Below the pieces are notes generated by a model that was given only the letters and a program-made list of their open reading frames with translations, ran no database searches and was not told the origin of the DNA. A DNA stretch of 64,000 nucleotides, from NCBI RefSeq assembly GCF_019204045.1, contig NZ_JAGSPC010000001.1:744001-808000 (forward strand), written 5' to 3'. Source of the stretch: Erythrobacter crassostreae (GTDB lineage Bacteria > Pseudomonadota > Alphaproteobacteria > Sphingomonadales > Sphingomonadaceae). Shown one piece after another: positions 1-64,000 of the stretch (position 1 is its first letter; every line of letters starts with the position of its first letter). The position numbers were made by a program, and so were the translations under genes.

Positions 1-1145
1 ACCATCTTATCCCGGTGCTTGAGAATGTTCGTGACACGTCCGAAGGCCCTGTCTTGATCCACGTCGTTACGACCAAAGGCAAAGGCTATAAATTCGCCGA
101 GGAAAGCGCCGACAAATATCACGGCGTACCGAAATTCGACGTCGTTACGGGCGAAAAGAAGAAAAGCGCTGCCGGTCCGCCTGCCTATCAGAACGTCTTC
201 GGCGACACGCTGGCGAAGCTCGCCGAAACCGACAGCCGCATCTGCGCGATTACCGCTGCGATGCCATCAGGCACCGGCGTAGACCGCTTCGCTCAGGCTC
301 ACCCAGAGCGCAGTTTTGACGTAGGCATTGCCGAACAACACGGCGTCACATTCGCCGCAGGCCTTGCCGCGCAGGGTATGCGCCCGTTCGCAGCGATCTA
401 TTCGACCTTCCTGCAGCGCGCCTATGACCAGGTCGTGCACGACGTTGCGATCCAGAAGCTGCCGGTTCGCTTTGCGATTGACCGTGCTGGCCTTGTCGGC
501 GCGGATGGCTGCACGCACGCTGGTGCGTTCGACATTACGTATTTGGCAACGCTGCCGAATATGGTTGTGATGGCGGCGGCTGACGAAGCCGAGCTTGCCA
601 ATATGACCTACACCGCAGTCGAGTATGACGAAGGGCCGATTGCCTTCCGTTACCCGCGCGGAAATGGCACCGGCGTTCCAATCCCCGAAACGCTCGAAAA
701 GCTGGAGATCGGCAAGGGCCGGGTCGTGCGCGAAGGCGCGAAAGTCGCGATCCTATCACTCGGTGCGCGCCTTGAAGAGGCGAAGAAAGCTGCCGACACG
801 CTCGAGGCCAAAGGGCTTTCGACAACCGTTGCCGATATGCGCTTTGCCAAACCGCTGGACGAAGACCTGATCGCGAAACTGATGCGCGAGCATGAGGTTG
901 TTATCACAGTCGAAGAAGGCGCCATTGGCGGCCTCGGCGCGCATGTGCTGACTTATGCCTCGGATGAAGGGCTGACGGATAACGGTTTGAAGGTTCGCAC
1001 AATGCGTCTGCCGGACACATTTCAGGATCACGATGATCCAACGAAGCAGTATGACGAAGCAGGCCTGAACGCACCGCAGATCGTCGATACGGTGTTGAAG
1101 GCGCTCAAGCATAACTCGGCAAATGTTGAGGAAGCGCGGGCGTAA
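1..1145 (+). CDS. dxs: 1-deoxy-D-xylulose-5-phosphate synthase, C-terminal part (5' end outside window)
   Basis: Catalyses the TPP-dependent condensation of pyruvate with glyceraldehyde 3-phosphate, the first step of the MEP isoprenoid pathway in the cytoplasm. The frame is open to the left edge (codons from base 3), so the GTG at 15 is an internal valine. About 380 of the roughly 640 residues usual for Dxs are present: the end of the TPP-binding domain ([11 protein letters not shown], then YHG), the pyrimidine-binding transketolase domain with the catalytic-Glu motif [13 protein letters not shown], the [14 protein letters not shown] segment, and the C-terminal transketolase domain. The stop is TAA at 1143-1145. 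A terminator-like hairpin follows, but it points toward the opposite strand. The family call is secure. Confidence 0.97.
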
Positions 1146-1181
1146 GAGCACTGCTTGCTCGCTAGGGCGGTCTAACGAATC

Positions 1182-1227
1182 AAAAAGAGCCGCCTTCTCC
1201 GGAAAAATTCCGGCGAAAGCGGCTCTT
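1182..1227 (-). terminator. Rho-independent terminator for the minus-strand small gene
   Basis: Stem AAGAGCCGC (1185-1193) pairs with GCGGCTCTT (1219-1227). A nested CCGGAA/TTCCGG pairing lies inside. Read on the minus strand the stem is followed by a run of T (complement of 1182-1186). It lies 3' of the small gene at 1300-1515 and also 3' of dxs, but only the minus-strand reading has the T tract. Confidence 0.75.
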
Positions 1228-1299
1228 CATTGCGATCACTCTAGATCCCAGCCGAACCGGAGCTCGAACAGGATCAGATCAAATTGATCTTAGCCTGTT

Positions 1300-1515
1300 T
1301 TACGGGCTGGTTGGCAGGTCTTCACCATCGTTGTCATCTGCGATAACAAGGACAGCAAGTGCCAAGATGCCTGCGGCGAGAAGAGCAGCAATGATACTGC
1401 CTTCGCCTTCGAGATTGCTTTCGCCCGAAACCGGTGCCGTGACTGGCAAAGACTGGGCGACTACTGGTGCTGCAAGCAAAGAGAGTGCGCCGGCAGCGAG
1501 TGCGATTTTTTTCAT
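1300..1515 (-). CDS. Small secreted or membrane protein with acidic tail (71 aa), function unknown
   Basis: The start was chosen at the ATG complementary to 1513-1515 because AGGAGA sits at good spacing just upstream. The open frame extends to 1713, but that extension has no protein-like character. The product has a signal peptide (MKKIALAAGALSLLAAPVVAQ), a short linker, one hydrophobic segment (about residues 38-56) and an acidic tail rich in D and E ending in LPTSP. That suggests an exported, membrane-anchored small protein. It has its own RBS and a downstream terminator, so it is probably a single-gene unit. A TATAAT-like hexamer on the minus strand (complement of 1580-1585) may be its -10 box, but I see no convincing -35. 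I recognise no function. Confidence 0.7.
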   Translation of the reverse strand: MKKIALAAGALSLLAAPVVAQSLPVTAPVSGESNLEGEGSIIAALLAAGILALAVLVIADDNDGEDLPTSP

Positions 1516-1706
1516 AGTTGTTCTCCTATATAAAAGCACACCTGCAGCACCTTGCCGCGACGATCCAAAAAATCTAACTATTATAGTGAGTAAGCGTCCA
1601 AGCGTGCGCCAACTGCGATCAATCACACTGAAATTTGTGATGATCCTGCCGATCAGCTTGGCACTTGTTCCTCGACGAAGCGCTGGCTGGGCAATAGACT
1701 CCTCGC

Positions 1707-2504
1707 ATGACACTGCTCAAAACTACGACTGACGGCCCCGTCACCACTCTGACTATCGACCGCGCTGATACGATGAACCCGCTTGGCGCTCCGGGCGATG
1801 GTGAGGAATTCCGCGCTGCTTGTGATGCTATCAACCGCGAAATGGATGTGCGCTGCGTTATCCTGACCGGTGCGGGCCGCGCATTCAGTGCGGGCGGCGA
1901 TATCAAGGCGATGAGGGACAAGACCGGCACCTTCGGCGGCTCGACTCCGGCGATCTCTGATGGATACCGCGACAACATCCACATGATGCTGCGCGCTTTG
2001 CACGCGATCCGCGTGCCGGTGATCGCGGCGGTGAACGGGCCAGCAATCGGGCTGGGCTGTGATGTCGCCTGCCTTGCGGATATTCGCATCGCTAGTGACA
2101 AGGCGAAATTTGGCGTCACCTTTCTCAAGCTCGGCATTATTCCCGGCGACGGCGGCACATGGATATTGCCGCGCGTGATCGGGATGAGCCGCGCCTCGGA
2201 GCTGTTCTACACCGGCGATGTGATTGGCGCAGAGCAAGCGCAGGATTGGGGCCTCGTCAGCCGCGTCGTGCCGCATGAGGAATTGTTGGCCGAAGCTCAG
2301 GCGATGGCGAGCAAGATCGCCGCCATGCCCCCGCACTCACTACGCCAATCCAAAATGCTGCTGAGGCAAGGGCAACAGGTCAATTACGACACCGCACTAG
2401 AGATGGCAGCCAACACGCAGGCGATGATGCATATGACGGACGATCACGCCGAAGGTGTCGCCGCGCTCATTGAAAAGCGCCCTCCCGAATTCAAAGGCAA
2501 ATAG
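1707..2504 (+). CDS. Crotonase-fold enoyl-CoA hydratase/isomerase family protein
   Basis: 265 residues, normal for the enoyl-CoA hydratase superfamily acting on acyl-CoA thioesters in the cytoplasm. The oxyanion-hole segments are visible: FSAGGD (60-65) and NGPAIGLGCD (110-119), followed by KLGIIPGDGGTW (141-152) and ELFYTGD (165-171). By alignment to rat mitochondrial hydratase, the first catalytic Glu (in PE before the LG.IPG motif) is replaced here (TF, Phe139), while a Glu matching the second is kept at 165. The reaction may therefore be isomerisation or another crotonase chemistry rather than hydration. The ATG at 1707 has no strong Shine-Dalgarno. The next gene starts 12 bases after the stop and is probably co-transcribed. 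The family is secure; the substrate is unknown. Confidence 0.9.
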   Translation: MTLLKTTTDGPVTTLTIDRADTMNPLGAPGDGEEFRAACDAINREMDVRCVILTGAGRAFSAGGDIKAMRDKTGTFGGSTPAISDGYRDNIHMMLRALHAIRVPVIAAVNGPAIGLGCDVACLADIRIASDKAKFGVTFLKLGIIPGDGGTWILPRVIGMSRASELFYTGDVIGAEQAQDWGLVSRVVPHEELLAEAQAMASKIAAMPPHSLRQSKMLLRQGQQVNYDTALEMAANTQAMMHMTDDHAEGVAALIEKRPPEFKGK

Positions 2505-2516
2505 GCCGCGCTCACA

Positions 2517-3314
2517 ATGAAATGGCTCAAGAATGCTCTGATCATGGTGGCCACTGCCTACATCGCGGTGCTGGCGATCCTGTGGACGTTCCAATCTCAC
2601 TTTATTTATCCGGCTCCGCAATCACCCGCAGCGCTTACTCCCGGATATGGGGAAGTCACCCTGACGACATCTGACGGGCTGAAGCTTCGTTCATTCTACC
2701 TTGCGGCTGAGCCGGATCAGCCGACCATTGTCTATTTCCATGGGAATGCCGGAACTCTGGAGGCGGCCAGCATTTCCAACGCAGCTTTTGCCGAAGCAGG
2801 CTTTGGCGTCCTCATGGTCGAATATAGGGGCTATGGCGGCAATCCCGGCGATCCTTCCGAGCAGGGATTTTACCGCGATGGTGATGCGGCGATGCGGTGG
2901 CTTACTGATCAGGGCTTCACGAATGACGAGATCATTGTCGTCGCCAATTCAATCGGCGGCGGTGTGGGCACTGAAATGGCACTGCGCCATGATCCCGCTG
3001 CACTTGTCCTGATCGCGCCGTTCACATCTTTGCCCGATGCCGCCCAAAGCAATCTCTGGTGGCTTCCCGCGCGCAGCCTTGTGCGGGAACAATATGATAA
3101 TGCGGGCAAGATTGTTCGGCTCGATATGCCGATCCTAATCCAGCATGGAACGAACGACTTTGTCGTACCCTATGAGCATGGGCAGGCTCTCGCCAGACTG
3201 ACCGTCCATGCCGAATTTCAGACGTTTGAAGGGTCAGGCCACGGGTTAAGCTTCGCGGGCCGTTCCCAGATCGCCCGCCGCGACTGGATTCTGTCGCTCG
3301 GCAACGAACCTTAG
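2517..3314 (+). CDS. Membrane-anchored alpha/beta hydrolase (Bem46/ABHD13-like)
   Basis: 265 residues. A single N-terminal hydrophobic anchor (about 7-25) precedes an alpha/beta-hydrolase domain with the oxyanion motif HGNAG (75-79), the nucleophile Ser145 in ANSIGG (an Ala replaces the first Gly of GxSxG), Asp214 in HGTNDFVVP and His242 in GSGHG. These form a complete predicted Ser-Asp-His triad. Similarity is to the Bem46/ABHD13 type of serine hydrolases, whose natural substrates are mostly undefined. The domain most likely faces the periplasm or stays membrane-attached. It follows the crotonase gene closely. The stop codon overlaps that of the convergent NnrU-like gene. Confidence 0.85.
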   Translation: MKWLKNALIMVATAYIAVLAILWTFQSHFIYPAPQSPAALTPGYGEVTLTTSDGLKLRSFYLAAEPDQPTIVYFHGNAGTLEAASISNAAFAEAGFGVLMVEYRGYGGNPGDPSEQGFYRDGDAAMRWLTDQGFTNDEIIVVANSIGGGVGTEMALRHDPAALVLIAPFTSLPDAAQSNLWWLPARSLVREQYDNAGKIVRLDMPILIQHGTNDFVVPYEHGQALARLTVHAEFQTFEGSGHGLSFAGRSQIARRDWILSLGNEP

Positions 3315-3982
3315 AACCAGCGCCATATGCCGGCAGGAATGCCGCCGATGGGCAGGTGAACCCAGCTGAAGAATACAAAGAATATCAGACCGACTGCCCA
3401 AGGGAAGGCGCCCGCGCCGAAGATCGCGCTCCAGCGCGGCCAATAGCTGGTCTTGCTTTCCCATTCTGACCACGCCTCACCCATCAGAACCTGTTTCTTA
3501 CGGTCTTGCAGATGCGAGCCAACCAGAGCGAGAAATCCCATTGCGGCAGCCGTGATGGTCGTGCGCCAGCTGTAATGGATCACAATGTGAGAGAGCGCCC
3601 ACAGCGCAAAGCTCCACATCATCGGATGGCGGGTGACCTTGAACACACCCTTGGGCTCGGCCCGCGCTTGCTCGGCGGCCTTTGGTGTCGGCATCGCAGG
3701 ATTGCCGACATATGATCCAGCCAGCAATATCATCGCTGGCAACGTGATCATTGTAGCAATTATCCAGCCAACATCGCCCGAACCGGGCAGATCAGCAGGC
3801 GGAGCTGCTTTGAATGCGAAATAGATCCAACCGAGCGTCGCAAAGCTCACAATTGAATACGCAATCTGGAAGCCGATATTGCCCAGAGCTCTTACCAGCG
3901 GCTCACGCAGGGGGTGAGACATGGCAAAATGTGTACCGACAAAGGCGATATTCGCCGCAACCAGCTCCGTCAGAACAGACAT
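3311..3982 (-). CDS. NnrU-family integral membrane protein
   Basis: 223 residues, five to six predicted membrane segments. The diagnostic stretch KGVFKVTRHPMMWSFALW is typical of NnrU and resembles the isoprenylcysteine methyltransferase-like membrane fold. NnrU was named in nitric-oxide/denitrification clusters, but many homologues sit elsewhere, as here, and no denitrification genes are visible nearby. The start at 3982 has GGGGGA about seven bases upstream. It is last in the minus-strand run POT transporter, two amidohydrolases, FKBP, NnrU (25 bases from the FKBP stop), so it is probably co-expressed with them. The physiological role is not inferable. Confidence 0.85.
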   Translation of the reverse strand: MSVLTELVAANIAFVGTHFAMSHPLREPLVRALGNIGFQIAYSIVSFATLGWIYFAFKAAPPADLPGSGDVGWIIATMITLPAMILLAGSYVGNPAMPTPKAAEQARAEPKGVFKVTRHPMMWSFALWALSHIVIHYSWRTTITAAAMGFLALVGSHLQDRKKQVLMGEAWSEWESKTSYWPRWSAIFGAGAFPWAVGLIFFVFFSWVHLPIGGIPAGIWRWF

Positions 3983-4007
3983 CCCTGATTCCCCCTTTGG
4001 ATCGAGG

Positions 4008-4508
4008 CTATTTGACGATTGCGATCAGCTCGACCTTGAAGAGCAATGTGGCATTCGGCGGAATTGGGCCCCTGCCTTCGGCTCCGTAAGCCAAATCGGA
4101 TGGGATCGCGATTTCGATCTCTTCACCGACAGCCATTTGCGGAACTGCCAGTTTCCAGCCCTCGATCAAACGACCAAGTGGAAAGGTCGCAGGCTCACCG
4201 CGCGGATAGGAGCTGTCGAACACGGTCCCATCGATCAACTTGCCTTCGTAATGCAACGTGACTGTATCGGCGACGCTGGGCCTATCCTCAGACGCGTTAT
4301 ATCTGGTCCACCTCCAGCGGAGGCCGCCATCCATATAGCGCCAGCCATCGGCCGTTTTGAGGTCGAACAGATAGGTTTGCTGCGCGGTATGCCACGCAAT
4401 ATCGTTGACCGCTTGTTCTTCGGTTGGATCAGCTGTTTCTTCCTGAGCCAAAACCGGAGAGGCAGCGATGAAAGACGCAGCGAGGGCCGCTGATTTGATC
4501 GCTCGCAT
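4008..4508 (-). CDS. Periplasmic FKBP-type peptidyl-prolyl cis-trans isomerase
   Basis: 166 residues from the ATG complementary to 4506-4508, which overlaps the upstream gene's stop (TGATG), indicating translational coupling. The signal peptide (RAIKSAALAASFIAASPVLAQ) predicts export. After a linker of about 55 residues comes a complete FKBP domain: VTLHYEGKLIDGTVFDSSY, then PLGRLIEGWKLAVPQMAVGE, then IPSDLAYGAEGRGPIPPNATL. These are the usual FKBP active-site elements (FDSS, LIEGW, YG). It catalyses prolyl isomerisation of periplasmic proteins. Its position behind two exported amidohydrolase-like proteins suggests it may help their folding, which is an inference from gene order only. Confidence 0.93.
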   Translation of the reverse strand: MRAIKSAALAASFIAASPVLAQEETADPTEEQAVNDIAWHTAQQTYLFDLKTADGWRYMDGGLRWRWTRYNASEDRPSVADTVTLHYEGKLIDGTVFDSSYPRGEPATFPLGRLIEGWKLAVPQMAVGEEIEIAIPSDLAYGAEGRGPIPPNATLLFKVELIAIVK

Positions 4509-5830
4509 CACCAGTCGTAAGCCTTAGGGAGATCGCTCTCGTCTAGATCGCGGTACCGTTCTTTCAAACGGCTCTGATGGTTGCCGAGTGGTTGCTCAAC
4601 GCCGCCAATAAAGACAGTTGTCGGAACCGAGGTTACCTCGAGCGGGTCACCGTCCCAGATCACAACATCGCCTAGCGCTCCCGATTTCAGGACACCGGCT
4701 TTGCCGCCCATGCCGCTGATCTCTGCGGGGATTGAACTGATCGATGCGAAAGCCTCGCCCCATGTGAGGCCGGAGGCTCCCGGCATTTTGGCAAGGCCGA
4801 CAAGGTTGCCAGCCTGCTGCGCGAGGCGGCGCGGGTTTTCCATGCCTGCCGCGTTCAGGCCGACTTTCACGCCCGCGCGCTTCATCCGTCCGACATTGCT
4901 TTGAGTCGATGCAAGTTGATCAAAACCGCTCGGCAGAGCATCGAGCGGATCGGCCAGCACAGGCACTCCCGCTGCTGCGATTGCGTCTGCGACCATCCAG
5001 CCTTCGCTGGCACCGACCAGTACCATATCAAGGCGCGGGAATTCGGTCTTGAGCGCCAACACGCTGCGGATATCCGATGCGCGTTCGACGGCGACATATA
5101 GTTTCTGGGTGCCAGCGACGACGGGCTTCAAAGCCTCTGCATCAAAACGGTTGAGCAGCACTTCGCCATCGGCGGTGATCTCGGTCGTTTGCGGAGTGCC
5201 GCTGCCTGACAATGCTTGAGCCTCACGCAGTGATGCGCGGAACAAGGTATAAGTCGCAGCGCGGCTTCCGCCTGCGCGGCGTGCCCCGCCTTCGCCCAGG
5301 TCGACCATTTGAAATGCGCGGGCTTGCACAATCGGATTGCCGTCAGCGTCCAGATCGATGATCGCTCCTTGTCCGGCGAAAATCGATGCCGAAGGAAGCG
5401 TGGTTGTCGCTGCGCGGGTGATACCGGCGGCGCGGTGGATCAGGATGTTTTGCGAGTTCGGGTTCACCGCCGGAGCCACATCGAGCGATGCGCTGAACGG
5501 AGCGCCGCCTGCGCGGCTGTCGTTTGACTCGCTGACTGCTCCGACGTCGACGAGGCCTAGAGTAGTCACGGTGGCGAAGAGGCCCGGTGTTACCCAAGCG
5601 CCGTCTGCGTCGACGACAAGGTCTGTGGCGAAGGCTTGCCCGTTTGCCGTTCCAGCATAGGTGACGCGGCCATTTTCAATCATGACCACGCCGTTTTCAA
5701 TCGGATCACTGCCGTCGCCAGTGACGACGGTCGCGTTGGCGATGACCACATCCTGCGCCGCGGCAGGCGCGGCGGAAAGGGCGATGGCGGAGGCCGCCCC
5801 AAGGATTGCTATGTTCAGGAGCCGCTTCAT
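4508..5830 (-). CDS. Exported amidohydrolase-like protein lacking the metal-binding motifs (probable pseudoenzyme)
   Basis: 440 residues with a signal peptide ending in APAAAQ. The fold elements of the amidohydrolase superfamily are present: the N-terminal beta sandwich (VVIANATVVTGDGSDPIENGVVMIENGRV), the strand AWVTPGLFATVTTLG, and the C-terminal GALGDVVIWDGDPLEVTSVP. Where active relatives have HxH after TPG (IDIHSH in the adjacent paralogue), this protein has FATVT. I also find no candidates at the later His, His and Asp ligand sites. It starts in a 4-base ATGA overlap with the upstream active paralogue, so the two are made together. It is probably a non-catalytic partner or a binding protein. 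The superfamily assignment is secure; the loss of activity is inferred. Confidence 0.85.
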   Translation of the reverse strand: MKRLLNIAILGAASAIALSAAPAAAQDVVIANATVVTGDGSDPIENGVVMIENGRVTYAGTANGQAFATDLVVDADGAWVTPGLFATVTTLGLVDVGAVSESNDSRAGGAPFSASLDVAPAVNPNSQNILIHRAAGITRAATTTLPSASIFAGQGAIIDLDADGNPIVQARAFQMVDLGEGGARRAGGSRAATYTLFRASLREAQALSGSGTPQTTEITADGEVLLNRFDAEALKPVVAGTQKLYVAVERASDIRSVLALKTEFPRLDMVLVGASEGWMVADAIAAAGVPVLADPLDALPSGFDQLASTQSNVGRMKRAGVKVGLNAAGMENPRRLAQQAGNLVGLAKMPGASGLTWGEAFASISSIPAEISGMGGKAGVLKSGALGDVVIWDGDPLEVTSVPTTVFIGGVEQPLGNHQSRLKERYRDLDESDLPKAYDW

Positions 5831-7230
5831 TTCACATCCCCTTCGCCTGGTTGTCCAAGCTCGAAATCGCTTACCGGACGGCGTTTGCGGTCCATTGCGT
5901 CAAACATCAAAGCGCCGTCGATCCAGACCTTCTCTGGCCGCGAATAGACAGAGAGCGGATCGCCGTTCCATAGCACCACGTCGGCCATTTTGCCGCTTTC
6001 AAGGCTGCCCGTCATATCGTCGATGCCCATCGCCTTTGCCGCGTTGAGCGTGATCCAGCCGATCACTTCGGCATCGGAAATTTCGACGCCCATCCGCGCG
6101 CCAGCAGCCTGCGCTTTGGCAGCTTCCTGATTGAGACGCTGAATATCGTTCTGGCTGTCGGAATGGATGACGACGCAGGCGCCCTCTTTCTGGAGCAGCG
6201 CGGCGTTTTCCATGATCGCGTCATACGCTTCCATCTTAAAGCCGTACCAGTCGGCCCAGATCGCGCTGCACACATCGTTTTCGCGCAGCAGATCGCCGAT
6301 CTTGTACGCTTCAACGGCGTGGTGGAATGCGGTGACTTTGTAGCCGACCTCTTTCGCCATATCCATCACCAGCGCCATTTCATCCGCGCGGTAGCAATGG
6401 TTGTGAACGAGGATTTCGCCCTCGAGAACACCTTTCAACGTTTCCTTACCAAGGTTGCGTTTGGCATCATCATTGTTGGCATATTCAATCGCGTCATACC
6501 AAGTCTGACGGTTGACTGCGAAGTTGCCCATGCGGGTCGAAGGCTTACGCCCGCGTCCGCCATAGACGCGTTTCGGGTTCTCACCGCAGGCCATTTTAAA
6601 GCCGTACGGCGCGCCCGGGAATTTCATGCCTTGAACCGTGCGGCTCGGCACGTTCTTTAGAGTGACCGAGCGTCCGCCCATTAGGTTCGCCGAACCGGGC
6701 AGGATTTGCAGCGAGGTGATCCCGCCATTGGCCATCGCGCGGCTAAATCCGGGGTCCTGCGGCCAGACCGAATGTTCGGCCCATACATCGGGCGTAGTCG
6801 GCGCGGTGGCTTCATTACCGTCATTATGTGCCTGCACGCCTGGGGAAGGATAATCGCCTAGGTGTGAGTGGATGTCGATGATGCCTGGTGTGACGAATTT
6901 GCCGGTGCCATCGAGCACGGTGTAGCCTTCGGTCGACAGATCGCTACTGCCGACGGCTTCGACTTTGCCATTTCGGAAGAGGACAGTACCGCCCTCGATC
7001 CGGTTTCCAGCGCCGTCATAAACGGTTGCACCGACCAAGGCGGTCGGCGCGCCGGGATAGGCGCTGTAAGTTGAGGGGAATGGCCCTTCCGCTTCGGTCT
7101 TGGCGGCGAAGCGCGGCGCATCATCAGATCCGCTGTCATCGCCTGCCGTATTGGCCGAACCGGTCGTTGCACAACCCATCAGCGCAAAGGCGCTGGCGGC
7201 TGCAATCCAGACTTTCTTAGTCACATTCAT
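5827..7230 (-). CDS. Amidohydrolase lipoprotein (imidazolonepropionase/dipeptidase-like), metal site intact
   Basis: 467 residues. The N-terminus carries a lipobox (FALMGC), predicting a lipid-anchored envelope protein. The amidohydrolase barrel is complete: HxH in TPGIIDIHSHLG, VHNHCY, FHHAVEAY and the Asp in VIHSDSQND, all expected metal ligands. The end is KMADVVLWNGDPLSVYSRPEKVWIDG. It probably hydrolyses an amide or cyclic amide in the periplasm; a peptide-type substrate is suggested by the POT transporter just upstream (51 bases). AGGGGA directly abuts the ATG at 7230, whereas an in-frame GTG at 7224 sits six bases from it, so the true start may be the GTG. The stop overlaps the start of the degenerate paralogue by 4 bases. 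Confidence 0.9.
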   Translation of the reverse strand: MNVTKKVWIAAASAFALMGCATTGSANTAGDDSGSDDAPRFAAKTEAEGPFPSTYSAYPGAPTALVGATVYDGAGNRIEGGTVLFRNGKVEAVGSSDLSTEGYTVLDGTGKFVTPGIIDIHSHLGDYPSPGVQAHNDGNEATAPTTPDVWAEHSVWPQDPGFSRAMANGGITSLQILPGSANLMGGRSVTLKNVPSRTVQGMKFPGAPYGFKMACGENPKRVYGGRGRKPSTRMGNFAVNRQTWYDAIEYANNDDAKRNLGKETLKGVLEGEILVHNHCYRADEMALVMDMAKEVGYKVTAFHHAVEAYKIGDLLRENDVCSAIWADWYGFKMEAYDAIMENAALLQKEGACVVIHSDSQNDIQRLNQEAAKAQAAGARMGVEISDAEVIGWITLNAAKAMGIDDMTGSLESGKMADVVLWNGDPLSVYSRPEKVWIDGALMFDAMDRKRRPVSDFELGQPGEGDVK

Positions 7231-7281
7231 TCCCCTGTAGGTTTCAGGTTATTGGGCTACCAATTTACTGAGCTGCCAAAT

Positions 7282-8955
7282 CTACTGAGCTGGACGCGTG
7301 CCAGCTGCTGCTGGTTCGCCAAGCTCGGCTTCGCCAGCAAGGTGATCGCCCTCTTCGTCTTTCAGCGTGTCGAGATGCATCAGTTTCTTAACAAGCGGGC
7401 TGACGAAGCAGACCAGAATACCGACGACCAGAGCGACTAGGCCCATGCTCCAATACGCTTCGAGAGCGCCTTCGCGGGTCATGTTGCCGCCTTCGCCTTC
7501 ACCCATGAGCGAGCCCATGAAGCCTGCGACATAGTTGCCGCCTGCAGTGCCGAAGAAGAACGCCGCCATCATCAGGCTGGCCATGTGCTTCACAGAAAGC
7601 CGGTTCATTGCCGAGAGGCCAACTGGCGAGAGGCAAAGCTCGCCAGTGGTCGACAACAGGTAGAAGATGAACAGGAACATCACCGGCATCATGATAGCGC
7701 CAGCATCGCCTGTCGTGCTGAAGTTTTCCGCGCCCCAGACCATCACGATAAACGCAAGGCCCATTTGCGCGATACCCAAGCCCATCTTGGCAGGGGTGGA
7801 AGGTTCGATCCCTTTGCGCGCCATCCATTGCCACAGACCAGCGAATAGCGGGCCGAGCAGGATGATGTAGATCGGGTTGATCGATTGGAAGAAGGTGGTT
7901 GGAATGCCGCCTTTATCAACGTGACGATCGGTGAACAGGTTGAGCGATCCGCCCGCCTGTTCAAACAGACCCCAGAAGAGCGGCATCAGCAGGATCAGGA
8001 AGATCATCGCGAACACTCGCTCGCGCGCTTCTTTGTCCAGCTTGAACGCTTCGAAAAGGACGTACGCTAGAAGCGCGATGCCCGAAGCCAGCAATATGCC
8101 GCCGACCAGGCTCTGATACTGGATCAGGAACCAGATCACCGCGACACCGGCAAAGCCGACGCCGTAGAGCAGCCATTCGAGATTGATGCCTGCAAACTTC
8201 TCTTTCAGTTTCGCAGGGTTCGGGCTTTCGCCGTTACCTTTAAGCAGTGGCTTTCCGATGATGAACACGATCAGGCCGAGCAGCATGCCGAAACCGGCAA
8301 GGCCAAAGCCCAATGCCCAGCTGACAGTTTCACCGAGATAGGCCGCGATCAAAACGCCTGCGGCCGCGCCGAGGTTAATCCCCATGTAGAAGATGGTGTA
8401 GGCGCTATCGCGGCGAATATCGGTGCGCGGGTACAGTTGACCCACGATCACAGAGATGTTCGCTTTCAGGAAGCCCGAGCCGACAATGATCAACGCCAGA
8501 GCCAGCCAGAAAATATTGAGGGTGGGATCGTTGGCATAACCCGAACCGTCGCCTTCAAACGCCATAAAGAAGTGGCCGAGCGTAAGCAGAACAGCACCGA
8601 ACAAAACCGCTTTGCGCTGGCCGAGATAACGGTCCGCGAGCCACCCACCGAGGACCGGCGTGATGTAAACTAGGCTGGTATAGGCACCGTAGATCAGGTT
8701 CGCGCTGCCATCGGAATACATCCAATGCTTGACCAGATAGAGCGTGAGTAGGGCACGCATGCCGTAGTAGGAGAAGCGCTCCCACATCTCGGCAAAAAAC
8801 AGCATGTAGAGGCCTTTGGGATGACCCATGACCTCCTCTTGAGGGCGCGTTACCGCCCAAGCGCCGCCGATCAGGAAGATGCCGAGAACGATCGAAGCCA
8901 CAACCATGGCCCAATCCCCGTATCCCCACATCGCAAATTCTTTGAGTTCGCCCAT
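7282..8955 (-). CDS. POT-family proton-coupled oligopeptide transporter
   Basis: 557 residues from the ATG complementary to 8953-8955 (MGELKEFAMWG); the frame is open further to 9057 but that part looks non-coding. The POT signature ExxERFxYY is present as EMWERFSYYGMRALLTLYL, with GGWLADRYLGQRKAV in the next loop and the C-terminal half motif STTGELCLSPVGLSAMNRLS. About 13-14 membrane segments are predicted, including one extra N-terminal segment before the canonical start of the family. Imports di- or tripeptides with protons across the inner membrane. It probably leads the operon with the two amidohydrolases. A divergent GntR regulator begins 184 bases away and could control it. Confidence 0.92.
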   Translation of the reverse strand: MGELKEFAMWGYGDWAMVVASIVLGIFLIGGAWAVTRPQEEVMGHPKGLYMLFFAEMWERFSYYGMRALLTLYLVKHWMYSDGSANLIYGAYTSLVYITPVLGGWLADRYLGQRKAVLFGAVLLTLGHFFMAFEGDGSGYANDPTLNIFWLALALIIVGSGFLKANISVIVGQLYPRTDIRRDSAYTIFYMGINLGAAAGVLIAAYLGETVSWALGFGLAGFGMLLGLIVFIIGKPLLKGNGESPNPAKLKEKFAGINLEWLLYGVGFAGVAVIWFLIQYQSLVGGILLASGIALLAYVLFEAFKLDKEARERVFAMIFLILLMPLFWGLFEQAGGSLNLFTDRHVDKGGIPTTFFQSINPIYIILLGPLFAGLWQWMARKGIEPSTPAKMGLGIAQMGLAFIVMVWGAENFSTTGDAGAIMMPVMFLFIFYLLSTTGELCLSPVGLSAMNRLSVKHMASLMMAAFFFGTAGGNYVAGFMGSLMGEGEGGNMTREGALEAYWSMGLVALVVGILVCFVSPLVKKLMHLDTLKDEEGDHLAGEAELGEPAAAGTRPAQ

Positions 8956-9138
8956 CTTTTGCAGATCCCTAGTATATTGTCGCCGCGCCCGACCCCCCGG
9001 GCGCATTATGCGGCGTACCGTAACGCCCAAATCCGTGGTGTGAAGCTTTTGTTGCACGGTTCATCGCATGCTTCACGAGGGGCGGGAACTTGACGCGCCT
9101 CGCTGTATTATGGCACTGATGCACTTTGCGAGGATGTT

Positions 9139-9477
9139 ATGAGCCAAAGCCGACCCGTTTACCTTAAGCTGCGTGATCAGATCGCAGCGGCAATTATTCA
9201 GGGCGAATACGCTGAAGGCAAAATGCTGCCTTCCGTTCGCGCGCTAGCGGCCGAGCAAGGCGCGAACCCGTTGACGGTCGCCAAGGCATATCAGCAGTTT
9301 CAGAATGATGGGCTTGTCGAGGTTCAGCGCGGCGTGGGCATGTATGTCGTCTCAGGTGCAGCAGAACAACTGCGCACCCGTGAGAAAGAGCAGTTTCTGA
9401 AAGAAGAATGGCCTGAGATTCGCGCACGGATGCGGCGGCTCGGCCTTGATCTTAGAGAACTTGCCGAGTGCACCTGA
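9139..9477 (+). CDS. Short GntR-type regulator (YtrA-like)
   Basis: 112 residues. An N-terminal winged helix of the GntR type is clear (PVYLKLRDQIAAAIIQGEYAEGKMLPSVRALAAEQGANPLTVAKAYQQFQNDGLVEVQRGVGMYV), followed by about 40 charged, helical residues and no ligand-binding domain. That matches the short YtrA subfamily. Members of that family usually sit with ABC transporter genes; here it is alone and divergent from the POT transporter. The intergenic 8956-9138 must hold both promoters; I see no clear operator. A small ACGGC/GCCGT hairpin with a T-rich loop follows the stop (about 9478-9498) but is not a canonical terminator. Confidence 0.88.
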   Translation: MSQSRPVYLKLRDQIAAAIIQGEYAEGKMLPSVRALAAEQGANPLTVAKAYQQFQNDGLVEVQRGVGMYVVSGAAEQLRTREKEQFLKEEWPEIRARMRRLGLDLRELAECT

Positions 9478-9657
9478 ACGGCTTTTTTTGTGCCGTAATG
9501 AGAAAAATGCAACTTTATCTGCGCTACGGCTTGCCACATCGGCGTGGGCGTGGCAGCGTTTCTGCACGAAATGCCTTTGGGTCGGGGCAATGTTGAGGGG
9601 CAGGGCCGGTTCGCGTCATTTAACGCGGGCGTCTTGGATCACTGGGAAGTCAAAAAT

Positions 9658-9939
9658 ATGATTAGATCCGAATTGCTGCAGCAATTGCACAACGACAATC
9701 CGGAATTGCGCGCGGAAGAAATCGAGCAAGTCGTCGATATCTTCTTTGATGAAATCACTCAGCGTTTGGCCGAGGGTGGCCGCGTCGAACTGCGTGGTTT
9801 CGGTGCATTTTCAACGCGAGAACGTGAAGCCCGCACGGGACGCAATCCGCGCACTGGCGAATCTGTCGAAGTTCCGGCCAAACGCGTCCCGTACTTCAAG
9901 GCAGGCAAAGAAATCCGCCAGCGCTTGAACGGATCTTAA
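9658..9939 (+). CDS. ihfB: Integration host factor subunit beta
   Basis: 93 residues, the expected length for IHF beta. MIRSELLQQLHNDNPELRAEEIEQVV is the typical IHF-beta beginning, then GGRVELRGFGAFSTREREARTGRNPRTGESVEVPAKRVPYFKAGKEIR, with the DNA-intercalating arm proline in RNPRTGE. The ATG at 9658 is chosen because GGGAAG lies about ten bases upstream; the open frame beginning at 9544 is spurious. The partner subunit alpha is not in this window. With alpha it bends DNA in recombination, replication and transcription control. Confidence 0.93.
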   Translation: MIRSELLQQLHNDNPELRAEEIEQVVDIFFDEITQRLAEGGRVELRGFGAFSTREREARTGRNPRTGESVEVPAKRVPYFKAGKEIRQRLNGS

Positions 9940-9961
9940 CGCTCTACACGCTTTCAAAAAT

Positions 9962-11644
9962 TTAGGCTGCGGCCCGCTCTGGCTCGTCATTGGCGAGGCG
10001 GGAGGCTGGTAGTTTGCGCGGGTGATCAAGCGCGGTAAACACCATATCGATCACTCGTTCAGGCCCGCCCTCACGCGTCACATCAACTGGCATCATGCCC
10101 AGCTCGCTAAATTCTTCAAGCGCCTCTGGCCCGGGTAGACCGATCACCCGTTCGATATCCGGAAGCCTGTCCTCAACCAAAGGCGCAAGTTCGCGCGAGA
10201 TATTGAGGTTGTTGGTGGCAACCACCACGACTTTTCGCTTGCCCATGCCGATTGCATCCCAGCTGCGCGGATCGCTCGCATCGGCGTGGTGCACAATATA
10301 GCCATCGGCAAGAGCGGTTTCGAACCGTTCGGCATTGGGATCCACGGCGAGATAGTCGATATCGTTGTAGGACAGCGCATCCGCGACACCGCGCCCTACC
10401 GGGCCAAGACCGATGATAACGACCGGCGCGTTGTCCCCTTCAAGCTTTTTGTCCGCTGGCCCGGCGCGCAATTTGCCGGCCAGTTTCCGTCCGACATTCG
10501 AAATGAGCGGCGTAACTGCCAAACTGATCGCAATTGCCGAAACAAGGATGGACAGCGCTTCGCTATCAACCAGTCCCGCAACTGCGGGGATTGCAAACAG
10601 AACCAGAGCAAACTCGCTGCCTTGACCCAGCAAAAACCCGAGCTGGATCGATCCCGGTACTGACCAACGATTGGCAAGACCTGCGAGCACGTTGAATCCG
10701 CATTTCAATACGATCAAGCCAACCGCAGCCGCGATCACAGTAACCCAGTTATCGGCGATTATCGCCGGATCGATACTAAGACCAACCGATATGAAGAAGA
10801 AGCTGAGGAACAGTCCGCGAAACGCGTCGATCTCTGTCTGGACCATGATGCGATAGCGCGAATCTGCCACGGCCATCCCGCCAAGGAACGCGCCCAGCGT
10901 TAGCGAAAGGCCCGCAACACCGGTTGCCCAACCCGCCGCCAATGCAATGAAGAGGGCCGTTGCGGTGTAAACCTCGCTGCTGCCAGCACGCGCAATCAAT
11001 TTAAATAGCGGCCCGACAAGATACCTTGCAAAGATCACGGCTATTCCAAACGCGGCCAAAGCTTTGACGCCAGCGAGGCCCAGCTGCGGAGCAATCGGAC
11101 CCCCTGTGCCCAGCGCTCCGGCTGCGACAAGCAATAGGATCGCGGCAATATCCTGAAAGATGAGGATGGATTGCGAAGCGCGCCCGACCGGACAATCTTC
11201 CTGATTGCGCTCCCGCACCAGCCCGATCACGACGGCGGTCGATGACAGACCCATGGCAAATCCGCCGATAATGGCGAACTCGGTCGGCAGGCCGATTGCC
11301 CAGAATAGTGCTGCAAATCCTCCGCCTGCGACCAGCATTTGGAGGCTGCCGAACCCGAAGATATTGGCTGCTTCCGCGCGGATTCGCCCAAGCGAGAAGT
11401 GCAGGCCAAGATTGAACAACAGGAACATAACGCCCGCTTCGGCCATGGCCGCAACAACCGGCCCGCTGAAATCGTCGGCATAGCCGAGTGCGGCAATCGC
11501 AAGGCCGAGACCAAGATATCCAACAATCGGGTTGAGGCGGCAAGCGCGCGAAACCAGCGCAGCTCCGATGCCAAGCCCGAGCAGTGTAATTGCCGGCTGT
11601 ATCGTTGCGACCACCGAATGTGCATCGTGAATTTCGCCTGCCAT
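9962..11644 (-). CDS. CPA2-type cation:proton antiporter with RCK-N domain (KefB/YbaL-like)
   Basis: 560 residues from the ATG complementary to 11642-11644, with AGGGGC upstream; the longer frame to 11719 has no support. A Na+/H+ exchanger domain of about 12-13 membrane segments (with GLSSTAVVIGLV, SQSILIFQDIAAI, FFFISVGLSID and LGFLLGQGSEFALVLF) is followed by a cytoplasmic Rossmann TrkA-N/RCK domain starting VVIIGLGPVGRGVADAL. It probably performs K+ or Na+ efflux in exchange for protons, gated by nucleotide or thiol ligands. No KefF-type ancillary gene is adjacent. Convergent with ihfB. Confidence 0.9.
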   Translation of the reverse strand: MAGEIHDAHSVVATIQPAITLLGLGIGAALVSRACRLNPIVGYLGLGLAIAALGYADDFSGPVVAAMAEAGVMFLLFNLGLHFSLGRIRAEAANIFGFGSLQMLVAGGGFAALFWAIGLPTEFAIIGGFAMGLSSTAVVIGLVRERNQEDCPVGRASQSILIFQDIAAILLLVAAGALGTGGPIAPQLGLAGVKALAAFGIAVIFARYLVGPLFKLIARAGSSEVYTATALFIALAAGWATGVAGLSLTLGAFLGGMAVADSRYRIMVQTEIDAFRGLFLSFFFISVGLSIDPAIIADNWVTVIAAAVGLIVLKCGFNVLAGLANRWSVPGSIQLGFLLGQGSEFALVLFAIPAVAGLVDSEALSILVSAIAISLAVTPLISNVGRKLAGKLRAGPADKKLEGDNAPVVIIGLGPVGRGVADALSYNDIDYLAVDPNAERFETALADGYIVHHADASDPRSWDAIGMGKRKVVVVATNNLNISRELAPLVEDRLPDIERVIGLPGPEALEEFSELGMMPVDVTREGGPERVIDMVFTALDHPRKLPASRLANDEPERAAA

Positions 11645-11792
11645 TGCCGCCCCTAGTTGCGAACTCAGAATAGAGTGAAACGTGCATCGAGAGATGGGCG
11701 CTACAATGCAATCTGGCAAGCGGCCCGTTTGACCGGTTGCCGTTCGCAGCGCCTCTGGCTATCGCGGCATTTCAGTCGGCAATACCGGCTTG

Positions 11793-11877
11793 GCGGGTGT
11801 GGCGGAATGGTAGACGCCGGGGACTTAAAATCCCCTGATCTTTGATCGTGCGGGTTCGAGTCCCGCCACCCGCACCA
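11793..11877 (+). tRNA. tRNA-Leu (anticodon UAA), CCA encoded
   Basis: The acceptor stem GCGGGTG (11793-11799) pairs with CACCCGC (11867-11873), then discriminator A and an encoded CCA (11875-11877). The anticodon arm GGGGA-CTTAAAA-TCCCC gives anticodon TAA, and there is a long variable arm as in class II tRNAs. The T arm CGGGTTCGAGTCCCG is canonical. Total 85 nt. Confidence 0.97.
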
Positions 11878-12024
11878 ATTCATTTGGCTAATCCAGTATC
11901 GAAACCGAAGTGCTGCATTAGCGCAGTTTTAACCCGAACCTCGGTATCGGTCAGGTCCGAAGCTCCTCGACCAACCACGGTTCTCCGTCTTTGATTGTTC
12001 AATGCGGGGCCAAAGCGACCAGAT

Positions 12025-12654
12025 ATGGATAACATGGCGACCAATCCGCGCGTTGAAGCAGAACCAGGCCATTCGGCCGAATCGCGCGTGGCACCCCGCT
12101 TTACGCTGCTCATCCGGGCTGCGCGTTTGGTGGCACATGAGGGCGAATTTGTTTGTGTGATCCGCGATGTGTCCGAGACCGGCGTGAGCGTGCGGTTGTT
12201 CCATACGCTGCCAAAAGGCGATCCGCTGGAACTGCATATGCCTGGCGGCGGGCGCTATGAGGTGCGTCCCGTCTGGGAGCGTAACAACGAAGCCGGTTTT
12301 GAATTTACAAAACCCGTTGATGTCGCCCAACTGATCAATGAAGCCGGTGAATACCCGAAACGCGGTTTGCGCCTTGGCGTTTTCTTCCCGATCACGGTCG
12401 GTACGCTGACTCAATCATGCGAAGGGGTCGTCGAAAACCTATCGCAACAAGGCGCCCGGTTCGAATGCGACAATGTGTTCGCGATTGATCAGACCTTGCG
12501 TCTATCCAGCCCTGAGGGGCTAAAGGAAATCCGCGCGAAAGTCCGTTGGCGTCGGGATAATCAGTATGGTGTCGTGTTCGATGACACGTTCACGCTTGGT
12601 GATTTCGCCCGTTTGGCAGCAAGGCTACAGGCGCCAAAACTTCTTTCCAGCTAA
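12025..12654 (+). CDS. PilZ-domain protein, two PilZ-like halves
   Basis: 209 residues from the ATG at 12025; an in-frame TTG at 11995 and an ATG at 12034 are alternatives, and no strong RBS decides. The N-terminal half contains APRFTLLIRAARLV and then IRDVSETGVSVRLFHTLPKGDPLELHMPGG, which fits PilZ (basic start motif, then D/NxSxxG). The second half repeats the pattern more weakly (RLGVFFPITVG, VENLSQQGARFEC). PilZ domains commonly bind cyclic di-GMP. The N-terminal arginine pair of RxxxR is only partly conserved, so binding is uncertain. It stands alone between tRNA-Leu and msrB. A second PilZ-like protein is at 53346-54008. Confidence 0.8.
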   Translation: MDNMATNPRVEAEPGHSAESRVAPRFTLLIRAARLVAHEGEFVCVIRDVSETGVSVRLFHTLPKGDPLELHMPGGGRYEVRPVWERNNEAGFEFTKPVDVAQLINEAGEYPKRGLRLGVFFPITVGTLTQSCEGVVENLSQQGARFECDNVFAIDQTLRLSSPEGLKEIRAKVRWRRDNQYGVVFDDTFTLGDFARLAARLQAPKLLSS

Positions 12655-12686
12655 GCCGCTTGTGTCGGACAAAATCCGGAATCGGC

Positions 12687-13187
12687 TTATGCCGGGACAA
12701 AATCCATAGCGATGCCGTTGATGCAATGGCGTTTGCCGGTTGGTTTGGGTCCATCACCAAATATGTGCCCAAGGTGCCCGCCGCAATCGGCGCAGTGCAC
12801 TTCGGTGCGGGCATAACCGATCTTGTAATCGACAGAGGTGCTGACCGCGCCCTTTTCAATCGCTTTGTAAAAGGCAGGCCAGCCGCTGCGGCTGTCATAT
12901 TTATGAGCCGACGAATAAATGCGATTGCCGCAGCCCGCGCATTTATAGACGCCTTTGCGTTTCTCTTTGTTGAGAGGGGAGGTCCATGCGCGCTCTGTCC
13001 CTGCATCACGCAAAATCCTGAATTCTGAGCGCGTTAGCTGGCGGCGCCATTGCGCCTCTGTCCGGCGGATACGGAAATCTTTGCGCGCCTGCGCGGGCGC
13101 CGCACCGCAGCCTGCGAGCACCGGCAGCGACGCGGCAATCGCTGCGCTGGAGATAAAGCGGCGGCGGCTGGAAAGTCCAAATTTCAT
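12687..13187 (-). CDS. msrB: Peptide-methionine (R)-S-oxide reductase, exported
   Basis: 166 residues. The N-terminus SSRRRFISSAAIAASLPVLAGC resembles a twin-arginine signal combined with a lipobox (Cys27), which would place the enzyme in the envelope. The MsrB domain has both structural zinc pairs (Cys83/Cys86 in CAGC, Cys132/Cys135 in CADC) and the catalytic Cys155 in RHCINGIAMDF. It reduces methionine R-sulfoxide in proteins. No MsrA or electron donor is adjacent. Convergent with the PilZ gene. Exported MsrB forms are less common than cytosolic ones; the lipid anchor is predicted, not shown. Confidence 0.93.
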   Translation of the reverse strand: MKFGLSSRRRFISSAAIAASLPVLAGCGAAPAQARKDFRIRRTEAQWRRQLTRSEFRILRDAGTERAWTSPLNKEKRKGVYKCAGCGNRIYSSAHKYDSRSGWPAFYKAIEKGAVSTSVDYKIGYARTEVHCADCGGHLGHIFGDGPKPTGKRHCINGIAMDFVPA

Positions 13188-13272
13188 CGCGTTTCCCTCC
13201 TCGGAAACTAAGGCGTGTCATGTATAAATACGTTGGAAAACGCCGAAAAGTTTCACTTGGGCAGGGAAGCGA

Positions 13273-14610
13273 TCAAAATTCTGTGATTTCCACTTCGAGC
13301 TTGCGGAAGCCATGCACGAAGTTCGCCCGCACCCGTTCTACGTCACCTGCGACATGCACTCGCATGCGGCGCTTGTGCATCTCTTCGAGAAGGACGCGCA
13401 ATTGCAGTTCGGCAAGCCTTGCTCCGACACAGCGGTGAATGCCGTAACCAAAGGCGATATGACGCTTGGCATTTGCGCGGGTCAGATCGAGCTTGTGCGG
13501 TTCTTCGAATACGCTTTCCTCGTGATTGGCCGCGAGGTACCACAGCACCACCTTGTCGCCCTTCTTGATGGTCTGGCCCATCACTTCAGTGTCCTCAGTG
13601 CAGGTTCGGCGCATATGCGCGAGAGGCGTCTGAACGCGGAGCATTTCTTGCACGGCGTTGGGGATGATGTCGGCGTTCTCTTCGAACAGCTTGCGCTGGT
13701 CGGGGAACTTGTCGAGCGCATGGATGAACCCACTCATCGAATTGCGCGTGGTGTCGTTGCCGCCGACGATCAGCAGGATAAGATTGCCCATAAACTCTTC
13801 CGGGCGCATCTGGTTCATGGCCTCGGAATGGATCATCATCGAAATGAGATCGTCGCCGGGCTCCTTGTCCATTGTGCGTTCCATCCAGAGCGACTGGAAG
13901 TAAGCCCCCATTTCATGCAAGAATTCCCAGCGCATTTCATCCAGCTCGCGCACGGTCGCAAGCTCGGTGTCGCCTGACCAGTCCGACCAGAATGTGAGCA
14001 TGCGCCGGTCTTCCCAAGGGAAGCCGAACAGCAGCGCAAGCATCCCGGTGGTTAACTCGATCGAGACCGTATCGACCCAGTCGAAGACCTCTCCGCGCGG
14101 TAATGTGTCGAGCAGCTCGCCAGTGCGTTTGCGGATTTGCGGCTCCATATCCTTCATGCCCGACGGCGTGAACTTGGGAGCGACTGTGCGGCGCTGACCG
14201 GTATGCTGCGGGCGGTCCATTGCGATAAACATCGGCAATTCGCGCGTATCGGCGCCGGAAGCTGCTGTCTCTTCTTCGCTAAGCCGTTCGAGGATCGTAA
14301 TCCCGCCATGCTCCCAGCTCGAAGAGAACGTTTCTGGAAGAGCCTCGATATGCTGGATCGCCTTGTGGCCGACGACCGCCCAATAGGGGCCATAGGGGCT
14401 TTCAGGAATATAATGCAGCGGGCCAGCTTCCTGCATTTCCGCAAAGATCGGCTGCCATTTGTCCTCGAAATAGATGTCCGAGCGGCTCACGTCCCATTTG
14501 TGCGAATGCTGCGGGCGTTCTTCCGGATGCTTTTCGAAATGCGATTTAAGCGCCTCGTATGCAGTAGGCGATGTGCGCACTTGTGGGCGCTGCGGGGCAG
14601 TCGTAGCCAT
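13273..14610 (-). CDS. Cytochrome P450, CYP153-like (probable alkane/fatty-acid omega-hydroxylase)
   Basis: 445 residues. The heme-binding loop is FGYGIHRCVGARLAE with the thiolate ligand at Cys394. The I-helix is LLIVGGNDTTRNSMSG and the helix after it ends in TPLAHMRRTCTEDTEVMGQTIKKGDKVVLWY. These match the CYP153 family of soluble terminal alkane hydroxylases as I remember them, more closely than camphor-type P450s. CYP153 enzymes use a 2Fe-2S ferredoxin and a FAD reductase. A reductase of that class is encoded at 19306-20556, but no ferredoxin gene is visible in the window. Monocistronic by appearance. The P450 call is certain; the subfamily is probable. Confidence 0.93.
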   Translation of the reverse strand: MATTAPQRPQVRTSPTAYEALKSHFEKHPEERPQHSHKWDVSRSDIYFEDKWQPIFAEMQEAGPLHYIPESPYGPYWAVVGHKAIQHIEALPETFSSSWEHGGITILERLSEEETAASGADTRELPMFIAMDRPQHTGQRRTVAPKFTPSGMKDMEPQIRKRTGELLDTLPRGEVFDWVDTVSIELTTGMLALLFGFPWEDRRMLTFWSDWSGDTELATVRELDEMRWEFLHEMGAYFQSLWMERTMDKEPGDDLISMMIHSEAMNQMRPEEFMGNLILLIVGGNDTTRNSMSGFIHALDKFPDQRKLFEENADIIPNAVQEMLRVQTPLAHMRRTCTEDTEVMGQTIKKGDKVVLWYLAANHEESVFEEPHKLDLTRANAKRHIAFGYGIHRCVGARLAELQLRVLLEEMHKRRMRVHVAGDVERVRANFVHGFRKLEVEITEF

Positions 14611-14712
14611 ATCTCTCTCCCGTAGGCGGCGTCATTTGCCTGACCGCCATTCCTTAGAGTCGCATCCTGCCGTAACTGACACAGGTGTCAATAGTCGGTT
14701 GCGATTTGCGAC

Positions 14713-16029
14713 TTATTCTGCGGGCTCCACGGAAGATTGTTGCGCGGAGTTGGCATTGCCACGCTTACCAAACCAGCTGCGGCGCTTTTTCGCATGGCCG
14801 CCGCCGCCTGATTTCATCACGCGTTTGCGGAACAGCATCGATCCGCCTTTGACCAATACGATCACAGCAAAACCCTGCCAAAGCAGAGCGAGAGCATGGG
14901 TCCACAACGTCTCTTCGAGAGCAGCTCGCGCCAGCATCGCGAATGGCGAAGATAGTGGGAATATGATCGCGACGGTCTCGAGGACCGACCCGGGCATCGT
15001 CACTGTGTACGCCGCGAGGAAGAACACCATCAGCTGCATCATCGTCACGGGCATCGACATGGTCTGAACTTCGCGCACGGTGCTGGCCATGCCGCCAATC
15101 GTAAGGAACAGCGATCCGAGCAGCAGATAGGCCATTGAGAAATACAGGATCGCCAGCGTCATAAACATTGGCCAGCCGACAGCCGGGCCGGGAAGCTCGC
15201 GGTAATTGGTTTGTGTCACGGTGACGATGGCGTCCTCGGCTACCGCCCAGAAGCCCCAACCAAACGCCCCCCAAACGGCGATCCCGACAAAGCTCACGCC
15301 CAGCATCGCAAACAGCTTGCCCATAAACACCGCATCCATCGGCAGGGCTGCGGCGAGAATTTCGATGATTTTATTGCCCTTTTCCTCGGCGAGGTTGGAC
15401 AGCACCATGCCGCCGAGCAGCATCGTCAAAAGGAACAGGATCATCTGCGCCGCACCCGCTGTGCGCAGGCGCAAAGAGCGTTCGGAAGCGGCGCTGGAAG
15501 TGACAAGAGCGGTCGAACTGCTTGGGAAAGTACTGGGTGAGGACCCCAGCGCGGTACCCGCGAGGAGTTCTACCGGGCCTTTCCATCGGGCGATTTGCCC
15601 TTCGGTGGCGGTGATTTCCGGAGCCGAAAGCGTGCCGCCGACGATGGCCACATAGTTGCCTTTACGCTGTTCAAGATAGTCGCGCGCGTCGAAGCCTGAA
15701 TTGCCCTCTGCTTCGGGCACCTGAACCAGGTCCGGTACGCCTCCGCGCAATTGCGGTTTTAGACTGGCGGCAGCGGCTATCATCGCTGCATTGTCATCGG
15801 CGCTCATCGCGAGGCCGATCTCGCTGCTGACTGCGGCGCGGGAATTTTGGCCGCCAATGCTGCCAGCCAGCCCGCCGACCAGCACGGGAAAGAGCGGGCC
15901 GATCAAGAAGAATAGAAATGCGCGGCTAAACAGCACTGCGATAAAATCGCGGCGCGCAATGACCCAGGCGGCCTCTAACCGCGAAAGGCGTGGGCGCGCG
16001 TCGATGGCGGCTTGATCGTGATTGCTCAT
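14713..16029 (-). CDS. ABC-2 type exporter permease (NatB-like)
   Basis: 438 residues with an N-terminal membrane segment after RRDFIAVLFSRAF, a periplasmic domain of about 140 residues, then five to six membrane segments in the C-terminal half. The motif NLAEEKGNKIIEILAAALPMDAVFMGKL is characteristic of the ABC2_membrane_3/NatB type. The C-terminus is Lys/Arg-rich then Ser/Glu-rich. The start overlaps the stop of the ATPase gene by 4 bases (ATGA), so the two are coupled. It probably forms the membrane part of an exporter; the substrate cannot be read from the sequence (NatAB exports sodium, other relatives export drugs or polymers). Confidence 0.9.
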   Translation of the reverse strand: MSNHDQAAIDARPRLSRLEAAWVIARRDFIAVLFSRAFLFFLIGPLFPVLVGGLAGSIGGQNSRAAVSSEIGLAMSADDNAAMIAAAASLKPQLRGGVPDLVQVPEAEGNSGFDARDYLEQRKGNYVAIVGGTLSAPEITATEGQIARWKGPVELLAGTALGSSPSTFPSSSTALVTSSAASERSLRLRTAGAAQMILFLLTMLLGGMVLSNLAEEKGNKIIEILAAALPMDAVFMGKLFAMLGVSFVGIAVWGAFGWGFWAVAEDAIVTVTQTNYRELPGPAVGWPMFMTLAILYFSMAYLLLGSLFLTIGGMASTVREVQTMSMPVTMMQLMVFFLAAYTVTMPGSVLETVAIIFPLSSPFAMLARAALEETLWTHALALLWQGFAVIVLVKGGSMLFRKRVMKSGGGGHAKKRRSWFGKRGNANSAQQSSVEPAE

Positions 16030-17000
16030 GATGCGCCTCCCGCCTGATCCGCCTCTAGCTGTCGGGCAGCCGCCTCTCCGGCGATAGCAACGAACGCATC
16101 ATGCAATCCGGCGCGCTCGATAGAGAGCGACAGAATACCCGCTTCCCCTTCGATCAGGGTTTTGAGCAAGGGTTCGATCCCTGTTTCGGGAAGCGAGAAG
16201 TAGAAGAAGTCGCCTTCGCGGCGGGCATCATTGGGCAATGCATTTGCCCACGCGCCTTCGCGCATCCGGGTTTCTAGGCGGACTTGCGCCGGGATGCGGT
16301 CCCGGGCGGCCTCAACACTGCCCGCATAGGGCACTTTGCCGCCCGCAATGATGGCCACGCCTTCGCACAGACGCTCTGCATGGTGGATCACGTGGGTCGA
16401 GAAGATCACTGTCACACCATCATCAGCGAGACTGCGGATCATCCCTTCCAGCTTGCCCTGGTTGATCGCATCAAGACCGGAGAACGGCTCATCCAGAACG
16501 ACAAGGCGCGGACGGTGCACCAGCGTGCCGAGCAATTGCACGGTTTGCGCCATGCCTTTGGACAGCTGACGGATCTGGCGATCAGCGGCATAGCCAAGAT
16601 CGTGACGCTCCAGCAGTTCCAGGCCGCGCTTGCGACCCTCTGCCAGCGGCAATCCGCGCAGCGCGCCCATAAAGGCAATCGCCTCGACCGACTTCATTGC
16701 CGGATAAAGCCCGCGTTCTTCGGGAAGGTAGCCGATCAAGCGGCCAATATCGTGCGGGCGATCATGCCCGAAGACGCGGCGCACGCCGTCATCGGGATCA
16801 ATAATGCCCAGCAGCATCCGCAAAGTTGTCGTCTTGCCAGCGCCGTTCGGGCCGAGAATACCGTAGATCGCGCCTTCGGGCACAGAAATGTCTACGCCGT
16901 CCACCGCGCGGGTGCCGTCGAAATCCTTCACCAGCCCGCGTGCCTCAATGGCGAGCGGACGATCATCTGAATTGGTTTCTACGACGTTGTGAGCCGTCAT
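16026..17000 (-). CDS. ABC transporter ATP-binding protein (NatA-like)
   Basis: 324 residues from the ATG complementary to 16998-17000 (MTAHNVVETN), preferred because AGG precedes it by seven bases; ATGs at 17018 and 17024 are alternatives, and the frame open to 17180 is spurious and overlaps queG. Walker A GPNGAGKTT, signature LSKGMAQ, Walker B LVVLDEPFSGLD and the switch His in STHVIHHAE are all intact. The C-terminal region of about 90 residues is the accessory domain seen in NatA-type exporters. It energises the permease encoded directly downstream. Confidence 0.92.
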   Translation of the reverse strand: MTAHNVVETNSDDRPLAIEARGLVKDFDGTRAVDGVDISVPEGAIYGILGPNGAGKTTTLRMLLGIIDPDDGVRRVFGHDRPHDIGRLIGYLPEERGLYPAMKSVEAIAFMGALRGLPLAEGRKRGLELLERHDLGYAADRQIRQLSKGMAQTVQLLGTLVHRPRLVVLDEPFSGLDAINQGKLEGMIRSLADDGVTVIFSTHVIHHAERLCEGVAIIAGGKVPYAGSVEAARDRIPAQVRLETRMREGAWANALPNDARREGDFFYFSLPETGIEPLLKTLIEGEAGILSLSIERAGLHDAFVAIAGEAAARQLEADQAGGAS

Positions 17001-17070
17001 CTGTTCGCCTACTGTCATATGCATAAGCGCGGTGGTTAACGCGCGAAACTGAACGGGAGCAACCCTAAGC

Positions 17071-18135
17071 GTGGTTAACAGTGCAGTTACCGATACCTCC
17101 GATGGCGCCCTTGTAAAGCGGCTTGAGGAAGAGGCGCGCGCGCTGGGTTTTGCGGCGTTTGGCGTGGCGAGTGCGGGCACCGATCCGCTGCGGGCAGAGC
17201 GGCTGGAGACGTGGCTTGGCGAAGGAAATCACGCTTCGATGGAGTGGATGGAGACGCGCCTGGAACATCGCCGCTCTCCGCAAGGGCTATGGCCAGATGC
17301 GCGCAGCGTGATCGCGCTGGGCATGAGTTATGCGCCCGCGAATGATCCGATGGCGCTGGAAGACGCGAAAAGCCACGCGCGTATTTCCGTCTATGCGCAG
17401 GGCAAAGATTATCATGATGTCGTCAAAAAGAAGCTGAAAGCGCTCGCCCGCTGGCTGGTCGCGGACAGACCCGATGCGCAAGTCAAAGTCTTCGTCGACA
17501 CCGCGCCCGTCATGGAAAAACCGCTGGGCGCGGCGGCAGGCATCGGGTGGCAGGGCAAGCACACAAACCTTGTCAGCCCTGATCATGGCAGTTGGCTGTT
17601 TCTCGGCGCGATTTATACAACAATCGATTTGCCGCTGAGCGAACCGCAGCGCGATCAATGCGGGTCGTGTCGCGCCTGTCTGGATAGCTGCCCGACTGAC
17701 GCGTTTCCGAGCGCTTACAAACTCGATGCGCGCCGCTGCATTTCCTATCTCACGATTGAGCATAAAGGGCCGGTAGCGGAGGAATTTCGCGAAGCCTTAG
17801 GCAACCGTATCTATGGCTGCGATGATTGCCTTGCCGTGTGCCCGTGGAACAAATTCGCCGACCAAGCGCACGCTATGCGCGAATTCCTGCCTCGGGCAGA
17901 ACTCGTCGCACCGCGGCTTGGCGAGTTGCTGGCACTGGATGATGCGGGCTTCCGCTCTTTCTTTTCTGGCTCCCCAATCAAGCGGATCGGCCGAAACAGG
18001 TTTGTGCGAAACTGCCTGTATGCCGCTGGCAATAGCGGGGATGGCGCATTGCTCGCGCAGGTTGCCACGTTGAAAAACGATCCCGATCCAGTCGTGGCAG
18101 ATGCTGCGGAATGGGCAGCGGCGCGGCTCGCTTAA
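17071..18135 (+). CDS. queG: Epoxyqueuosine reductase
   Basis: 354 residues from a GTG start at 17071 ([12 protein letters not shown]), with GGGAGC upstream. The enzyme reduces epoxyqueuosine to queuosine in tRNA using cobalamin and two 4Fe-4S clusters. Visible features are the N-terminal catalytic domain ([38 protein letters not shown]), the ferredoxin-like cluster motifs [16 protein letters not shown] and [11 protein letters not shown], and a C-terminal HEAT-like tail. Length is normal for the family. The 5' end faces the ABC ATPase gene divergently, and the stop overlaps that of the CoA transferase on the other strand. No other queuosine genes are nearby. Confidence 0.95.
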
Positions 18136-19292
18136 CCCTTGCCAAACTCGCTATCGTGTTCGCCCAGACGCGGAGCATTGCCAAGCGGGCCTGCCTCCCA
18201 ATCGCTGAACGAGTTTGGATCGCGCATTTGGTACAGAGCGCCCTCGCTCGGGTGATCGGAGGCTTGGAAAAAGCCGGTCTCGCGCAAATGCGGGTCGTCG
18301 ATCACATCGTTCAAGTCGGTCACAGCCATGCAGGGGATGTTGTGCTCGCGCAGGATGGTAAGCCATTCCGCTGTCGGCTTTGTCGGCGTTAGTGCGGCCA
18401 TCCGCTGATATAATTCGGGCGCAGCGGCGATGATGCCTTGCGGCGTTTTGAATCGCTCTTCACCCGCCAATTCGGGATCGCCCAGCAGCGCCACGACCTT
18501 TGGAAATTGCGGCAGGGTGTAAGGCACGATGCTGATCCAGCCATCCTGCGTCATCATCGGCTGGCGGTCCGGATCGACCTGACGCGCATAGGCTGCATCG
18601 CCATTGGGCGGATCGAATGTTTTCGCGTCGAGATGCTCTTTCAGCATGAAGCTGGCGAAGGCTTCGAACATAGGCACCTCGACATGCTGGCCCTTGCCTG
18701 TCCGCAGCCGGTGGGTGATCGCGGCGAGCGTGGCATAGGCAGCGTGGAGCCCGGCAACTTTGTCCGCGATTAGCGAGGGGAGATAGCGCGGGCGATTGTT
18801 CCCATCGGCCCGCGGCAGCAGCGATGTCGTGCCCGTCGCGGCTTGGATTACATCGTCATAGGCCTGCAATCCGGCATAGGGTCCGCCCGATCCAAAGCCG
18901 ACGCAGTGGACATAGATGATGTTTGGGTTGATCGCCTTGATAGCATCATAGTCAAAGCCGAGCCGGGCAATCGCGGCCTCGCGCACATTGTGCACGAACA
19001 CGTCTGCAGTGCTTAGCAGCCCGCGCAGAATCTCTGCATCTTCTGTATTTTTCAGATCAAGGACGAGGGATTTCTTGCCCCGGTTCAGCGCGATAAAGCC
19101 CGGGCCCATTCCCGATGTCTTGGCCGGCTTTGCCCCGTGCCGATACGCATCGCCGCCGGGCCCTTCGATCTTGATAACGTCCGCACCGTAATCCGATAGG
19201 ATCTGCGTGGCGTAGGGGCCGAATACGACGCTGGTCAGGTCGATAACCGTCATGCCTTCCAGCATCGGCCTTCCGTCATTCGCAGTGATCAC
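18132..19292 (-). CDS. CaiB/BaiF (family III) CoA transferase
   Basis: 386 residues. A GTG start at 19292 is used since AAGGAA lies about eight bases upstream; an ATG at 19265 is possible. The N-terminal motif [30 protein letters not shown] is typical of the family, with [10 protein letters not shown] and the catalytic Asp in [11 protein letters not shown]. The C-terminal third has [34 protein letters not shown]. It transfers CoA between acyl-CoA and a free acid; the substrate is not identifiable. It follows the ferredoxin reductase gene by 13 bases, suggesting one transcript. Confidence 0.92.
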
Positions 19293-19305
19293 GTGGGCCG
19301 TTCCT

Positions 19306-20556
19306 TTACGGCATTTCCTTCAAGGGAATGTCCGGATCGGCCAGCAACGCGCGATCCACTTTATCGAGGCCCGCTTCGAGCATCTTTCGCCCTTGGACGT
19401 AATCCTTCATCGCATTCACACAGTCGAACGCAATTGGCTTGCCCTCTTTCAGGTACACGACTGTGAACTTGCGCGTATCGGGATCGCCGCGCAGCACGGT
19501 TTCATCGAAATCCAGACTGAGGCCGGCGGTTTGCAATTTGAGGTTATACTGGTTTGACCAGAACCATGGCAGGGCGTTGTATTCCTGTTTGTCGCCCATG
19601 ATCGCTTTTGCGACGGTGTTCGCCATATCGTGAGCGTTTTGTACCGACTCCAGCCGGATCACCGCGCTGTCAGCGTAGGGGTTGGCATGCGCTGCGCAGT
19701 CTCCAATCGCATAAATGTCATCCAAAGTAGTGCGGCAGCAGAAATCGACATCCACACCGCTTGATCCCGCGGCGCCTGCTGCGATCAGAGGCGCCACAGC
19801 CGGAACAATGCCAATACCGACCACAACCATTTCGCAATCGACTGTCTCGCCATTGTCGAGCAGCACTCCGCTTACTTTGCCATCCTCACCGATAATCTCT
19901 GTCACGCCGGTCTCCAACCGGACATCGACACCTTGCCTGCGGTGTTCGGCTTCGTAAAAGCGGGAAAGGTCTTCACCCGCCACACGGGCAAGCACCCGCG
20001 GCAGCATCTCAAGCAATGTGACCTTGCAGCCAAGCTTGCGGAGCACGGCGGCCGCTTCCAGCCCGATATAGCCGCCACCGATCACCACGGCGCGCTTTGA
20101 TCCTGCTTCGAGAGCGGCCATCATGCCATCGGCATCACGTTTGTCGCGGACGTAGAAAACCTGTTTGAGATTGGCACCCGGGCAACCAAGGCGTCGCGGA
20201 TCACCACCCCCCGACCAGATCAGCTTGCGATAACCAATTGTCGAGCGGTTCGACAAAGTGAGGCTGTGCGCCACCGGGTCAATATCGGTGACGCCGCTGC
20301 CCAGTAACAGGTCGATATTCTTGTCGGCCCAAAATTTCTCGGGCCGGATCATGATCCGCTCGAAACCCTTGTCGCCGGCAAGGTATTCTTTGGACAAGGG
20401 TGGCCGTTCATACGGAGGCATGCTGTCGCGCCCGATCATTAGGATCGAGCCTTCATGACCCTGCTGGCGCAAAGCAATCGCAGCCTGCGCGCCGCCATGG
20501 CCAGTACCGACAATCACCACATCTGCGTGGTCCGGAGCATTTCCCTCTCGCGTCAT
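19306..20556 (-). CDS. FAD-dependent ferredoxin reductase (putidaredoxin/rhodocoxin reductase type)
   Basis: 416 residues from the ATG complementary to 20554-20556 ([10 protein letters not shown]). The FAD motif [17 protein letters not shown], the segment [13 protein letters not shown], the NAD(P)-binding motif [17 protein letters not shown] and the second FAD motif [12 protein letters not shown] appear in order. A reductase C-terminal domain ([16 protein letters not shown]) completes the class that donates electrons from NADH to 2Fe-2S ferredoxins for P450s and dioxygenases. It could serve the P450s at 13273 and 45531, but neither is in the same transcript and no ferredoxin gene is seen here. 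Confidence 0.92.
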
Positions 20557-20628
20557 GCGCAGATGGGTCGCCGCAAATCGCCTATTCGTCAAGCCGTGAA
20601 AGTGTCAGCACTGATCAATTGCCTGGAA

Positions 20629-23600
20629 TTAGCGTTCAAGCAGATTGCGGGCCTGACTGGCGATCTGTGCAAGCACTGCTGGGGCCACAGGCGGACGAGC
20701 CTGCGCCCGGGCGATCATGGAGCGGAACTGAGAGACCGCCGCGGCATTGCGCGCGGCCCAATCAGCAATTGCGCCCTGCGGATCGTCTTTACCGCCCTTG
20801 CGGCGCATCAAACGTCGCAAGAATTCCAGCCGCATATGCTGGAAGTCGCGCGCCAGTCCGTCGACCAACAGACGCTCCCAAATGTCGGATGGAGACATAT
20901 GCGCGGCGGTGCCTTGCGCCCAATCAAGCCCGATCCGTTCGCCGATATCGGTAAAGGCGTGCGTGAGTTCCTTTGGATCAATCTCTGTCTTGAGTGCCAG
21001 CTGCGCCAATCCGATCGAACCGTCATAGTCGAACAGGTTGGAAACCTTCAGCGCCAGCGCATCCGGACAGCCGCTGTCGATGAAGTAACGGCGCAATTCT
21101 TCGGAGCGCACACGCGTTTCATCAGAAAGCAGCTCTGTGCGCGCCTTGGTAAGGATGTCGACGCAGTCTCTGAGCGTCGCAACCAGTTCTCCGGCTTGGA
21201 CCTGTCCGGCGGCGGTGCGCAGCACATCCGACATCAGATTGCCAACCGCTGCTGCTGCCCGGTCAAACAGGACAAGCCGCGCAGCCTCGCTCATTTTCGC
21301 GGTCTCGAGCTCTTCCCATAAAGTGCCAAGGTCATAGAGACGTTCGACCACAACGAATGCGGCGGCAACGTCGGACAAGCCAACGCCTTCTTCCTCAGCC
21401 AGTTCGAAAGCGTGAACCAGCCCGAGACGGTTGACGATACGGTTGGATAAATCGGTCGCAACCAATTCGCGGCGAAGCCGGTGATCTTTGATCTGCGCGG
21501 TAAAACTTTTGCGCATCGGCTCCGGGAAGAGCGCAATGAGTGAATCCTCTAACATCGGATCATCGGGCAGGCCGCTTGCTTCAATCGCATCCTGCAGTGC
21601 CAATTTAGAAGATGAAAGCAGCACGGCGAGCTCTGGCCGTGTAAGGCCCTTGCCGTCGGCAGCGCGGCGAGCGAACGCCTCTCCGTCAGCCAGCCCTTCA
21701 GTCCGGCGATCCAGATCACCGATTTCCTCAAGTTGTTCGATCAGACGGATATACGATGCGGTCGCCTCTGCGCCTGCTGCTTCGGCAACGGAAATGGCGA
21801 GCGCCTGAAGACGGTTATCTTCGAGCACGATATCGGCCACTTCGTCGGTCATCTTGGCCAGCAGGTTGTTGCGCTTCTTCTCTGTCAGCGTGCCTTCGCG
21901 GGCCGCCGCCGCCAATGCGATCTTGATGTTCACTTCATTGTCCGAACAATCGACACCAGCCGAATTGTCGATGAAATCGGTGTTGATACGTCCGCCATTC
22001 ATGGAAAACGCGATGCGTCCAGCTTGCGTAATGCCGAGGTTTGCGCCTTCGCCGATGACTTTGGTGCGCAGCTCCGCCGCGTCGATCCGCAGCGCATCAT
22101 TGGCTGGATCGCCAACCGCCAGGTGGCTTTCCTGTTCGGCTTTGATGTAAGTGCCAATACCGCCAAACCAGATCAGATCCAGCTCCGCCTTCAGGATGGC
22201 ACTTACCAGTGCATCCGGTTCGATTTCCTTCTCTTCGATCCCCAGCATCTCGCGCGCTTTCTTAGAAAGCTTGATGCGTTTGAGGTCGCGGGAATAGACG
22301 CCGCCCCCTTTTGAAATGAGATCAGCCTTGTAGTCCTCCCAGCTTGAGCGGGGTAGGTCATACAGCCGTTTGCGCTCTTTCCAGCTGGTTGCCGGATCGG
22401 GATCGGGATCAATGAAAATGTGACGGTGGTCGAATGCGGCCACCAGCTTGATCGCTTTGGAAAGCAGCATGCCATTCCCGAAGACGTCGCCCGACATATC
22501 CCCGCAACCGGCGACGCTGACGCTGTCCTTCTGAACATCGATCCCCATTTCGAGGAAGTGCCGCTGGACAGAGACCCACGCGCCGCGCGCTGTGATGCCC
22601 ATGGCCTTGTGGTCGTATCCGTTTGAACCACCACTTGCGAAAGCATCATCTAACCAGAAATCGCGGCTTTCCGCGATGCCGTTTGCGACGTCGGAGAAAC
22701 GCGCAGTGCCTTTATCGGCGGCAACCACGAAATAGGGGTCTTCGCCATCGTGGATCGCGACTTTTTCAGGATGGACGACTGTACCATCAACGATATTGTC
22801 AGTGACCGAAAGCAGCGTGCGGATGAAGACTTCATAGCTTGCCTGGCCCTCGGCTGCCCATCCTTCGCGATCAAGCGCGGGTGAGGGCAGTTGTTTCGGA
22901 TAGAAGCCGCCTTTTGCTCCAGTCGGCACGATCACGGCGTTTTTGACCCGCTGCGCCTTCATCAGGCCGAGAATTTCAGTGCGGAAGTCATCGCGACGGT
23001 CGGACCAGCGAAGCCCGCCGCGCGCAATTGCGCCGGAACGCAAGTGAATGCCTTCTACCCGCCGCGAATAGACGAAAATTTCGCGCCACGGCACAGGCTT
23101 TGGCAGGTTCGGCACGAGATCAGAATCAATCTTGAACGCGAGAGCTTCAGCAGCTGCCGGTGCAAAGGCATTGGTGCGCAAAACCGCATCAATCACCGCA
23201 CGGTAGAGTCGTAAAAGACGATCATCATTGATGGCGGCTACTTTGGACAATCCGCGATCATAGGCTGAGATTGCTCCCTTAACGGCTTCGTCCCGTGCGC
23301 CTGCAAATTCAGGGTGATGCTTTGCGACGAACAGATCGATCATGGCGCGTGTCACATCGGGCGCGCGGCCCAACGCATCGACGACGGTGTAGATCGTGAA
23401 GCTCATGCCGGTCTGGCGCAGATAGCGATAGATGGCGCGCAGCCACTCTGTTTCTTGCGCGGCAAGGCCGGTGCTTACTACCAGTCGGTTGAACGGATCG
23501 TCTTCGGCTCCGCCGTTCAACACTTCGGCAATGGCTGCTTCAATTGCGCCCGCACGTTCAAGCAGCTGAGCTGCGACATCGCCCTCTGGCAGATCAACGG

Positions 23601-25338
23601 TGAATTCGTGGATCGTGCCAAGCGCGCCTTCCTCGAGCGCAATCGGTATCTCTTTGATGACGCGGAAGCCGAAATTTTCGAGCGCAGGCACCGCGTCGGA
23701 AAGGGGCAATGCACCTTGCTGCTGATAAACTTTTAAACGTAGGCGGTGCGCAGGGTCTTTGCCGATGCAATAGAGCCGTACGCCGCGTTCGTGATCATGG
23801 TCGCTCGTCAAGCCGCGCAGACCGATAATGTCGCGCGCAGCCTCTGCCGCATCATAGCGCCCGCGATAATTCATTGGCATCGCATCGGCATAACGCGAGG
23901 CAAGCGCCGCGGCGCGCGATGGATCCATGCCGTCCGCAAGATTTTTCTCTACCGCTTCGCCCCAGCCGCGCAGCATATCCTGAAACATCGGCTCCAGCTT
24001 TGCTTCATCAGGGATTTGCTTCGCATCGCGGATGTCGATCACGAATTGCAGCATTGCGAGAGTTCCGCCTTCAACCTCAAGGCTCCAATCCAGCACTGCG
24101 GTGCCTTCGTGACGGGTGAACATGTCTTCGATTTGCAAGCGCACCTGGGTCGAAACTGTGTCGCGCGGCTGCCAGACAAATGCATAGATGTGCCGCTCAA
24201 GTCGTGATGTGACCAGAGCGAGGCGCGGGCGCGGACGATCAACAAGGCCCATCATCGTGGTCGCGAGCCGCGCAATGGAATCCTGCGTGAACCCGATCAA
24301 AAGATCATTCGGCAGCGCCGTAAATGCATGGATTAAAGCTTTGCCCGCATGCCCGCCCGCTGCGAAGCCCAACTTTTGAGCGATTGCTTCAAGGTCGGTT
24401 CTCAAAACCGGAACTTGTGTCGGAGGCGTAGCGACTGCGGCGCTGGTCCAGATGCCTGCATGGATGGAAAGCGTGTGAACCTTACCGTTCTTCGCGTCGC
24501 GCAGTCCTACGATGAAGAGATCGAGCGGAATGCGCCGATGGACGTGAGAAAGGCGGTTGGCTTTGATAACCAACAAATCGTGCCGGTCATTGCGTGCGTC
24601 ACAATCATCGAACCAGTCGAATGCGCGTTCTATTGAGGGTTCAGCCAGAATATCCCGTGTGCTCTTGCGGCAAATGCCGCGCGCGTCGGTTTGCTTGCCA
24701 TCGCGGGTGCGTTTCACATGACCCAGCTGAGTCAGTAGTCCGGAATTCAGCCATTCAACCAGCTCGCGCGATTCGGAGTCTGCGATTTGCTCCGCATCTT
24801 CCGCCATGATGGCCTGCATCTTCGGCCAATCGGTTACCGCTGCACGCACATCTCCCAATGTTACGCGTAAAGCCTGTTCCAGCTCTCGGCGATGGCGGGC
24901 ATCAACGCGCGGTGTTTCGATATAGATCAGGGATTCCGCAGGCAGATCATCGCTCTTGCTTCCGCTCAGCCGGATCAATTCACCAGTTTCGCTGCGTTCA
25001 GCACCCAGTACGGGGTGAACAAGCCTGTCAATGCTAAGCGATTGCGCGGCAATGGTGGCTGCAATCGAGTCCACCAGAAACGGCATATCATCATTGATGA
25101 TCGCGATGCGCATCTTGCGCCGCTCGCCACTAGCGGATTCAAGCCGGAGCGATGATCGTTGAGGCTCGCGCTGCGCGGCGGCACCCAGGACAAATTCTGC
25201 CGCCTCGTCCAACAGCTCACCTTCGAGCGGTGTGTCGCCCGGCAATATGGACGCTTTGAGATGTTTTTTGAGTGAGCTTTTCAGGGCCTTGTTGGCCACT
25301 GTTTGCTTGGCGGATTTCTCCGTCGGCTTTGACACCAT
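20629..25338 (-). CDS. Large NAD-specific glutamate dehydrogenase (L-GDH180 class)
   Basis: 1569 residues from the ATG complementary to 25336-25338, chosen for GGAGCAGG just upstream. The protein deaminates glutamate to 2-oxoglutarate with NAD+. The long N-terminal regulatory part (ACT-like, with IAIINDDMPFLVDSIAA) is followed by the catalytic core: GGLRWSDRRDDFRTEILGLMKAQRVKNAVIVPTGAKGGF carries the substrate-binding and catalytic lysines, then VAGCGDMSGDVFGNGMLLS, and WFGGIGTYIKAEQE, GANLGITQAGRI and NSAGVDCSDNEVNIKI. The C-terminal about 300 residues are helical. The length matches the GDH180 class found in proteobacteria and actinobacteria. Monocistronic. Confidence 0.96.
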   Translation of the reverse strand: MVSKPTEKSAKQTVANKALKSSLKKHLKASILPGDTPLEGELLDEAAEFVLGAAAQREPQRSSLRLESASGERRKMRIAIINDDMPFLVDSIAATIAAQSLSIDRLVHPVLGAERSETGELIRLSGSKSDDLPAESLIYIETPRVDARHRRELEQALRVTLGDVRAAVTDWPKMQAIMAEDAEQIADSESRELVEWLNSGLLTQLGHVKRTRDGKQTDARGICRKSTRDILAEPSIERAFDWFDDCDARNDRHDLLVIKANRLSHVHRRIPLDLFIVGLRDAKNGKVHTLSIHAGIWTSAAVATPPTQVPVLRTDLEAIAQKLGFAAGGHAGKALIHAFTALPNDLLIGFTQDSIARLATTMMGLVDRPRPRLALVTSRLERHIYAFVWQPRDTVSTQVRLQIEDMFTRHEGTAVLDWSLEVEGGTLAMLQFVIDIRDAKQIPDEAKLEPMFQDMLRGWGEAVEKNLADGMDPSRAAALASRYADAMPMNYRGRYDAAEAARDIIGLRGLTSDHDHERGVRLYCIGKDPAHRLRLKVYQQQGALPLSDAVPALENFGFRVIKEIPIALEEGALGTIHEFTVDLPEGDVAAQLLERAGAIEAAIAEVLNGGAEDDPFNRLVVSTGLAAQETEWLRAIYRYLRQTGMSFTIYTVVDALGRAPDVTRAMIDLFVAKHHPEFAGARDEAVKGAISAYDRGLSKVAAINDDRLLRLYRAVIDAVLRTNAFAPAAAEALAFKIDSDLVPNLPKPVPWREIFVYSRRVEGIHLRSGAIARGGLRWSDRRDDFRTEILGLMKAQRVKNAVIVPTGAKGGFYPKQLPSPALDREGWAAEGQASYEVFIRTLLSVTDNIVDGTVVHPEKVAIHDGEDPYFVVAADKGTARFSDVANGIAESRDFWLDDAFASGGSNGYDHKAMGITARGAWVSVQRHFLEMGIDVQKDSVSVAGCGDMSGDVFGNGMLLSKAIKLVAAFDHRHIFIDPDPDPATSWKERKRLYDLPRSSWEDYKADLISKGGGVYSRDLKRIKLSKKAREMLGIEEKEIEPDALVSAILKAELDLIWFGGIGTYIKAEQESHLAVGDPANDALRIDAAELRTKVIGEGANLGITQAGRIAFSMNGGRINTDFIDNSAGVDCSDNEVNIKIALAAAAREGTLTEKKRNNLLAKMTDEVADIVLEDNRLQALAISVAEAAGAEATASYIRLIEQLEEIGDLDRRTEGLADGEAFARRAADGKGLTRPELAVLLSSSKLALQDAIEASGLPDDPMLEDSLIALFPEPMRKSFTAQIKDHRLRRELVATDLSNRIVNRLGLVHAFELAEEEGVGLSDVAAAFVVVERLYDLGTLWEELETAKMSEAARLVLFDRAAAAVGNLMSDVLRTAAGQVQAGELVATLRDCVDILTKARTELLSDETRVRSEELRRYFIDSGCPDALALKVSNLFDYDGSIGLAQLALKTEIDPKELTHAFTDIGERIGLDWAQGTAAHMSPSDIWERLLVDGLARDFQHMRLEFLRRLMRRKGGKDDPQGAIADWAARNAAAVSQFRSMIARAQARPPVAPAVLAQIASQARNLLER

Positions 25339-25435
25339 GATCCTGCTCCGAGCAATAATGTTATGCTGGTTTGTTTTATCGTTTCCGCAATACTCGCTTT
25401 TACCCGTGAGGTGCAAGCATGTTAATCAGGTGCGA

Positions 25436-26431
25436 CTACGCATTCACACGTGCGCGGCAGGCCTCGATCGTCAGTTCTAATGAGCGGATACGATCATCGG
25501 GATCAAAGGTTGATCCGCATAGGATGATTTCGTCTGTTTGGGTGCGATCGGCAAAGGCTGCGATCTGTTGGCGGACAGTTTCAGGCGTTCCGACCGCTGC
25601 GGCCTGACCCAAGTGATCCAGCATTGCGCGCTGCGGAGTGGGAAGCGTGTCAGCGTATCCCTCGACTGGCGGTTTTAGCTTGCCCGGTGAGCCCGTTCGC
25701 AAAGCGACAAATGCCTGCTGCTGGCTGGAGGCCATGGTCTCTGCCGCTGGAGCACTTTCGGCCGCAAACACATTCATCGCGACCGCCACATAAGGCTTGT
25801 CCAGCGCCTCAGACGGTTCAAAACTGCGCCTGTAGGCGTTGAGCGCTTCGTCAAGATGATCGGGCGCGAAGTGGGCGGCGAATGCGTATGGCATGCCAAG
25901 CTTGGCCGCCAGCTGCGCGCCGAACAGGCTGGAGCCCAGCATCCACAAATCAATGTTTGCGCCGAAGCCTGGAGTGGCCTTGATCGCCAGATCGACATCA
26001 CCGGTTAGTAGCGCGCGCAGTTCCACCACATCTTGCGGAAAATATTCGGATGCTTGGTGCAGGTTCTTGCGAAGGGCGCGCTGCAATTCCGGCTCTGCAC
26101 CGGGCGCACGGCCCAAACCCAGATCGATCCGGCCCGGAAACAGCGCGTCAAGCGTGCCGAACTGTTCAGCAATCTGGAAAGGCGTGTGATTGGGCAGCAT
26201 GATCCCGCCCGATCCGATGCGAATGGTTTTGGTCGCATTGCCGATATGCGCAAGCACGACCGATGTCGCGCCTCCGGCGATACCTTCCATTGCGTGATGT
26301 TCGGCGATCCAGAAGCGCGTGCAACCGAGCCTTTCGGCTGTCTTTGCCAGCGCAACGCTTGCCTCGAATGCTTCGCCCAATGTGCCGCCTTCGCGGACAG
26401 GGACAAGATCGAGGACAGAGAATTGGGTCAT
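25436..26431 (-). CDS. LLM-class flavin-dependent oxidoreductase (YhbW-like)
   Basis: 331 residues with the bacterial-luciferase-like TIM barrel. FSVLDLVPVREGGTLGEAFEASVALAKTAERLGCTRFWIAEHH is the typical opening for the alkanal-monooxygenase-like group, then IRIGSGGIMLPNHTPFQIAEQFGTLDALFPGRIDLGLGRAPG. The C-terminal GTPETVRQQI segment fits F420- or FMN-dependent LLM oxidoreductases. The substrate is unknown. The start overlaps the stop of the TPR gene by 4 bases, so translation is coupled to it. Confidence 0.9.
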   Translation of the reverse strand: MTQFSVLDLVPVREGGTLGEAFEASVALAKTAERLGCTRFWIAEHHAMEGIAGGATSVVLAHIGNATKTIRIGSGGIMLPNHTPFQIAEQFGTLDALFPGRIDLGLGRAPGAEPELQRALRKNLHQASEYFPQDVVELRALLTGDVDLAIKATPGFGANIDLWMLGSSLFGAQLAAKLGMPYAFAAHFAPDHLDEALNAYRRSFEPSEALDKPYVAVAMNVFAAESAPAAETMASSQQQAFVALRTGSPGKLKPPVEGYADTLPTPQRAMLDHLGQAAAVGTPETVRQQIAAFADRTQTDEIILCGSTFDPDDRIRSLELTIEACRARVNA

Positions 26432-27273
26432 GGCGTGAGCGAAGTATCGGGTGCGGGGCCGATTTGCGCAAGGTATCCCTTGGCCGTTTGTGCTGCCGGA
26501 CTATCGGGCTGCGCATCGATGACCGATTGCCAGCTTTGCCGCGCCGCATCCTCGCGGCCTGAAAGAACGGCGATCACTCCGGCTTCTAACGCGATTTGAC
26601 CATTTATCGGAGCGAGATCGGCGGCGCGTTCGATCGCCGCCTGCGCATCTGCCAATCGGTCCAACCGCCGCAACAGCGTGGCTTTATAAAGCCAGCCATC
26701 GACCATCTCGGGTTCCAGCTGGTTTGCCGAGTTAAGCGCGCTGAGCGCCTTTTCACCCTGGCCCAAAGCAACCAGTGCGCGCGCCAGATCAATCGCAGCG
26801 AGCGCTTCCAGTGTTGCCGATGCGGCTGTTCCTGCATCCTTCCGCGCCGTCGTCAGCAGCGCGAGAGCAGTCTCGGCATCACCGCCTGCAAGAGCAGCAT
26901 TGCCTGCCATCGTGCCGAAGCGGGCGCGGGTGCTGTTTTCATCGTCAGGCGTCTCGTCACGCGCTGCGAGGAAAGCGGTTTTCGCATCATCCCATAGGCG
27001 CAGTTCGGTCGATGCAAGACCAAGGCAATGATTCGCGATGACCCTGTCCGCTCCAGTGCTTTCCGTGCGTTTGATCTGCGCTTTCGAATGGGCCCGTGCA
27101 GGATCCTCATCCAGTTGGTCGAGGCATTCCGAAAGCCATGCGCTGGTCGGGTTGGTTGGCGCCTCAATCGTGTTGGAGCGGGGTGGCCGGTGGATTAAAT
27201 CGTCCGGCAGATTGGGCATCGCGCCGGTGTTGCCGGAAGCGGATTGGAGGATAATGGCAAGAAGCAGTGACAT
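26428..27273 (-). CDS. TPR-repeat protein, probably exported
   Basis: 281 residues. A short N-terminal hydrophobic stretch (SLLLAIILQSASG) may be a signal sequence. After a Pro/Asn-rich linker come at least four to five helical repeats of TPR type, such as ATLEALAAIDLARALVALGQGEKALSALNSANQLEPEMVDGWLYKATLLRRLDRLADAQAAIERAADLAPINGQ (the alternating A/L/Y spacing is clear). It is likely a scaffold. It is coupled by a 4-base overlap to the LLM oxidoreductase downstream, an association that does not by itself indicate a function. Confidence 0.82.
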   Translation of the reverse strand: MSLLLAIILQSASGNTGAMPNLPDDLIHRPPRSNTIEAPTNPTSAWLSECLDQLDEDPARAHSKAQIKRTESTGADRVIANHCLGLASTELRLWDDAKTAFLAARDETPDDENSTRARFGTMAGNAALAGGDAETALALLTTARKDAGTAASATLEALAAIDLARALVALGQGEKALSALNSANQLEPEMVDGWLYKATLLRRLDRLADAQAAIERAADLAPINGQIALEAGVIAVLSGREDAARQSWQSVIDAQPDSPAAQTAKGYLAQIGPAPDTSLTP

Positions 27274-27291
27274 GGTTTTGCGGGTTTTCCG

Positions 27292-28035
27292 TCAATAAAA
27301 GCTGGAAACGACCGTCTTGAGCAGCGCGATATCAGACGCGCGCGAAAGGCGGTGATCGCCGTCCTTTATCAGCGTCACCTGTACCGCATCCGAACGCAGC
27401 GCCTCGGCAAGCTTCAGGCTGATCTCAAACGGAACATCTGTGTCGCGCTGGCCATGCAAAAGCCGTACGGGGCAATCAATCGCAACCGTGCGATCCAGCC
27501 GGATCAGACCTTCGGCGTCGGTATAGAAGCCCGGATGGGTGGGTGTCGGTTCGGGACCATAGGGGTTTTCCTCATAGACAATCTCGCCGCCGGCCAAGGT
27601 GGCGCGTTGCTCGTCGCTATAGCCCCAACGGATGAAATCTGGGGCTGCGGCAATCCCGATGACGCCCGCAAGTCGGTCGCCTAGAGCTTCGGCAACCAGC
27701 AGCATCAGCCATCCTCCCATCGAAGAACCGATCAGCAGGACCGGGCCATCCGTGTAAGCTGCGATCAATTCGAGCACTTCCTCACGCCACCGCGACAAAG
27801 TCCCATCGGCGAAATCGCCCGAACTCTCTCCACAGCCTGAATAATCGAGTAGCAAGCAAGCACGTCCCTGCGCCTCAGCTTCTGCGAACAAAGATGTCGC
27901 CTTGCCCCCATCCATGTCGGACATATAGCCGGGCAGAAACACCAGCGCGGGGCCTGTTCCTTTGGTCAACCGATACGCGATTTTACGCTGCTCAGGCATT
28001 TCATGAAATTGCACATTTGACATGGTAGCCATCAT
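27292..28035 (-). CDS. Alpha/beta hydrolase, cytoplasmic
   Basis: 247 residues from the ATG complementary to 28033-28035, preferred because AGG lies seven bases upstream; an ATG at 28023 (MSNVQF) is the other candidate. It has LVFLPGYMSDMDGGKA, nucleophile Ser in LIGSSMGGWL, Asp in LLHGQRDTDVP and His in KDGDHRLS, so the triad is complete. Resemblance is to the palmitoyl-protein-thioesterase ABHD10-like carboxylesterases. The gene is divergent from the PhoD-type phosphatase; the intervening 28036-28102 must contain both promoters. Confidence 0.85.
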   Translation of the reverse strand: MMATMSNVQFHEMPEQRKIAYRLTKGTGPALVFLPGYMSDMDGGKATSLFAEAEAQGRACLLLDYSGCGESSGDFADGTLSRWREEVLELIAAYTDGPVLLIGSSMGGWLMLLVAEALGDRLAGVIGIAAAPDFIRWGYSDEQRATLAGGEIVYEENPYGPEPTPTHPGFYTDAEGLIRLDRTVAIDCPVRLLHGQRDTDVPFEISLKLAEALRSDAVQVTLIKDGDHRLSRASDIALLKTVVSSFY

Positions 28036-28102
28036 GCCCGCACCTGTGCGCCGCGCGCAAGCCTGCATTGGTGGCGAAGCGTACTCTGGGGAGAGGATAG
28101 CC

Positions 28103-29767
28103 ATGATGAAGACCGACGTTGCTGAAATGCCAGCCCGCGCAAAAACCGATATCTCGCGACGCAATCTGTTCGCCCTTGCAGGAGCCTCTGCGGCTGTTGC
28201 TGCGACACCGGTATCGGCGCGCACTTTCGGCACCGGCTTCACACACGGCGTCGCGAGCGGGGAACCGCATTCGGACAGTGTGCTGCTGTGGACGCGCTAT
28301 GTCGGAGAAATCGACACGCTCACATGGGTGATGTCCAAAAACTTCGATCTCAGTAAGCCCGCCGCCGAAGGGTATGCCTCCGTCCTTGAAGTACGCGATT
28401 ACTGTGTCAAAACCATCGTGAAAGTCGGACTAGAGCCGGACACTTGGTACTATTTTCAGTTCACGGCCCCTGATGGGACGAAGTCCGACATTGGCCGCAC
28501 GCGAACGCTGCCTGATATGCCGACGCCCAGTTTCAAGCTTGCTGTCTTCTCATGCTCCAATTTCGGGTTTGGCTATTTCAACGCATACGCTCATGCAGCC
28601 GAAGCAAATGACTGTGATCTCGCGCTCCATCTGGGCGATTACATCTACGAATATGGTGCGGGCACCTATCCCTCGCCTGGTCAGGCGGTGGCAGAGCGCG
28701 TGCTTGCGCCTGAAACAGAGATAGTCGCGCTGGCGGATTATAGGCTTCGCTATGCAACATATCGCGCCGATCCCGATCTGAGGCGTCTGCATCAGGTGAT
28801 GCCGATGATCGCTATCTGGGACGATCACGAAAGCGCCAATGACAGTTGGAAAGACGGCGCGCAGAACCATCAATCTGACGCAGAAGGCGAATGGGCAGTG
28901 CGCAAGGCGGTGGCCAAACGCGTTTACCGCGAATGGATGCCGGTATCGGACGAGCCTTACGCTTCCTACGACATCGGCGATCTGGCGACCCTGTTCCGGC
29001 TGGATACGCGGCTGGAGGGGCGCGATGAGCAATTCTCGCTTCGCAAAATTATCGAAGGGCAAGAGAATCCGGAGGCTATGGTCGCGGCGCTGACAAAGTT
29101 CCGCGAGGGCGAATGGGCCGATCCTGAGCGACAATTGATGGGCGCGGTTCAGGAGCAATGGCTGGCCGATGGTTTGAAGAAATCAAAATCGCGCGGGGCG
29201 ACGTGGCAGGTGCTGGTCCAGCAAGTACTGATGGGAAAGCTGTCCGCAGCGCCCGATTTGCTCGATCTTCTGGGGGAAGGAATTCCACCTTTTGTGCGCA
29301 ACCGCGTCGCCGCGTCGGCAATGGCCAGCAAAGCGGGTTTGCCGCTGAATATGGATGCGTGGGACGGATACCCAGCAGCACGCGACCGCGTGTTTGAAAC
29401 CGCACTGGAAGCCGATGCGAACCTACTGGTGCTTGCGGGCGACACTCACAACGGATGGGCATTCGAGCTCGGTCATGAGAGCGAGAAAGTCGGTGTTGAA
29501 CTTGGCGTGTGCTCGGTCAGTTCGCCGGGGTTCGAGACATATCTGCCCGTGGTTGCGCCGGACAAAATGGCCGAGCTTGTGGTGCGCGCCAATGACGAGC
29601 TCAAATGGGCTGACACATCTCAGCGCGGCTATATGGCCGTTGAACTGACGCAAGATAAAGCAATCACTGAATACCGCTTTATGGCAGGCATCAAAACGCG
29701 CTCGACCCGCCTCGCGGGGACGAAGCGGCTGAGCATGGAGGTCGGATCGAATGCGTTTTCAGTTTAG
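28103..29767 (+). CDS. PhoD-type alkaline phosphatase/phosphodiesterase, Tat-exported
   Basis: 554 residues. The ATG at 28103 is preceded by GGGAGAGG. A twin-arginine signal (SRRNLFALAGASAAVAATPVSA, about residues 18-39) predicts export folded with its metal cofactors. The body has the PhoD order: a PhoD N-terminal domain (GVASGEPHSDSVLLWTR), then LAVFSCSNFGFGYFNAYAHAAE, LHLGDYIYEYG, MPMIAIWDDHESANDSW and LVLAGDTHNGWAFEL, which supply metal ligands. It hydrolyses phosphate mono- or diesters in the periplasm. No Pho-box-like repeat is evident upstream. Confidence 0.93.
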   Translation: MMKTDVAEMPARAKTDISRRNLFALAGASAAVAATPVSARTFGTGFTHGVASGEPHSDSVLLWTRYVGEIDTLTWVMSKNFDLSKPAAEGYASVLEVRDYCVKTIVKVGLEPDTWYYFQFTAPDGTKSDIGRTRTLPDMPTPSFKLAVFSCSNFGFGYFNAYAHAAEANDCDLALHLGDYIYEYGAGTYPSPGQAVAERVLAPETEIVALADYRLRYATYRADPDLRRLHQVMPMIAIWDDHESANDSWKDGAQNHQSDAEGEWAVRKAVAKRVYREWMPVSDEPYASYDIGDLATLFRLDTRLEGRDEQFSLRKIIEGQENPEAMVAALTKFREGEWADPERQLMGAVQEQWLADGLKKSKSRGATWQVLVQQVLMGKLSAAPDLLDLLGEGIPPFVRNRVAASAMASKAGLPLNMDAWDGYPAARDRVFETALEADANLLVLAGDTHNGWAFELGHESEKVGVELGVCSVSSPGFETYLPVVAPDKMAELVVRANDELKWADTSQRGYMAVELTQDKAITEYRFMAGIKTRSTRLAGTKRLSMEVGSNAFSV

Positions 29768-29797
29768 CGCCTTCTTGTTTGCGCGAGCAAAAGTGCT

Positions 29798-30331
29798 GTG
29801 AGATCTCCGTTTTCAAGACTGTTTGGGCGTTTCAAAACCAGTCAGATAATGCCGAGCGAAACTTCGGCAGATTTGCTCGAGAAATTTGCTCAAGACCGAA
29901 GCAGTGGAGGCATATTGTCTACGCTCGAGCCAGCGTCATCTGACGCAGTCCGGAAAATCCTGAACGAATTCCCGGGCATTTCCGAACAGTATCTTGATTT
30001 TATCACTGTTATCGGTGTGGGCGCAACGCGCGATGAAGAGTTCTACATTCTTGAGCCAGAAAGCGCTCGAGAATATGTCGATCATCAGAGCTTTCAGATC
30101 TACAATTCGCCTTCCTCGAAAGCACTTTTCAGTTCGTCTCGGCCTCCACAAAAAATCCCAGAGAACCTTGTCGGGGTCGTAAGTACAGGTGGCAGCTGGC
30201 GTTACTGCGTGAGGCATGGCCAAGGTGACGCGGTTTTCTGTCTGAGCTTTTCCGATTCTCAGATTGATGAAGAGGCAGCAGACTTTTTCAGCTTTGTGAA
30301 TGATTTGTTGGCCAACGTCGACGAAGGCTGA
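29798..30331 (+). CDS. Protein of unknown function, possibly SMI1/KNR4 (SUKH)-like
   Basis: 177 residues from a GTG at 29798 with no good RBS; an ATG at 29849 is an alternative start. There is no signal peptide. The segment KILNEFPGISEQYLDFITVIGVGATRDEEFYILEPESA is reminiscent of the SUKH fold (helix, then yxDFixxiGxG, then a strand), a family that includes immunity proteins of contact-dependent and other toxins. The similarity is by eye only and weak. No toxin gene is adjacent. The base composition looks somewhat more AT-rich than the neighbours, hinting at later acquisition. Confidence 0.5.
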   Translation: MRSPFSRLFGRFKTSQIMPSETSADLLEKFAQDRSSGGILSTLEPASSDAVRKILNEFPGISEQYLDFITVIGVGATRDEEFYILEPESAREYVDHQSFQIYNSPSSKALFSSSRPPQKIPENLVGVVSTGGSWRYCVRHGQGDAVFCLSFSDSQIDEEAADFFSFVNDLLANVDEG

Positions 30332-30405
30332 TCGCGGCTTTTGTGCGAGGTATTTTTCGGAACCCCGCTGCCTTTTGCGCATTGATTTGGCAAAAGGAGA
30401 TTGAA

Positions 30406-30666
30406 ATGCTTGGTAAAATTATCGGAGCCGCAGTTGGCGGCAGTGTCGCGAAACAGTCGAAAAGCATCGGCGGAACAACCGGAGCCGTTATCGGCGCAGC
30501 CGTTCCATTTGTGCTCAGCCGTATGAGCCTCCCAGCAATGGTCGCGCTAGGGGTGGGCGGATATGTAGCGAAGAAATATTTCGGCAAATCGGAAGAAACG
30601 CTGCCGAAACCGACGAATAACAAAACAGGGTCTGTTGCCAGCGTACCGCAGCCTGCGACTGCATAA
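30406..30666 (+). CDS. Small glycine-rich membrane protein (86 aa), function unknown
   Basis: The ATG at 30406 has AAAGGAGA at proper distance, a strong RBS. The first 55 residues are hydrophobic and glycine/alanine rich with short repeats (KIIGAAVGGSVAKQSK, then GGTTGAVIGAAVPFVL, then AMVALGVGGYVAKKYFG), like glycine-zipper membrane peptides. The C-terminal about 30 residues are polar (SEETLPKPTNNKT). It is followed 27 bases later by a perfect terminator, so it is expressed as a short unit. No function is recognised. Confidence 0.7.
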   Translation: MLGKIIGAAVGGSVAKQSKSIGGTTGAVIGAAVPFVLSRMSLPAMVALGVGGYVAKKYFGKSEETLPKPTNNKTGSVASVPQPATA

Positions 30667-30693
30667 ATCAACCCAACCCGCAGAGAATTGACG

Positions 30694-30724
30694 AAGGGCG
30701 GCGCTCAAAGCGCCGCCCTTTTTT
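30694..30724 (+). terminator. Rho-independent terminator
   Basis: A perfect 12-bp stem AAGGGCGGCGCT / AGCGCCGCCCTT (30694-30705, 30709-30720) with a CAA loop is followed by T residues through 30724. It ends the small membrane-protein gene. The XRE gene converges from the other side and its stop lies 3 bases beyond. Confidence 0.93.
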
Positions 30725-30727
30725 GTT

Positions 30728-30919
30728 TCAGTCGCGGCTAAAAATTTCCTCGATTGGCAATTCGAAGGTTTCGGAGATCGTGAAGGCCAGCGGCAGGGAC
30801 GGGTCATAGCGGCCCTTTTCAATCGCGTTCACGCTCTGGCGGCTTACGCCCAGGCGGTCGGCGAGGTCTTGCTGGGACCAGTCACGCTCTGCGCGAAGCA
30901 CTTTGAGGCGATTGTTCAT
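30728..30919 (-). CDS. Small XRE/Cro-type regulator (YgzD/YozG-like)
   Basis: 63 residues, almost entirely a helix-turn-helix: MNNRLKVLRAERDWSQQDLADRLGVSRQSVNAIEKGRYDPSLPLAF, then the typical ISETFELPIEEIF tail. It is the last gene of a minus-strand operon with four membrane-protein genes, and starts in a 4-base overlap with the preceding gene. Regulators of this type often control the operon they belong to. The dyad and repeats at 32739-32817, upstream of the first gene, are the natural candidate operator. Confidence 0.92.
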   Translation of the reverse strand: MNNRLKVLRAERDWSQQDLADRLGVSRQSVNAIEKGRYDPSLPLAFTISETFELPIEEIFSRD

Positions 30920-31314
30920 CGGGCAACCCCTTTGAAACGGAACCAGTAATAACTGATCGCCCAGCCAAAAGTCAGAATGCCGATGATATTGTCGCTGGCC
31001 AGTTCAGGAAGACCAAATACCTTTTCACCGATCACCCAGCAAAGATTCACAAGCATGGTCGCGGCGAAGCCGACAAGCGCGGCATTGGCCATGATTTGGA
31101 ATGCATATTCCTCGCTGCACCGGCGGTCGATTGCCGATGCGGCGGCGACAGCCACATTGAATAGCAGGCCCAGTCCGCCGAGAATGAGTCCCTTGGCCCA
31201 AGGGGTCAAAGCCACCACCGCTTCGCGCGGTGCGTCGGCTTCGGCAATCATAACAAGCGATGCGAGCAGCGGTAATGCTATGAACCAGTCGAGTCTCTCG
31301 ATGTTCATTTTCAT
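30916..31314 (-). CDS. Integral membrane protein of unknown function (132 aa)
   Basis: 132 residues with about four hydrophobic segments (FIALPLLASLVMI, GLILGGLGLLFNVAVAAASA, IMANAALVGFAATMLVNLCWVI, IIGILTFGWAISYYWF). It starts at the ATG complementary to 31312-31314, overlapping the upstream stop by one base (TGATG); a second ATG is at 31308. It lies between the paralogous membrane proteins and the XRE gene, overlapping both neighbours. No family is recognised with confidence. Confidence 0.78.
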   Translation of the reverse strand: MKMNIERLDWFIALPLLASLVMIAEADAPREAVVALTPWAKGLILGGLGLLFNVAVAAASAIDRRCSEEYAFQIMANAALVGFAATMLVNLCWVIGEKVFGLPELASDNIIGILTFGWAISYYWFRFKGVAR

Positions 31315-31937
31315 CACACCGCACCCCACGTACCGTACTGGATGCGGTTCGCCACCGCTCCCACTCCGAGGCCAAAGAACCAGATAATCGCATACCAATA
31401 CGCATCGGCATGCACGACCAGATCGGCACTTTCGAGGTAGCCCCAAACGGATGCCGCGCTAAGCGAAAGAGCCGAGGCGATCAGCGTTTGACGCACAGTC
31501 AGCATCCTCAGAAACTCGTCTTCTTCCTCGACAATCAAACGCCCTACGGCCCAGAAAATGCCGCAGACTGCGAGGCCGGGAAGGACCGCCAGAATGTATT
31601 GCGCGACCAGAGGCACTTCGACTTCATCTTTCAGGAACGTCATCAGCGCGAAAGTCATCAAGTAAAGCGACGTCGAGATCGCCACCCGCTTTATATAGCG
31701 CTGCTGCGCGGTGCTTTTCGCAACGCAATTGTCGTCCATTGGCTGATTTTGAGCCGCTTTGTAGACCGCGATCATCAGGCTGGCGGGTGCGACCAACAAG
31801 ATCATGATTGCGCCCTTGTTCTCAACCGCGCCGCTGATCGCGAGCACCGCAACGGCAATGGTGCTGATGAACATCATGCCCATCCAGAACAGAGGGCCGC
31901 GGCCCAAAAAGCCGTTCTTTGCGGTTTGCGCCATCAT
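31314..31937 (-). CDS. Integral membrane protein, paralogue of its upstream neighbour (207 aa)
   Basis: 207 residues from the ATG complementary to 31935-31937 with AGGAGA upstream, overlapping the previous stop by 4 bases. About six membrane segments. The shared pattern with the preceding gene is clear by eye: RYIKRVA..., GIFWAVGRLIVEEEDEFLRMLTVRQTLIASALSLSAASVWGYLES here corresponds to RYTMRMM..., GMIWAMFRYLLDETDEYLRHRASLASLIGLGIVLCLGTIWGFLET there. The conserved acidic DEFLR/DEYLR cytoplasmic loop and the WGxLE helix end may be functional. Function unknown. Confidence 0.82.
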   Translation of the reverse strand: MMAQTAKNGFLGRGPLFWMGMMFISTIAVAVLAISGAVENKGAIMILLVAPASLMIAVYKAAQNQPMDDNCVAKSTAQQRYIKRVAISTSLYLMTFALMTFLKDEVEVPLVAQYILAVLPGLAVCGIFWAVGRLIVEEEDEFLRMLTVRQTLIASALSLSAASVWGYLESADLVVHADAYWYAIIWFFGLGVGAVANRIQYGTWGAV

Positions 31938-32542
31938 GATGGTTCTCCTGCACGTGTGTCTTGGCGGGCTAGAATGCCTTGGCCGATTGCAAGGCCCATT
32001 GCCCAGGCGGGCACGACCCACCAGGCGAAGATGTTCGGCACGAGACCAAAGGTTTCGAGAAAGCCCCAGATGGTGCCTAGGCACAGGACAATGCCAAGAC
32101 CGATCAACGATGCGAGGCTGGCGCGGTGGCGCAGATATTCGTCGGTCTCGTCCAGCAAATAGCGGAACATGGCCCAGATCATGCCGAGCGCCGGTACGGT
32201 GGGCAGAAGCGTTACCGCGTAAAGAAGCGGTGATCCTGCGGGCAGTTGACCATGCAACCAGATCGCGATCATCAGGCCAATGACATACGCAAAGCTCGCC
32301 GCCATCATCCGCATTGTATAGCGCGCGATGGCAGGGCTGCCGGTGACGGCGGGAAGGTCATTGTTTTTGATCGTGCGGATCATTTGGATCATAAGGAATG
32401 CCGGAACCACAAGCAGCGCCCCGGCCCAACCCCACGGCAACACACCCGCAAATGCCAGTGCGATGATTGGTGCGCCCAATCCGGTTGCCAGACCAAACCA
32501 GGGGCCGGGCGATTGCCATAGATTTTGCATGTGGGCGGTCAT
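31934..32542 (-). CDS. Integral membrane protein, first of a paralogous pair (202 aa)
   Basis: 202 residues from the ATG complementary to 32540-32542 (MTAHMQNLWQ), with AGAGG nine bases upstream; ATGs at 32551 and 32530 are alternatives. About six membrane segments (GLATGLGAPIIALAFAGVLPWGW, ALLVVPAFLMIQMI, and others), with DETDEYLRHR and WGFLETFGLVPNIFAWWVVPAWAMGLAIG near the end. It overlaps the small upstream gene and the downstream paralogue by 4 bases each. Function unknown. Confidence 0.82.
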   Translation of the reverse strand: MTAHMQNLWQSPGPWFGLATGLGAPIIALAFAGVLPWGWAGALLVVPAFLMIQMIRTIKNNDLPAVTGSPAIARYTMRMMAASFAYVIGLMIAIWLHGQLPAGSPLLYAVTLLPTVPALGMIWAMFRYLLDETDEYLRHRASLASLIGLGIVLCLGTIWGFLETFGLVPNIFAWWVVPAWAMGLAIGQGILARQDTRAGEPS

Positions 32543-32715
32543 TGCAGGCATCCTCTTACGCAGGGCGAGTCCGCTTGAAGCGAGCCCCATGCTGCACCGC
32601 TAAGGCCCGAAACGATGCCGAAGCTGGCGGCGTTGTTAAGACCATAAGATACGCAGATCAGCGCAGCGGCAATAATGATGGCCGCCCAGATCAAAGCTTG
32701 TGTGTTGCGTGTCAT
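32539..32715 (-). CDS. Small single-span membrane protein, first gene of the XRE operon (58 aa)
   Basis: 58 residues from the ATG complementary to 32713-32715, with GGGAG nine bases upstream. One hydrophobic span (ALIWAAIIIAAALICVSYGL) is followed by a Gly/Ser-rich segment and a Cys-containing tail (SPCVRGCLQ). The stop overlaps the next start (ATGA). It is the promoter-proximal gene of the five-gene operon. Confidence 0.68.
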   Translation of the reverse strand: MTRNTQALIWAAIIIAAALICVSYGLNNAASFGIVSGLSGAAWGSLQADSPCVRGCLQ

Positions 32716-32738
32716 TAGGAAAGCTCCCTTTCTGTTAT

Positions 32739-32817
32739 GGAAAGCATACTTGTCATCGATTCGCCCCAATGTCAAGTACACTTTCCAAAGTGGAGCGGTT
32801 GCTTTCCTTTGTGGCGC
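32739..32817. promoter_or_regulatory. Dyad and 21-bp-spaced repeats in the divergent control region of the XRE operon and thrS
   Basis: An imperfect inverted repeat (15 of 18 positions) has arms GGAAAGCATACTTGTCAT (32739-32756) and ATGTCAAGTACACTTTCC (32769-32786), 12 bases apart. The right arm overlaps a minus-strand TTGACA (-35-like, complement of 32770-32775). A palindrome CACTTTCCAAAGTG lies at 32779-32792. The unit CTTTCCnnnGTGGnGC occurs at 32781-32796 and 32802-32817, exactly 21 bases (two helical turns) apart. These look like binding sites for a dimeric regulator such as the XRE protein at the end of the operon; that link is inferred. Confidence 0.6.
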
Positions 32818-32829
32818 GCGAAGGGTGAC

Positions 32830-32928
32830 ATGCTGCTTACGCAACCCTATCTCTGTTCGATGGCAAACCCGCTCACCACCACTACGACCACCACCCCGGA
32901 TTTCCGGGGTCGGGTGTGTGTGGGTTGA
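32830..32928 (+). CDS. Threonine-rich leader peptide of thrS (32 aa)
   Basis: ATG at 32830 is preceded by GAAGGG four bases away. An in-frame ATG at 32860 gives a 22-residue version without SD. Codons 16-22 (32875-32895) are seven consecutive threonine codons (ACC ACC ACT ACG ACC ACC ACC); the stop is TGA at 32926-32928. Seven identical residues that match the amino acid charged by the downstream synthetase are the hallmark of a leader peptide whose translation senses charged tRNA-Thr. The peptide overlaps the first hairpin of the attenuator. Absence of a uridine tract leaves the exact mechanism open, but the coding pattern is direct observation. Confidence 0.8.
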   Translation: MLLTQPYLCSMANPLTTTTTTTPDFRGRVCVG

Positions 32929-32993
32929 TCAAATCAGCCTGCCGCCCCCGGCTCTGGCCGCTTTGGGGCGGCGCGGCGGCCTCCCAAATCCGG
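32893..32993 (+). promoter_or_regulatory. Attenuator-like alternative hairpins in the thrS leader
   Basis: Segment 1:2 is a perfect hairpin, ACCCCGGA (32893-32900) with TCCGGGGT (32903-32910), starting at the last Thr codon. Segment 3:4 is GCCGCCCC (32941-32948) with GGGGCGGC (32965-32972), with CGGC/GCCG nested inside. Segment 2:3 is mutually exclusive with both: CCGGGGTCGG (32904-32913) pairs with CCGCCCCCGG (32942-32951) with one mismatch. CCGGATTT (32896-32903) also has a perfect complement AAATCCGG at 32986-32993. A ribosome held at the Thr codons would block segment 1, favour 2:3 and dissolve 3:4. No T run follows 3:4, so termination may be factor-dependent. Confidence 0.65.
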
Positions 32994-33083
32994 TAAATTG
33001 TACAAACGCCGCTTCAAGCGCACGCCTTGCTGTGCCAAAGGCCCATAAAAGCAAGACAACGCGCAAACCAATTTGGATAGAAG

Positions 33084-35084
33084 ATGACCGAACTGCTCAA
33101 AATCAGCCTTCCCGATGGTTCCGTCCGCGAAATGGAACCGGGCAGCACACCGTATGATGTTGCTGCAGCGATTGGCCCAGGCCTAGCCAAGGCTGCGCTT
33201 GCTGCTCGCGTGAACGGTGAAGTTCGCGATCTTGGCCGTCCATTCGAGGGCGACAGCGAACTCGCTTTGATCACGTCGAAAGACGAGGAAGACGCGCTCG
33301 AACTGGCGCGGCATGATTTTGCACACGTCCTCGCTGAGGCGGTGCAGGCGCTGTACCCCGGCACTCAGATCACCTTCGGTCCCGCGACCGATGACGGGTT
33401 TTATTATGACGTGATGGCGCCGGCCAGCCGCGAACCGTTCAGCAGCGAAGACCTGCCTGATATCGAAGCGAAGATGCGCGAAATCATCAAGGCAGACAAG
33501 CCGCTGCGCCGCGAGGCATGGTCACGCCAGCAATTGATCGAAAAGTGGGAATTCGAAGGCGAGGCGTTCAAGGCTGAATGGGCCAAGGAACTGCCCGAGA
33601 ACGAAGAGCTGACGGTCTATTGGTCGGGTGATGACTGGCTTGATATGTGCCGAGGCCCGCACCTGCCCTCCACCGGAAAACTGGACCCGCAGGCGTTCAA
33701 GCTGATGCGGGTTGCGGGCGCATACTGGCGCGGTGATCAGGCGAACGCGCAGCTGACGCGCATTTACGGCACCGGCTGGCTCAACAAGAAGCAGCTCAAC
33801 CAGCATTTGATGCGGCTTGAAGAAGCCGCCAAGCGCGATCACCGCAAGCTTGGCCGCGAGATGGACCTGTTCCACCTTTCCGATGTCGCGCATGGCAGCG
33901 TGTTCTGGCATCCCAAAGGCTACCGCATCTGGCGCGAGCTTGAGAGCTATATGCGCCGTAAGATGGATGGCAGCGGATACCGCGAGATCAAAACGCCGCA
34001 AGTAATGGATGCGCGCCAGTGGGAGCAATCCGGTCACTGGGGCAAGTACCGCGAAAACATGTTTGTGATCCCGGACGAAGTGCCAAACACCGAAGATGAT
34101 GGTCCCGTTATCAGCGGCGAAGCCGACTGGATGGCGCTAAAGCCGATGAACTGCCCCGCGCATGTTCTCGTCTTCAAACAAGGCATCACGTCCTATCGCG
34201 ATCTGCCGATCCGCCTCGGCGAGATGGGCTGCTGTCACCGCAATGAACCGCACGGTGCGCTGCACGGATTGATGCGCGTGCGTCAATTCACGCAGGATGA
34301 CGCGCATATCTTCTGCACCGAAAGCCAAGTGGTCGAGGAAGTGCGCAAATTCTGTGAGATGGCAGACGCCGTCTATCAGGACTTCGGTTTCAAATACGAA
34401 ATCAAACTCGCCACGCGGCCTGAGCAGCGCTTTGGCTCCGATGCAGATTGGGACAAGGCCGAGCAGGAATTGCGCGATGCCGTGGCCGAAGCGGGCATGG
34501 CGACCGAAGAGTTTGGCTGGGAAGAATTGCCGGGCGAAGGCGCGTTCTATGCGCCGAAGCTCGAATGGCATTTGACCGATGCGATTGGCCGGACATGGCA
34601 GGTCGGCACGATCCAGTCGGACCGAGTGCTGCCCGAACGTCTGGATGCGACCTATATTGGCGAGGACGGCGGCAAACACCGCCCTGTCATGCTGCACCGT
34701 GCGATCTTTGGGTCATACGAGCGCTTTATCGGCATTCTGATCGAGCATTATGCAGGCCGTCTTCCTGTCTGGCTTTCACCGGTTCAGGCGGTTGTCGCAC
34801 CAATCGTGTCGGACATTGATGGCTACGCTGAAAAAGTCGAAGCGACGCTGATGGCCGCCGGTCTTCGTGTGAAGAGCGATCTTCGCAATGAGAAGATCAA
34901 CTACAAGGTGCGCGAACACAGTCTCGCGAAGGTTCCGCATATCCTTGTCGTCGGCAAACGCGAGGAAGAAGAAGGTAAGGTCACGATGCGGACGCTGGGC
35001 GAGAAGGATCAGAAGGTTCTGACGCTGGATGAGGCGGTGGCGTTTCTGAACGCAGAAGCCACTCCGCCTGACATGCGCGGCTAG
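33084..35084 (+). CDS. thrS: Threonyl-tRNA synthetase
   Basis: 666 residues, full length. It attaches threonine to tRNA-Thr in the cytoplasm. An N-terminal TGS domain (ISLPDGSVREMEPGSTPYDVA) is followed by the editing/SAD domain (HDFAHVLAEAVQALYPG; HLPSTGKL), the class II catalytic core with the zinc Cys in LKPMNCPAHVLVFK, motif 2 MGCCHRNEPHGALHGLMRVRQFTQDDAHIFC and motif 3 HRAIFGSYERFIGILIEH, and the anticodon-binding domain at the C-terminus. ATAGAAG precedes the ATG. The 5' region carries a Thr-codon leader and alternative hairpins, suggesting control by threonyl-tRNA levels. tauE-like 35103 follows by 18 bases. Confidence 0.97.
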   Translation: MTELLKISLPDGSVREMEPGSTPYDVAAAIGPGLAKAALAARVNGEVRDLGRPFEGDSELALITSKDEEDALELARHDFAHVLAEAVQALYPGTQITFGPATDDGFYYDVMAPASREPFSSEDLPDIEAKMREIIKADKPLRREAWSRQQLIEKWEFEGEAFKAEWAKELPENEELTVYWSGDDWLDMCRGPHLPSTGKLDPQAFKLMRVAGAYWRGDQANAQLTRIYGTGWLNKKQLNQHLMRLEEAAKRDHRKLGREMDLFHLSDVAHGSVFWHPKGYRIWRELESYMRRKMDGSGYREIKTPQVMDARQWEQSGHWGKYRENMFVIPDEVPNTEDDGPVISGEADWMALKPMNCPAHVLVFKQGITSYRDLPIRLGEMGCCHRNEPHGALHGLMRVRQFTQDDAHIFCTESQVVEEVRKFCEMADAVYQDFGFKYEIKLATRPEQRFGSDADWDKAEQELRDAVAEAGMATEEFGWEELPGEGAFYAPKLEWHLTDAIGRTWQVGTIQSDRVLPERLDATYIGEDGGKHRPVMLHRAIFGSYERFIGILIEHYAGRLPVWLSPVQAVVAPIVSDIDGYAEKVEATLMAAGLRVKSDLRNEKINYKVREHSLAKVPHILVVGKREEEEGKVTMRTLGEKDQKVLTLDEAVAFLNAEATPPDMRG

Positions 35085-35102
35085 ACTGGGTTAGCGGGGC
35101 GC

Positions 35103-35849
35103 ATGGAACTTCTTGCCAGCTATGGCGCCGCGCAGATCGCGGTGGCTGTCATCGCGACATTTGCCTCCGCTTTTATTCGCGGCATGGCCGGGTTTGGCAT
35201 GGCGATTGTTCTTGTGCCGATTCTGGCGCTGGCACTCACGCCGATTGAAGCTGTGCTGATCATCAATTTCCTCGCTCTGTTTATTGGATTGAGCGAACTC
35301 AGGATGTTCCTGAAACATGCCGAAAAGTCAGCTTGGATCATTGGCGGACTTGTTTTGATCACGACCGCACCGGGCCTGATGGTCCTAGCGGCCACGCCGC
35401 CTGATCTGGCACGCTTGCTGATCGCGCTGGTGGCTCTGTCTGCGTTTGGCCTGATCTTGTTGCCGACGCGTGAGGCTAAAATGCCGGGGCCTGCAACGAC
35501 TGTTTCTGCAGGTATCGTCAGCGGATTGCTGACAGGTTTTGCAGGTATGCCCGGACCGCCGGTCGTGCCTTATTACGTCGGACGAAAGATCGCTCGCGAG
35601 ATTGCCAAGGCATCCATGCTTGCGATCTTTACCGTCGCCGCATTTGCGGGACTGGTTTCAGGCTATGCGATTGGCGAACTTGAATGGCGATTGCTGTGGC
35701 TGGCGCTGCTGCTCTTCCCCGCCGTGCTGCTTGGCAACTGGCTCGGCAGCCTCGCCTTCGGCAAGGTTAGCGATACCGTCTGGCGTAGCTTTGTGGCGTT
35801 TGTGCTGGCGGCGGCGGCTTTGGCCGCTCTGTTCAAACTGCTTTACTGA
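35103..35849 (+). CDS. TauE/SafE-type membrane permease
   Basis: 248 residues with about eight membrane segments in two pseudo-repeats: the first includes SAFIRGMAGFGMAIVLVPILALALTPIEAVLI, the second includes VSAGIVSGLLTGFAGMPGPPVVPYYVGR. The G(M/F)xGxG...P pattern in both is typical of the TauE/SafE (DUF81) family, which exports sulfite or other organosulfur anions. Substrate unknown here; no sulfur genes adjoin. It starts 18 bases after thrS with weak RBS (GCGGGGC), likely in the same transcript. Confidence 0.9.
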   Translation: MELLASYGAAQIAVAVIATFASAFIRGMAGFGMAIVLVPILALALTPIEAVLIINFLALFIGLSELRMFLKHAEKSAWIIGGLVLITTAPGLMVLAATPPDLARLLIALVALSAFGLILLPTREAKMPGPATTVSAGIVSGLLTGFAGMPGPPVVPYYVGRKIAREIAKASMLAIFTVAAFAGLVSGYAIGELEWRLLWLALLLFPAVLLGNWLGSLAFGKVSDTVWRSFVAFVLAAAALAALFKLLY

Positions 35850-35853
35850 GCTG

Positions 35854-35988
35854 CTAAAACGGGAGCGGTTGACCGGCGAGGATCAGCGCCAATCCACAAG
35901 ACAAAACAATCGCGCCACGTACGATATCGAGCTGGCGTATGCGCGCAGCCTCGAAAGCGTTTCTTGAGATGGCGATTGCTTTGATCAT
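35854..35988 (-). CDS. Possible small membrane protein (44 aa)
   Basis: 44 codons from the ATG complementary to 35986-35988. The sequence has a basic amphipathic start (MIKAIAISRNAFEAARIRQLDI) and one hydrophobic span (GAIVLSCGLALILAG), a plausible small membrane protein. The RBS is weak, and a 6-bp hairpin TGCCGC/GCGGCA (35991-36006) lies directly upstream. It follows the agmatine deiminase gene on the same strand by 40 bases. Could equally be chance. Confidence 0.35.
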   Translation of the reverse strand: MIKAIAISRNAFEAARIRQLDIVRGAIVLSCGLALILAGQPLPF

Positions 35989-36028
35989 CGTGCCGCTTTC
36001 GCGGCAAAATCCTAACGAGACGTTAAGA

Positions 36029-37012
36029 CTATCGCTTCGCGCTGGGCATTTGTTGGCTGGCGCAATGAAAACCGCCTCCGCCGGCGAGCACAGCATCAGC
36101 GGGCAAACCAATGCAGTCGCGGTCGGGGAACAGCGCGGCAATTGCGGCAACACCGTCTTCGTCGTGAGGGGAGTCGAAGGTTGGAACCACAACCAAATGC
36201 GTGGTGATCGCGAAATTGACGTAACTTGCGGGCTCAATTGCACCATCGCGGGTGATCAAGCCGGGTGAGGGAATGCGAACAACCTCCACGCCGAACGCAT
36301 CTGCTCGCCGTGCAGCATAGGCATAAATCGCGGCATTGGGATCGTCGCCCGCCCTTGCTTCTGGAACCACCAACCGGTTTGGCCCGACAAAGCGCGCGAG
36401 ATTGTCGACATGGCCATCGGTGTGATCGTTGATCAGCCCTTCGCCAAGCCAGAGCACACGGTCAAAGCCGAGTGCTTGCTCTAGCTCCGCCTCGATTGTG
36501 TCGCGCGACATGGCGGGATTGCGGTTCGGACTGAGTAGGCACTGCTCCGTAGTTGCGACTAGGCCTGTTCCATCGCCATCGATCGCTCCACCTTCGAGGA
36601 TCATCGATGATGCGGTCATCGGCAACCCGGCATCACGGGCAAGCTCTGCTCCGATGCTCTCATCGCCGGGCATTTCATACTTGCCGCCCCAGCCATTGAA
36701 GCCGAAGCGCCGCGCCGAGCGCTGACCACCCTCGATCACGACCAGAGGACCGGTATCTCGTAACCAGACATCGCCGTAAACACGCTGATCGAGCGTCACT
36801 TTGCTGCTGACCAGTTTGCGCGCCTGCACTTCGTTCGCCTCGTCTCTGACAAGCAAGCGAACCCCTTGCCCGCTTGTCGCCACCGCGCTCGCAAAACCGG
36901 CAATCTGCTTCTGCGCAGCCTCAAGATAGCCGGGCCATTCATCGGCGAGATGCGGAAAGCCGATCCATAGCCAGTCCTGAGGTGCCCATTCGGGCGGCAT
37001 AAGGACGGCCAT
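36029..37012 (-). CDS. aguA: Agmatine deiminase / peptidyl-arginine-deiminase family protein
   Basis: 327 residues, near the family's 340-370. Agmatine deiminase converts agmatine to N-carbamoylputrescine plus ammonia. Motifs run in order: WLRDTGPLVV, FNGWGGKYEMPGDESIG, MILEGGAIDGDGTGLVATTEQCLL, NDHTDGHVDNLARF, and the catalytic Cys317 in AGGGGFHCASQQ near the C-terminus. The His, Asp and Glu partners of the guanidino-group-modifying fold are present. No N-carbamoylputrescine amidohydrolase gene is in the window, so the specificity is not confirmed by context. Confidence 0.87.
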   Translation of the reverse strand: MAVLMPPEWAPQDWLWIGFPHLADEWPGYLEAAQKQIAGFASAVATSGQGVRLLVRDEANEVQARKLVSSKVTLDQRVYGDVWLRDTGPLVVIEGGQRSARRFGFNGWGGKYEMPGDESIGAELARDAGLPMTASSMILEGGAIDGDGTGLVATTEQCLLSPNRNPAMSRDTIEAELEQALGFDRVLWLGEGLINDHTDGHVDNLARFVGPNRLVVPEARAGDDPNAAIYAYAARRADAFGVEVVRIPSPGLITRDGAIEPASYVNFAITTHLVVVPTFDSPHDEDGVAAIAALFPDRDCIGLPADAVLAGGGGFHCASQQMPSAKR

Positions 37013-37062
37013 AGATCGGCTCTCTGTACGTTTCTGTCGCGCTAGGTTCTTTTCAGTGCCGC

Positions 37063-38766
37063 TCAGCAGCCCTGATCGGAACTCGCACAGCTTTCATCGC
37101 GGGTGGCTTTGAATTCGTCACCCTCGTTCCAGTTCGGCCAGCTGGTGCTTGCCGCCATACTGCGTCCGATGCGGTAGAACAGTTGGAGGTCCGCCATCAC
37201 GCCTGACCAGTCCCACTCTTCGTTGAACTCGTCTTTCGGGCCGTGATACCGGTTTTCGGTGTAGTCCGCCGCCACGGCCGCACCGGCTTCGGTGCCGCCA
37301 TCGATCAAGTCTTCACCGCCATCAATGTACAGCATCGGAACGCCCTGTTTCGCGAAGGCGAAGTGGTCTGAACGGTAGTAATATCCGGCTTCCGGTTTCG
37401 GATTCGCTGTGGCCACGCGGCCATCGGCCTGAAGCGCGGCATTCATGAACCAGTCGAGCTGCGATTTGCCAGGGCCTACGACTGTTACGTCTTTGGCTGG
37501 GCCAGCAACCTGGAATGCATCCATGTTGATGCCGCCAACAGTCTGGTCGAGCGGGAAGACGGGATTCGAGGCGTAATAATACGCGCCGAGCAGGCCGGAT
37601 TCTTCGGCAGTGACCGCAAGGAACACGAGGCTGCGGCGCGGTGCGCCTGCTTTCGCATGCGCTTCGGCCAGAGCGACCAGAGCCGCGGTGCCGGTGGCGT
37701 TATCGACGGCTCCGTTGCAGATATCATCGCCATCAGGCGCTGCCGGACAGCGGCCCAGGTGGTCCCAATGCGCGGTGTGAATGACATATTCATCGGGCGC
37801 CTCGCTGCCCGGAAGTACGCCGATCACGTTCTGCGATTCGAATGTGCGAATGTCGTTTTCAAAGCTGGTCGAAGCGGTCATGCCGAGCTCGACAGCTTGG
37901 AAATCCTGGGTCTTTGCAGCGGCGGTCAGCTCGTCCAGATCCTGCCCGGCTGCGGCCAGCACTTCGCGGGCCACTTCTTTTTGCACCCAGCCATTCATGG
38001 TTGTGAATGTTGGAGCGTTGTCGCCGCGCTGGGGATATGCCTGCGCGCCTTGCCAGCTCGATTCGACCACGTTCCAGCCATAGCTTGCCGGTTCGGTATC
38101 GTGCACGATCAGCACGCCTGCTGCACCCTGACGCGCAGCTTCTTCGTATTTGTATGTCCAACGGCCATAAAACGTCATGGCTTTGCCATTGAATTTGCCG
38201 TCGAGGCCTTCGGTTTCCCAATCAGGATCGTTGACCAGCACGACAACGGTTTTGCCGGTTACATCGACACCTTCGTAATCGTTCCAGTCGCGCTCTGGTG
38301 CGTTGATGCCGTATCCGACGAAGACCATTTCGCTGTTTGCAAGCTGTGTCTGCGCGTCTTCACGGTAGGTCACTCCGACCCATTCGCTCGCAAAATCATA
38401 AACAAGATCGGTCTCACCATTGGTGATGGTGAGCGGCGCAAAATTCTTGCCGGTAATCTCGACGAGCGGAACTTCCTGTACCCAGCTGTCGCCATTGCCC
38501 GGCTGAAGGCCCGCAGCTTCAAAACGCTCGGTCAGAAGCGCAACGGTTTTTTCCTCGCCCGGTGTGCCCGGCATCCGGCCTTCAAACTCGTCGCTTGAAA
38601 GTGTGCGGGTGATGTCGATCATGGTGGCTTCGGAAAGCTCGCCTGCCTCAACCTCTGGAATGTCGAGATCGGAGGCAATTTCGCCGCCCATCACCATGCC
38701 ATCACATGCCGTCAGCGCAAGCGCGCCTGCGACAAGCCCGGTAAGACCGGTTATGCGTTTCATCAT
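37063..38766 (-). CDS. M28-family metallopeptidase lipoprotein with PA domain
   Basis: 567 residues from the ATG complementary to 38764-38766, with AGAGG upstream; the open frame to 39006 is spurious. A lipobox (GALALTAC) predicts lipid anchoring. A protease-associated insertion precedes the M28 core. The zinc-site motifs are HTAHWDHLG, GAVDNATG, AVTAEESGLLG, GINMDAF and YRSDHFAFA, giving all five usual ligands plus the catalytic Glu. It is an aminopeptidase-like peptidase in the envelope. It is divergent from glnE; a shared region of 75 bases lies between. Confidence 0.92.
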   Translation of the reverse strand: MMKRITGLTGLVAGALALTACDGMVMGGEIASDLDIPEVEAGELSEATMIDITRTLSSDEFEGRMPGTPGEEKTVALLTERFEAAGLQPGNGDSWVQEVPLVEITGKNFAPLTITNGETDLVYDFASEWVGVTYREDAQTQLANSEMVFVGYGINAPERDWNDYEGVDVTGKTVVVLVNDPDWETEGLDGKFNGKAMTFYGRWTYKYEEAARQGAAGVLIVHDTEPASYGWNVVESSWQGAQAYPQRGDNAPTFTTMNGWVQKEVAREVLAAAGQDLDELTAAAKTQDFQAVELGMTASTSFENDIRTFESQNVIGVLPGSEAPDEYVIHTAHWDHLGRCPAAPDGDDICNGAVDNATGTAALVALAEAHAKAGAPRRSLVFLAVTAEESGLLGAYYYASNPVFPLDQTVGGINMDAFQVAGPAKDVTVVGPGKSQLDWFMNAALQADGRVATANPKPEAGYYYRSDHFAFAKQGVPMLYIDGGEDLIDGGTEAGAAVAADYTENRYHGPKDEFNEEWDWSGVMADLQLFYRIGRSMAASTSWPNWNEGDEFKATRDESCASSDQGC

Positions 38767-38841
38767 CGGGGTAGTCCTCTCGTCCAAAATAGTCAGGCGC
38801 TTCTCTTGCAGAGCATCGGAGGCACTGCAAGAGAGGGGACG

Positions 38842-41604
38842 ATGAGCGCAGCTGAATATGCAGATTGGAATGGTGCCCTGAAACGGGCTGAGGCGCACGC
38901 GCCCTTTCTCGCGCGTGCGCTTGAAAGGCAGCCTGATTTGCGGGCGCTTTTGGCAGCAGGGAAAACCGATGCCGCGTTTGAGTGGGCTCGTATGCGCGGC
39001 ATCCATGAAGATGTCGGGACAGGTTTGCGGCGAGAGCGTTTGGCGCTGGCCACGACCGTGGCAATTGGCGATCTGGCTGGTGTATTCCCGCTGTCCAAAG
39101 TCGTCGGCGAGCTAAGCGGATTTGCGGATCGAGCACTAGACCGTGCGATCAGGACTGCGATGGATGACCGTGCGGGCAAAGGCGAACCTGACGGCTTTAT
39201 TGCGCTTGCTCTAGGGAAACAGGGTTCGGGGGAGCTCAATTACTCGTCCGACATTGATCCGATCTTGCTTTATGATCCGGCGACTTTGCGTCGGCTCGAC
39301 AGCGATGATCCAGGTGATGCAGCCCAGCGCTATGCTCGCCGCATCGTCACCTTGCTGAGTGAAAATACAGCGGAGGGATATGTTCTGCGCGTGGACTTGC
39401 GGCTCCGGCCCGCAAGCGAGATCAGCCCGATGGCGGTGCCGCTTGGTTCGGCGCAGTCGCACTATCAGGGCGCAGCGTTGGCATGGGAGCGGGCGGCATT
39501 TATTCGCGCGCGGGCCGCGGCGGGTGATATCGCGGCAGGTGAGCGTTTCCTTGAGAGGATCCGGCCATTCGTCTGGCGCAGCGCCCTGGATTTCGGCGCG
39601 ATTGAGGAAATTCGCGAACTCACACTGCGTATTCGCGAAAGCTATGATGGACCTGTTCTCCCCGGACCTGGCTTTGACGTAAAGCGCGGGCGTGGTGGTA
39701 TCCGCGAGATTGAATTCTTCGCGCAAACGCATCAATTGATCCATGGCGGCCGCGACCCGAGTTTGACCGTCAGAGGCACGCGCACAGCGCTCGACGCGCT
39801 GGCAGCGGCGGGCCGGATTGACTCGCAGCACACCCTGATCCTTGGCGAAGGGTATGACCGTTTGCGCACTATCGAGCACCGCTTGCAGATGGTGAATGAC
39901 CGCCAGACCCATTCACTGCCCGAAGGCGATGCTTTGGATAATGTTGCACTGCTCGACGGGCTTAAGGATGGCGCGGAATTGGTTGCCGAATTGACCGCAC
40001 TTTCCGAGCGTACGGGGCGCATTTATGAAGAACTGATCGGGCAGGCCGCCCCCGTTCAAATGCCGGTTCCGAAGCAATCGGAACTCGCCGTGCTGCTTGG
40101 AGCAAAAGGTTTTGCTGATCCAGAAGCACTGGCGCAGCGTATTGATGGCTGGCGCGATGGTCACTTTGCGTCATTGCGATCTGAGGCGGCGATTGATGCG
40201 TTTGACCGTCTGCTGCCCGCATTGCTTGATGCGATTGCAGCGAGCGATGATCCTGACCTCGCGATCACGCGCTGGGAAGGCATATTGGAACGCGCGCCGT
40301 CTGCGATCACTCTGTTCCGCTTGTTAGCCGCCGAGCCCGCCGTGTTGGACAGATTGGTCGCCACATTGACGCTAACCCGTACATTGTCGGATGAACTCGC
40401 AAGGCGCCCCGAATTGCTCGACACGCTGCTCGATCAAAGGGCACTGGAACTGCCTGGCCCGGTAGAAGACGTTGTGGCGAGCATTGAGCGCGCCGCTATC
40501 CGCCCCGATTATGAAGCCAGCCTCGATGCTATCCGTTCAGTGACAGGGGACATCCGCTTTGCACTGGGTGTTCAGTTGATCGAAGGAATGACCGATCCGC
40601 TTGAGGTTGCGCGTGCTTTGTCGCGCACTGCGGAAGCTGGATTGCAGGTCGCGATGCGCGAGGCGGAGGCTGAGTTTGCTCGCACGCATGGGCGGATTGA
40701 GGACAGTGAATTGCTGGTCCTTGGCCTAGGCAGATTGGGTGGCGGCGCTCTCACCCATGCGTCTGACCTTGACATTGTTTATCTGTTCACTGGCGATTTC
40801 ACAGCGGAGTCTGATGGACCGCGTCCGCTCGGTGCGACGCATTACTTTAACCGGTTGGCTGGCCGTGTCACCGCGGCGCTTTCAGTGCCGACAGCGCAGG
40901 GCGCGCTTTATGAAGTCGACACGCGATTGCGGCCGCAGGGCGCGCAAGGCCCGCTTGCAGTCAGCTGCGACGCATTCGCCAAATATCAGCGCGAAACAGC
41001 ATGGACTTGGGAGCATATGGCGCTGGCACGTGCACGCGTGCTGACTGGATCGGCTGCCGCTCGCGCGGATCTCGAGGGGCTTCTTGAAGAGGTCCTGCAA
41101 AGCAAGCGTGATCACGCACAGCTGTACGAAGCCGTCCGTTCAATGCGATCCGAAATGGCGAAGCATAAACATCCGCGCGGGCCGTTAGATGTGAAGCTGC
41201 GGCGCGGCGGCTTGGTCGATCTAGAATTTGCGGTGCACTACCTGCAATTGAAAGGGCGGATGAAGGATGGCTCTGTACTGGTCGATCCACATCCGGACGC
41301 GTTCGATCCCGATCTTGGTACCGCTGTAAGCGCTTTGATCGCTGCTGATCTATTGCCCGCTGAAATTGGCTCTGCGCATGACGTAATGACGCGGGCGCTG
41401 GTTGCAGGCCGCTTGCTCGCTCCTGACACTTTTGAGCCCCCCCGCAGCGCGGCAAAGGCCCTAGCCTTGGCATGCGGCGAGGAAAGTTTTGCTGATTTGC
41501 TGAGCGCTCTGGATGCAGCGCGGCAGGAGGTGGCAAAGGTTTGGAACGCGATCTTCGGTGAAGCGCTATCTCTCGAAGATGTTAGTAATGATGGAATGGA
41601 GTGA
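38842..41604 (+). CDS. glnE: Bifunctional glutamine synthetase adenylyltransferase/deadenylase
   Basis: 920 residues from the ATG at 38842 with GAGAGGGG upstream. GlnE adenylylates and deadenylylates GlnA in response to PII. Two nucleotidyltransferase domains are seen: the N-terminal deadenylase (ALGKQGSGELNYSSDIDPILLY, with AEGYVLRVDLRLRPASEISPMAV) and the C-terminal adenylylase (LGLGRLGGGALTHASDLDIVYLF, YEVDTRLRPQGAQGPLAVS). Each is followed by a helical PII-uridylyltransferase-like region (RGGIREIEFFAQTHQLIHG; RGGLVDLEFAVHYLQL). Neighbouring bcp follows with 3 bases of spacing. Confidence 0.96.
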   Translation: MSAAEYADWNGALKRAEAHAPFLARALERQPDLRALLAAGKTDAAFEWARMRGIHEDVGTGLRRERLALATTVAIGDLAGVFPLSKVVGELSGFADRALDRAIRTAMDDRAGKGEPDGFIALALGKQGSGELNYSSDIDPILLYDPATLRRLDSDDPGDAAQRYARRIVTLLSENTAEGYVLRVDLRLRPASEISPMAVPLGSAQSHYQGAALAWERAAFIRARAAAGDIAAGERFLERIRPFVWRSALDFGAIEEIRELTLRIRESYDGPVLPGPGFDVKRGRGGIREIEFFAQTHQLIHGGRDPSLTVRGTRTALDALAAAGRIDSQHTLILGEGYDRLRTIEHRLQMVNDRQTHSLPEGDALDNVALLDGLKDGAELVAELTALSERTGRIYEELIGQAAPVQMPVPKQSELAVLLGAKGFADPEALAQRIDGWRDGHFASLRSEAAIDAFDRLLPALLDAIAASDDPDLAITRWEGILERAPSAITLFRLLAAEPAVLDRLVATLTLTRTLSDELARRPELLDTLLDQRALELPGPVEDVVASIERAAIRPDYEASLDAIRSVTGDIRFALGVQLIEGMTDPLEVARALSRTAEAGLQVAMREAEAEFARTHGRIEDSELLVLGLGRLGGGALTHASDLDIVYLFTGDFTAESDGPRPLGATHYFNRLAGRVTAALSVPTAQGALYEVDTRLRPQGAQGPLAVSCDAFAKYQRETAWTWEHMALARARVLTGSAAARADLEGLLEEVLQSKRDHAQLYEAVRSMRSEMAKHKHPRGPLDVKLRRGGLVDLEFAVHYLQLKGRMKDGSVLVDPHPDAFDPDLGTAVSALIAADLLPAEIGSAHDVMTRALVAGRLLAPDTFEPPRSAAKALALACGEESFADLLSALDAARQEVAKVWNAIFGEALSLEDVSNDGME

Positions 41605-41607
41605 AGT

Positions 41608-42081
41608 ATGAGTGATTTTCCCGCAGTCGGCGATGTGATGCCTGATATCGAAATGGGCACACCAGAAGGCGGCACCGTCAAAGCGTCCGATTTCAAGGGC
41701 AAGAAGCTGGTTGTGTTCTTCTATCCTAAGGACAACACGCCGGGCTGCACAACTGAAGCGAAAGACTTCACCGCTCTTAGAGCTGCCTTTGACGCGGCGG
41801 GCACCGAGTTGCTTGGCGTGAGCAAGGACAGCGCGAAAAAGCATCAGAATTTTATCGCTAAGCACGAACTGACAACGCCGCTGGCAACCGACACTGAGGA
41901 AGGCGGATTGTCAGACACGCTCGGCATCTGGACCGAGAAACAGATGTACGGGAAAACTTATATGGGCATGGTTCGCTCTACCTATCTGGTCGATGCTGAC
42001 GGCATTATCACGCAAGTGTGGAACAAGGTGAAAGTCAAAGGCCACGCCGATGAAGTGCTGGCGGCTGCAAAGGCGCTCTGA
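41608..42081 (+). CDS. bcp: Thioredoxin-dependent peroxiredoxin, BCP type
   Basis: 157 residues. It reduces peroxides using thioredoxin. The peroxidatic Cys47 is in YPKDNTPGCTTEA, with the Thr and Arg of the active site (PxxxTxxC; MVRSTYLVD). The resolving Cys that in E. coli Bcp lies five residues on is absent (Lys52), and I see no other Cys, so this is a 1-Cys form. The start follows glnE by 3 bases; GGAGTG at the end of glnE acts as RBS. Confidence 0.94.
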   Translation: MSDFPAVGDVMPDIEMGTPEGGTVKASDFKGKKLVVFFYPKDNTPGCTTEAKDFTALRAAFDAAGTELLGVSKDSAKKHQNFIAKHELTTPLATDTEEGGLSDTLGIWTEKQMYGKTYMGMVRSTYLVDADGIITQVWNKVKVKGHADEVLAAAKAL

Positions 42082-42089
42082 CCCTAGCG

Positions 42090-42881
42090 ATGCAAAGCCT
42101 GTCTTCCGCAATTCACGCAGCATTGATGACTGCCGAACCGCGCGCCAAGTGTTTCGCAACCCGTGATGTCGCGCGCCGCTGGCGGCGCGGCGAGTTGTCT
42201 TGGCAGTTTGACGTCACGATGCCGGAATACCCTGCTCGCCCGGACGAGCCTGAGCTGCTTGCCCCAAACAAAATGCCAAAGCGCGGCAAGTTTGGTTCCG
42301 AGCGAGCACGGATCGCCTTGTGGCATTCGCTGGCGCATATCGAATTTGTCGCGATTGATTTGGCGCTGGATATGGCGGGCCGGTTTGGCGAACAAATGGG
42401 TGACGAGTTCGTTTCTGACTTCCTCTATGTCGCTGCCGACGAAGCGATGCATTTCGCGTTGCTTGACAGAAAGCTGAAAAGTCTCGGCAACCATTATGGC
42501 GCATTGCCTGCTCACGGAGGGTTGTGGGAGGCGGCGCATACCACCCGGCATGACGTCGCGGCCCGGCTGGCGATCGTACCGATGGTACTCGAGGCGCGCG
42601 GACTTGACGTCACGCCAGCGACGCTTGATCGGGTGCGCGCAGCTGGCGATGAACACGGTGCGAGAATTTTGGCACGCATTCTTGACGATGAAATTCGCCA
42701 CGTCGGATTCGGTACCAAACACTTTATGCGATTTGCTGAAACCCTAGGGAATCCGCCAGAATCGATGTGGAAAACCCTCGTTCAGCGATACTTTAGAGGC
42801 GCCGTTAAGCCGCCATTCAACGACTCAGCCCGTCTTGCAGCCGGTTTATCGCGCGAATTCTACGCCGACATTGCTCTTTAA
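42090..42881 (+). CDS. DUF455 ferritin-like protein
   Basis: 263 residues. A diiron ferritin-like arrangement is visible: HIEFVAIDLALD, AADEAMHFALLDRKL, PMVLEARGLDVTP and DDEIRHVGFGTKHF supply E/H pairs (E, ExxH, E, ExxH) that would bind two metals. The family (PF04305) has no firmly established reaction; relatives of the same fold include hydroxylases such as MiaE. It starts 8 bases after bcp, so the row glnE-bcp-DUF455 is probably one transcript. A redox function beside a peroxiredoxin is plausible. Confidence 0.88.
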   Translation: MQSLSSAIHAALMTAEPRAKCFATRDVARRWRRGELSWQFDVTMPEYPARPDEPELLAPNKMPKRGKFGSERARIALWHSLAHIEFVAIDLALDMAGRFGEQMGDEFVSDFLYVAADEAMHFALLDRKLKSLGNHYGALPAHGGLWEAAHTTRHDVAARLAIVPMVLEARGLDVTPATLDRVRAAGDEHGARILARILDDEIRHVGFGTKHFMRFAETLGNPPESMWKTLVQRYFRGAVKPPFNDSARLAAGLSREFYADIAL

Positions 42882-42922
42882 GATTTACGGCCGATAACAA
42901 TTTTCAAGGCGAAGACGCACCT

Positions 42923-43045
42923 ATGCTGACTCGTGATTATGCAACGCATGAATATCCGATCAGTGCCAAGGGGTCGGCTATTTTTTCGTTACAACGTATT
43001 CAAAAGGCGGGGCAAACCTCGCAAGCAAGGGTCGGGTCGCAATGA
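42923..43045 (+). CDS. Possible upstream ORF coupled to the M23 peptidase (40 aa)
   Basis: An ATG at 42923 with AAGGCGAAG upstream opens a 40-codon frame whose TGA (43043-43045) overlaps the ATG of the M23 gene (ATGA). The product (starting MLTRDYATHEYPISAKG) has no recognisable feature. The overlap and the RBS make translational coupling possible; short length makes chance likely too. Confidence 0.35.
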   Translation: MLTRDYATHEYPISAKGSAIFSLQRIQKAGQTSQARVGSQ

Positions 43046-43764
43046 AGTTTCTTTTCAGCGGAAAGATGGTGAAAGTCGTTAGCGCAACAGCGGCTGCTGC
43101 TGCGCTTGTCGCGACTGCTCCGGCCTCGGCTAGTAATGCCGCAAATACGGCGAACACCAATAACACCGCTGCCGCCGACATCACTCAACCGATCGAAGAA
43201 GCGAAATCTGAAAGTCTGAAATCAGGTGATCCGCGCTTCCGTCAGCTGTTTGCCAGCTGGACTGCGCTTGATGAAAAAGGGCCCGGCGCCCCTGTTACTC
43301 AGCAACCTGTTGTTTCCGTCCCATCACGCAGCCCGCTTGCCGGTGCTAAGCTGACCAGTGGTTACGGCATGCGCAACCATCCGGTGCTGCGCCGCCGCGC
43401 GCGTCACAAAGGCGTCGATCTGGCAGCTCCGACCGGTACGCCGATTTATGCAACTGCCGATGGTATTATTGAGCGCGCAGACTGGTTCTCCAGCTATGGC
43501 CTCTACATCAGCATCGATCACGGTTCCGATCTTGAAACCCGTTATGCCCATATGTCACGTTTGGCTGTTGCCGCCGGTGATGCAGTCCGCAAAGGCGATG
43601 TGATCGGCTATGTCGGCTCAACCGGCCGCTCAACCGGCCCGCACCTTCATTATGAAGTTCGCGTTGATGGGGTTGCGGTCAATCCAATTCCTTATATGAT
43701 AGAGCCTGAAACGCAGGTTGCAGCGTCTGAACAGACGAAGCTGACCGGTCGCGGCGGCCAGTAA
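43042..43764 (+). CDS. M23-family (LytM-type) metallopeptidase, exported
   Basis: 240 residues. An N-terminal signal peptide of about 30 residues (hydrophobic VSATAAAAALVATAPASAS) is followed by an Asn/Thr-rich linker. The LytM core runs from about 105: LTSGYGMRNHPVLRRRARHKGVDLAAPTGTPIYA supplies His and Asp ligands (HxGVD), and GRSTGPHLHYEVRVDG supplies the HxH motif. All zinc ligands are present, so endopeptidase activity on cell wall peptides is expected. A terminator follows at 43825. The overlapping short ORF upstream may affect initiation. Confidence 0.93.
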   Translation: MKFLFSGKMVKVVSATAAAAALVATAPASASNAANTANTNNTAAADITQPIEEAKSESLKSGDPRFRQLFASWTALDEKGPGAPVTQQPVVSVPSRSPLAGAKLTSGYGMRNHPVLRRRARHKGVDLAAPTGTPIYATADGIIERADWFSSYGLYISIDHGSDLETRYAHMSRLAVAAGDAVRKGDVIGYVGSTGRSTGPHLHYEVRVDGVAVNPIPYMIEPETQVAASEQTKLTGRGGQ

Positions 43765-43824
43765 GCCGATAAGAGATAGCTCGCTGAAAAGCGGGTTCGG
43801 ACATTGGAGAGGGTGTCCGAGTAT

Positions 43825-43853
43825 AGGCGGCGGGTTTACCCGCCGCCTTTTTT
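43825..43853 (+). terminator. Rho-independent terminator
   Basis: A perfect stem GGCGGCGGGT / ACCCGCCGCC (43826-43835, 43838-43847) with a TT loop and six T residues (43848-43853). It ends the M23 peptidase transcript. Confidence 0.93.
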
Positions 43854-43992
43854 GTGTGCGCTGTGTTCGCGGCTACCTCCGCGCCTTCGAAGTCCCGATT
43901 TCGCTTGAGTGCGGCTCTCCCGCCGTTAGGTTTCATTTTGAGAGTGAATCGCGTGTGCCCTTGATAGGGTCTGCGCAAGGGAGAGAGAATAT

Positions 43993-45531
43993 ATGAGTCT
44001 GCACCCCATTACCCATGCGCAAACGAGGCCCAACCACCCCGCTATCATTATGGCGGGAAGCGGGAAGCAGATAAGCTTCGGAGAAATGGATGTGGAGTCT
44101 AATCGCTTCGCTCAATTGCTGCGCGCGCGCGGACTTGGTGCCAATGATGCATTCGCTGTGCTGCTCGAAAACCGGATCGAGTTCTTCACACTGGTATGGG
44201 GATCGCAGCGGGCAGGCACGATGCTGGTGCCGATTTCCACTCGTCTGACCGCGCCGGAAGTCGCCTATATCCTCAAAGATAGCGAAGCGAAGTTTCTGAT
44301 CACCTCAACCGCGTTTGATGATGTGTTGGGTGATATCCGTGCAGCCTGCCCTGACATGCCAATGCTGGTGATGGATGCAGGTGATGATAGAGATTTCGCG
44401 GCGCAGCTGGCGGTTCAAAGTGCGGACCCGATCGCCGATCAATGTGCTGGGCTTGTCATGCTTTATTCTTCCGGTACGACGGGGCGGCCCAAAGGCATTC
44501 GTCCTGCACCGCCCGAAGACCCTGATCCATTGGCGCCGAACCCGCTGATGGGACTGGCGATGATGGGTGCCGGGATGCCCGCCGATGGATCAATGGTCTA
44601 TCTCTCGCCTGCGCCGCTGTATCATGCGGCCCCCATTGGATGGGCCTCAACCGCGCACCGTCTGGGCGCAACCGTTGTCGTGATGGAGAAGTTCGAGCCG
44701 GAAACGGCGCTCCAGGCCATTCAGGATTACAAGGTGACCGACAGCCAGTGGGTGCCAACTCATTTCGTGCGCTTCCTGAAGCTCGATCCCGCAATCCGCA
44801 CCAAGTACGACCTTGCCAGCCACCAGCGCGCTTTGCACGCGGCAGCCCCGTGCCCTGTTCCGATCAAACAAGAGATGATCGAATGGTGGGGGCCGATCGT
44901 GAACGAATATTATGCCGGCAGCGAAGGCATCGGCATGACTCTGGTCAAGTCCGAGGACTGGCTCACGCATCTCGGTACTGTTGGCAAAGCGATTTATGGC
45001 ACATTGCATGTTTGCGGTTCAGACGGAGAGGATGTCCCGGCAGGTAATGACGGGCTGATATATTTCGAGAATGCCCTACTGCCGACCTATCACAATGATC
45101 CGGACAAGACGCGTGAGGCGATGCATCCAAAAGGATGGATGACGCTTGGTGATATTGGCCATGTCGATGAAGACGGCTTCCTGTTCCTGACAGACCGAAA
45201 AAGCCACATGATCATTTCAGGCGGAGTGAATATCTATCCGCAGGAGATCGAGAACCTGCTCGTAACGCATGACAAGGTGATGGACGCTGCTGTGATTGGT
45301 GCGCCCTGCCCCGATCTGGGCGAGAAGGTCGTCGCTGTAGTGCAGCCGCTCGATATGGGTGATGCGGGCGAGGCTCTCGAAGCGGAACTGCGTGAATTCC
45401 TTGCTCCGCAACTGGCGCGGATCAAGATGCCTAAGCTGTTCGATTTTCGGCCTGATTTGCCGCGTGAAGCCAACGGCAAACTGTATAAGCGTGAACTGCG
45501 CGACGAATACGAAGCCGAGGGCGCAAGCTGA
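43993..45531 (+). CDS. Acyl-CoA synthetase (AMP-forming)
   Basis: 512 residues. AGGGAGAGAG precedes the ATG. Adenylation motifs are VMLYSSGTTGRPKGI (A3), YYAGSEGIG (A5), GWMTLGDIGHVDEDGFLFLTDRKSHMIISGGVNIYPQEIEN (A7-A8) and the catalytic Lys near PREANGKLYKREL (A10). It activates a carboxylic acid to its CoA thioester, resembling long-chain or steroid-side-chain acyl-CoA ligases. The stop overlaps the ATG of the P450 gene by one base (TGATG), so the pair is translationally coupled and probably acts in one catabolic route. Confidence 0.93.
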   Translation: MSLHPITHAQTRPNHPAIIMAGSGKQISFGEMDVESNRFAQLLRARGLGANDAFAVLLENRIEFFTLVWGSQRAGTMLVPISTRLTAPEVAYILKDSEAKFLITSTAFDDVLGDIRAACPDMPMLVMDAGDDRDFAAQLAVQSADPIADQCAGLVMLYSSGTTGRPKGIRPAPPEDPDPLAPNPLMGLAMMGAGMPADGSMVYLSPAPLYHAAPIGWASTAHRLGATVVVMEKFEPETALQAIQDYKVTDSQWVPTHFVRFLKLDPAIRTKYDLASHQRALHAAAPCPVPIKQEMIEWWGPIVNEYYAGSEGIGMTLVKSEDWLTHLGTVGKAIYGTLHVCGSDGEDVPAGNDGLIYFENALLPTYHNDPDKTREAMHPKGWMTLGDIGHVDEDGFLFLTDRKSHMIISGGVNIYPQEIENLLVTHDKVMDAAVIGAPCPDLGEKVVAVVQPLDMGDAGEALEAELREFLAPQLARIKMPKLFDFRPDLPREANGKLYKRELRDEYEAEGAS

Positions 45532-46823
45532 TGGCAAGCGTCCCGACACTTAATGCCGAAGATGGCCGCGCAGTCATTGATCCTGCCAGCTACGCGGATT
45601 GGGATAATTTGCTCGACCGGTTCGATACCATCAGGTCTCAGTCTCCCGTCGTCCGAGTGGCGGGCGTAGACGACGTCCATCGCCCGTTCTGGCTGGTGAC
45701 CGGATATGACGAAGTGATGCAGGTCTCAAAAGACAATGCGACGTACCTCAACAATCCGCAGACGGTGGTCTTCTCGCTGAACGAGGGCATTGCTTTTGCC
45801 AAAGCGATGACCGGCGGCAGCGAACACATGGTTGCCAGCCTCGTCACATTCGATGCGCCGATCCACATGAAATATCGCAAGCTGACCCAGGAATGGTTCA
45901 TGCCCAAGAACCTCAGGACGATTGAAGGCGAAATTCGCGCCATTGCGGAGCGCACTGTTGACCGGATGCTCGCCGCTGGACCAGACATTGACTTCGTAAA
46001 GCAGGTTTCCGGGCCTTATCCTCTGCATGTAGTGATGCAGATTCTGGGCGTGCCGGAGGAAGACGAACCGCGCATGCTGATGCTGACCCAGCAGATGTTT
46101 GGCGGACAGGACGAGGATCTCAACCAGTCTGGCATGGCGGCGATGACGCCGGAACAGATCACGCAACTTGTCGCGGGCGCTGTGAAGGATTTTGAGGCCT
46201 ATTTCGCAGGTATTACCGCCGAAAAGCGCGTCAATCCGACGTCAGATGTCGCCAGCACTATTGCCAATTCTGTCGTGGACGGTTCCCCGCTGAATGATCG
46301 CGATATGATGGGCTATTACATCATTTTGGCCGCTGCGGGGCATGACACTACTTCCGCGTCTACCGCAGGTGCGATGATGGCACTGGCGCATGATCCGGAG
46401 CAATTCGCGCGGGTTAAAGCGGACCGTTCTTTGCTGGCAGGTATCGTTGAAGAGGCGATCCGTTGGACCTCTCCCGTGCAGCATTTCATGCGCACCGTCG
46501 CAAAGGATACGCAGCTCGGCGGGCAAGAGCTGAAGCAGGGCGACTGGCTAATGATCAACTATGTTGCGGCCAATCACGATCCGTCGCAGTTTGAGGATCC
46601 ACGGCGGTTCGATGCGGCGCGTTCGCCCAATCGACATCTCGCGTTTGGAGCGGGCGCGCATCAGTGCCTGGGCCTGCATCTCGCGCGTTTGGAAATGCGG
46701 ATATTGTTCGAAGCACTGCTGGACCGTATCGAGAGGGTTGAACCTGCCGGAGAGGCGCATCGTTCAAAGAGCACTTTCGTCGGCGGACTTAAATCGCTTC
46801 CCCTGCGAATAACGTCAGCATAA
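45531..46823 (+). CDS. Cytochrome P450 coupled to the acyl-CoA ligase
   Basis: 430 residues. The heme loop FGAGAHQCLGLHLARLEM gives Cys379 as ligand. The I-helix is ILAAAGHDTTSASTAGAMMAL with the acid-alcohol pair, and EEAIRWTSPVQHFMRTVAKDTQLGGQELKQGDWLMINYVAANHD contains the ExxR helix. It is a soluble bacterial class I P450, distinct from the CYP153-like one at 13273. It uses ferredoxin and ferredoxin reductase; neither is adjacent. Coupling to an acyl-CoA ligase suggests a substrate such as a terpenoid, fatty acid or steroid side chain, but this is not deducible. Confidence 0.94.
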   Translation: MASVPTLNAEDGRAVIDPASYADWDNLLDRFDTIRSQSPVVRVAGVDDVHRPFWLVTGYDEVMQVSKDNATYLNNPQTVVFSLNEGIAFAKAMTGGSEHMVASLVTFDAPIHMKYRKLTQEWFMPKNLRTIEGEIRAIAERTVDRMLAAGPDIDFVKQVSGPYPLHVVMQILGVPEEDEPRMLMLTQQMFGGQDEDLNQSGMAAMTPEQITQLVAGAVKDFEAYFAGITAEKRVNPTSDVASTIANSVVDGSPLNDRDMMGYYIILAAAGHDTTSASTAGAMMALAHDPEQFARVKADRSLLAGIVEEAIRWTSPVQHFMRTVAKDTQLGGQELKQGDWLMINYVAANHDPSQFEDPRRFDAARSPNRHLAFGAGAHQCLGLHLARLEMRILFEALLDRIERVEPAGEAHRSKSTFVGGLKSLPLRITSA

Positions 46824-46893
46824 GCTTTGCATTTGGGGACGATTCGCAACAATACAAGTAGTATCGTGCAACAATTGTTCGTCATACGTATTT

Positions 46894-46916
46894 ATCGAAC
46901 GCAAAGTTCGATTTTT
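46894..46916 (+). terminator. Hairpin with T tract after the P450 gene (possible terminator)
   Basis: A perfect 7-bp inverted repeat ATCGAAC (46894-46900) and GTTCGAT (46906-46912) with loop GCAAA, followed by T residues to 46916. It is AT-rich for a terminator stem and lies 70 bases after the P450 stop, in an unusually AT-rich gap (46824-47032). It could instead be a protein-binding dyad. Confidence 0.45.
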
Positions 46917-47032
46917 GTATCATTTTTGCGAAACATGTGTTAATGCTCTGTTCATGGGAAAAATCAGGAAACAGTTCGTTGCAGTCTTTGCGGCTCCTTG
47001 GTTTTGGGCGGGTGCTTTGCGGGTGAAATCCA

Positions 47033-47674
47033 ATGATCCTGCTTGAACCGCACAACTTGCCATTTGCGGCTTCGTTAATCGCGTTGTTCATCATCGCGGC
47101 GTTGCAGATTATCGGCGTGGGCGACCTTTTCGAGGGTGCTGACGATATCGAAATTGAAATCGACGCCGATGTGGCTGACGGATTGGAGGCAAGCGGCTTT
47201 CTCGATGGAGTGTCGAGCGTGCTCGGCCTCGGCCGGGTGCCATTCCTGATCTGGCTATCCAGCCTGTTGTTCGTATTCACGACAACTGGCGTTTTCGGGC
47301 AATGGATTATTTCGAGCCTTACGGGCTCGCCATTGTCCGCAGGCTTCGCTGGGCTTCTGGCTGCAGGAGCGGCGCTACCGCTCAACGGTCTGGCCGTGAG
47401 GCCGATCGAGAAAGCGCTGCCGAAGGACGAGACAACAGCTGTGGGGCTGCAAAGCCTCGTCCGGCGCGATGCGGTGATCCAGACGGGTACTGCCCGATCA
47501 GATTCACCGGCACGCGCGCAAGTCAAAGATGCTTTCGGGCATCCCCATTTTGTCATGGTCGAACCGCATGATCCACAAGCGGAATTGATCGAGGGCGAGA
47601 CGGTGCTTCTGGTGCGCCGCGAAGGAGAACTCTTCTTCGGCGTGCGCTACGAAAGCCCGCTTCTACAGCCCTGA
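47033..47674 (+). CDS. yqiJ: YqiJ-like membrane protein with OB-fold domain
   Basis: 213 residues. N-terminal membrane segments (FAASLIALFIIAALQIIGVG; FLIWLSSLLFVFTTTGVFGQWII; AGFAGLLAAGAALPLNGLAV) flank an acidic stretch (EGADDIEIEIDADVADG). The C-terminal about 75 residues (VGLQSLVRRDAVIQTGTARSDSPARAQVKDAFGHPHFVMVEPHD...) form an OB-like beta domain as in E. coli YqiJ (209 aa). It is followed 24 bases later by a flotillin-like gene, the same order as yqiJ-yqiK. It is thought to be a membrane-microdomain protein related to NfeD. Confidence 0.85.
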   Translation: MILLEPHNLPFAASLIALFIIAALQIIGVGDLFEGADDIEIEIDADVADGLEASGFLDGVSSVLGLGRVPFLIWLSSLLFVFTTTGVFGQWIISSLTGSPLSAGFAGLLAAGAALPLNGLAVRPIEKALPKDETTAVGLQSLVRRDAVIQTGTARSDSPARAQVKDAFGHPHFVMVEPHDPQAELIEGETVLLVRREGELFFGVRYESPLLQP

Positions 47675-47698
47675 ATTGTTTGAACTATTGGAGGGAAT

Positions 47699-49432
47699 AT
47701 GGATCTTTTAACACTCGCAATGATTGTCGGCGGCGGAATCGCGCTGCTCATCATCATCTTTATCATGCTGACGACGCTGTATCGCCGCGCCTCGAAGGAG
47801 ATCGCGTTTGTGCGGACCGGTGTGGGCGGTGAAAAAGTCGTGATGAATGGCGGCGCATTGGTGCTGCCGGTCTTTCATGAGACGATGCCGGTCAACATGA
47901 ACACGCTGGTCCTGCCAGTGGTCCGCCGCGATACAGAAGCGTTGATTACGCTCGACCGCCTTCGGATCGACGTGAAGGCAGAATTCTACGTTCGCGTTCG
48001 TCCCGATGCAGGTGCCATCGCCATGGCCGCGCAGACGCTGGGTCAGCGCACAATGCAGCCGGAAATGCTGAAAGACCTCGTCGAGGGTAAATTTGTCGAC
48101 GCGCTGCGGTCTGTTGCAGCGGGCATGAGCATGAACGAGCTGCACGAACAGCGCGCAGACTTCGTGCAAAAGGTGCAGCAAGTGTCCTCAAACGACCTTG
48201 CGATGAACGGTCTTGAACTTGAGTCGGTATCGCTGACCGGCCTTGACCAAACCAGCATCGAGCACTTCAACGCCAACAACGCGTTTGACGCCGAAGGCCT
48301 TACAATTCTGACCGAGCAGATCGAAGCGCGTAAAAAACTGCGTAACGATATCGAGCAAGACACGCGTGTTCAGATGGAGACGAAGAACCTCGAGGCTGAT
48401 CAGCGATCCTTCGAGATCGGGCGTGACACTGAATACGCTCGCCTCGGCCAAGAGCGCGAAGTGGAAATCCGCCGCGCATCACAAACCTCGGAAATTGCAC
48501 GCGAACAGGCCGAGCGTCAGCGCGAAGCCGATGCGGCGCGAATTGAAGCAAAGAAGCAAGTTGATGCACAGCAGATTGAGGCAGACCGCCTTGTTGAAGA
48601 AGCCCGGATTGATCAGGTCCGCGCGCTCGAAATTGCGCGGCAGGAACAGCAGATTGCGGTTCAGAACAAGTCTCGCGAGGAAAGCCAAGCCAAGGCTGAG
48701 GCCGATGCGGCCCGTGCCAAAGCCGTTACTGCTGAAGAGCAAGTTGTGACTTCGCGGGAAAGCGAGATCGCTGAACGTCAGAAGAAGATCGAACTGATCG
48801 AAGCTGCGAAACAGGCGGAGCGTGATGCGATCGGCATCAAAGTCGAGGCTGAAGCGGAGAAAGACGCCGCAACCAACCGCGCGGAAGCTGCTCGAATGGA
48901 AGCCAAAGGTGATGCAGACGCAGAAATTCTGCGCGCCGAGGCAGATCGTGTCCGTTTCGAAGTCGAAGCGGCCGGTCAGGAAGCCATCAACGAGGCTGCG
49001 AATATCCTTTCGATGGATCAGATCAGCCTGCAGACGAAGCTTGCCCTGCTGAAAGTGCTGCCTGAGGTTATCCGTGAAAGCGCCAAGCCGATGGAAGCAA
49101 TCGACTCGATCAAGATCGTGCAGGTCGACGGCCTTACCAATGGCGGCGGCTCATCGGGTGGCGGTTCAACCGGAGGTGCCGGCGGCGGCTCGGGAAACCT
49201 AGCCACTGACGCCGTGTCAGCGGCCCTGGCTTACCGCGCTCAGGCGCCAGTGTTGGACGGGCTTATGAAAGAGCTTGGCCTCAACGGGTCCTCGCTCAGC
49301 ACGTTGGTTGAAGCGGCTGCCGAAGATCCGGAATCGGATGCAGCGAAAGCGTTGTCGGGACTAAGCCCGGACATCAGCTTTGAAGACGATGGTGCAGGCG
49401 AAGAGCCTGAGTCAGACGAACCCGCCGAATAA
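47699..49432 (+). CDS. yqiK: Flotillin-family SPFH protein (YqiK-like)
   Basis: 577 residues. An N-terminal membrane anchor (LLTLAMIVGGGIALLIIIFIMLTTLY) is followed by the SPFH domain (about 35-200; GEKVVMNGGALVLPVFHETMPVNMNTLVLPV), then a long coiled coil of E/A/R/Q-rich heptads (about 200-430), a Gly/Ser-rich linker (around GGGSSGGGSTGGAGG) and an acidic tail. Length and order match flotillin/YqiK proteins that organise membrane microdomains. GGAGG precedes the ATG. It ends at a strong bidirectional terminator hairpin. Confidence 0.93.
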   Translation: MDLLTLAMIVGGGIALLIIIFIMLTTLYRRASKEIAFVRTGVGGEKVVMNGGALVLPVFHETMPVNMNTLVLPVVRRDTEALITLDRLRIDVKAEFYVRVRPDAGAIAMAAQTLGQRTMQPEMLKDLVEGKFVDALRSVAAGMSMNELHEQRADFVQKVQQVSSNDLAMNGLELESVSLTGLDQTSIEHFNANNAFDAEGLTILTEQIEARKKLRNDIEQDTRVQMETKNLEADQRSFEIGRDTEYARLGQEREVEIRRASQTSEIAREQAERQREADAARIEAKKQVDAQQIEADRLVEEARIDQVRALEIARQEQQIAVQNKSREESQAKAEADAARAKAVTAEEQVVTSRESEIAERQKKIELIEAAKQAERDAIGIKVEAEAEKDAATNRAEAARMEAKGDADAEILRAEADRVRFEVEAAGQEAINEAANILSMDQISLQTKLALLKVLPEVIRESAKPMEAIDSIKIVQVDGLTNGGGSSGGGSTGGAGGGSGNLATDAVSAALAYRAQAPVLDGLMKELGLNGSSLSTLVEAAAEDPESDAAKALSGLSPDISFEDDGAGEEPESDEPAE

Positions 49433-49447
49433 GCGGCCTAGCCAAAA

Positions 49448-49486
49448 CAAAGCCCCGGGGATGCACGCTGCATCCTCGGGGCTTTG
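49448..49486. terminator. Bidirectional terminator hairpin between yqiK and galU
   Basis: An 18-bp stem CAAAGCCCCGGGGATGCA / TGCATCCTCGGGGCTTTG (49448-49465, 49469-49486) has a single G-U pair and a CGC loop. Both flanks carry short T/A runs (GTTTG, and AAAAC on the left), so it can serve the convergent yqiK and galU transcripts. Confidence 0.85.
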
Positions 49487-49504
49487 TTTGCATCGCGCGA
49501 GGCC

Positions 49505-50386
49505 TTATTTCAGCAAACGCTCCGCCATTGCGCGAACCTCTGCGCCCATATCGTCGCGCTGCAGCGCCAGCGCGAGCGTGGCCTCGACAAAGCCCAGCTT
49601 GCTTCCGCAATCATACCGGTTGCCGTCAAACGTCACGGCGTGGAATGCCTGATCGCCTATCATCTTGGCCATCGCATCGGTCAGCTGAATCTCGCCGCCT
49701 GCGCCCTTGCCTTGTGTTTCGAGAGTGCGCATGACTTCGGGTTGGAGGATGTAGCGACCCGACACGATCTTGTTTGACGGTGCCTCCGCCACAGGCGGTT
49801 TCTCGACGAGACCTGTTACTTCGGTCAGAGCTCCGTTTTCCGCCCCCGGCTTGATCACACCGTAGCTGGAGACTTCCTCCATCGGCACCTCCAACACGCT
49901 GATCAAATTGCCGCCGACCTGATTATAGGCGTCGACCATCTGCTTCATGCAGCCGGTGCCGCCTTGTTTTCCGATCATCAATTCATCGGGAAGGAAGATC
50001 GCGAATGGTTCGTCGCCAACGATTGCCCTTGCGCACCAGATTGCGTGGCCGAGGCCCATCGGAACCTGCTGCCGCACCGTGATGATATCACCCGGCGTCG
50101 CGCGGGTCGCATCCAGCACGGTCATGTCTTTGCCGCGCTCGCTCATCGTGTCTTCAAGCTCGTATGCGACATCGAAGTGCTCAACGATGGCGGTTTTGCC
50201 GCGCCCCGTGACGAAGATCATCTGCTCGATCCCCGCTTCGCGCGCTTCGTCCACCGCATATTGGATCAGCGGGCGGTCGACGATGGGCAGCAGTTCTTTC
50301 GGGATCGCCTTGGTCGCGGGAAGGAAACGCGTGCCGAGGCCCGCGACAGGGAATACAGCTTTTCTGATAGGTTTTGGATTGGTCAT
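49505..50386 (-). CDS. galU: UTP-glucose-1-phosphate uridylyltransferase
   Basis: 293 residues. It makes UDP-glucose from UTP and glucose 1-phosphate. The signature [35 protein letters not shown] is at the N-terminus, with LPDELMIG and [22 protein letters not shown] later, and EIQLTDAM near the C-terminus. The length matches the family. Its start faces murA divergently; the region 50387-50501 holds both promoters. Confidence 0.96.
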
Positions 50387-50501
50387 ACTGGTCCGATTAC
50401 GGTCTAGGTTAAGCCCTAGTCAACTGGTGGGCGGGCATTGCAAGGATATGACGCGCTTCATGCATTTGCGTGAACGGGCAAAAACATTAAAGGGGTTCGC
50501 C

Positions 50502-51785
50502 ATGGACAAACTCATTATTCGTGGCGGCAACCGCCTTTCGGGCACTATTCCGATTTCCGGCGCAAAAAATGCGGCGCTGACATTGATCCCATGCGCGATC
50601 CTGACGGAGGAGCCGCTAACGCTGCGCAATCTGCCACGTCTGGCGGATATTGACGGGTTTCAGCATCTGATGAACCAGTTCGGGATCACAACGGCGGTTC
50701 AGGGGACAAGGCCGGAAGATTTCGGCCGCGTTATGACGCTAGAGGGCACGCGGATAACGTCCAGCGTCGCGCCGTATGATTTGGTGCGAAAAATGCGCGC
50801 GTCGATCCTTGTGCTTGGCCCGATGCTGGCGCGGATGGGCGAGGCGACCGTTTCGATGCCGGGCGGCTGCGCAATCGGCAACCGTCCGATTGATCTTCAC
50901 CTTAAAGCGCTGGAAGCCTTCGGAGCCGAGATTGAACTGACCCAAGGTTATGTCAAAGCGATGGCACCCGATGGCGGTTTGCCGGGCGGTGATTTTGATT
51001 TTCCTGTTGTCTCTGTCGGCGCCACCGAAAACGCGTTGATGGCGGCGGTGCTTGCCAATGGCACGAGCCGTTTGACCGGTGCAGCGCGGGAGCCGGAAAT
51101 TGTCGATCTTTGCAATCTGCTGGCCGCGATGGGTGCGGAGATCGAAGGGATCGGATCATCCGACCTCACGATCCACGGGGTAAAGCGTTTGAACGGCGCG
51201 ACCTATAAGGTCATGCCCGACCGGATCGAAGCGGGTTCCTATGCCTGTGCGGCGGCGATCACGGGCGGCGATGTCCGTCTCGAAGGGGCGAGCGCGCATG
51301 ATATGAGCTCAACGCTCACCGCGATGCGAGAGATCGGCCTTGAGATTGAGGAAGACGCGAAAGGCGTGCGCGTTGCAGCGAACAAGCCGCTTCAGCCCAC
51401 CAATCTGACCACAGCGCCATTCCCCGGCCTCGCCACCGATATGCAGGCGCAATTGATGAGCCTGCTGTGCAAGGCAGAGGGCACCAGCGTGCTCAAGGAA
51501 ACGATCTTTGAAAACCGTTTCATGCACGTGCCGGAATTGACCCGGATGGGCGCGGATATCGAAACCGAAGGCCGCACCGCAATCGTTAAAGGCCCCGTCG
51601 ATCTGACCGGCGCCGAAGTCATGGCGACCGACCTGCGCGCTTCGATGAGCCTGATTATAGCGGCGCTCGCGTCAGAAGGTGAAACGCAGGTGCGCCGCAT
51701 CTATCACCTTGATCGCGGATACGAGCGGCTGGAGGAAAAACTGCAGTTGGTGGGGGCAGACATCGAACGCGTGGGCGACGATTAA
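50502..51785 (+). CDS. murA: UDP-N-acetylglucosamine 1-carboxyvinyltransferase
   Basis: 427 residues from the ATG at 50502, preceded by AAAGGGG. The first committed step of peptidoglycan synthesis: enolpyruvyl transfer from PEP to UDP-GlcNAc. The substrate-binding Lys22-Asn23 (SGAKNAAL) and the catalytic Cys123 in [17 protein letters not shown] are intact; Cys there predicts fosfomycin-sensitive chemistry. The open frame extending upstream to 49947 runs antisense through galU and is not coding. The stop overlaps the convergent RHH gene by 4 bases. Confidence 0.96.
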
Positions 51786-52018
51786 GGTTTTTCCCTACTA
51801 ACCAACCACACCCGAATAGCGCTTGCTAAGCCTGGCGGGGTTTCCGCCTGAATGCGCTCCGCGTCGATCCGGGCCACGATGGCGTTAATCGGGACGTCTT
51901 GTTCCTCGGCCACCGCACGCAGCATGTCCCAGAATAGAGGTTCAAGTGAGATGCTGGTCTTGTGACCGGCAATCTCGACCGATCGTTTTACGGGTGGGTG
52001 ATAGAGCGGTGTCGTCAT
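51782..52018 (-). CDS. Ribbon-helix-helix domain protein
   Basis: 78 residues from the ATG complementary to 52016-52018 ([14 protein letters not shown]). The pattern [47 protein letters not shown] resembles the RHH_4 family (PF13467): one beta strand, then two helices, a DNA-binding fold. It overlaps the murA stop at its own end. Upstream lies the three-copy repeat cluster (52035-52135), which could be its binding site; that link is not demonstrated. Confidence 0.82.
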
Positions 52019-52034
52019 TTCGGTTGCTGTTAGC

Positions 52035-52135
52035 AGCTGTAGGACACACATGACATATCAGGCCGGGTGTCATGTGTGCCCTACACAGCAGACCCATGAT
52101 TTTCTTGGGGAAAGCTGTGTAGGACACAGGTGACA
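52035..52135. repeat. Three copies of a 21-24 bp repeat in +, -, + orientation
   Basis: The copies are at 52035-52055 (AGCTGTAGGACACACATGAC), 52068-52091 (on the minus strand, close to TGTGTAGGGCACACATGACA), and 52114-52135 (GCTGTGTAGGACACAGGTGA). The core TGTGTAGGACACA is itself partly palindromic (TGTGT...ACACA). Copies 1 and 2 face each other across a 12-base gap and form an inverted repeat that could fold. The cluster sits directly upstream of the RHH gene. Confidence 0.85.
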
Positions 52136-52293
52136 ACTGTCCAACTCAAACGCGGATCGACGATTTCAAAGAACAGACAGTGCCATAGCCGGTTGCGCCG
52201 AAGTAGGAAAACGAGGGCGGGCAGCGCGGGACTTGCCCGCAAATACAAATTATTCGGGGTGGCGGCGAAAGCCTGTGAAGCTACCGTGGAAAG

Positions 52294-53049
52294 ATGGATC
52301 CCGAGCCAGAAATCCTATCCGACAAGGAAAAGCAGACGCTGCGGCTAATCGTGCGCGGTCACGATGCAAAATCGGCAGCGCGTGCGCTCGAATTGTCGGT
52401 GCATACGATCAATGAACGCTTGAGGGCTGCACGCCGAAAGCTGGGCGTTACGAGCAGCCGTGAAGCCGCGAGAGTCTTGTTTGAAAGCGAGACGGAGACA
52501 TACGAAAAATCTGGATACAAGCCTTTTGGGGATGCCGATTTGCAGGCACCAACCGATGATCCTTCCACCTTAGAAAAGGCCCGAAGACCGGCCTATTGGA
52601 TTGGAGCAACGATCATCATGTCTATTCTCGCTATCGCTATCGCAATTGCAGTCACCATCGCCGGAACCGCGCCTCAAGACCGGCCGACTGGCGAACGAGC
52701 CTCGGCAATCGAACAGGCCCAGCTTGAACTGATAGAGGAAGCGGCGCGGGATTGGCTGCGACTAGTCGATGCAAGCGATTGGCAGGGTAGCTTTGATGCG
52801 GCCGGTCAGTCGTTCCAGGAACCCAACACTGTCGCGACATGGCGCAGCGCATCCGAGCAAGCCCGCGTGCCGTTAGGCGCGATGGTAAAGCGGGATGCGA
52901 CTATAACCGAATTCGTCAACGCGCCGCCGCATGGCTATTACATCGCGAAATTCCGCACGACGTTTGAAAAACGCGAGGACGCTGTCGAAGCGGTTACGCT
53001 TGAGCTTGAAAATGGCGGATGGAAAGTTGTCGGCTACGTTATCGATTGA
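52294..53049 (+). CDS. LuxR-type HTH protein with a transmembrane segment and DUF4019 domain
   Basis: 251 residues. The N-terminus is a LuxR-type helix-turn-helix (LSDKEKQTLRLIVRGHDAKSAARALELSVHTINERLRAARRKLGVTSSREAARVL, about residues 8-65). After a linker comes one membrane span (WIGATIIMSILAIAIAIAVTIAG, about 101-123). The C-terminal about 110 residues fit DUF4019 (RDWLRLVDASDWQGSFDAAG... and ENGGWKVVGYVID). This predicts a membrane-anchored regulator with cytoplasmic DNA-binding and periplasmic sensory parts. No neighbour gene is an obvious target. Preceded by 275 bases of mostly non-coding sequence (52019-52293) that includes the repeat cluster. Confidence 0.85.
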   Translation: MDPEPEILSDKEKQTLRLIVRGHDAKSAARALELSVHTINERLRAARRKLGVTSSREAARVLFESETETYEKSGYKPFGDADLQAPTDDPSTLEKARRPAYWIGATIIMSILAIAIAIAVTIAGTAPQDRPTGERASAIEQAQLELIEEAARDWLRLVDASDWQGSFDAAGQSFQEPNTVATWRSASEQARVPLGAMVKRDATITEFVNAPPHGYYIAKFRTTFEKREDAVEAVTLELENGGWKVVGYVID

Positions 53050-53091
53050 TCGCAATGCCTGACCTAACGTGGGGCCTGACCCGGCGCGGGC

Positions 53092-53304
53092 TTACTTGTA
53101 ATGCTCGCGCCGGTCTGAAAAATCGCGCACACGTTTGCGCCATGTCCGGTAGCTGCCTGGTTTGATGTTTTCACGCATCAACACTTTGACCTGCTTTTCA
53201 GCGAGGCCAAACTGCGCTTCTATCTCGGCAAAGGCGATATGGTCGCTAAGCGCCATCTCTATGACCGCGCTGATTTCGGCTTCGCTGAGTTCTTGTGTCG
53301 ACAT
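53092..53304 (-). CDS. Small DUF2805/TIGR03643-family protein
   Basis: 70 residues. The sequence LSEAEISAVIEMALSDHIAFAEIEAQFGLAEKQVKVLMRENIKPGSYRTWRKRVR matches the TIGR03643 pattern (helical, with an LMRxxLKPSSxxxWRKRVxGR-like core). It contains a helix-turn-helix-like segment. No function is assigned in the family. Convergent with the DUF4019 gene and downstream of the PilZ gene on the same strand. Confidence 0.85.
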   Translation of the reverse strand: MSTQELSEAEISAVIEMALSDHIAFAEIEAQFGLAEKQVKVLMRENIKPGSYRTWRKRVRDFSDRREHYK

Positions 53305-53345
53305 AACTGGAGAAACTCGAATGCGCCGGTTTTGTTCCAGCCGGT

Positions 53346-54008
53346 TTACGCGGCGCGGGCCTTGCCAAAGCTCGAAGTGTTCGGCGTTTGGAACGGAGCA
53401 TCAAGCGGCTGTAGCGCAAGCGCAGCGCCTGCCAATTCCTCGATGGAAAGCGGATGCTGGAATTTCATTCCGAACCGGTTGTCTTTTTCCCAAAGGATCG
53501 AGCCGAGCGCTTGCGGGAAGTCACCAAAGGAAAAACCAACCAGACGGTGCATCTGGTGATTGGCGCTGCTTTCAAACTGCGCGCCGCCGCGTGACAGATT
53601 GATAAGCTGCACATCTTTGCTCTCGCTGCCGTCAACAATCACCGCGCGTGCGGCAATTTTCAATCGAATCGGTCGGGCGTCGAATGTTCCGGTGCCAGCG
53701 GCAAAATCGTCAAGCTGCACTTCGCCGGCGAAGCGGTATCCGGCGCGGCGTTTACCGGTCCAGACCCGCTCAATCGGGAATGTCAGTAGGTTTTCCAGCT
53801 GGAGGAGCAGGCGCGGTTCAGGCGGGGGTGCGTGCAAAAACCCCAATCCTATATCCATGGCCGAACAATCGTCCATCAGACACAGATATTCGCCGCTTTG
53901 GCCCACAATCTTCGCAGGGCGATCGCCAAGGTTGACGCGTTCCGGTTGGACGCGGGCTCTCGTGCGCCGCCCCATTTCGGACGGTGATAGACTTTGCTTT
54001 GTGGCCAT
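53346..54008 (-). CDS. PilZ-like domain protein
   Basis: 220 residues from the ATG complementary to 54006-54008, with GGGGAAG upstream; a TTG at 54026 would add six residues. The N-terminal half has RTRARVQPERVNLGDRPAKIVG and MDIGLGFLHAPPPEPRLLLQLEN. The second half has RPIRLKIAARAVIVDGSESKDVQLINLSRGGAQFESS, with the PilZ NxSxxGxxF pattern. Together they resemble the two-part architecture of the protein at 12025. Likely cyclic di-GMP binding is only partly supported by the sequence. Confidence 0.72.
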   Translation of the reverse strand: MATKQSLSPSEMGRRTRARVQPERVNLGDRPAKIVGQSGEYLCLMDDCSAMDIGLGFLHAPPPEPRLLLQLENLLTFPIERVWTGKRRAGYRFAGEVQLDDFAAGTGTFDARPIRLKIAARAVIVDGSESKDVQLINLSRGGAQFESSANHQMHRLVGFSFGDFPQALGSILWEKDNRFGMKFQHPLSIEELAGAALALQPLDAPFQTPNTSSFGKARAA

Positions 54009-54092
54009 CGAAACTTCCCCCACCAAAATTATGGATAAGGCAAGTTAACCAATTGTGCTTAACGAATGACTAAAATGCGGGACCGAATGGCC

Positions 54093-54815
54093 TCAATACA
54101 TGTGTTGGCCGCCGTTGATGCTCATAGTTGAGCCGGTCACGAAGCCCGCCTCTTCCGAACAAAGGAAGCTTACGCCGCGCGCGATCTCGCCCGCTTGCCC
54201 CAAACGGCCGACCGGGATTCCGGCGACAATCTTGTCCAGCACACCTTGGGGAACGGCTGCAACCATATCGGTGTCGATATAGCCCGGCGCGATAGCGTTG
54301 ACGGTAATGTTAGCCCGCGCGCCTTCCTGCGCGAGCGCTTTGGTAAAACCGTGGATGCCCGATTTCGCAGCGGCATAGTTTACCTGACCGTACTGCCCCG
54401 CTTGCCCGTTGATCGAACCGATATTGACGATCCGGCCCCATCCGCGCTCTCGCATACCGGGGAAGCAGGCTTTCGACATGTTGAAACACCCGCCCAGATT
54501 GATGCGCATCACCTCGTGCCAGTCATCATAGCTCATCTTATGCAGGGTACCGTCGCGTGTGATACCGGCATTGTTGACCACTGCCTCAACCGGGCCGACT
54601 TCGGCCGCGATTTGCTCGCATCCCGCAAGTGTTGCTTCGTGATCGCCAACATCGAATTTGTAAGTCGGCACGCCTGTTTCATCGGTGAACTGTTTCGCGG
54701 CATCATCGTTGCCGCCATAGTTGGCGACGACGTTGAACCCGTCGTCTTTCAACTGCTCGCAAATCGCACGGCCAATCCCGCGCGTTCCTCCGGTGACTAT
54801 GGCTACACGATTCAT
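54093..54815 (-). CDS. phaB: Acetoacetyl-CoA reductase
   Basis: 240 residues. It reduces 3-oxoacyl-CoA (acetoacetyl-CoA) with NADPH in polyhydroxyalkanoate synthesis. SDR features: the cofactor motif GGTRGIGRAI, NNAG, catalytic Ser in NIGSINGQAGQYGQVNYAAAKSG (Tyr and Lys in YxxxK) and the PhaB-typical C-terminus TGSTMSINGGQHMY. No phaA or phaC is adjacent in the window. Own promoter expected in 54816-54874. Confidence 0.93.
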   Translation of the reverse strand: MNRVAIVTGGTRGIGRAICEQLKDDGFNVVANYGGNDDAAKQFTDETGVPTYKFDVGDHEATLAGCEQIAAEVGPVEAVVNNAGITRDGTLHKMSYDDWHEVMRINLGGCFNMSKACFPGMRERGWGRIVNIGSINGQAGQYGQVNYAAAKSGIHGFTKALAQEGARANITVNAIAPGYIDTDMVAAVPQGVLDKIVAGIPVGRLGQAGEIARGVSFLCSEEAGFVTGSTMSINGGQHMY

Positions 54816-54874
54816 GGCAAGTCCTTTCGATGGAATAGATCGATGAAGAGCCTAGCCTTGACGTTACGTAAGGC

Positions 54875-54900
54875 AAAGAAAAACCCCGCCGAAGCGGGGT
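54875..54900 (-). terminator. Rho-independent terminator (minus strand)
   Basis: The stem ACCCCGC (54883-54889) and GCGGGGT (54894-54900) with a CGAA loop is followed on the minus strand by a T-rich run (complement of 54875-54883). It ends the gene at 54934-55683. Confidence 0.88.
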
Positions 54901-54933
54901 CTTGAATACGAATGTTCGGGTTATGCCGTCAGA

Positions 54934-55683
54934 TCAGAACTTGATCTGCGTTCCGACATAGACGGCCTGACTGTCTTGAACCGAGTTGGTCAGCGGGTCG
55001 AGGCGCTCGCGTTCTTGCGAATAGCGGACACCGGCGGTTACATCGAGATTAGGCGAAAGGCTGAAGCTGCCGCCAACATCAACTTGCGCTTCGCGTGCGT
55101 CGAGCGTGTTGGTTGAACGACCGGCAATCGCTTTGTCTTCCAATTCGATCCGTGGTTGCAAACGGCTAGGCTTCTTGACCGCACGTGGGCCCGCAGGTTC
55201 AAATTCGGTCAGATCAGGAACGCTGAGGTTTTGAACATTCTTGGGCAGTTCGATCTGGCGGGCAAAGCTTTGATAGCCGCGCGCCGTTCCCAGATTGAAT
55301 TTGCTCGATTGCAGCGAGGCGATGGATTTGCCTGCACCCGGTGCGGCTTCGATAGCCGAGCGGACGGAAACCGCATTGGCGGTCTCTTCGTCGATGCGCA
55401 CTGCAACGGTCACGGTGTTATTGCGCAGAACCGGATTGGATCCTGCAGGTGTAAAGCGGATGCCTTTGGCGCGGGCTTTATCCGCGACCCGGGCCGCAAG
55501 ATCGGGATCGATCGACGCCGGCGTGAAAATTCCGAAACTGCTGTCAGCACCTGCGACACCCGCCGGGCTGAAGCCGACAACCGCGAGGCCAGCAGATGGC
55601 AGTGCAAGCATCAGCGCGCCGGCCACACCAAGCAATGGCAGCTTGCGCTGCTTTCCTGCCTTGATGTTTATACCGCGTGCCAT
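54934..55683 (-). CDS. Exported protein of unknown function with C-terminal beta-strand signature
   Basis: 249 residues. A signal peptide (KLPLLGVAGALMLALPSAGLA) is followed by a region of mixed character with a repeated VA..A.A..IRFTPAGSNP pattern. The C-terminal about 55 residues (VDVGGSFSLSPNLDVTAGVRYSQERERLDPLTNSVQDSQAVYVGTQIKF) alternate hydrophobic and polar residues and end in Phe, like the last strands of an outer-membrane barrel, but too short to be a full barrel. A terminator follows at 54875. Upstream, an inverted repeat GGCTTCC (55713-55719) / GGAAGCC (55727-55733) lies in the likely 5' UTR. Function not recognised. Confidence 0.72.
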   Translation of the reverse strand: MARGINIKAGKQRKLPLLGVAGALMLALPSAGLAVVGFSPAGVAGADSSFGIFTPASIDPDLAARVADKARAKGIRFTPAGSNPVLRNNTVTVAVRIDEETANAVSVRSAIEAAPGAGKSIASLQSSKFNLGTARGYQSFARQIELPKNVQNLSVPDLTEFEPAGPRAVKKPSRLQPRIELEDKAIAGRSTNTLDAREAQVDVGGSFSLSPNLDVTAGVRYSQERERLDPLTNSVQDSQAVYVGTQIKF

Positions 55684-56069
55684 GGCTTAAATTCTGCCCC
55701 TGTTTCCGTGTTGGCTTCCGCAAAATGGAAGCCGGATGATTCTCTTACCACTCTAATATACGCATCAGTTGCCTGAACGGTTACTGAGTCGACTCGGAGA
55801 AATCCTTACAACACTGCCAAGACTGAATTATGGCGGGCAGCGGCGCAATCTTTTCCACATCATGTCATGCAATTCTGGGCCAAGTGTTGCGCTGTGCACA
55901 CAGAATCGCAGGGCACCCGGCGCAATTCAGCGCTCCTTAAGGCCGCAAGTGGCTTTGCAGATGACAGACTTGAAGACGGTTTGTGCAGTATTCTTAGCTG
56001 CACAAAGCTTGCCGCACGCGGTGCGCTGGTTATAGAGCCGTAGAGATTAGACATAGGGATTTGCCTTCA
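55684..56069. other. Non-coding gap of 386 bases between the secreted unknown and the DUF3576 gene
   Basis: I find no credible protein or RNA gene here. It holds divergent promoter space, the GGCTTCC/GGAAGCC inverted repeat near the minus-strand gene, and a palindrome GAGTCGACTC (around 55786-55795). It is somewhat AT-rich around 55735-55765. No obvious -35/-10 pair stands out. Confidence 0.5.
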
Positions 56070-56522
56070 GTGACACGCGCCAAACTCGCATTCTCGAAAA
56101 CGACCCGTATCGCATTGGTTTGCGGTGCGCTTGCCACTCTAGCTGCTTGCGGCGGGCGTGATCGCCCTACGACCGAGCTGCAGTCGTCTCAGATCAACAC
56201 AATCGGTGTGAACGCATTTCTGTGGCGCGCAGCGATTGAAACTGTCGGCTTTGCGCCTTTGGCTGCGGCGGACAGTTCAGGCGGCGTGATCGCAACCGAT
56301 TGGTATGCCAATCCGAGCAACCCGAATGAGCGGGTTAAATTGACCGTGACTATCCTTGATCAGGATTTGCGTGCGGACGCTCTTCGCGTCTCGGCCAGCC
56401 GTCAGGTTTCACAAGGCGGATCCTGGGTCGAAGCACCCGTTCAGGCTGCGACTGTGCAAAAGCTGGAAGACATTATCCTGACCAAAGCGCGCGATCTTCG
56501 CCGTAAGGCTCTCGCTTCCTGA
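56070..56522 (+). CDS. DUF3576 lipoprotein
   Basis: 150 residues from a GTG at 56070; a TTG at 56061 would extend it slightly. A lipobox (ALATLAAC) predicts lipid anchoring. The family-typical start of the mature part is [41 protein letters not shown]. The family is alphaproteobacterial and unstudied; the gene is regularly placed next to leuS. The next gene, leuS, follows by 25 bases. Confidence 0.87.
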
Positions 56523-56547
56523 TCCAATTCGCGTTAGCGGGTTTCGC

Positions 56548-59058
56548 ATGACTGATAATCGTTTCGATCCGTCCTCTGCCGACGGGCGCTGGCAGCGCGC
56601 GTGGGATGACGCGGGCACTTTCAACGCTGATTCCAATAGCGAAAAGCCAAAGAGCTACATCCTAGAGATGTTTCCCTATCCATCGGGGCGCATCCATATG
56701 GGGCACGTACGCAATTACACGATGGGCGATGTGCTGGCGCGCTACAAAAAGATGCGCGGCTGCGAAGTGCTCCACCCGATGGGGTGGGACGCGTTCGGCA
56801 TGCCAGCGGAAAACGCGGCAATGGAAAAGAAAGTCCATCCCGGCGCCTGGACCCGCTCCAATATCGAAGGGATGAAAGCGCAGCTTAAACGGATCGGCTT
56901 TGCGCTCGATTGGACCCGTGAATTTGCAACCTGCGATCCGGAATATTACGGCCACGAACAATCGCTGTTCATCGACATGTACGCCGCCGGTCTGGTGTAC
57001 CGGAAATCGTCCGAAGTGAATTGGGATCCGGTCGATATGACCGTGCTCGCCAATGAACAGGTGATCGATGGCAAGGGCTGGCGCAGCGGCGCCGAGGTAG
57101 AAAAACGCAAGCTGGACCAGTGGTTCCTCAAGATCACCGATTTTGCCGAAGACCTGCTGTCGGGTTTGGGTGAGCTGAAGGACTGGCCCGAAAAGGTCCG
57201 CTTGATGCAGGAAAACTGGATCGGCAAATCGTCCGGTCTGGAATTCTCGTTCGACCTGTCGAATGGCGAGAAACTGCCTGTTTACACGACGCGTCCCGAC
57301 ACCATTTTCGGTGCGAGTTTTTGCGCGATTGCGGCGGATCATCCGATTGCTCAGGCAGTTGCCGCTGACAATGCCGAAGTGGTAGCCTTCATTGAGGAAT
57401 GCAAGCGCGGCGGGACGACTGCGGCGGAGCTGGAGACGGCTGAAAAGCTTGGCTTTGATACCGGCATTACGGCGAAGCACCCGTTCACGGGTGAGGCGAT
57501 GCCTGTCTTCATCGCGAACTTTGTGTTGATGGATTACGGCACAGGCGCGGTTATGGGCGTGCCGGGCCATGACCAACGCGATTTTGAGTTCGCGACCAAA
57601 TACAAACAGCCGATCGCGCGCGTTGTTGCCAGCGATGTGTCGCAGGCTGGCGCTCCTATGGGGGATGAAGCCGAAGGCGGTGATGGCGTCATCGTTAATT
57701 CGGACTTCCTCAACGGGATGAGCGTTGAGGACGCCAAGGCTGAAGTTATCACTCGCGCCGAGACGGGCGGCTGGGGCGAAGGAACCACCGTATGGCGGTT
57801 GCGCGATTGGGGCATTTCGCGCCAGCGTTACTGGGGCACCCCGATCCCGTTCATCCACTGTGATGCTTGCGGCGTGGTTCCGGTGCCCAAGGATCAACTT
57901 CCGGTGACTTTGCCGGATGATGTTGACTTCGAAACGCCGGGCAACCCGCTGGAACGGCACGCGACGTGGAAGCATGTCGATTGCCCCGAGTGCGGCCGAA
58001 GCGCTTGCCGTGAGACGGACACGCTCGACACGTTCACGAACTCATCGTGGTATTTCCTGCGCTTTGCCAGCCAGCCCGCGGACAAGCCATTCGACGCGGA
58101 AGAGATCGCCAAATGGTTGCCCGTTCAGCATTATATCGGCGGGGTCGAGCATGCGATCCTGCACTTGCTCTACGCCCGTTTCTGGACGCGCGCGCTCAGC
58201 TCTATCGGAAAGCTTGATGTGAAAGAGCCATTCGCTGCGCTGTTTACGCAAGGCATGGTGACGCACGAGACATACAGCCTGGGTGATGGCAGTTGGCTCT
58301 CTCCCGATGAAGTCCGCAAGGACGGTCAGGATTGGGTCGCTATCGAGAACGGCGCTCCGGTTGAGGCAGGCCGCGTCGTCAAAATGTCGAAGTCGAAAAA
58401 GAACGTCGTCGATCCCGATAATATCATCGACGAATACGGCGCAGATGCGGTGCGCTGGTTTATGCTGTCCGACAGCCCGCCAGAACGCGATCTGCCATGG
58501 TCGGCGAGCGGTATCGAAGGCTGTGCCCGCTTCGTTCAACGCCTCTGGCGTTTGTTCGACAGCTATGATGCAAATGCGACCGGCGAAGACAAAGCCCTCG
58601 CTCGCAAGGCGCACCAAGCCATCGTAGCCGTGGCAGACGACATCGAGGCGCTCGGTTTCAACAAGGCCGTGGCGCGTATCTACGAACTGACCGGAGCGGC
58701 GGAGAAAGCGCAGCCCAGCGAAAGTAAGAATTTCGCGATCCGCGCTGTGCTGCACCTCGTTAGCCCGATGATGCCGCACTTGGCCGAAGAGGCCTATGCA
58801 AAGCTGGGCCATGACACTCTGATCGCGGATGCCGCGTGGCCGGATCATGACCCCGCCATGCTGGTCGAGGACGAAGTGACCATCGCGATCCAGCACATGG
58901 GCAAGCTGCGCGATACAATCACCGCTCCTAAGGGCGCGGCGAAAGACGACCTCGAAGCGCTTGCGCTCGCCAGCGAGAAGGTCCAGCGTTCAATCGATGG
59001 CGCGGATATTCGCAAGGTGATCGTGGTGCCCGATAGATTGGTGAACATCGTTACATGA
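56548..59058 (+). CDS. leuS: Leucyl-tRNA synthetase
   Basis: 836 residues. It charges tRNA-Leu (one such tRNA, UAA, is in this window at 11793). The class I signature HMGH (50-53) and KMSKS (612-616) are present, with the CP1 editing domain between ([30 protein letters not shown]). The zinc-like CDACG and CPECG pairs occur in the catalytic insert. The C-terminal domain is present. The stop overlaps the lptE start by 4 bases. Confidence 0.97.
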
Positions 59059-59564
59059 TGCGCGGCGCGCTTCTTTTGCTGGCGACACTGGCGCTTTCTG
59101 CGTGCGGGCTGCAACCGCTTTACAGCGGCGGCGGTAATGCGGGTGTGGCTCAGGGGCTTGCGGCGGTTGATGTGCCGGCCATTCCCGGACGCGGCGGCTG
59201 GCTGGTTCGCAACGCTTTGAACGAACGGCTCGGTGCGGCGGGTAACGCCTCTCCCGCTTACCGCCTCGATGTACGGCTTGATGATGCTCTCGAAGCGCTT
59301 GGCGTACTCAACGATGACACGATCAGCCGGGAACGGCGTATTCTGCGTGCGCGGTACCAATTGGTTGATCTGGCGACCGGCGAAATCCTGCTGGATGCGA
59401 CTGCTGGGTCGGATGCGGGGATCGATGTGGTTTCCAGCGAATACGCCACCATCGCCGCCGAACAGCGCGCTTTGGAAAATCTCGCCAAAGAGGTTGCCGA
59501 TCGCATGACGACAGAGATCGCGCTCACTCTGAGAGAGCGGGCACGGACGGCCGACGCGCAGTGA
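59055..59564 (+). CDS. lptE: LPS-assembly lipoprotein
   Basis: 169 residues. It stabilises and plugs LptD in the outer membrane. The lipobox LALSACG is at the N-terminus, followed by LQPLYSGGG, then [47 protein letters not shown], matching LptE/RlpB. It overlaps leuS by ATGA and is followed 7 bases later by holA, the standard order in alphaproteobacteria. Confidence 0.93.
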
Positions 59565-59571
59565 GCCTGCG

Positions 59572-60612
59572 ATGAAGGCCACACAAAAGGATTTTGCCCG
59601 CGGCCTCCCGCGAGGCGCCGATACGGCGAGCATCTTTTTCTTCTGCGGCCCTGACGAAGCGGGAGCATCGGCGGCTGCAAGCAAGATCATCGAAACCCTT
59701 CCCGACGCCGGAGAGCGCGTGGATATTGCGGGCGCGGATTTGCGCCGTGATCCTGCGATGCTTGGCGATGAGGCCCGCACGGAATCCCTGTTTGGCGACA
59801 AGCGGCATCTTCTGGTTCGGGCGACCGGCGATGAAGCGCATGACGCCCTCAAGGCTTTGATCGAGACGAGCGAGGCCGGGGCAGGAGATGCCGCGCCGAT
59901 CTTTATCGTTGCAACCTCTGCGACCGATAAATCTCGCACGGCAAAGCTGCTTGAAAAGCGGGCCGATGCGCTGGTCGCGATGTTCTATCCACCTGACTTG
60001 ATGACTGTGGCGGTATCGGTGCGCGGAATGGCTGACGCTGCCGGTCTGCGCCTGGGCGGCGATCTTGCAGAGCGAATTGCACGCGCGGCGGGTCTGGATG
60101 TGCGGCTCGCACAATCCGAGGTGACCAAGCTGGCGCTGTACTGCGATGCCGATCCGCAGTCGCCCAAATCCGCTTCGGTCGAGGACTATGGAGAAATTGG
60201 TGCAGCGACCGAAGAGGACGGATTTCAACCTGTCGTCAATGCAGTGATGGGCGGAGAATTGAACAAGTTATCCGATGAAGTGCGGCGAATGCGCGAACTT
60301 GGCCTAAACCCGGTTGGTCTGCTCCTTGCGCTGGAGCGGCGGGCTGCGCAGCTCGCCCAGATTACCGCCAAACTCGGACCGCGCGGGTCGTTTGACAATT
60401 TGGGCAAGGGCGAGAAGGCTCAGCTCGGGATATTCTGGAAAGAAGAGCGCGATATCCGGCACCAGCTTTCACGCTGGCACCGTAAAAAGCTCGACCGGCT
60501 TATCCCGCGGCTTGTAAATCTGCACCGCGCGCTGCTTTCAAACAGTCAATCGGCTGAGCTTTTACTGTCTCAAGATCTGGCAGAGATCGCTCGCTTCGCG
60601 ACGAAGCGATAG
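59572..60612 (+). CDS. holA: DNA polymerase III subunit delta
   Basis: 346 residues. The clamp-loader delta subunit opens the beta ring. N-terminal segment (FFFCGPDEAGASAAASKIIETLPD), then IFIVATSATDKSRTAKLLEKRADALVAMFYPPDL, and the C-terminal helical domain (LDRLIPRLVNLHRALLSNSQSAELLLSQDLAEIARFA). Length matches. It follows lptE directly. The gap 60613-60719 separates it from the sugar transferase gene. Confidence 0.93.
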   Translation: MKATQKDFARGLPRGADTASIFFFCGPDEAGASAAASKIIETLPDAGERVDIAGADLRRDPAMLGDEARTESLFGDKRHLLVRATGDEAHDALKALIETSEAGAGDAAPIFIVATSATDKSRTAKLLEKRADALVAMFYPPDLMTVAVSVRGMADAAGLRLGGDLAERIARAAGLDVRLAQSEVTKLALYCDADPQSPKSASVEDYGEIGAATEEDGFQPVVNAVMGGELNKLSDEVRRMRELGLNPVGLLLALERRAAQLAQITAKLGPRGSFDNLGKGEKAQLGIFWKEERDIRHQLSRWHRKKLDRLIPRLVNLHRALLSNSQSAELLLSQDLAEIARFATKR

Positions 60613-60719
60613 AATCCCCCGCCAATACGTTCTCTATATTCGTAAAACACGACTAAATTCATGTAAGGCGTGCATAAGGGAAAACACGTAAATGCGTGGC
60701 CCCGCAGGAAACGTGTCGC

Positions 60720-62123
60720 ATGAACAGAATTTCAGGCCCTCTGCTAAAGTCTGGTCAACCGGATAAGGTCGATCGTGTTGTGGCCCCTTCGCTCGAGCGG
60801 AGACGGCTGCGTGCCTATGCGTTGATCCTGCTTGTTGATGCAGTTCTTATCAATCTCAGCTTCGCAATCGCCGCTCTCGCCTATGAAGGAATTTGGTGGG
60901 AGCCGCGCAGCATGCTTGCAGCGCAAACTTTGCTGCCGCTCTATTTTACCATTGCGATGTACAATTCGACCTATGGGCAGAAAGCGCTGGACGATTGGGT
61001 TTTTGCGGTTCGGCAGGCGCTCACGGCATTGTTGGTTTCAGCTGCGCTGCTCAACTTTGTCGGCTTTTATACCAAGTCTAATGCAGAGTTTTCGCGCGTT
61101 GCAGTGACGCTTGGTTTGATCGGTGCAGCCTTTGCGATTGCCGCGTCACGGCGCGTTGTGCCGCGATTGATCGAGCGGTTTTGGGGCGGAAGGGTCCGCA
61201 ACCGGCTCGTGATCAACGATGGCGGTCCGGAATTTGCCCTGCCTCTTTCCCTGACTGTGGACGCAAAGGATTATGATCTCGATCCAGCGGGCGATGATCC
61301 GTTCATGCGTGAACGGCTTGGAAAGCTGCTGCGCAATCAGGACAGGGTTGTTGTCAGCTGCCCGCCCGAACGCAGGATGGAATGGGCCGTGCTGCTCAAA
61401 TCATCAGGTGTCTACGGCGAAATTGTTAGCGAGACTGCCCATGAATTGGGCGCTTTGGGTGTCAACCGGTTCAAAGATCAGGATGCGACTTCGCTGATTG
61501 TTTCAACCGGTCCGCTTGGCCTTCGTGGACGCATCGCGAAACGCGTTTTTGATATTTTCGCGGCGATATTCGGCCTGATCATCCTTTCGCCGCTGCTGTT
61601 GTATGTCGCGCTTCGGATTAAACTCGAAGATGCCGGATCGATCCTGTTTGTGCAGGAGCGAGTGGGCCGCGGAAACCAACCTTTTCACATGCTTAAATTC
61701 CGCTCCATGCGCATGGGCCAACTTGATCCCGATGGCGAAGTATCGACTGCGCGCGAGGATGACCGGATAACACGGGTCGGGGCTTTTATTCGCCGCACCA
61801 GTATTGATGAGCTGCCGCAGTTGATCAATGTCCTGCGCGGAGAAATGTCGATTGTCGGTCCGCGTCCGCATGCGCTTGGCAGCCGTGCGAACAACAAATT
61901 TTTCTGGGAGGTGGACGGTCAGTATTGGCAGCGCCACTCGCTCAAACCCGGCCTTACCGGCCTGGCGCAGGTTCGCGGTCATCGCGGCGCAACCGAGCAG
62001 GAAAAGGATCTGACGGACCGGCTTCAGTCTGATCTTGAATATATCGCACGGTGGTCAATCCAGCGTGATCTGCAGATTGTCTATCGGACTCTGTGGGTCC
62101 TGCGTCACAAGAACGCTTACTAG
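60720..62123 (+). CDS. Polyprenyl-phosphate sugar-phosphate transferase (exopolysaccharide initiation)
   Basis: 467 residues from the ATG at 60720 with AGGAAA upstream. The N-terminal about 150 residues contain four hydrophobic segments and the middle is a nucleotide-binding-like domain. The C-terminal bacterial sugar transferase domain (PF02397) has [58 protein letters not shown], then [39 protein letters not shown] and [15 protein letters not shown]. It transfers a hexose 1-phosphate onto undecaprenyl phosphate to begin a glycan. The sugar cannot be read. Convergent with lptA (3 bases apart). Confidence 0.92.
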
Positions 62124-62126
62124 ACT

Positions 62127-62735
62127 TTACTCTTCGTCGGAGCTTTGCGGGACGGAGAACGATCCAGTTACCCTGCCGCCGCTGTTTCCGCTTTCGTCGC
62201 TGCTCGATCCTCCAGATGGGTTGCCGTCCACGCTGGAGATTCCAGTACGCAAGTCAATCACCAGCCGACCGCCTCTCAATGTGTCGGTTCCGCGGTTCAG
62301 CCTGACATCGCCCGCCATCGTAATGATCCTGCGGTTGAAATCGTAGATCGCTACGCCGCCGCTTGCGCGTTCATTCCCGCGTGTCACTGTGACACCGCCG
62401 GTTGCCGTGATCCGCTGGATATCAAGCGAACCAGTGTCCGTGAAATTGACCAGCATGCGGTTGGACCTGACAGTCAAACCAGCCTGCGTAACGGTTACAC
62501 CGCCCGAAAGCGCGACGCGGTTCTGCCGGTCCTGCAATTCGATACTGCCAGCATTGTAGTTCACCGGCGCATTGGTGTTATGCGAAGCGATGCCCTGAGC
62601 CTGCAGGCCGATCCCGCCAGCCACCGCCAGTGTCAGAGCAAAGCTGCCCGCCATCCAGCCAAAGGCAACCTTGCCCAAATGCGGCTTTGCGTGAGATTTT
62701 GCTGAAGTGTTCGTCATGTCTGCGTGTCCGTTCAT
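62127..62735 (-). CDS. lptA: LptA/OstA-type LPS transport protein
   Basis: 202 residues. A membrane segment (WMAGSFALTLAVAGGIGL) precedes the OstA-like beta-jellyroll: APVNYNAGSIELQDRQNRVALSGGVTVTQAGLTVRSNRMLVNFTDTGSLDIQRITATGGVTVTRGNERASGGVAIYDFNRRIITMAGDVRLNRGTDTLRGGRLVIDLRTG. It shuttles LPS across the periplasm with LptC. The C-terminus is Ser/Gly-rich. It overlaps lptC by 4 bases (ATGA). Confidence 0.92.
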   Translation of the reverse strand: MNGHADMTNTSAKSHAKPHLGKVAFGWMAGSFALTLAVAGGIGLQAQGIASHNTNAPVNYNAGSIELQDRQNRVALSGGVTVTQAGLTVRSNRMLVNFTDTGSLDIQRITATGGVTVTRGNERASGGVAIYDFNRRIITMAGDVRLNRGTDTLRGGRLVIDLRTGISSVDGNPSGGSSSDESGNSGGRVTGSFSVPQSSDEE

Positions 62736-63397
62736 GGCATTCTCAACTTGCCGGGGATCATAGTGAGGCGGGCGTTGCCCTCAAGCGAGACCGTGCGTGC
62801 TTCCAGATCTGCGCGCATCGAATTGGCCGAAAAGCTGCCCGCAGGCACTTGGCCTTCGACCCCGTCATCACCGCCGATGGTCTGGTCTTTCAGGTTGATT
62901 GAAACGCCGCGCGCGCTCATCGAATATCCATCCGCCGCGTTCAGTTCGACTGCTCCGTCTACGGCGACAATTTCGGTGTTCAGATCATAGGTGCCGCCCG
63001 GTGCGGTCAACCGCGCCGGGCCATCGCTGAGCAGCAATTGCGCCACCAGATCATCCATTCGCACCAATCCTTCAGCGCTGGACCGCTGAACGGCATCACC
63101 TGCCGTAACTGAAAACGGGCGGCCATCATCATCGCGCCCGCGATACATCGCATTGTCCACGCTAAGCCGTTCATCGATAACGGAAACTTCGTTCCGGTCG
63201 AGCAGAAAGCTAACCTCGCCGCGCGGCGATAGCGGTGTGATAATCATCAGCGCGGCCATGATCCCCACACCGACCGGCAATGCTCGTGCCAGAAACCCGA
63301 CCAGCTTGTCATGCGAACCGCCAGGCGCGGCGAAGTGCTGCCGCTTGTTGCGCAGTTCCTTGGCTTCGCTGGTTTCGATGCGGCGCTTCATGACCAT
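62732..63397 (-). CDS. lptC: LPS export protein LptC
   Basis: 221 residues from the ATG complementary to 63395-63397; no strong RBS. One membrane anchor (ALPVGVGIMAALMIITP) is followed by a periplasmic jellyroll with VDNAMYRGRDDDGRPFSVTAGDAVQ and LDLEA...SLEGNARLTMIPGKLRM, typical of LptC. It bridges LptB2FG and LptA. It lies directly between the ribonuclease D gene and lptA, as in other alphaproteobacteria. Confidence 0.91.
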   Translation of the reverse strand: MVMKRRIETSEAKELRNKRQHFAAPGGSHDKLVGFLARALPVGVGIMAALMIITPLSPRGEVSFLLDRNEVSVIDERLSVDNAMYRGRDDDGRPFSVTAGDAVQRSSAEGLVRMDDLVAQLLLSDGPARLTAPGGTYDLNTEIVAVDGAVELNAADGYSMSARGVSINLKDQTIGGDDGVEGQVPAGSFSANSMRADLEARTVSLEGNARLTMIPGKLRMP

Positions 63398-63421
63398 GAT
63401 GGCTGTGTAGACTGACCTAAA

Positions 63422-64000
63422 TTACGCGTGGCTGAAAATGTCGTGCTCGGCCCATCCCGCCATATCGAGGCGGGCGCGGGTCGGCAGGAAATCGAAACAT
63501 GCCTGCGCCATCTCCATCCGGCCTTCGCGTTCGAGGCGGATGATGAGCTCGTCACGCATGCGGTGAAGGAAACGCACATCGGAGGCCGCATAGTCGCGCT
63601 GCGCCTCGCTGAGCACGGGGCCGCCCCAGTCAGAACTTTGCTGTTGCTTGGAAATACTCTCGCCCAGCAATTCATCGACCAAGTTCTTTAGCCCGTGGCG
63701 GTCAGTGTACGTGCGCACCAGTTTGCTGGCGATCTTGGTGCAAAATACCGGCCCCGCTTCGACGCCCAGATAATACTCGATCGCAGCCAGATCGAACCGG
63801 CCAAAGTGATAGAGTTTTGTCCGCTTCTGATCGGCCAGAATGCGCGACAAATTGGGCGCTTCGTAATCGCTGCCGGGTGAAAAGCGCACAAGGTGCTCGT
63901 CGCCCGATCCGTCGCTGATCTGGACAACGCACAGACGGTCACGGTGCGTGATCAGCCCCATCGTCTCTGTATCAACGGCAAGGTCCGATGTGCCTTCGAG
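63422..64000 (-). CDS. Ribonuclease D-like 3'-5' exonuclease, partial (5' end outside window)
   Basis: The frame stays open to the right edge. Reading inward, DLAVDTETMGL supplies the DEDD exonuclease motif I (DTET), then FGRFDLAAIEYYLG (motif II, Asp) and YAASDVRFLHRMRDEL (motif III, YxxxD). No HRDC domain is visible, which fits the short alphaproteobacterial ribonuclease D-like proteins of about 200 residues. It precedes lptC by 24 bases on the same strand, the usual alphaproteobacterial order. Confidence 0.92.
   Translation of the reverse strand, partial: LEGTSDLAVDTETMGLITHRDRLCVVQISDGSGDEHLVRFSPGSDYEAPNLSRILADQKRTKLYHFGRFDLAAIEYYLGVEAGPVFCTKIASKLVRTYTDRHGLKNLVDELLGESISKQQQSSDWGGPVLSEAQRDYAASDVRFLHRMRDELIIRLEREGRMEMAQACFDFLPTRARLDMAGWAEHDIFSHA

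Follow-up and report, generated by a model that had tools for sequence, protein, structure and literature searches.

The leaders of the enterobacterial thrABC, his and pheST operons, the last with pheM, carry their control codons in segment 1 of the leader RNA and form the mutually exclusive helices 1:2, 2:3 and 3:4; with pheST of E. coli and its pheM leader, a synthetase operon is under this type of control. The gene for threonyl-tRNA synthetase, thrS, is subject to translational autorepression in E. coli, where ThrRS binds an operator of tRNA-like arms next to the start codon, and to T-boxes in Firmicutes. In Rhodobacterales, attenuation has been predicted for the uORFC-8-2 motif before cysS (PMC8632094). 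Streptomyces are described as having known or predicted peptide leaders ahead of leuS, trpS, alaS and thrS, the last with two Thr codons (PMC8079986, PMC1262725); this is the thrL leader proposed before thrS of Streptomyces lividans (PMC8079986). In Sinorhizobium meliloti, trpL is described as a leaderless leader mRNA, and a trans action is reported for rnTrpL and peTrpL (PMC10117765).

Here, we analyse the region upstream of thrS in a 64,000-nt stretch of the Erythrobacter crassostreae genome (the window, to which all coordinates refer unless a locus is named). Based on comparison with relatives, thrS is very probably controlled by a ribosome-mediated attenuator that tunes its expression to the supply of charged threonyl-tRNA. 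Among open-licence papers in PMC, we found no earlier report of a thrS leader with a Thr run in alphaproteobacteria; outside this scope lies Lopatovskaya et al. 2010, which reportedly treats the attenuation of amino acid and aminoacyl-tRNA operons and is the likeliest place of an earlier prediction.

The leader ORF and its promoter-like elements

The regulated gene, thrS (33084-35084, + strand), encodes threonyl-tRNA synthetase with the Pfam domains TGS, tRNA_SAD, tRNA-synt_2b and HGTP_anticodon. An open frame leads via ATG 32830 to a stop codon at 32926-32928, 155 nt 5' of thrS, which agrees with the distance of about 155 bases to thrS given in an initial annotation of this DNA. The seven consecutive Thr codons that this annotation reported at 32875-32895 on the + strand are present as claimed (ACC ACC ACT ACG ACC ACC ACC) and would serve as control codons. 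A run of seven such codons is found once in the window, in 0 of 100 shuffles, and nowhere else in the 2.59 Mb assembly. Folding of the 276-nt leader region is more stable than in most shuffled versions, 3/200 of which do as well (z-score -2.58). A search of 32000-33500 with Rfam covariance models, T-box included, gave nothing up to E 1, and a known Rfam element was rejected for the leader on this basis.

The initial annotation had further assigned the Thr run to a 32-codon ORF with its own SD. Its frame, stop and Thr run stand, but its start does not: the ATG kept in relatives is that at 32860, which gives a 22-codon leader ORF, thrL (32860-32928, + strand; MANPLTTTTTTTPDFRGRVCVG), whose start codon, Thr run, RG(R) and placement of the stop all recur in relatives. 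The SD-like GAAGGGTGAC and ATG 32830 lie on a promoter-like -35 box, and an SD-like 4-mer precedes the kept ATG in merely 3/91 leaders; the 32-codon ORF with SD was therefore rejected.

The promoter-like element, P1 (32825-32852, + strand), consists of GTGACA (32825-32830) and CTATCT (32847-32852) separated by 16 nt, and ends 7 nt before the leader ATG. The general pattern ahead of this ATG is TGAC-N16/17-CTATCT or alike, with the end of a -10-like box 6-8 nt ahead of it in 72/91 leaders. [CT]TA is found at -16 to -11 in 71/91 leaders, compared to 2-13 at five more upstream positions taken as controls, and TGA or TTG at -39 to -32 in 75/91, compared to 8-25 at control positions. A generic sigma-70 scan returned nothing at P1. 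The kept ATG has no SD, and the promoter-like boxes end 7 nt before it; most simply, then, the mRNA would be leaderless and begin at the leader AUG, and thrL would probably be translated from it.

A second promoter-like element of fixed geometry, P2 (33012-33040, + strand), is formed by CTTCAA and CCAAAG, 17 nt apart. Across leaders, P2 appears as a CTT...CCATGG-like pair, for which 17 nt was the best-scoring among spacers of 16, 17 and 18 nt in 88/92 leaders. The best candidate stem at P2 co-varies poorly (84 leaders); a GCGCGCC/GGCGCG block near thrS was rejected as an RNA structure on account of poor co-variation and fixed spacing. P2-like elements, identified by eye or by score and without a shuffled control, also occur in leader-less relatives, for example in L007, L046, L053 and L070. 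We infer that P2 is the older thrS promoter, upstream of which P1, thrL and the attenuator were added.

Further features lie in the vicinity. Upstream of the leader, at 32717-32808, there is a 40-nt imperfect inverted repeat (73%), perhaps the operator of a divergent gene. Two ORFs that by eye resemble membrane proteins occupy 31314-32590 on the - strand, with transcription directed away from thrS; the one of 218 aa had no match in a Pfam scan. By eye, a GGAAAG..CTTTCC-like sequence akin to the inverted repeat stands upstream of thrS in L007, L014 and L063.

Thr codons and distribution of the leader in relatives

Upstream DNA was collected for part of the thrS matches from protein searches. 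A simple Thr-run rule flagged 85/223 thrS-upstream loci, 0/29 in the order's remaining families (L164-L192) and 1/57 outside the order (26 in L078-L103, 31 in L193-L223); this single locus, L197, was judged to carry its run by chance. Looser scoring outside the family brought up two Thr-rich ORFs that lack the hairpins and whose genomes have no model match: in L207, 7 of 10 codons encode Thr and the stop is at -247; in L182, 6 of 10 do so and it is at -375. From the pool of flagged loci, which comprised the 85/223 and more among 80 further loci, L055, L070, L118, L130, L135, L162, L197 and L243 were dropped because they were false or had diverged too far, and L025 and L227 for their length, leaving 92 distinct leaders; leaders of the L118/L243 and L131 kinds may be true ones.

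Typical leader peptides are MAKLLTTTTTTTTSDIRGRLVAA and MTQARITTTTTTTPGFRGRAVAI, and most leaders have 5-9 Thr within 10 codons. Among 93 distinct leaders, 67-90 have Thr at codons -17 to -11, counted from the stop. The initial annotation had suggested looking for conserved Thr codons upstream of thrS in relatives, and Thr is indeed kept there while the third base varies, as at codon -15 (T 21, C 29, A 10, G 20). The use of all four third bases at Thr codons indicates conservation of the amino acid rather than of the RNA. Codon -11, the last for Thr, reads ACC in 71/79 leaders, because pairing of segment 1, described below, demands ACC.

To follow the leader as an RNA, we used a covariance model, R1, built on an alignment (A1) of 86/92 leaders, the window's own included; it is without L151, L282, L288 and L302 (divergent) and L012 and L018 (close to other rows). 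As the best 14-23 candidates per genome were scored in R1 searches, with filters that lose weak matches, absences are to be understood as absences of strong matches. In the own genome (best 150 of 869 candidates), R1 had one clear match, at the leader itself (E 7e-16; next 1.35). Among the best 14-23 candidates of each genome, 52/149 family genomes, many of these 149 being sources of the R1 alignment, had a match at E < 1e-5, and the remaining family matches up to E 0.1 were at E 0.008 or more. All 52 matches lie upstream of thrS by coordinates, 49 of them directly and 3 about 560-580 nt up. Under the same candidate selection, 35/147 genomes of the order matched at E <= 0.01, all of them Sphingomonadaceae, with none at this threshold in 61 genomes of the order's other families. 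None of 237 class genomes outside the family had a match below E 0.02 among its best 14-23 candidates; seven had matches at E 0.024-0.074, away from thrS where comparable.

Locus by locus, R1 matched 64/77 of L001-L077 and, up to E 0.05, 24/80 named loci, L282 weakly (E 0.013). These 24 include Erythrobacter, Porphyrobacter, Altererythrobacter, Pelagerythrobacter, Parerythrobacter, Allopontixanthobacter and Croceicoccus, joined by four Novosphingobium, Blastomonas natatoria, a single Sphingopyxis, a single Sphingorhabdus and three Sphingomonas records. On a tree of 165 thrS proteins, 88 of them with leader and the rows selected as best matches rather than drawn at random, the leader is found in 79/90 rows of the clade of the named Erythrobacter-type genera and in 9/67 of the rest of the family; the fewest changes of leader state are 18, in which gain and loss are not separable. 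We then extended the comparison by 20 loci, comprising nine chosen for their R1 match, one known to be leader-less (L318, genome G283) and ten unseen genus members. Each of the ten blind-chosen genus members had both a Thr-run peptide and an R1 match, at E 8e-15 or better; both were also present in all nine R1-chosen loci and absent in L318. These 19 extra matches are 70-97% identical to their nearest training row, none of them fully.

The link to thrS persists where the gene order differs. In genomes G066, G154 and G114, the leader is followed by a 168-codon ORF and then by thrS, so the leader still opens the unit. This ORF (MRYYIDTEFNGT..; L034 3551-4057 on the - strand, L309 287-793, L310 about 286-789) looks exonuclease-like by eye; its L034 copy had no Pfam match.

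Some relatives have a reduced leader or none. L025 (3496-3578) and L227 (1906-1988), whose ThrRS are identical, represent a natural variant in which the leader with its Thr run stops 50 nt short of thrS and lacks most of segments 3-7, while a P2-like -10 end is kept. L005, L007, L014 and L063 are close relatives from the window's own genus with neither leader nor model match; L007, L014 and L063 group on the thrS tree as if the leader had been lost once there.

Two sets of helices and their co-variation

All segments of the putative switch lie on the + strand. Segment 1 (CCCCGG, 32894-32899) overlaps the last Thr codon and pairs with segment 2 (CCGGGGTCGG, 32904-32913), which can pair with segment 3 instead. 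Segment 3 (GCCGCCCCCGG, 32941-32951) has two possible partners, segment 2 (through 32942-32951) and segment 4 (through 32941-32948), and so has segment 4 (TTTGGGGCGGC, 32962-32972), which pairs with segment 3 through 32965-32972 or with segment 5 (CCTCCCAAA, 32980-32988) through 32962-32967. Segment 6 (GCGGCG, 32973-32978), located inside the loop of helix 4:5, pairs with segment 7 (CGCCGC, 33007-33012). The three hairpins of the initial annotation are borne out as inverted repeats, 32904-32913 with 32942-32951 (9/10 pairs), 32941-32948 with 32965-32972 (8/8) and 32893-32900 with 32903-32910 (8/8), and belong to five helices in all, of which 4:5 and 6:7 lie further 3'. Segment 3 can take part in either 2:3 or 3:4, segment 4 in either 3:4 or 4:5, and segment 6 is in the loop of 4:5, so that these helices fall into two mutually exclusive sets, 1:2 + 3:4 + 6:7 and 2:3 + 4:5.

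Both sets bear compensatory changes in the 86 leaders of A1. In the set 1:2 + 3:4 + 6:7, 90.6% of cells are paired and 109 cells are changed on both sides, compared to 50.2 in shuffled versions (reached in 0/500) and 10-38 in slid ones; its 29 pair types are no excess over the shuffled 27.1 (86/500 reach it). The set 2:3 + 4:5 is paired in 88.9%, with 44 both-sides-changed cells against 10.5 shuffled (0/500) and 5-26 slid, and has 8 pairs with both sides changed against 4.6 (10/500), a count for which two slid versions reach 9. One of the 20 pairs in the latter test (columns 124/142) is a template mismatch, unpaired in 81 leaders, and was omitted from 4:5 in the per-helix test below. Pair swaps include G-C for A-U in 3:4 (46/23), C-G for U-A in 6:7 (56/29), and C-G for G-C (75/6) and U-A for G-C (47/11) in 4:5.

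A stricter, tree-aware test of all pairs, on a tree derived from the alignment itself (90/92 leaders, without L151 and L282), returned no significant pair, with a best E of 2.55; the helix pairs took ranks 2, 6, 8, 9 and 15 of 20,706. A tree-aware test summed per helix and confined to the proposed helices came after it, and counted pair-keeping co-changes: 4 in 1:2 (0.6 expected; reached by 1/400 nulls), 5 in 3:4 (1.0; 3/400), 13 in 6:7 (1.7; 0/400), 4 in 2:3 (0.5; 0/400) and 11 in 4:5 (1.7; 0/400), for helices proposed from the same sequences as tested and on trees built from the same alignments. The co-varying stems that the initial annotation had envisaged in relatives are thus seen as compensatory changes in five helices, together with a non-significant all-pairs test. 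Judged by this co-variation, both exclusive sets are kept by selection.

The geometry of the leader matches that of a ribosome-operated switch. The stop codon starts 12 nt after segment 2 in 81/86 leaders, and segment 3 starts a median of 9 nt beyond the stop codon (86 leaders). Assuming a ribosome footprint of usual size, a ribosome in the later Thr codons would cover segment 1 and leave segment 2 free; one that terminates at the stop would mask segment 2 at its 3' side, with segment 3 just free. Folding of the window's leader under these masks gave 9.4 expected pairs of 2:3 in the stalled state against 0.0 at the stop, and 1.7 against 7.0 pairs of 3:4. Across 86 leaders, 2:3 gained more than one pair in 69 in the stalled state, and 3:4 was lowered in 63. 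Equilibrium folding did not show the hand-over to 4:5 and 6:7 that an attenuator of this kind would need: 4:5 was raised in only 20/86 leaders, and 6:7 had no consistent direction, being lowered in 25 and raised in 19.

Proposed mechanism, output and comparison with known systems

The peptide-leader attenuation of thrS proposed in the initial annotation gains support from the Thr run and from the compensatory changes in relatives. Comparison between genomes brings out the Thr codons, the fixed stop position, the co-varying five helices and the link to thrS; the leaderless start, the ribosome positions, the relay from 4:5 to 6:7 and P2 would complete the picture in the following way. Transcription would start from P1, at or a few nt from ATG 32860, with a ribosome trailing RNA polymerase on the 22-codon ORF. 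When Thr-tRNA is plentiful, the ribosome would arrive at the stop, cover segment 2 in part and leave segment 3 exposed, allowing 3:4 to form and leaving segment 6 free to pair with 7 (OFF state). When Thr-tRNA is short, the ribosome would stall in the Thr run and cover segment 1, whereupon segment 2 would pair with 3, segment 4 would be left for 5, and transcription would read through to thrS (ON state); 6:7 would be blocked in this state because segment 6 lies in the loop of 4:5. P2 would provide basal thrS mRNA that bypasses the switch. Against an attenuator we count that such a P2 would bypass it, that many Sphingomonadaceae do without the leader, that a U tract is missing, that folding did not show the relay and that the all-pairs test was not significant. 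The complete scheme, a terminator-less attenuator with leaderless ORF, the helix chain 1:2/2:3, 3:4/4:5 and 4:5/6:7, a stop without U tract, and basal expression from P2, has in our estimate slightly less than an even chance of being correct in all its parts.

As stated in the initial annotation, there is no U tract after 3:4, neither in the window nor in relatives, where the following 10 nt contain at most 4 U in 86/86 leaders; 5-6 U follow 6:7 in 3/86. There are no terminator-like sites in 32600-33200, and, with the U tract missing as well, an intrinsic terminator was rejected for the window's leader. Elsewhere in the window, at 30693-30721, 13 pairs followed by TTTGTTT constitute a strong canonical intrinsic terminator, so U-tract terminators do occur in the E. 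crassostreae genome.

The same sensor might have a translational output, in which the alternative folds open and close the ribosome-binding site of thrS. The initial annotation had allowed for such a mode, which would accord with the absent U tract and with the description of peptide leaders without obvious terminators (PMC1262725), but it is not favoured by folding: mean accessibility of thrS from -18 to +6 is 0.47 in both modelled states, with a mean difference of -0.006 (86 leaders). Opening and closing of the start site was rejected as the main output on these grounds. Considering also that the window's switch ends 71 nt ahead of the thrS start codon and that another ORF intervenes between leader and thrS in three genomes, we regard a translational output as unlikely. 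With neither a U tract nor a change at the thrS start site, we favour, on indirect grounds, Rho-dependent or other non-canonical termination. In its Rho version, a variant of the attenuator with the same sensor, ribosome-free leader RNA would be captured in the fed state and the P1 transcript would end before or early in thrS, while a stalled ribosome together with 2:3 would prevent capture. The lack of a detectable intrinsic terminator speaks for this version, as does a C content of 0.344 versus 0.311 G between stop and thrS (91 leaders), and Rho has been suggested for mycobacterial cys leaders (PMC1262725). Yet the C excess is small, the RNA is heavily structured in both states, and the kept helices 3:4 and 6:7 would be left without a clear job, which makes the Rho version a real contender that still falls short of being probable.

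Two further explanations depart from the attenuator altogether or add to it. A small, probably leaderless leader mRNA with a kept peptide resembles the rnTrpL/peTrpL case, and leader RNA or peptide could act in trans, besides or instead of controlling thrS; given that pairing of segment 2 accounts for the RG(R) end, and that the Thr run and the thrS link fit control in cis, we consider this very improbable. The ORF might, finally, be a chance product of low complexity in a GC-rich spacer and no regulator at all, as could be suspected from the absence of the leader in many relatives and from the hairpin-less Thr-rich ORFs that arise by chance elsewhere (L207, L182). Conservation and co-variation contradict this notion, to which we attach next to no credence.

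The ribosome-mediated attenuator that we prefer is of a known kind, peptide-leader control of synthetase genes; what appears new about it, judged by open-licence papers in PMC, is the Thr run before thrS in alphaproteobacteria, the five helices in two exclusive sets and the missing U tract. Enterobacterial leaders combine an SD-led ORF with a U-tract intrinsic terminator, neither of which was found in the thrS leader. The initial annotation had called peptide-leader control a different solution for thrS. The novelty is smaller than supposed, as attenuation of cysS has been predicted in alphaproteobacteria and a leader of thrS proposed in S. lividans. With uORFC-8-2, the thrS leader shares its occurrence in Alphaproteobacteria and a short ORF with cognate codons ahead of a synthetase gene; the motif is, however, described with two Cys codons, two prominent stems and a U run in all cases (PMC8632094), compared to mostly 5-9 Thr in 10 codons, five helices and no U tract here. 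The S. lividans thrL is similar in its Thr codons and in its leaderless transcript, which is probable for the thrS leader too, with no U-rich stretch reported in the account of it, and differs in having two Thr codons and one hairpin (PMC8079986). S. meliloti trpL has a leaderless leader mRNA in an alphaproteobacterium, as is probable here, but serves another amino acid and gene, and the RNA of its attenuator is described as functioning as an sRNA (PMC10117765). Mycobacterial cys leaders resemble the thrS leader as leader peptides without an obvious terminator, for which Rho was suggested, and are described as lacking conserved hairpins (PMC1262725), where the thrS leader has five co-varying helices.

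For thrS, ribosome-mediated sensing would thus join translational autorepression and T-boxes. The presence and absence of the leader within one family, together with the L025/L227 variant, makes comparison between relatives possible, and, because it has no U tract, the thrS leader offers a clear test case for peptide-leader control in GC-rich bacteria.
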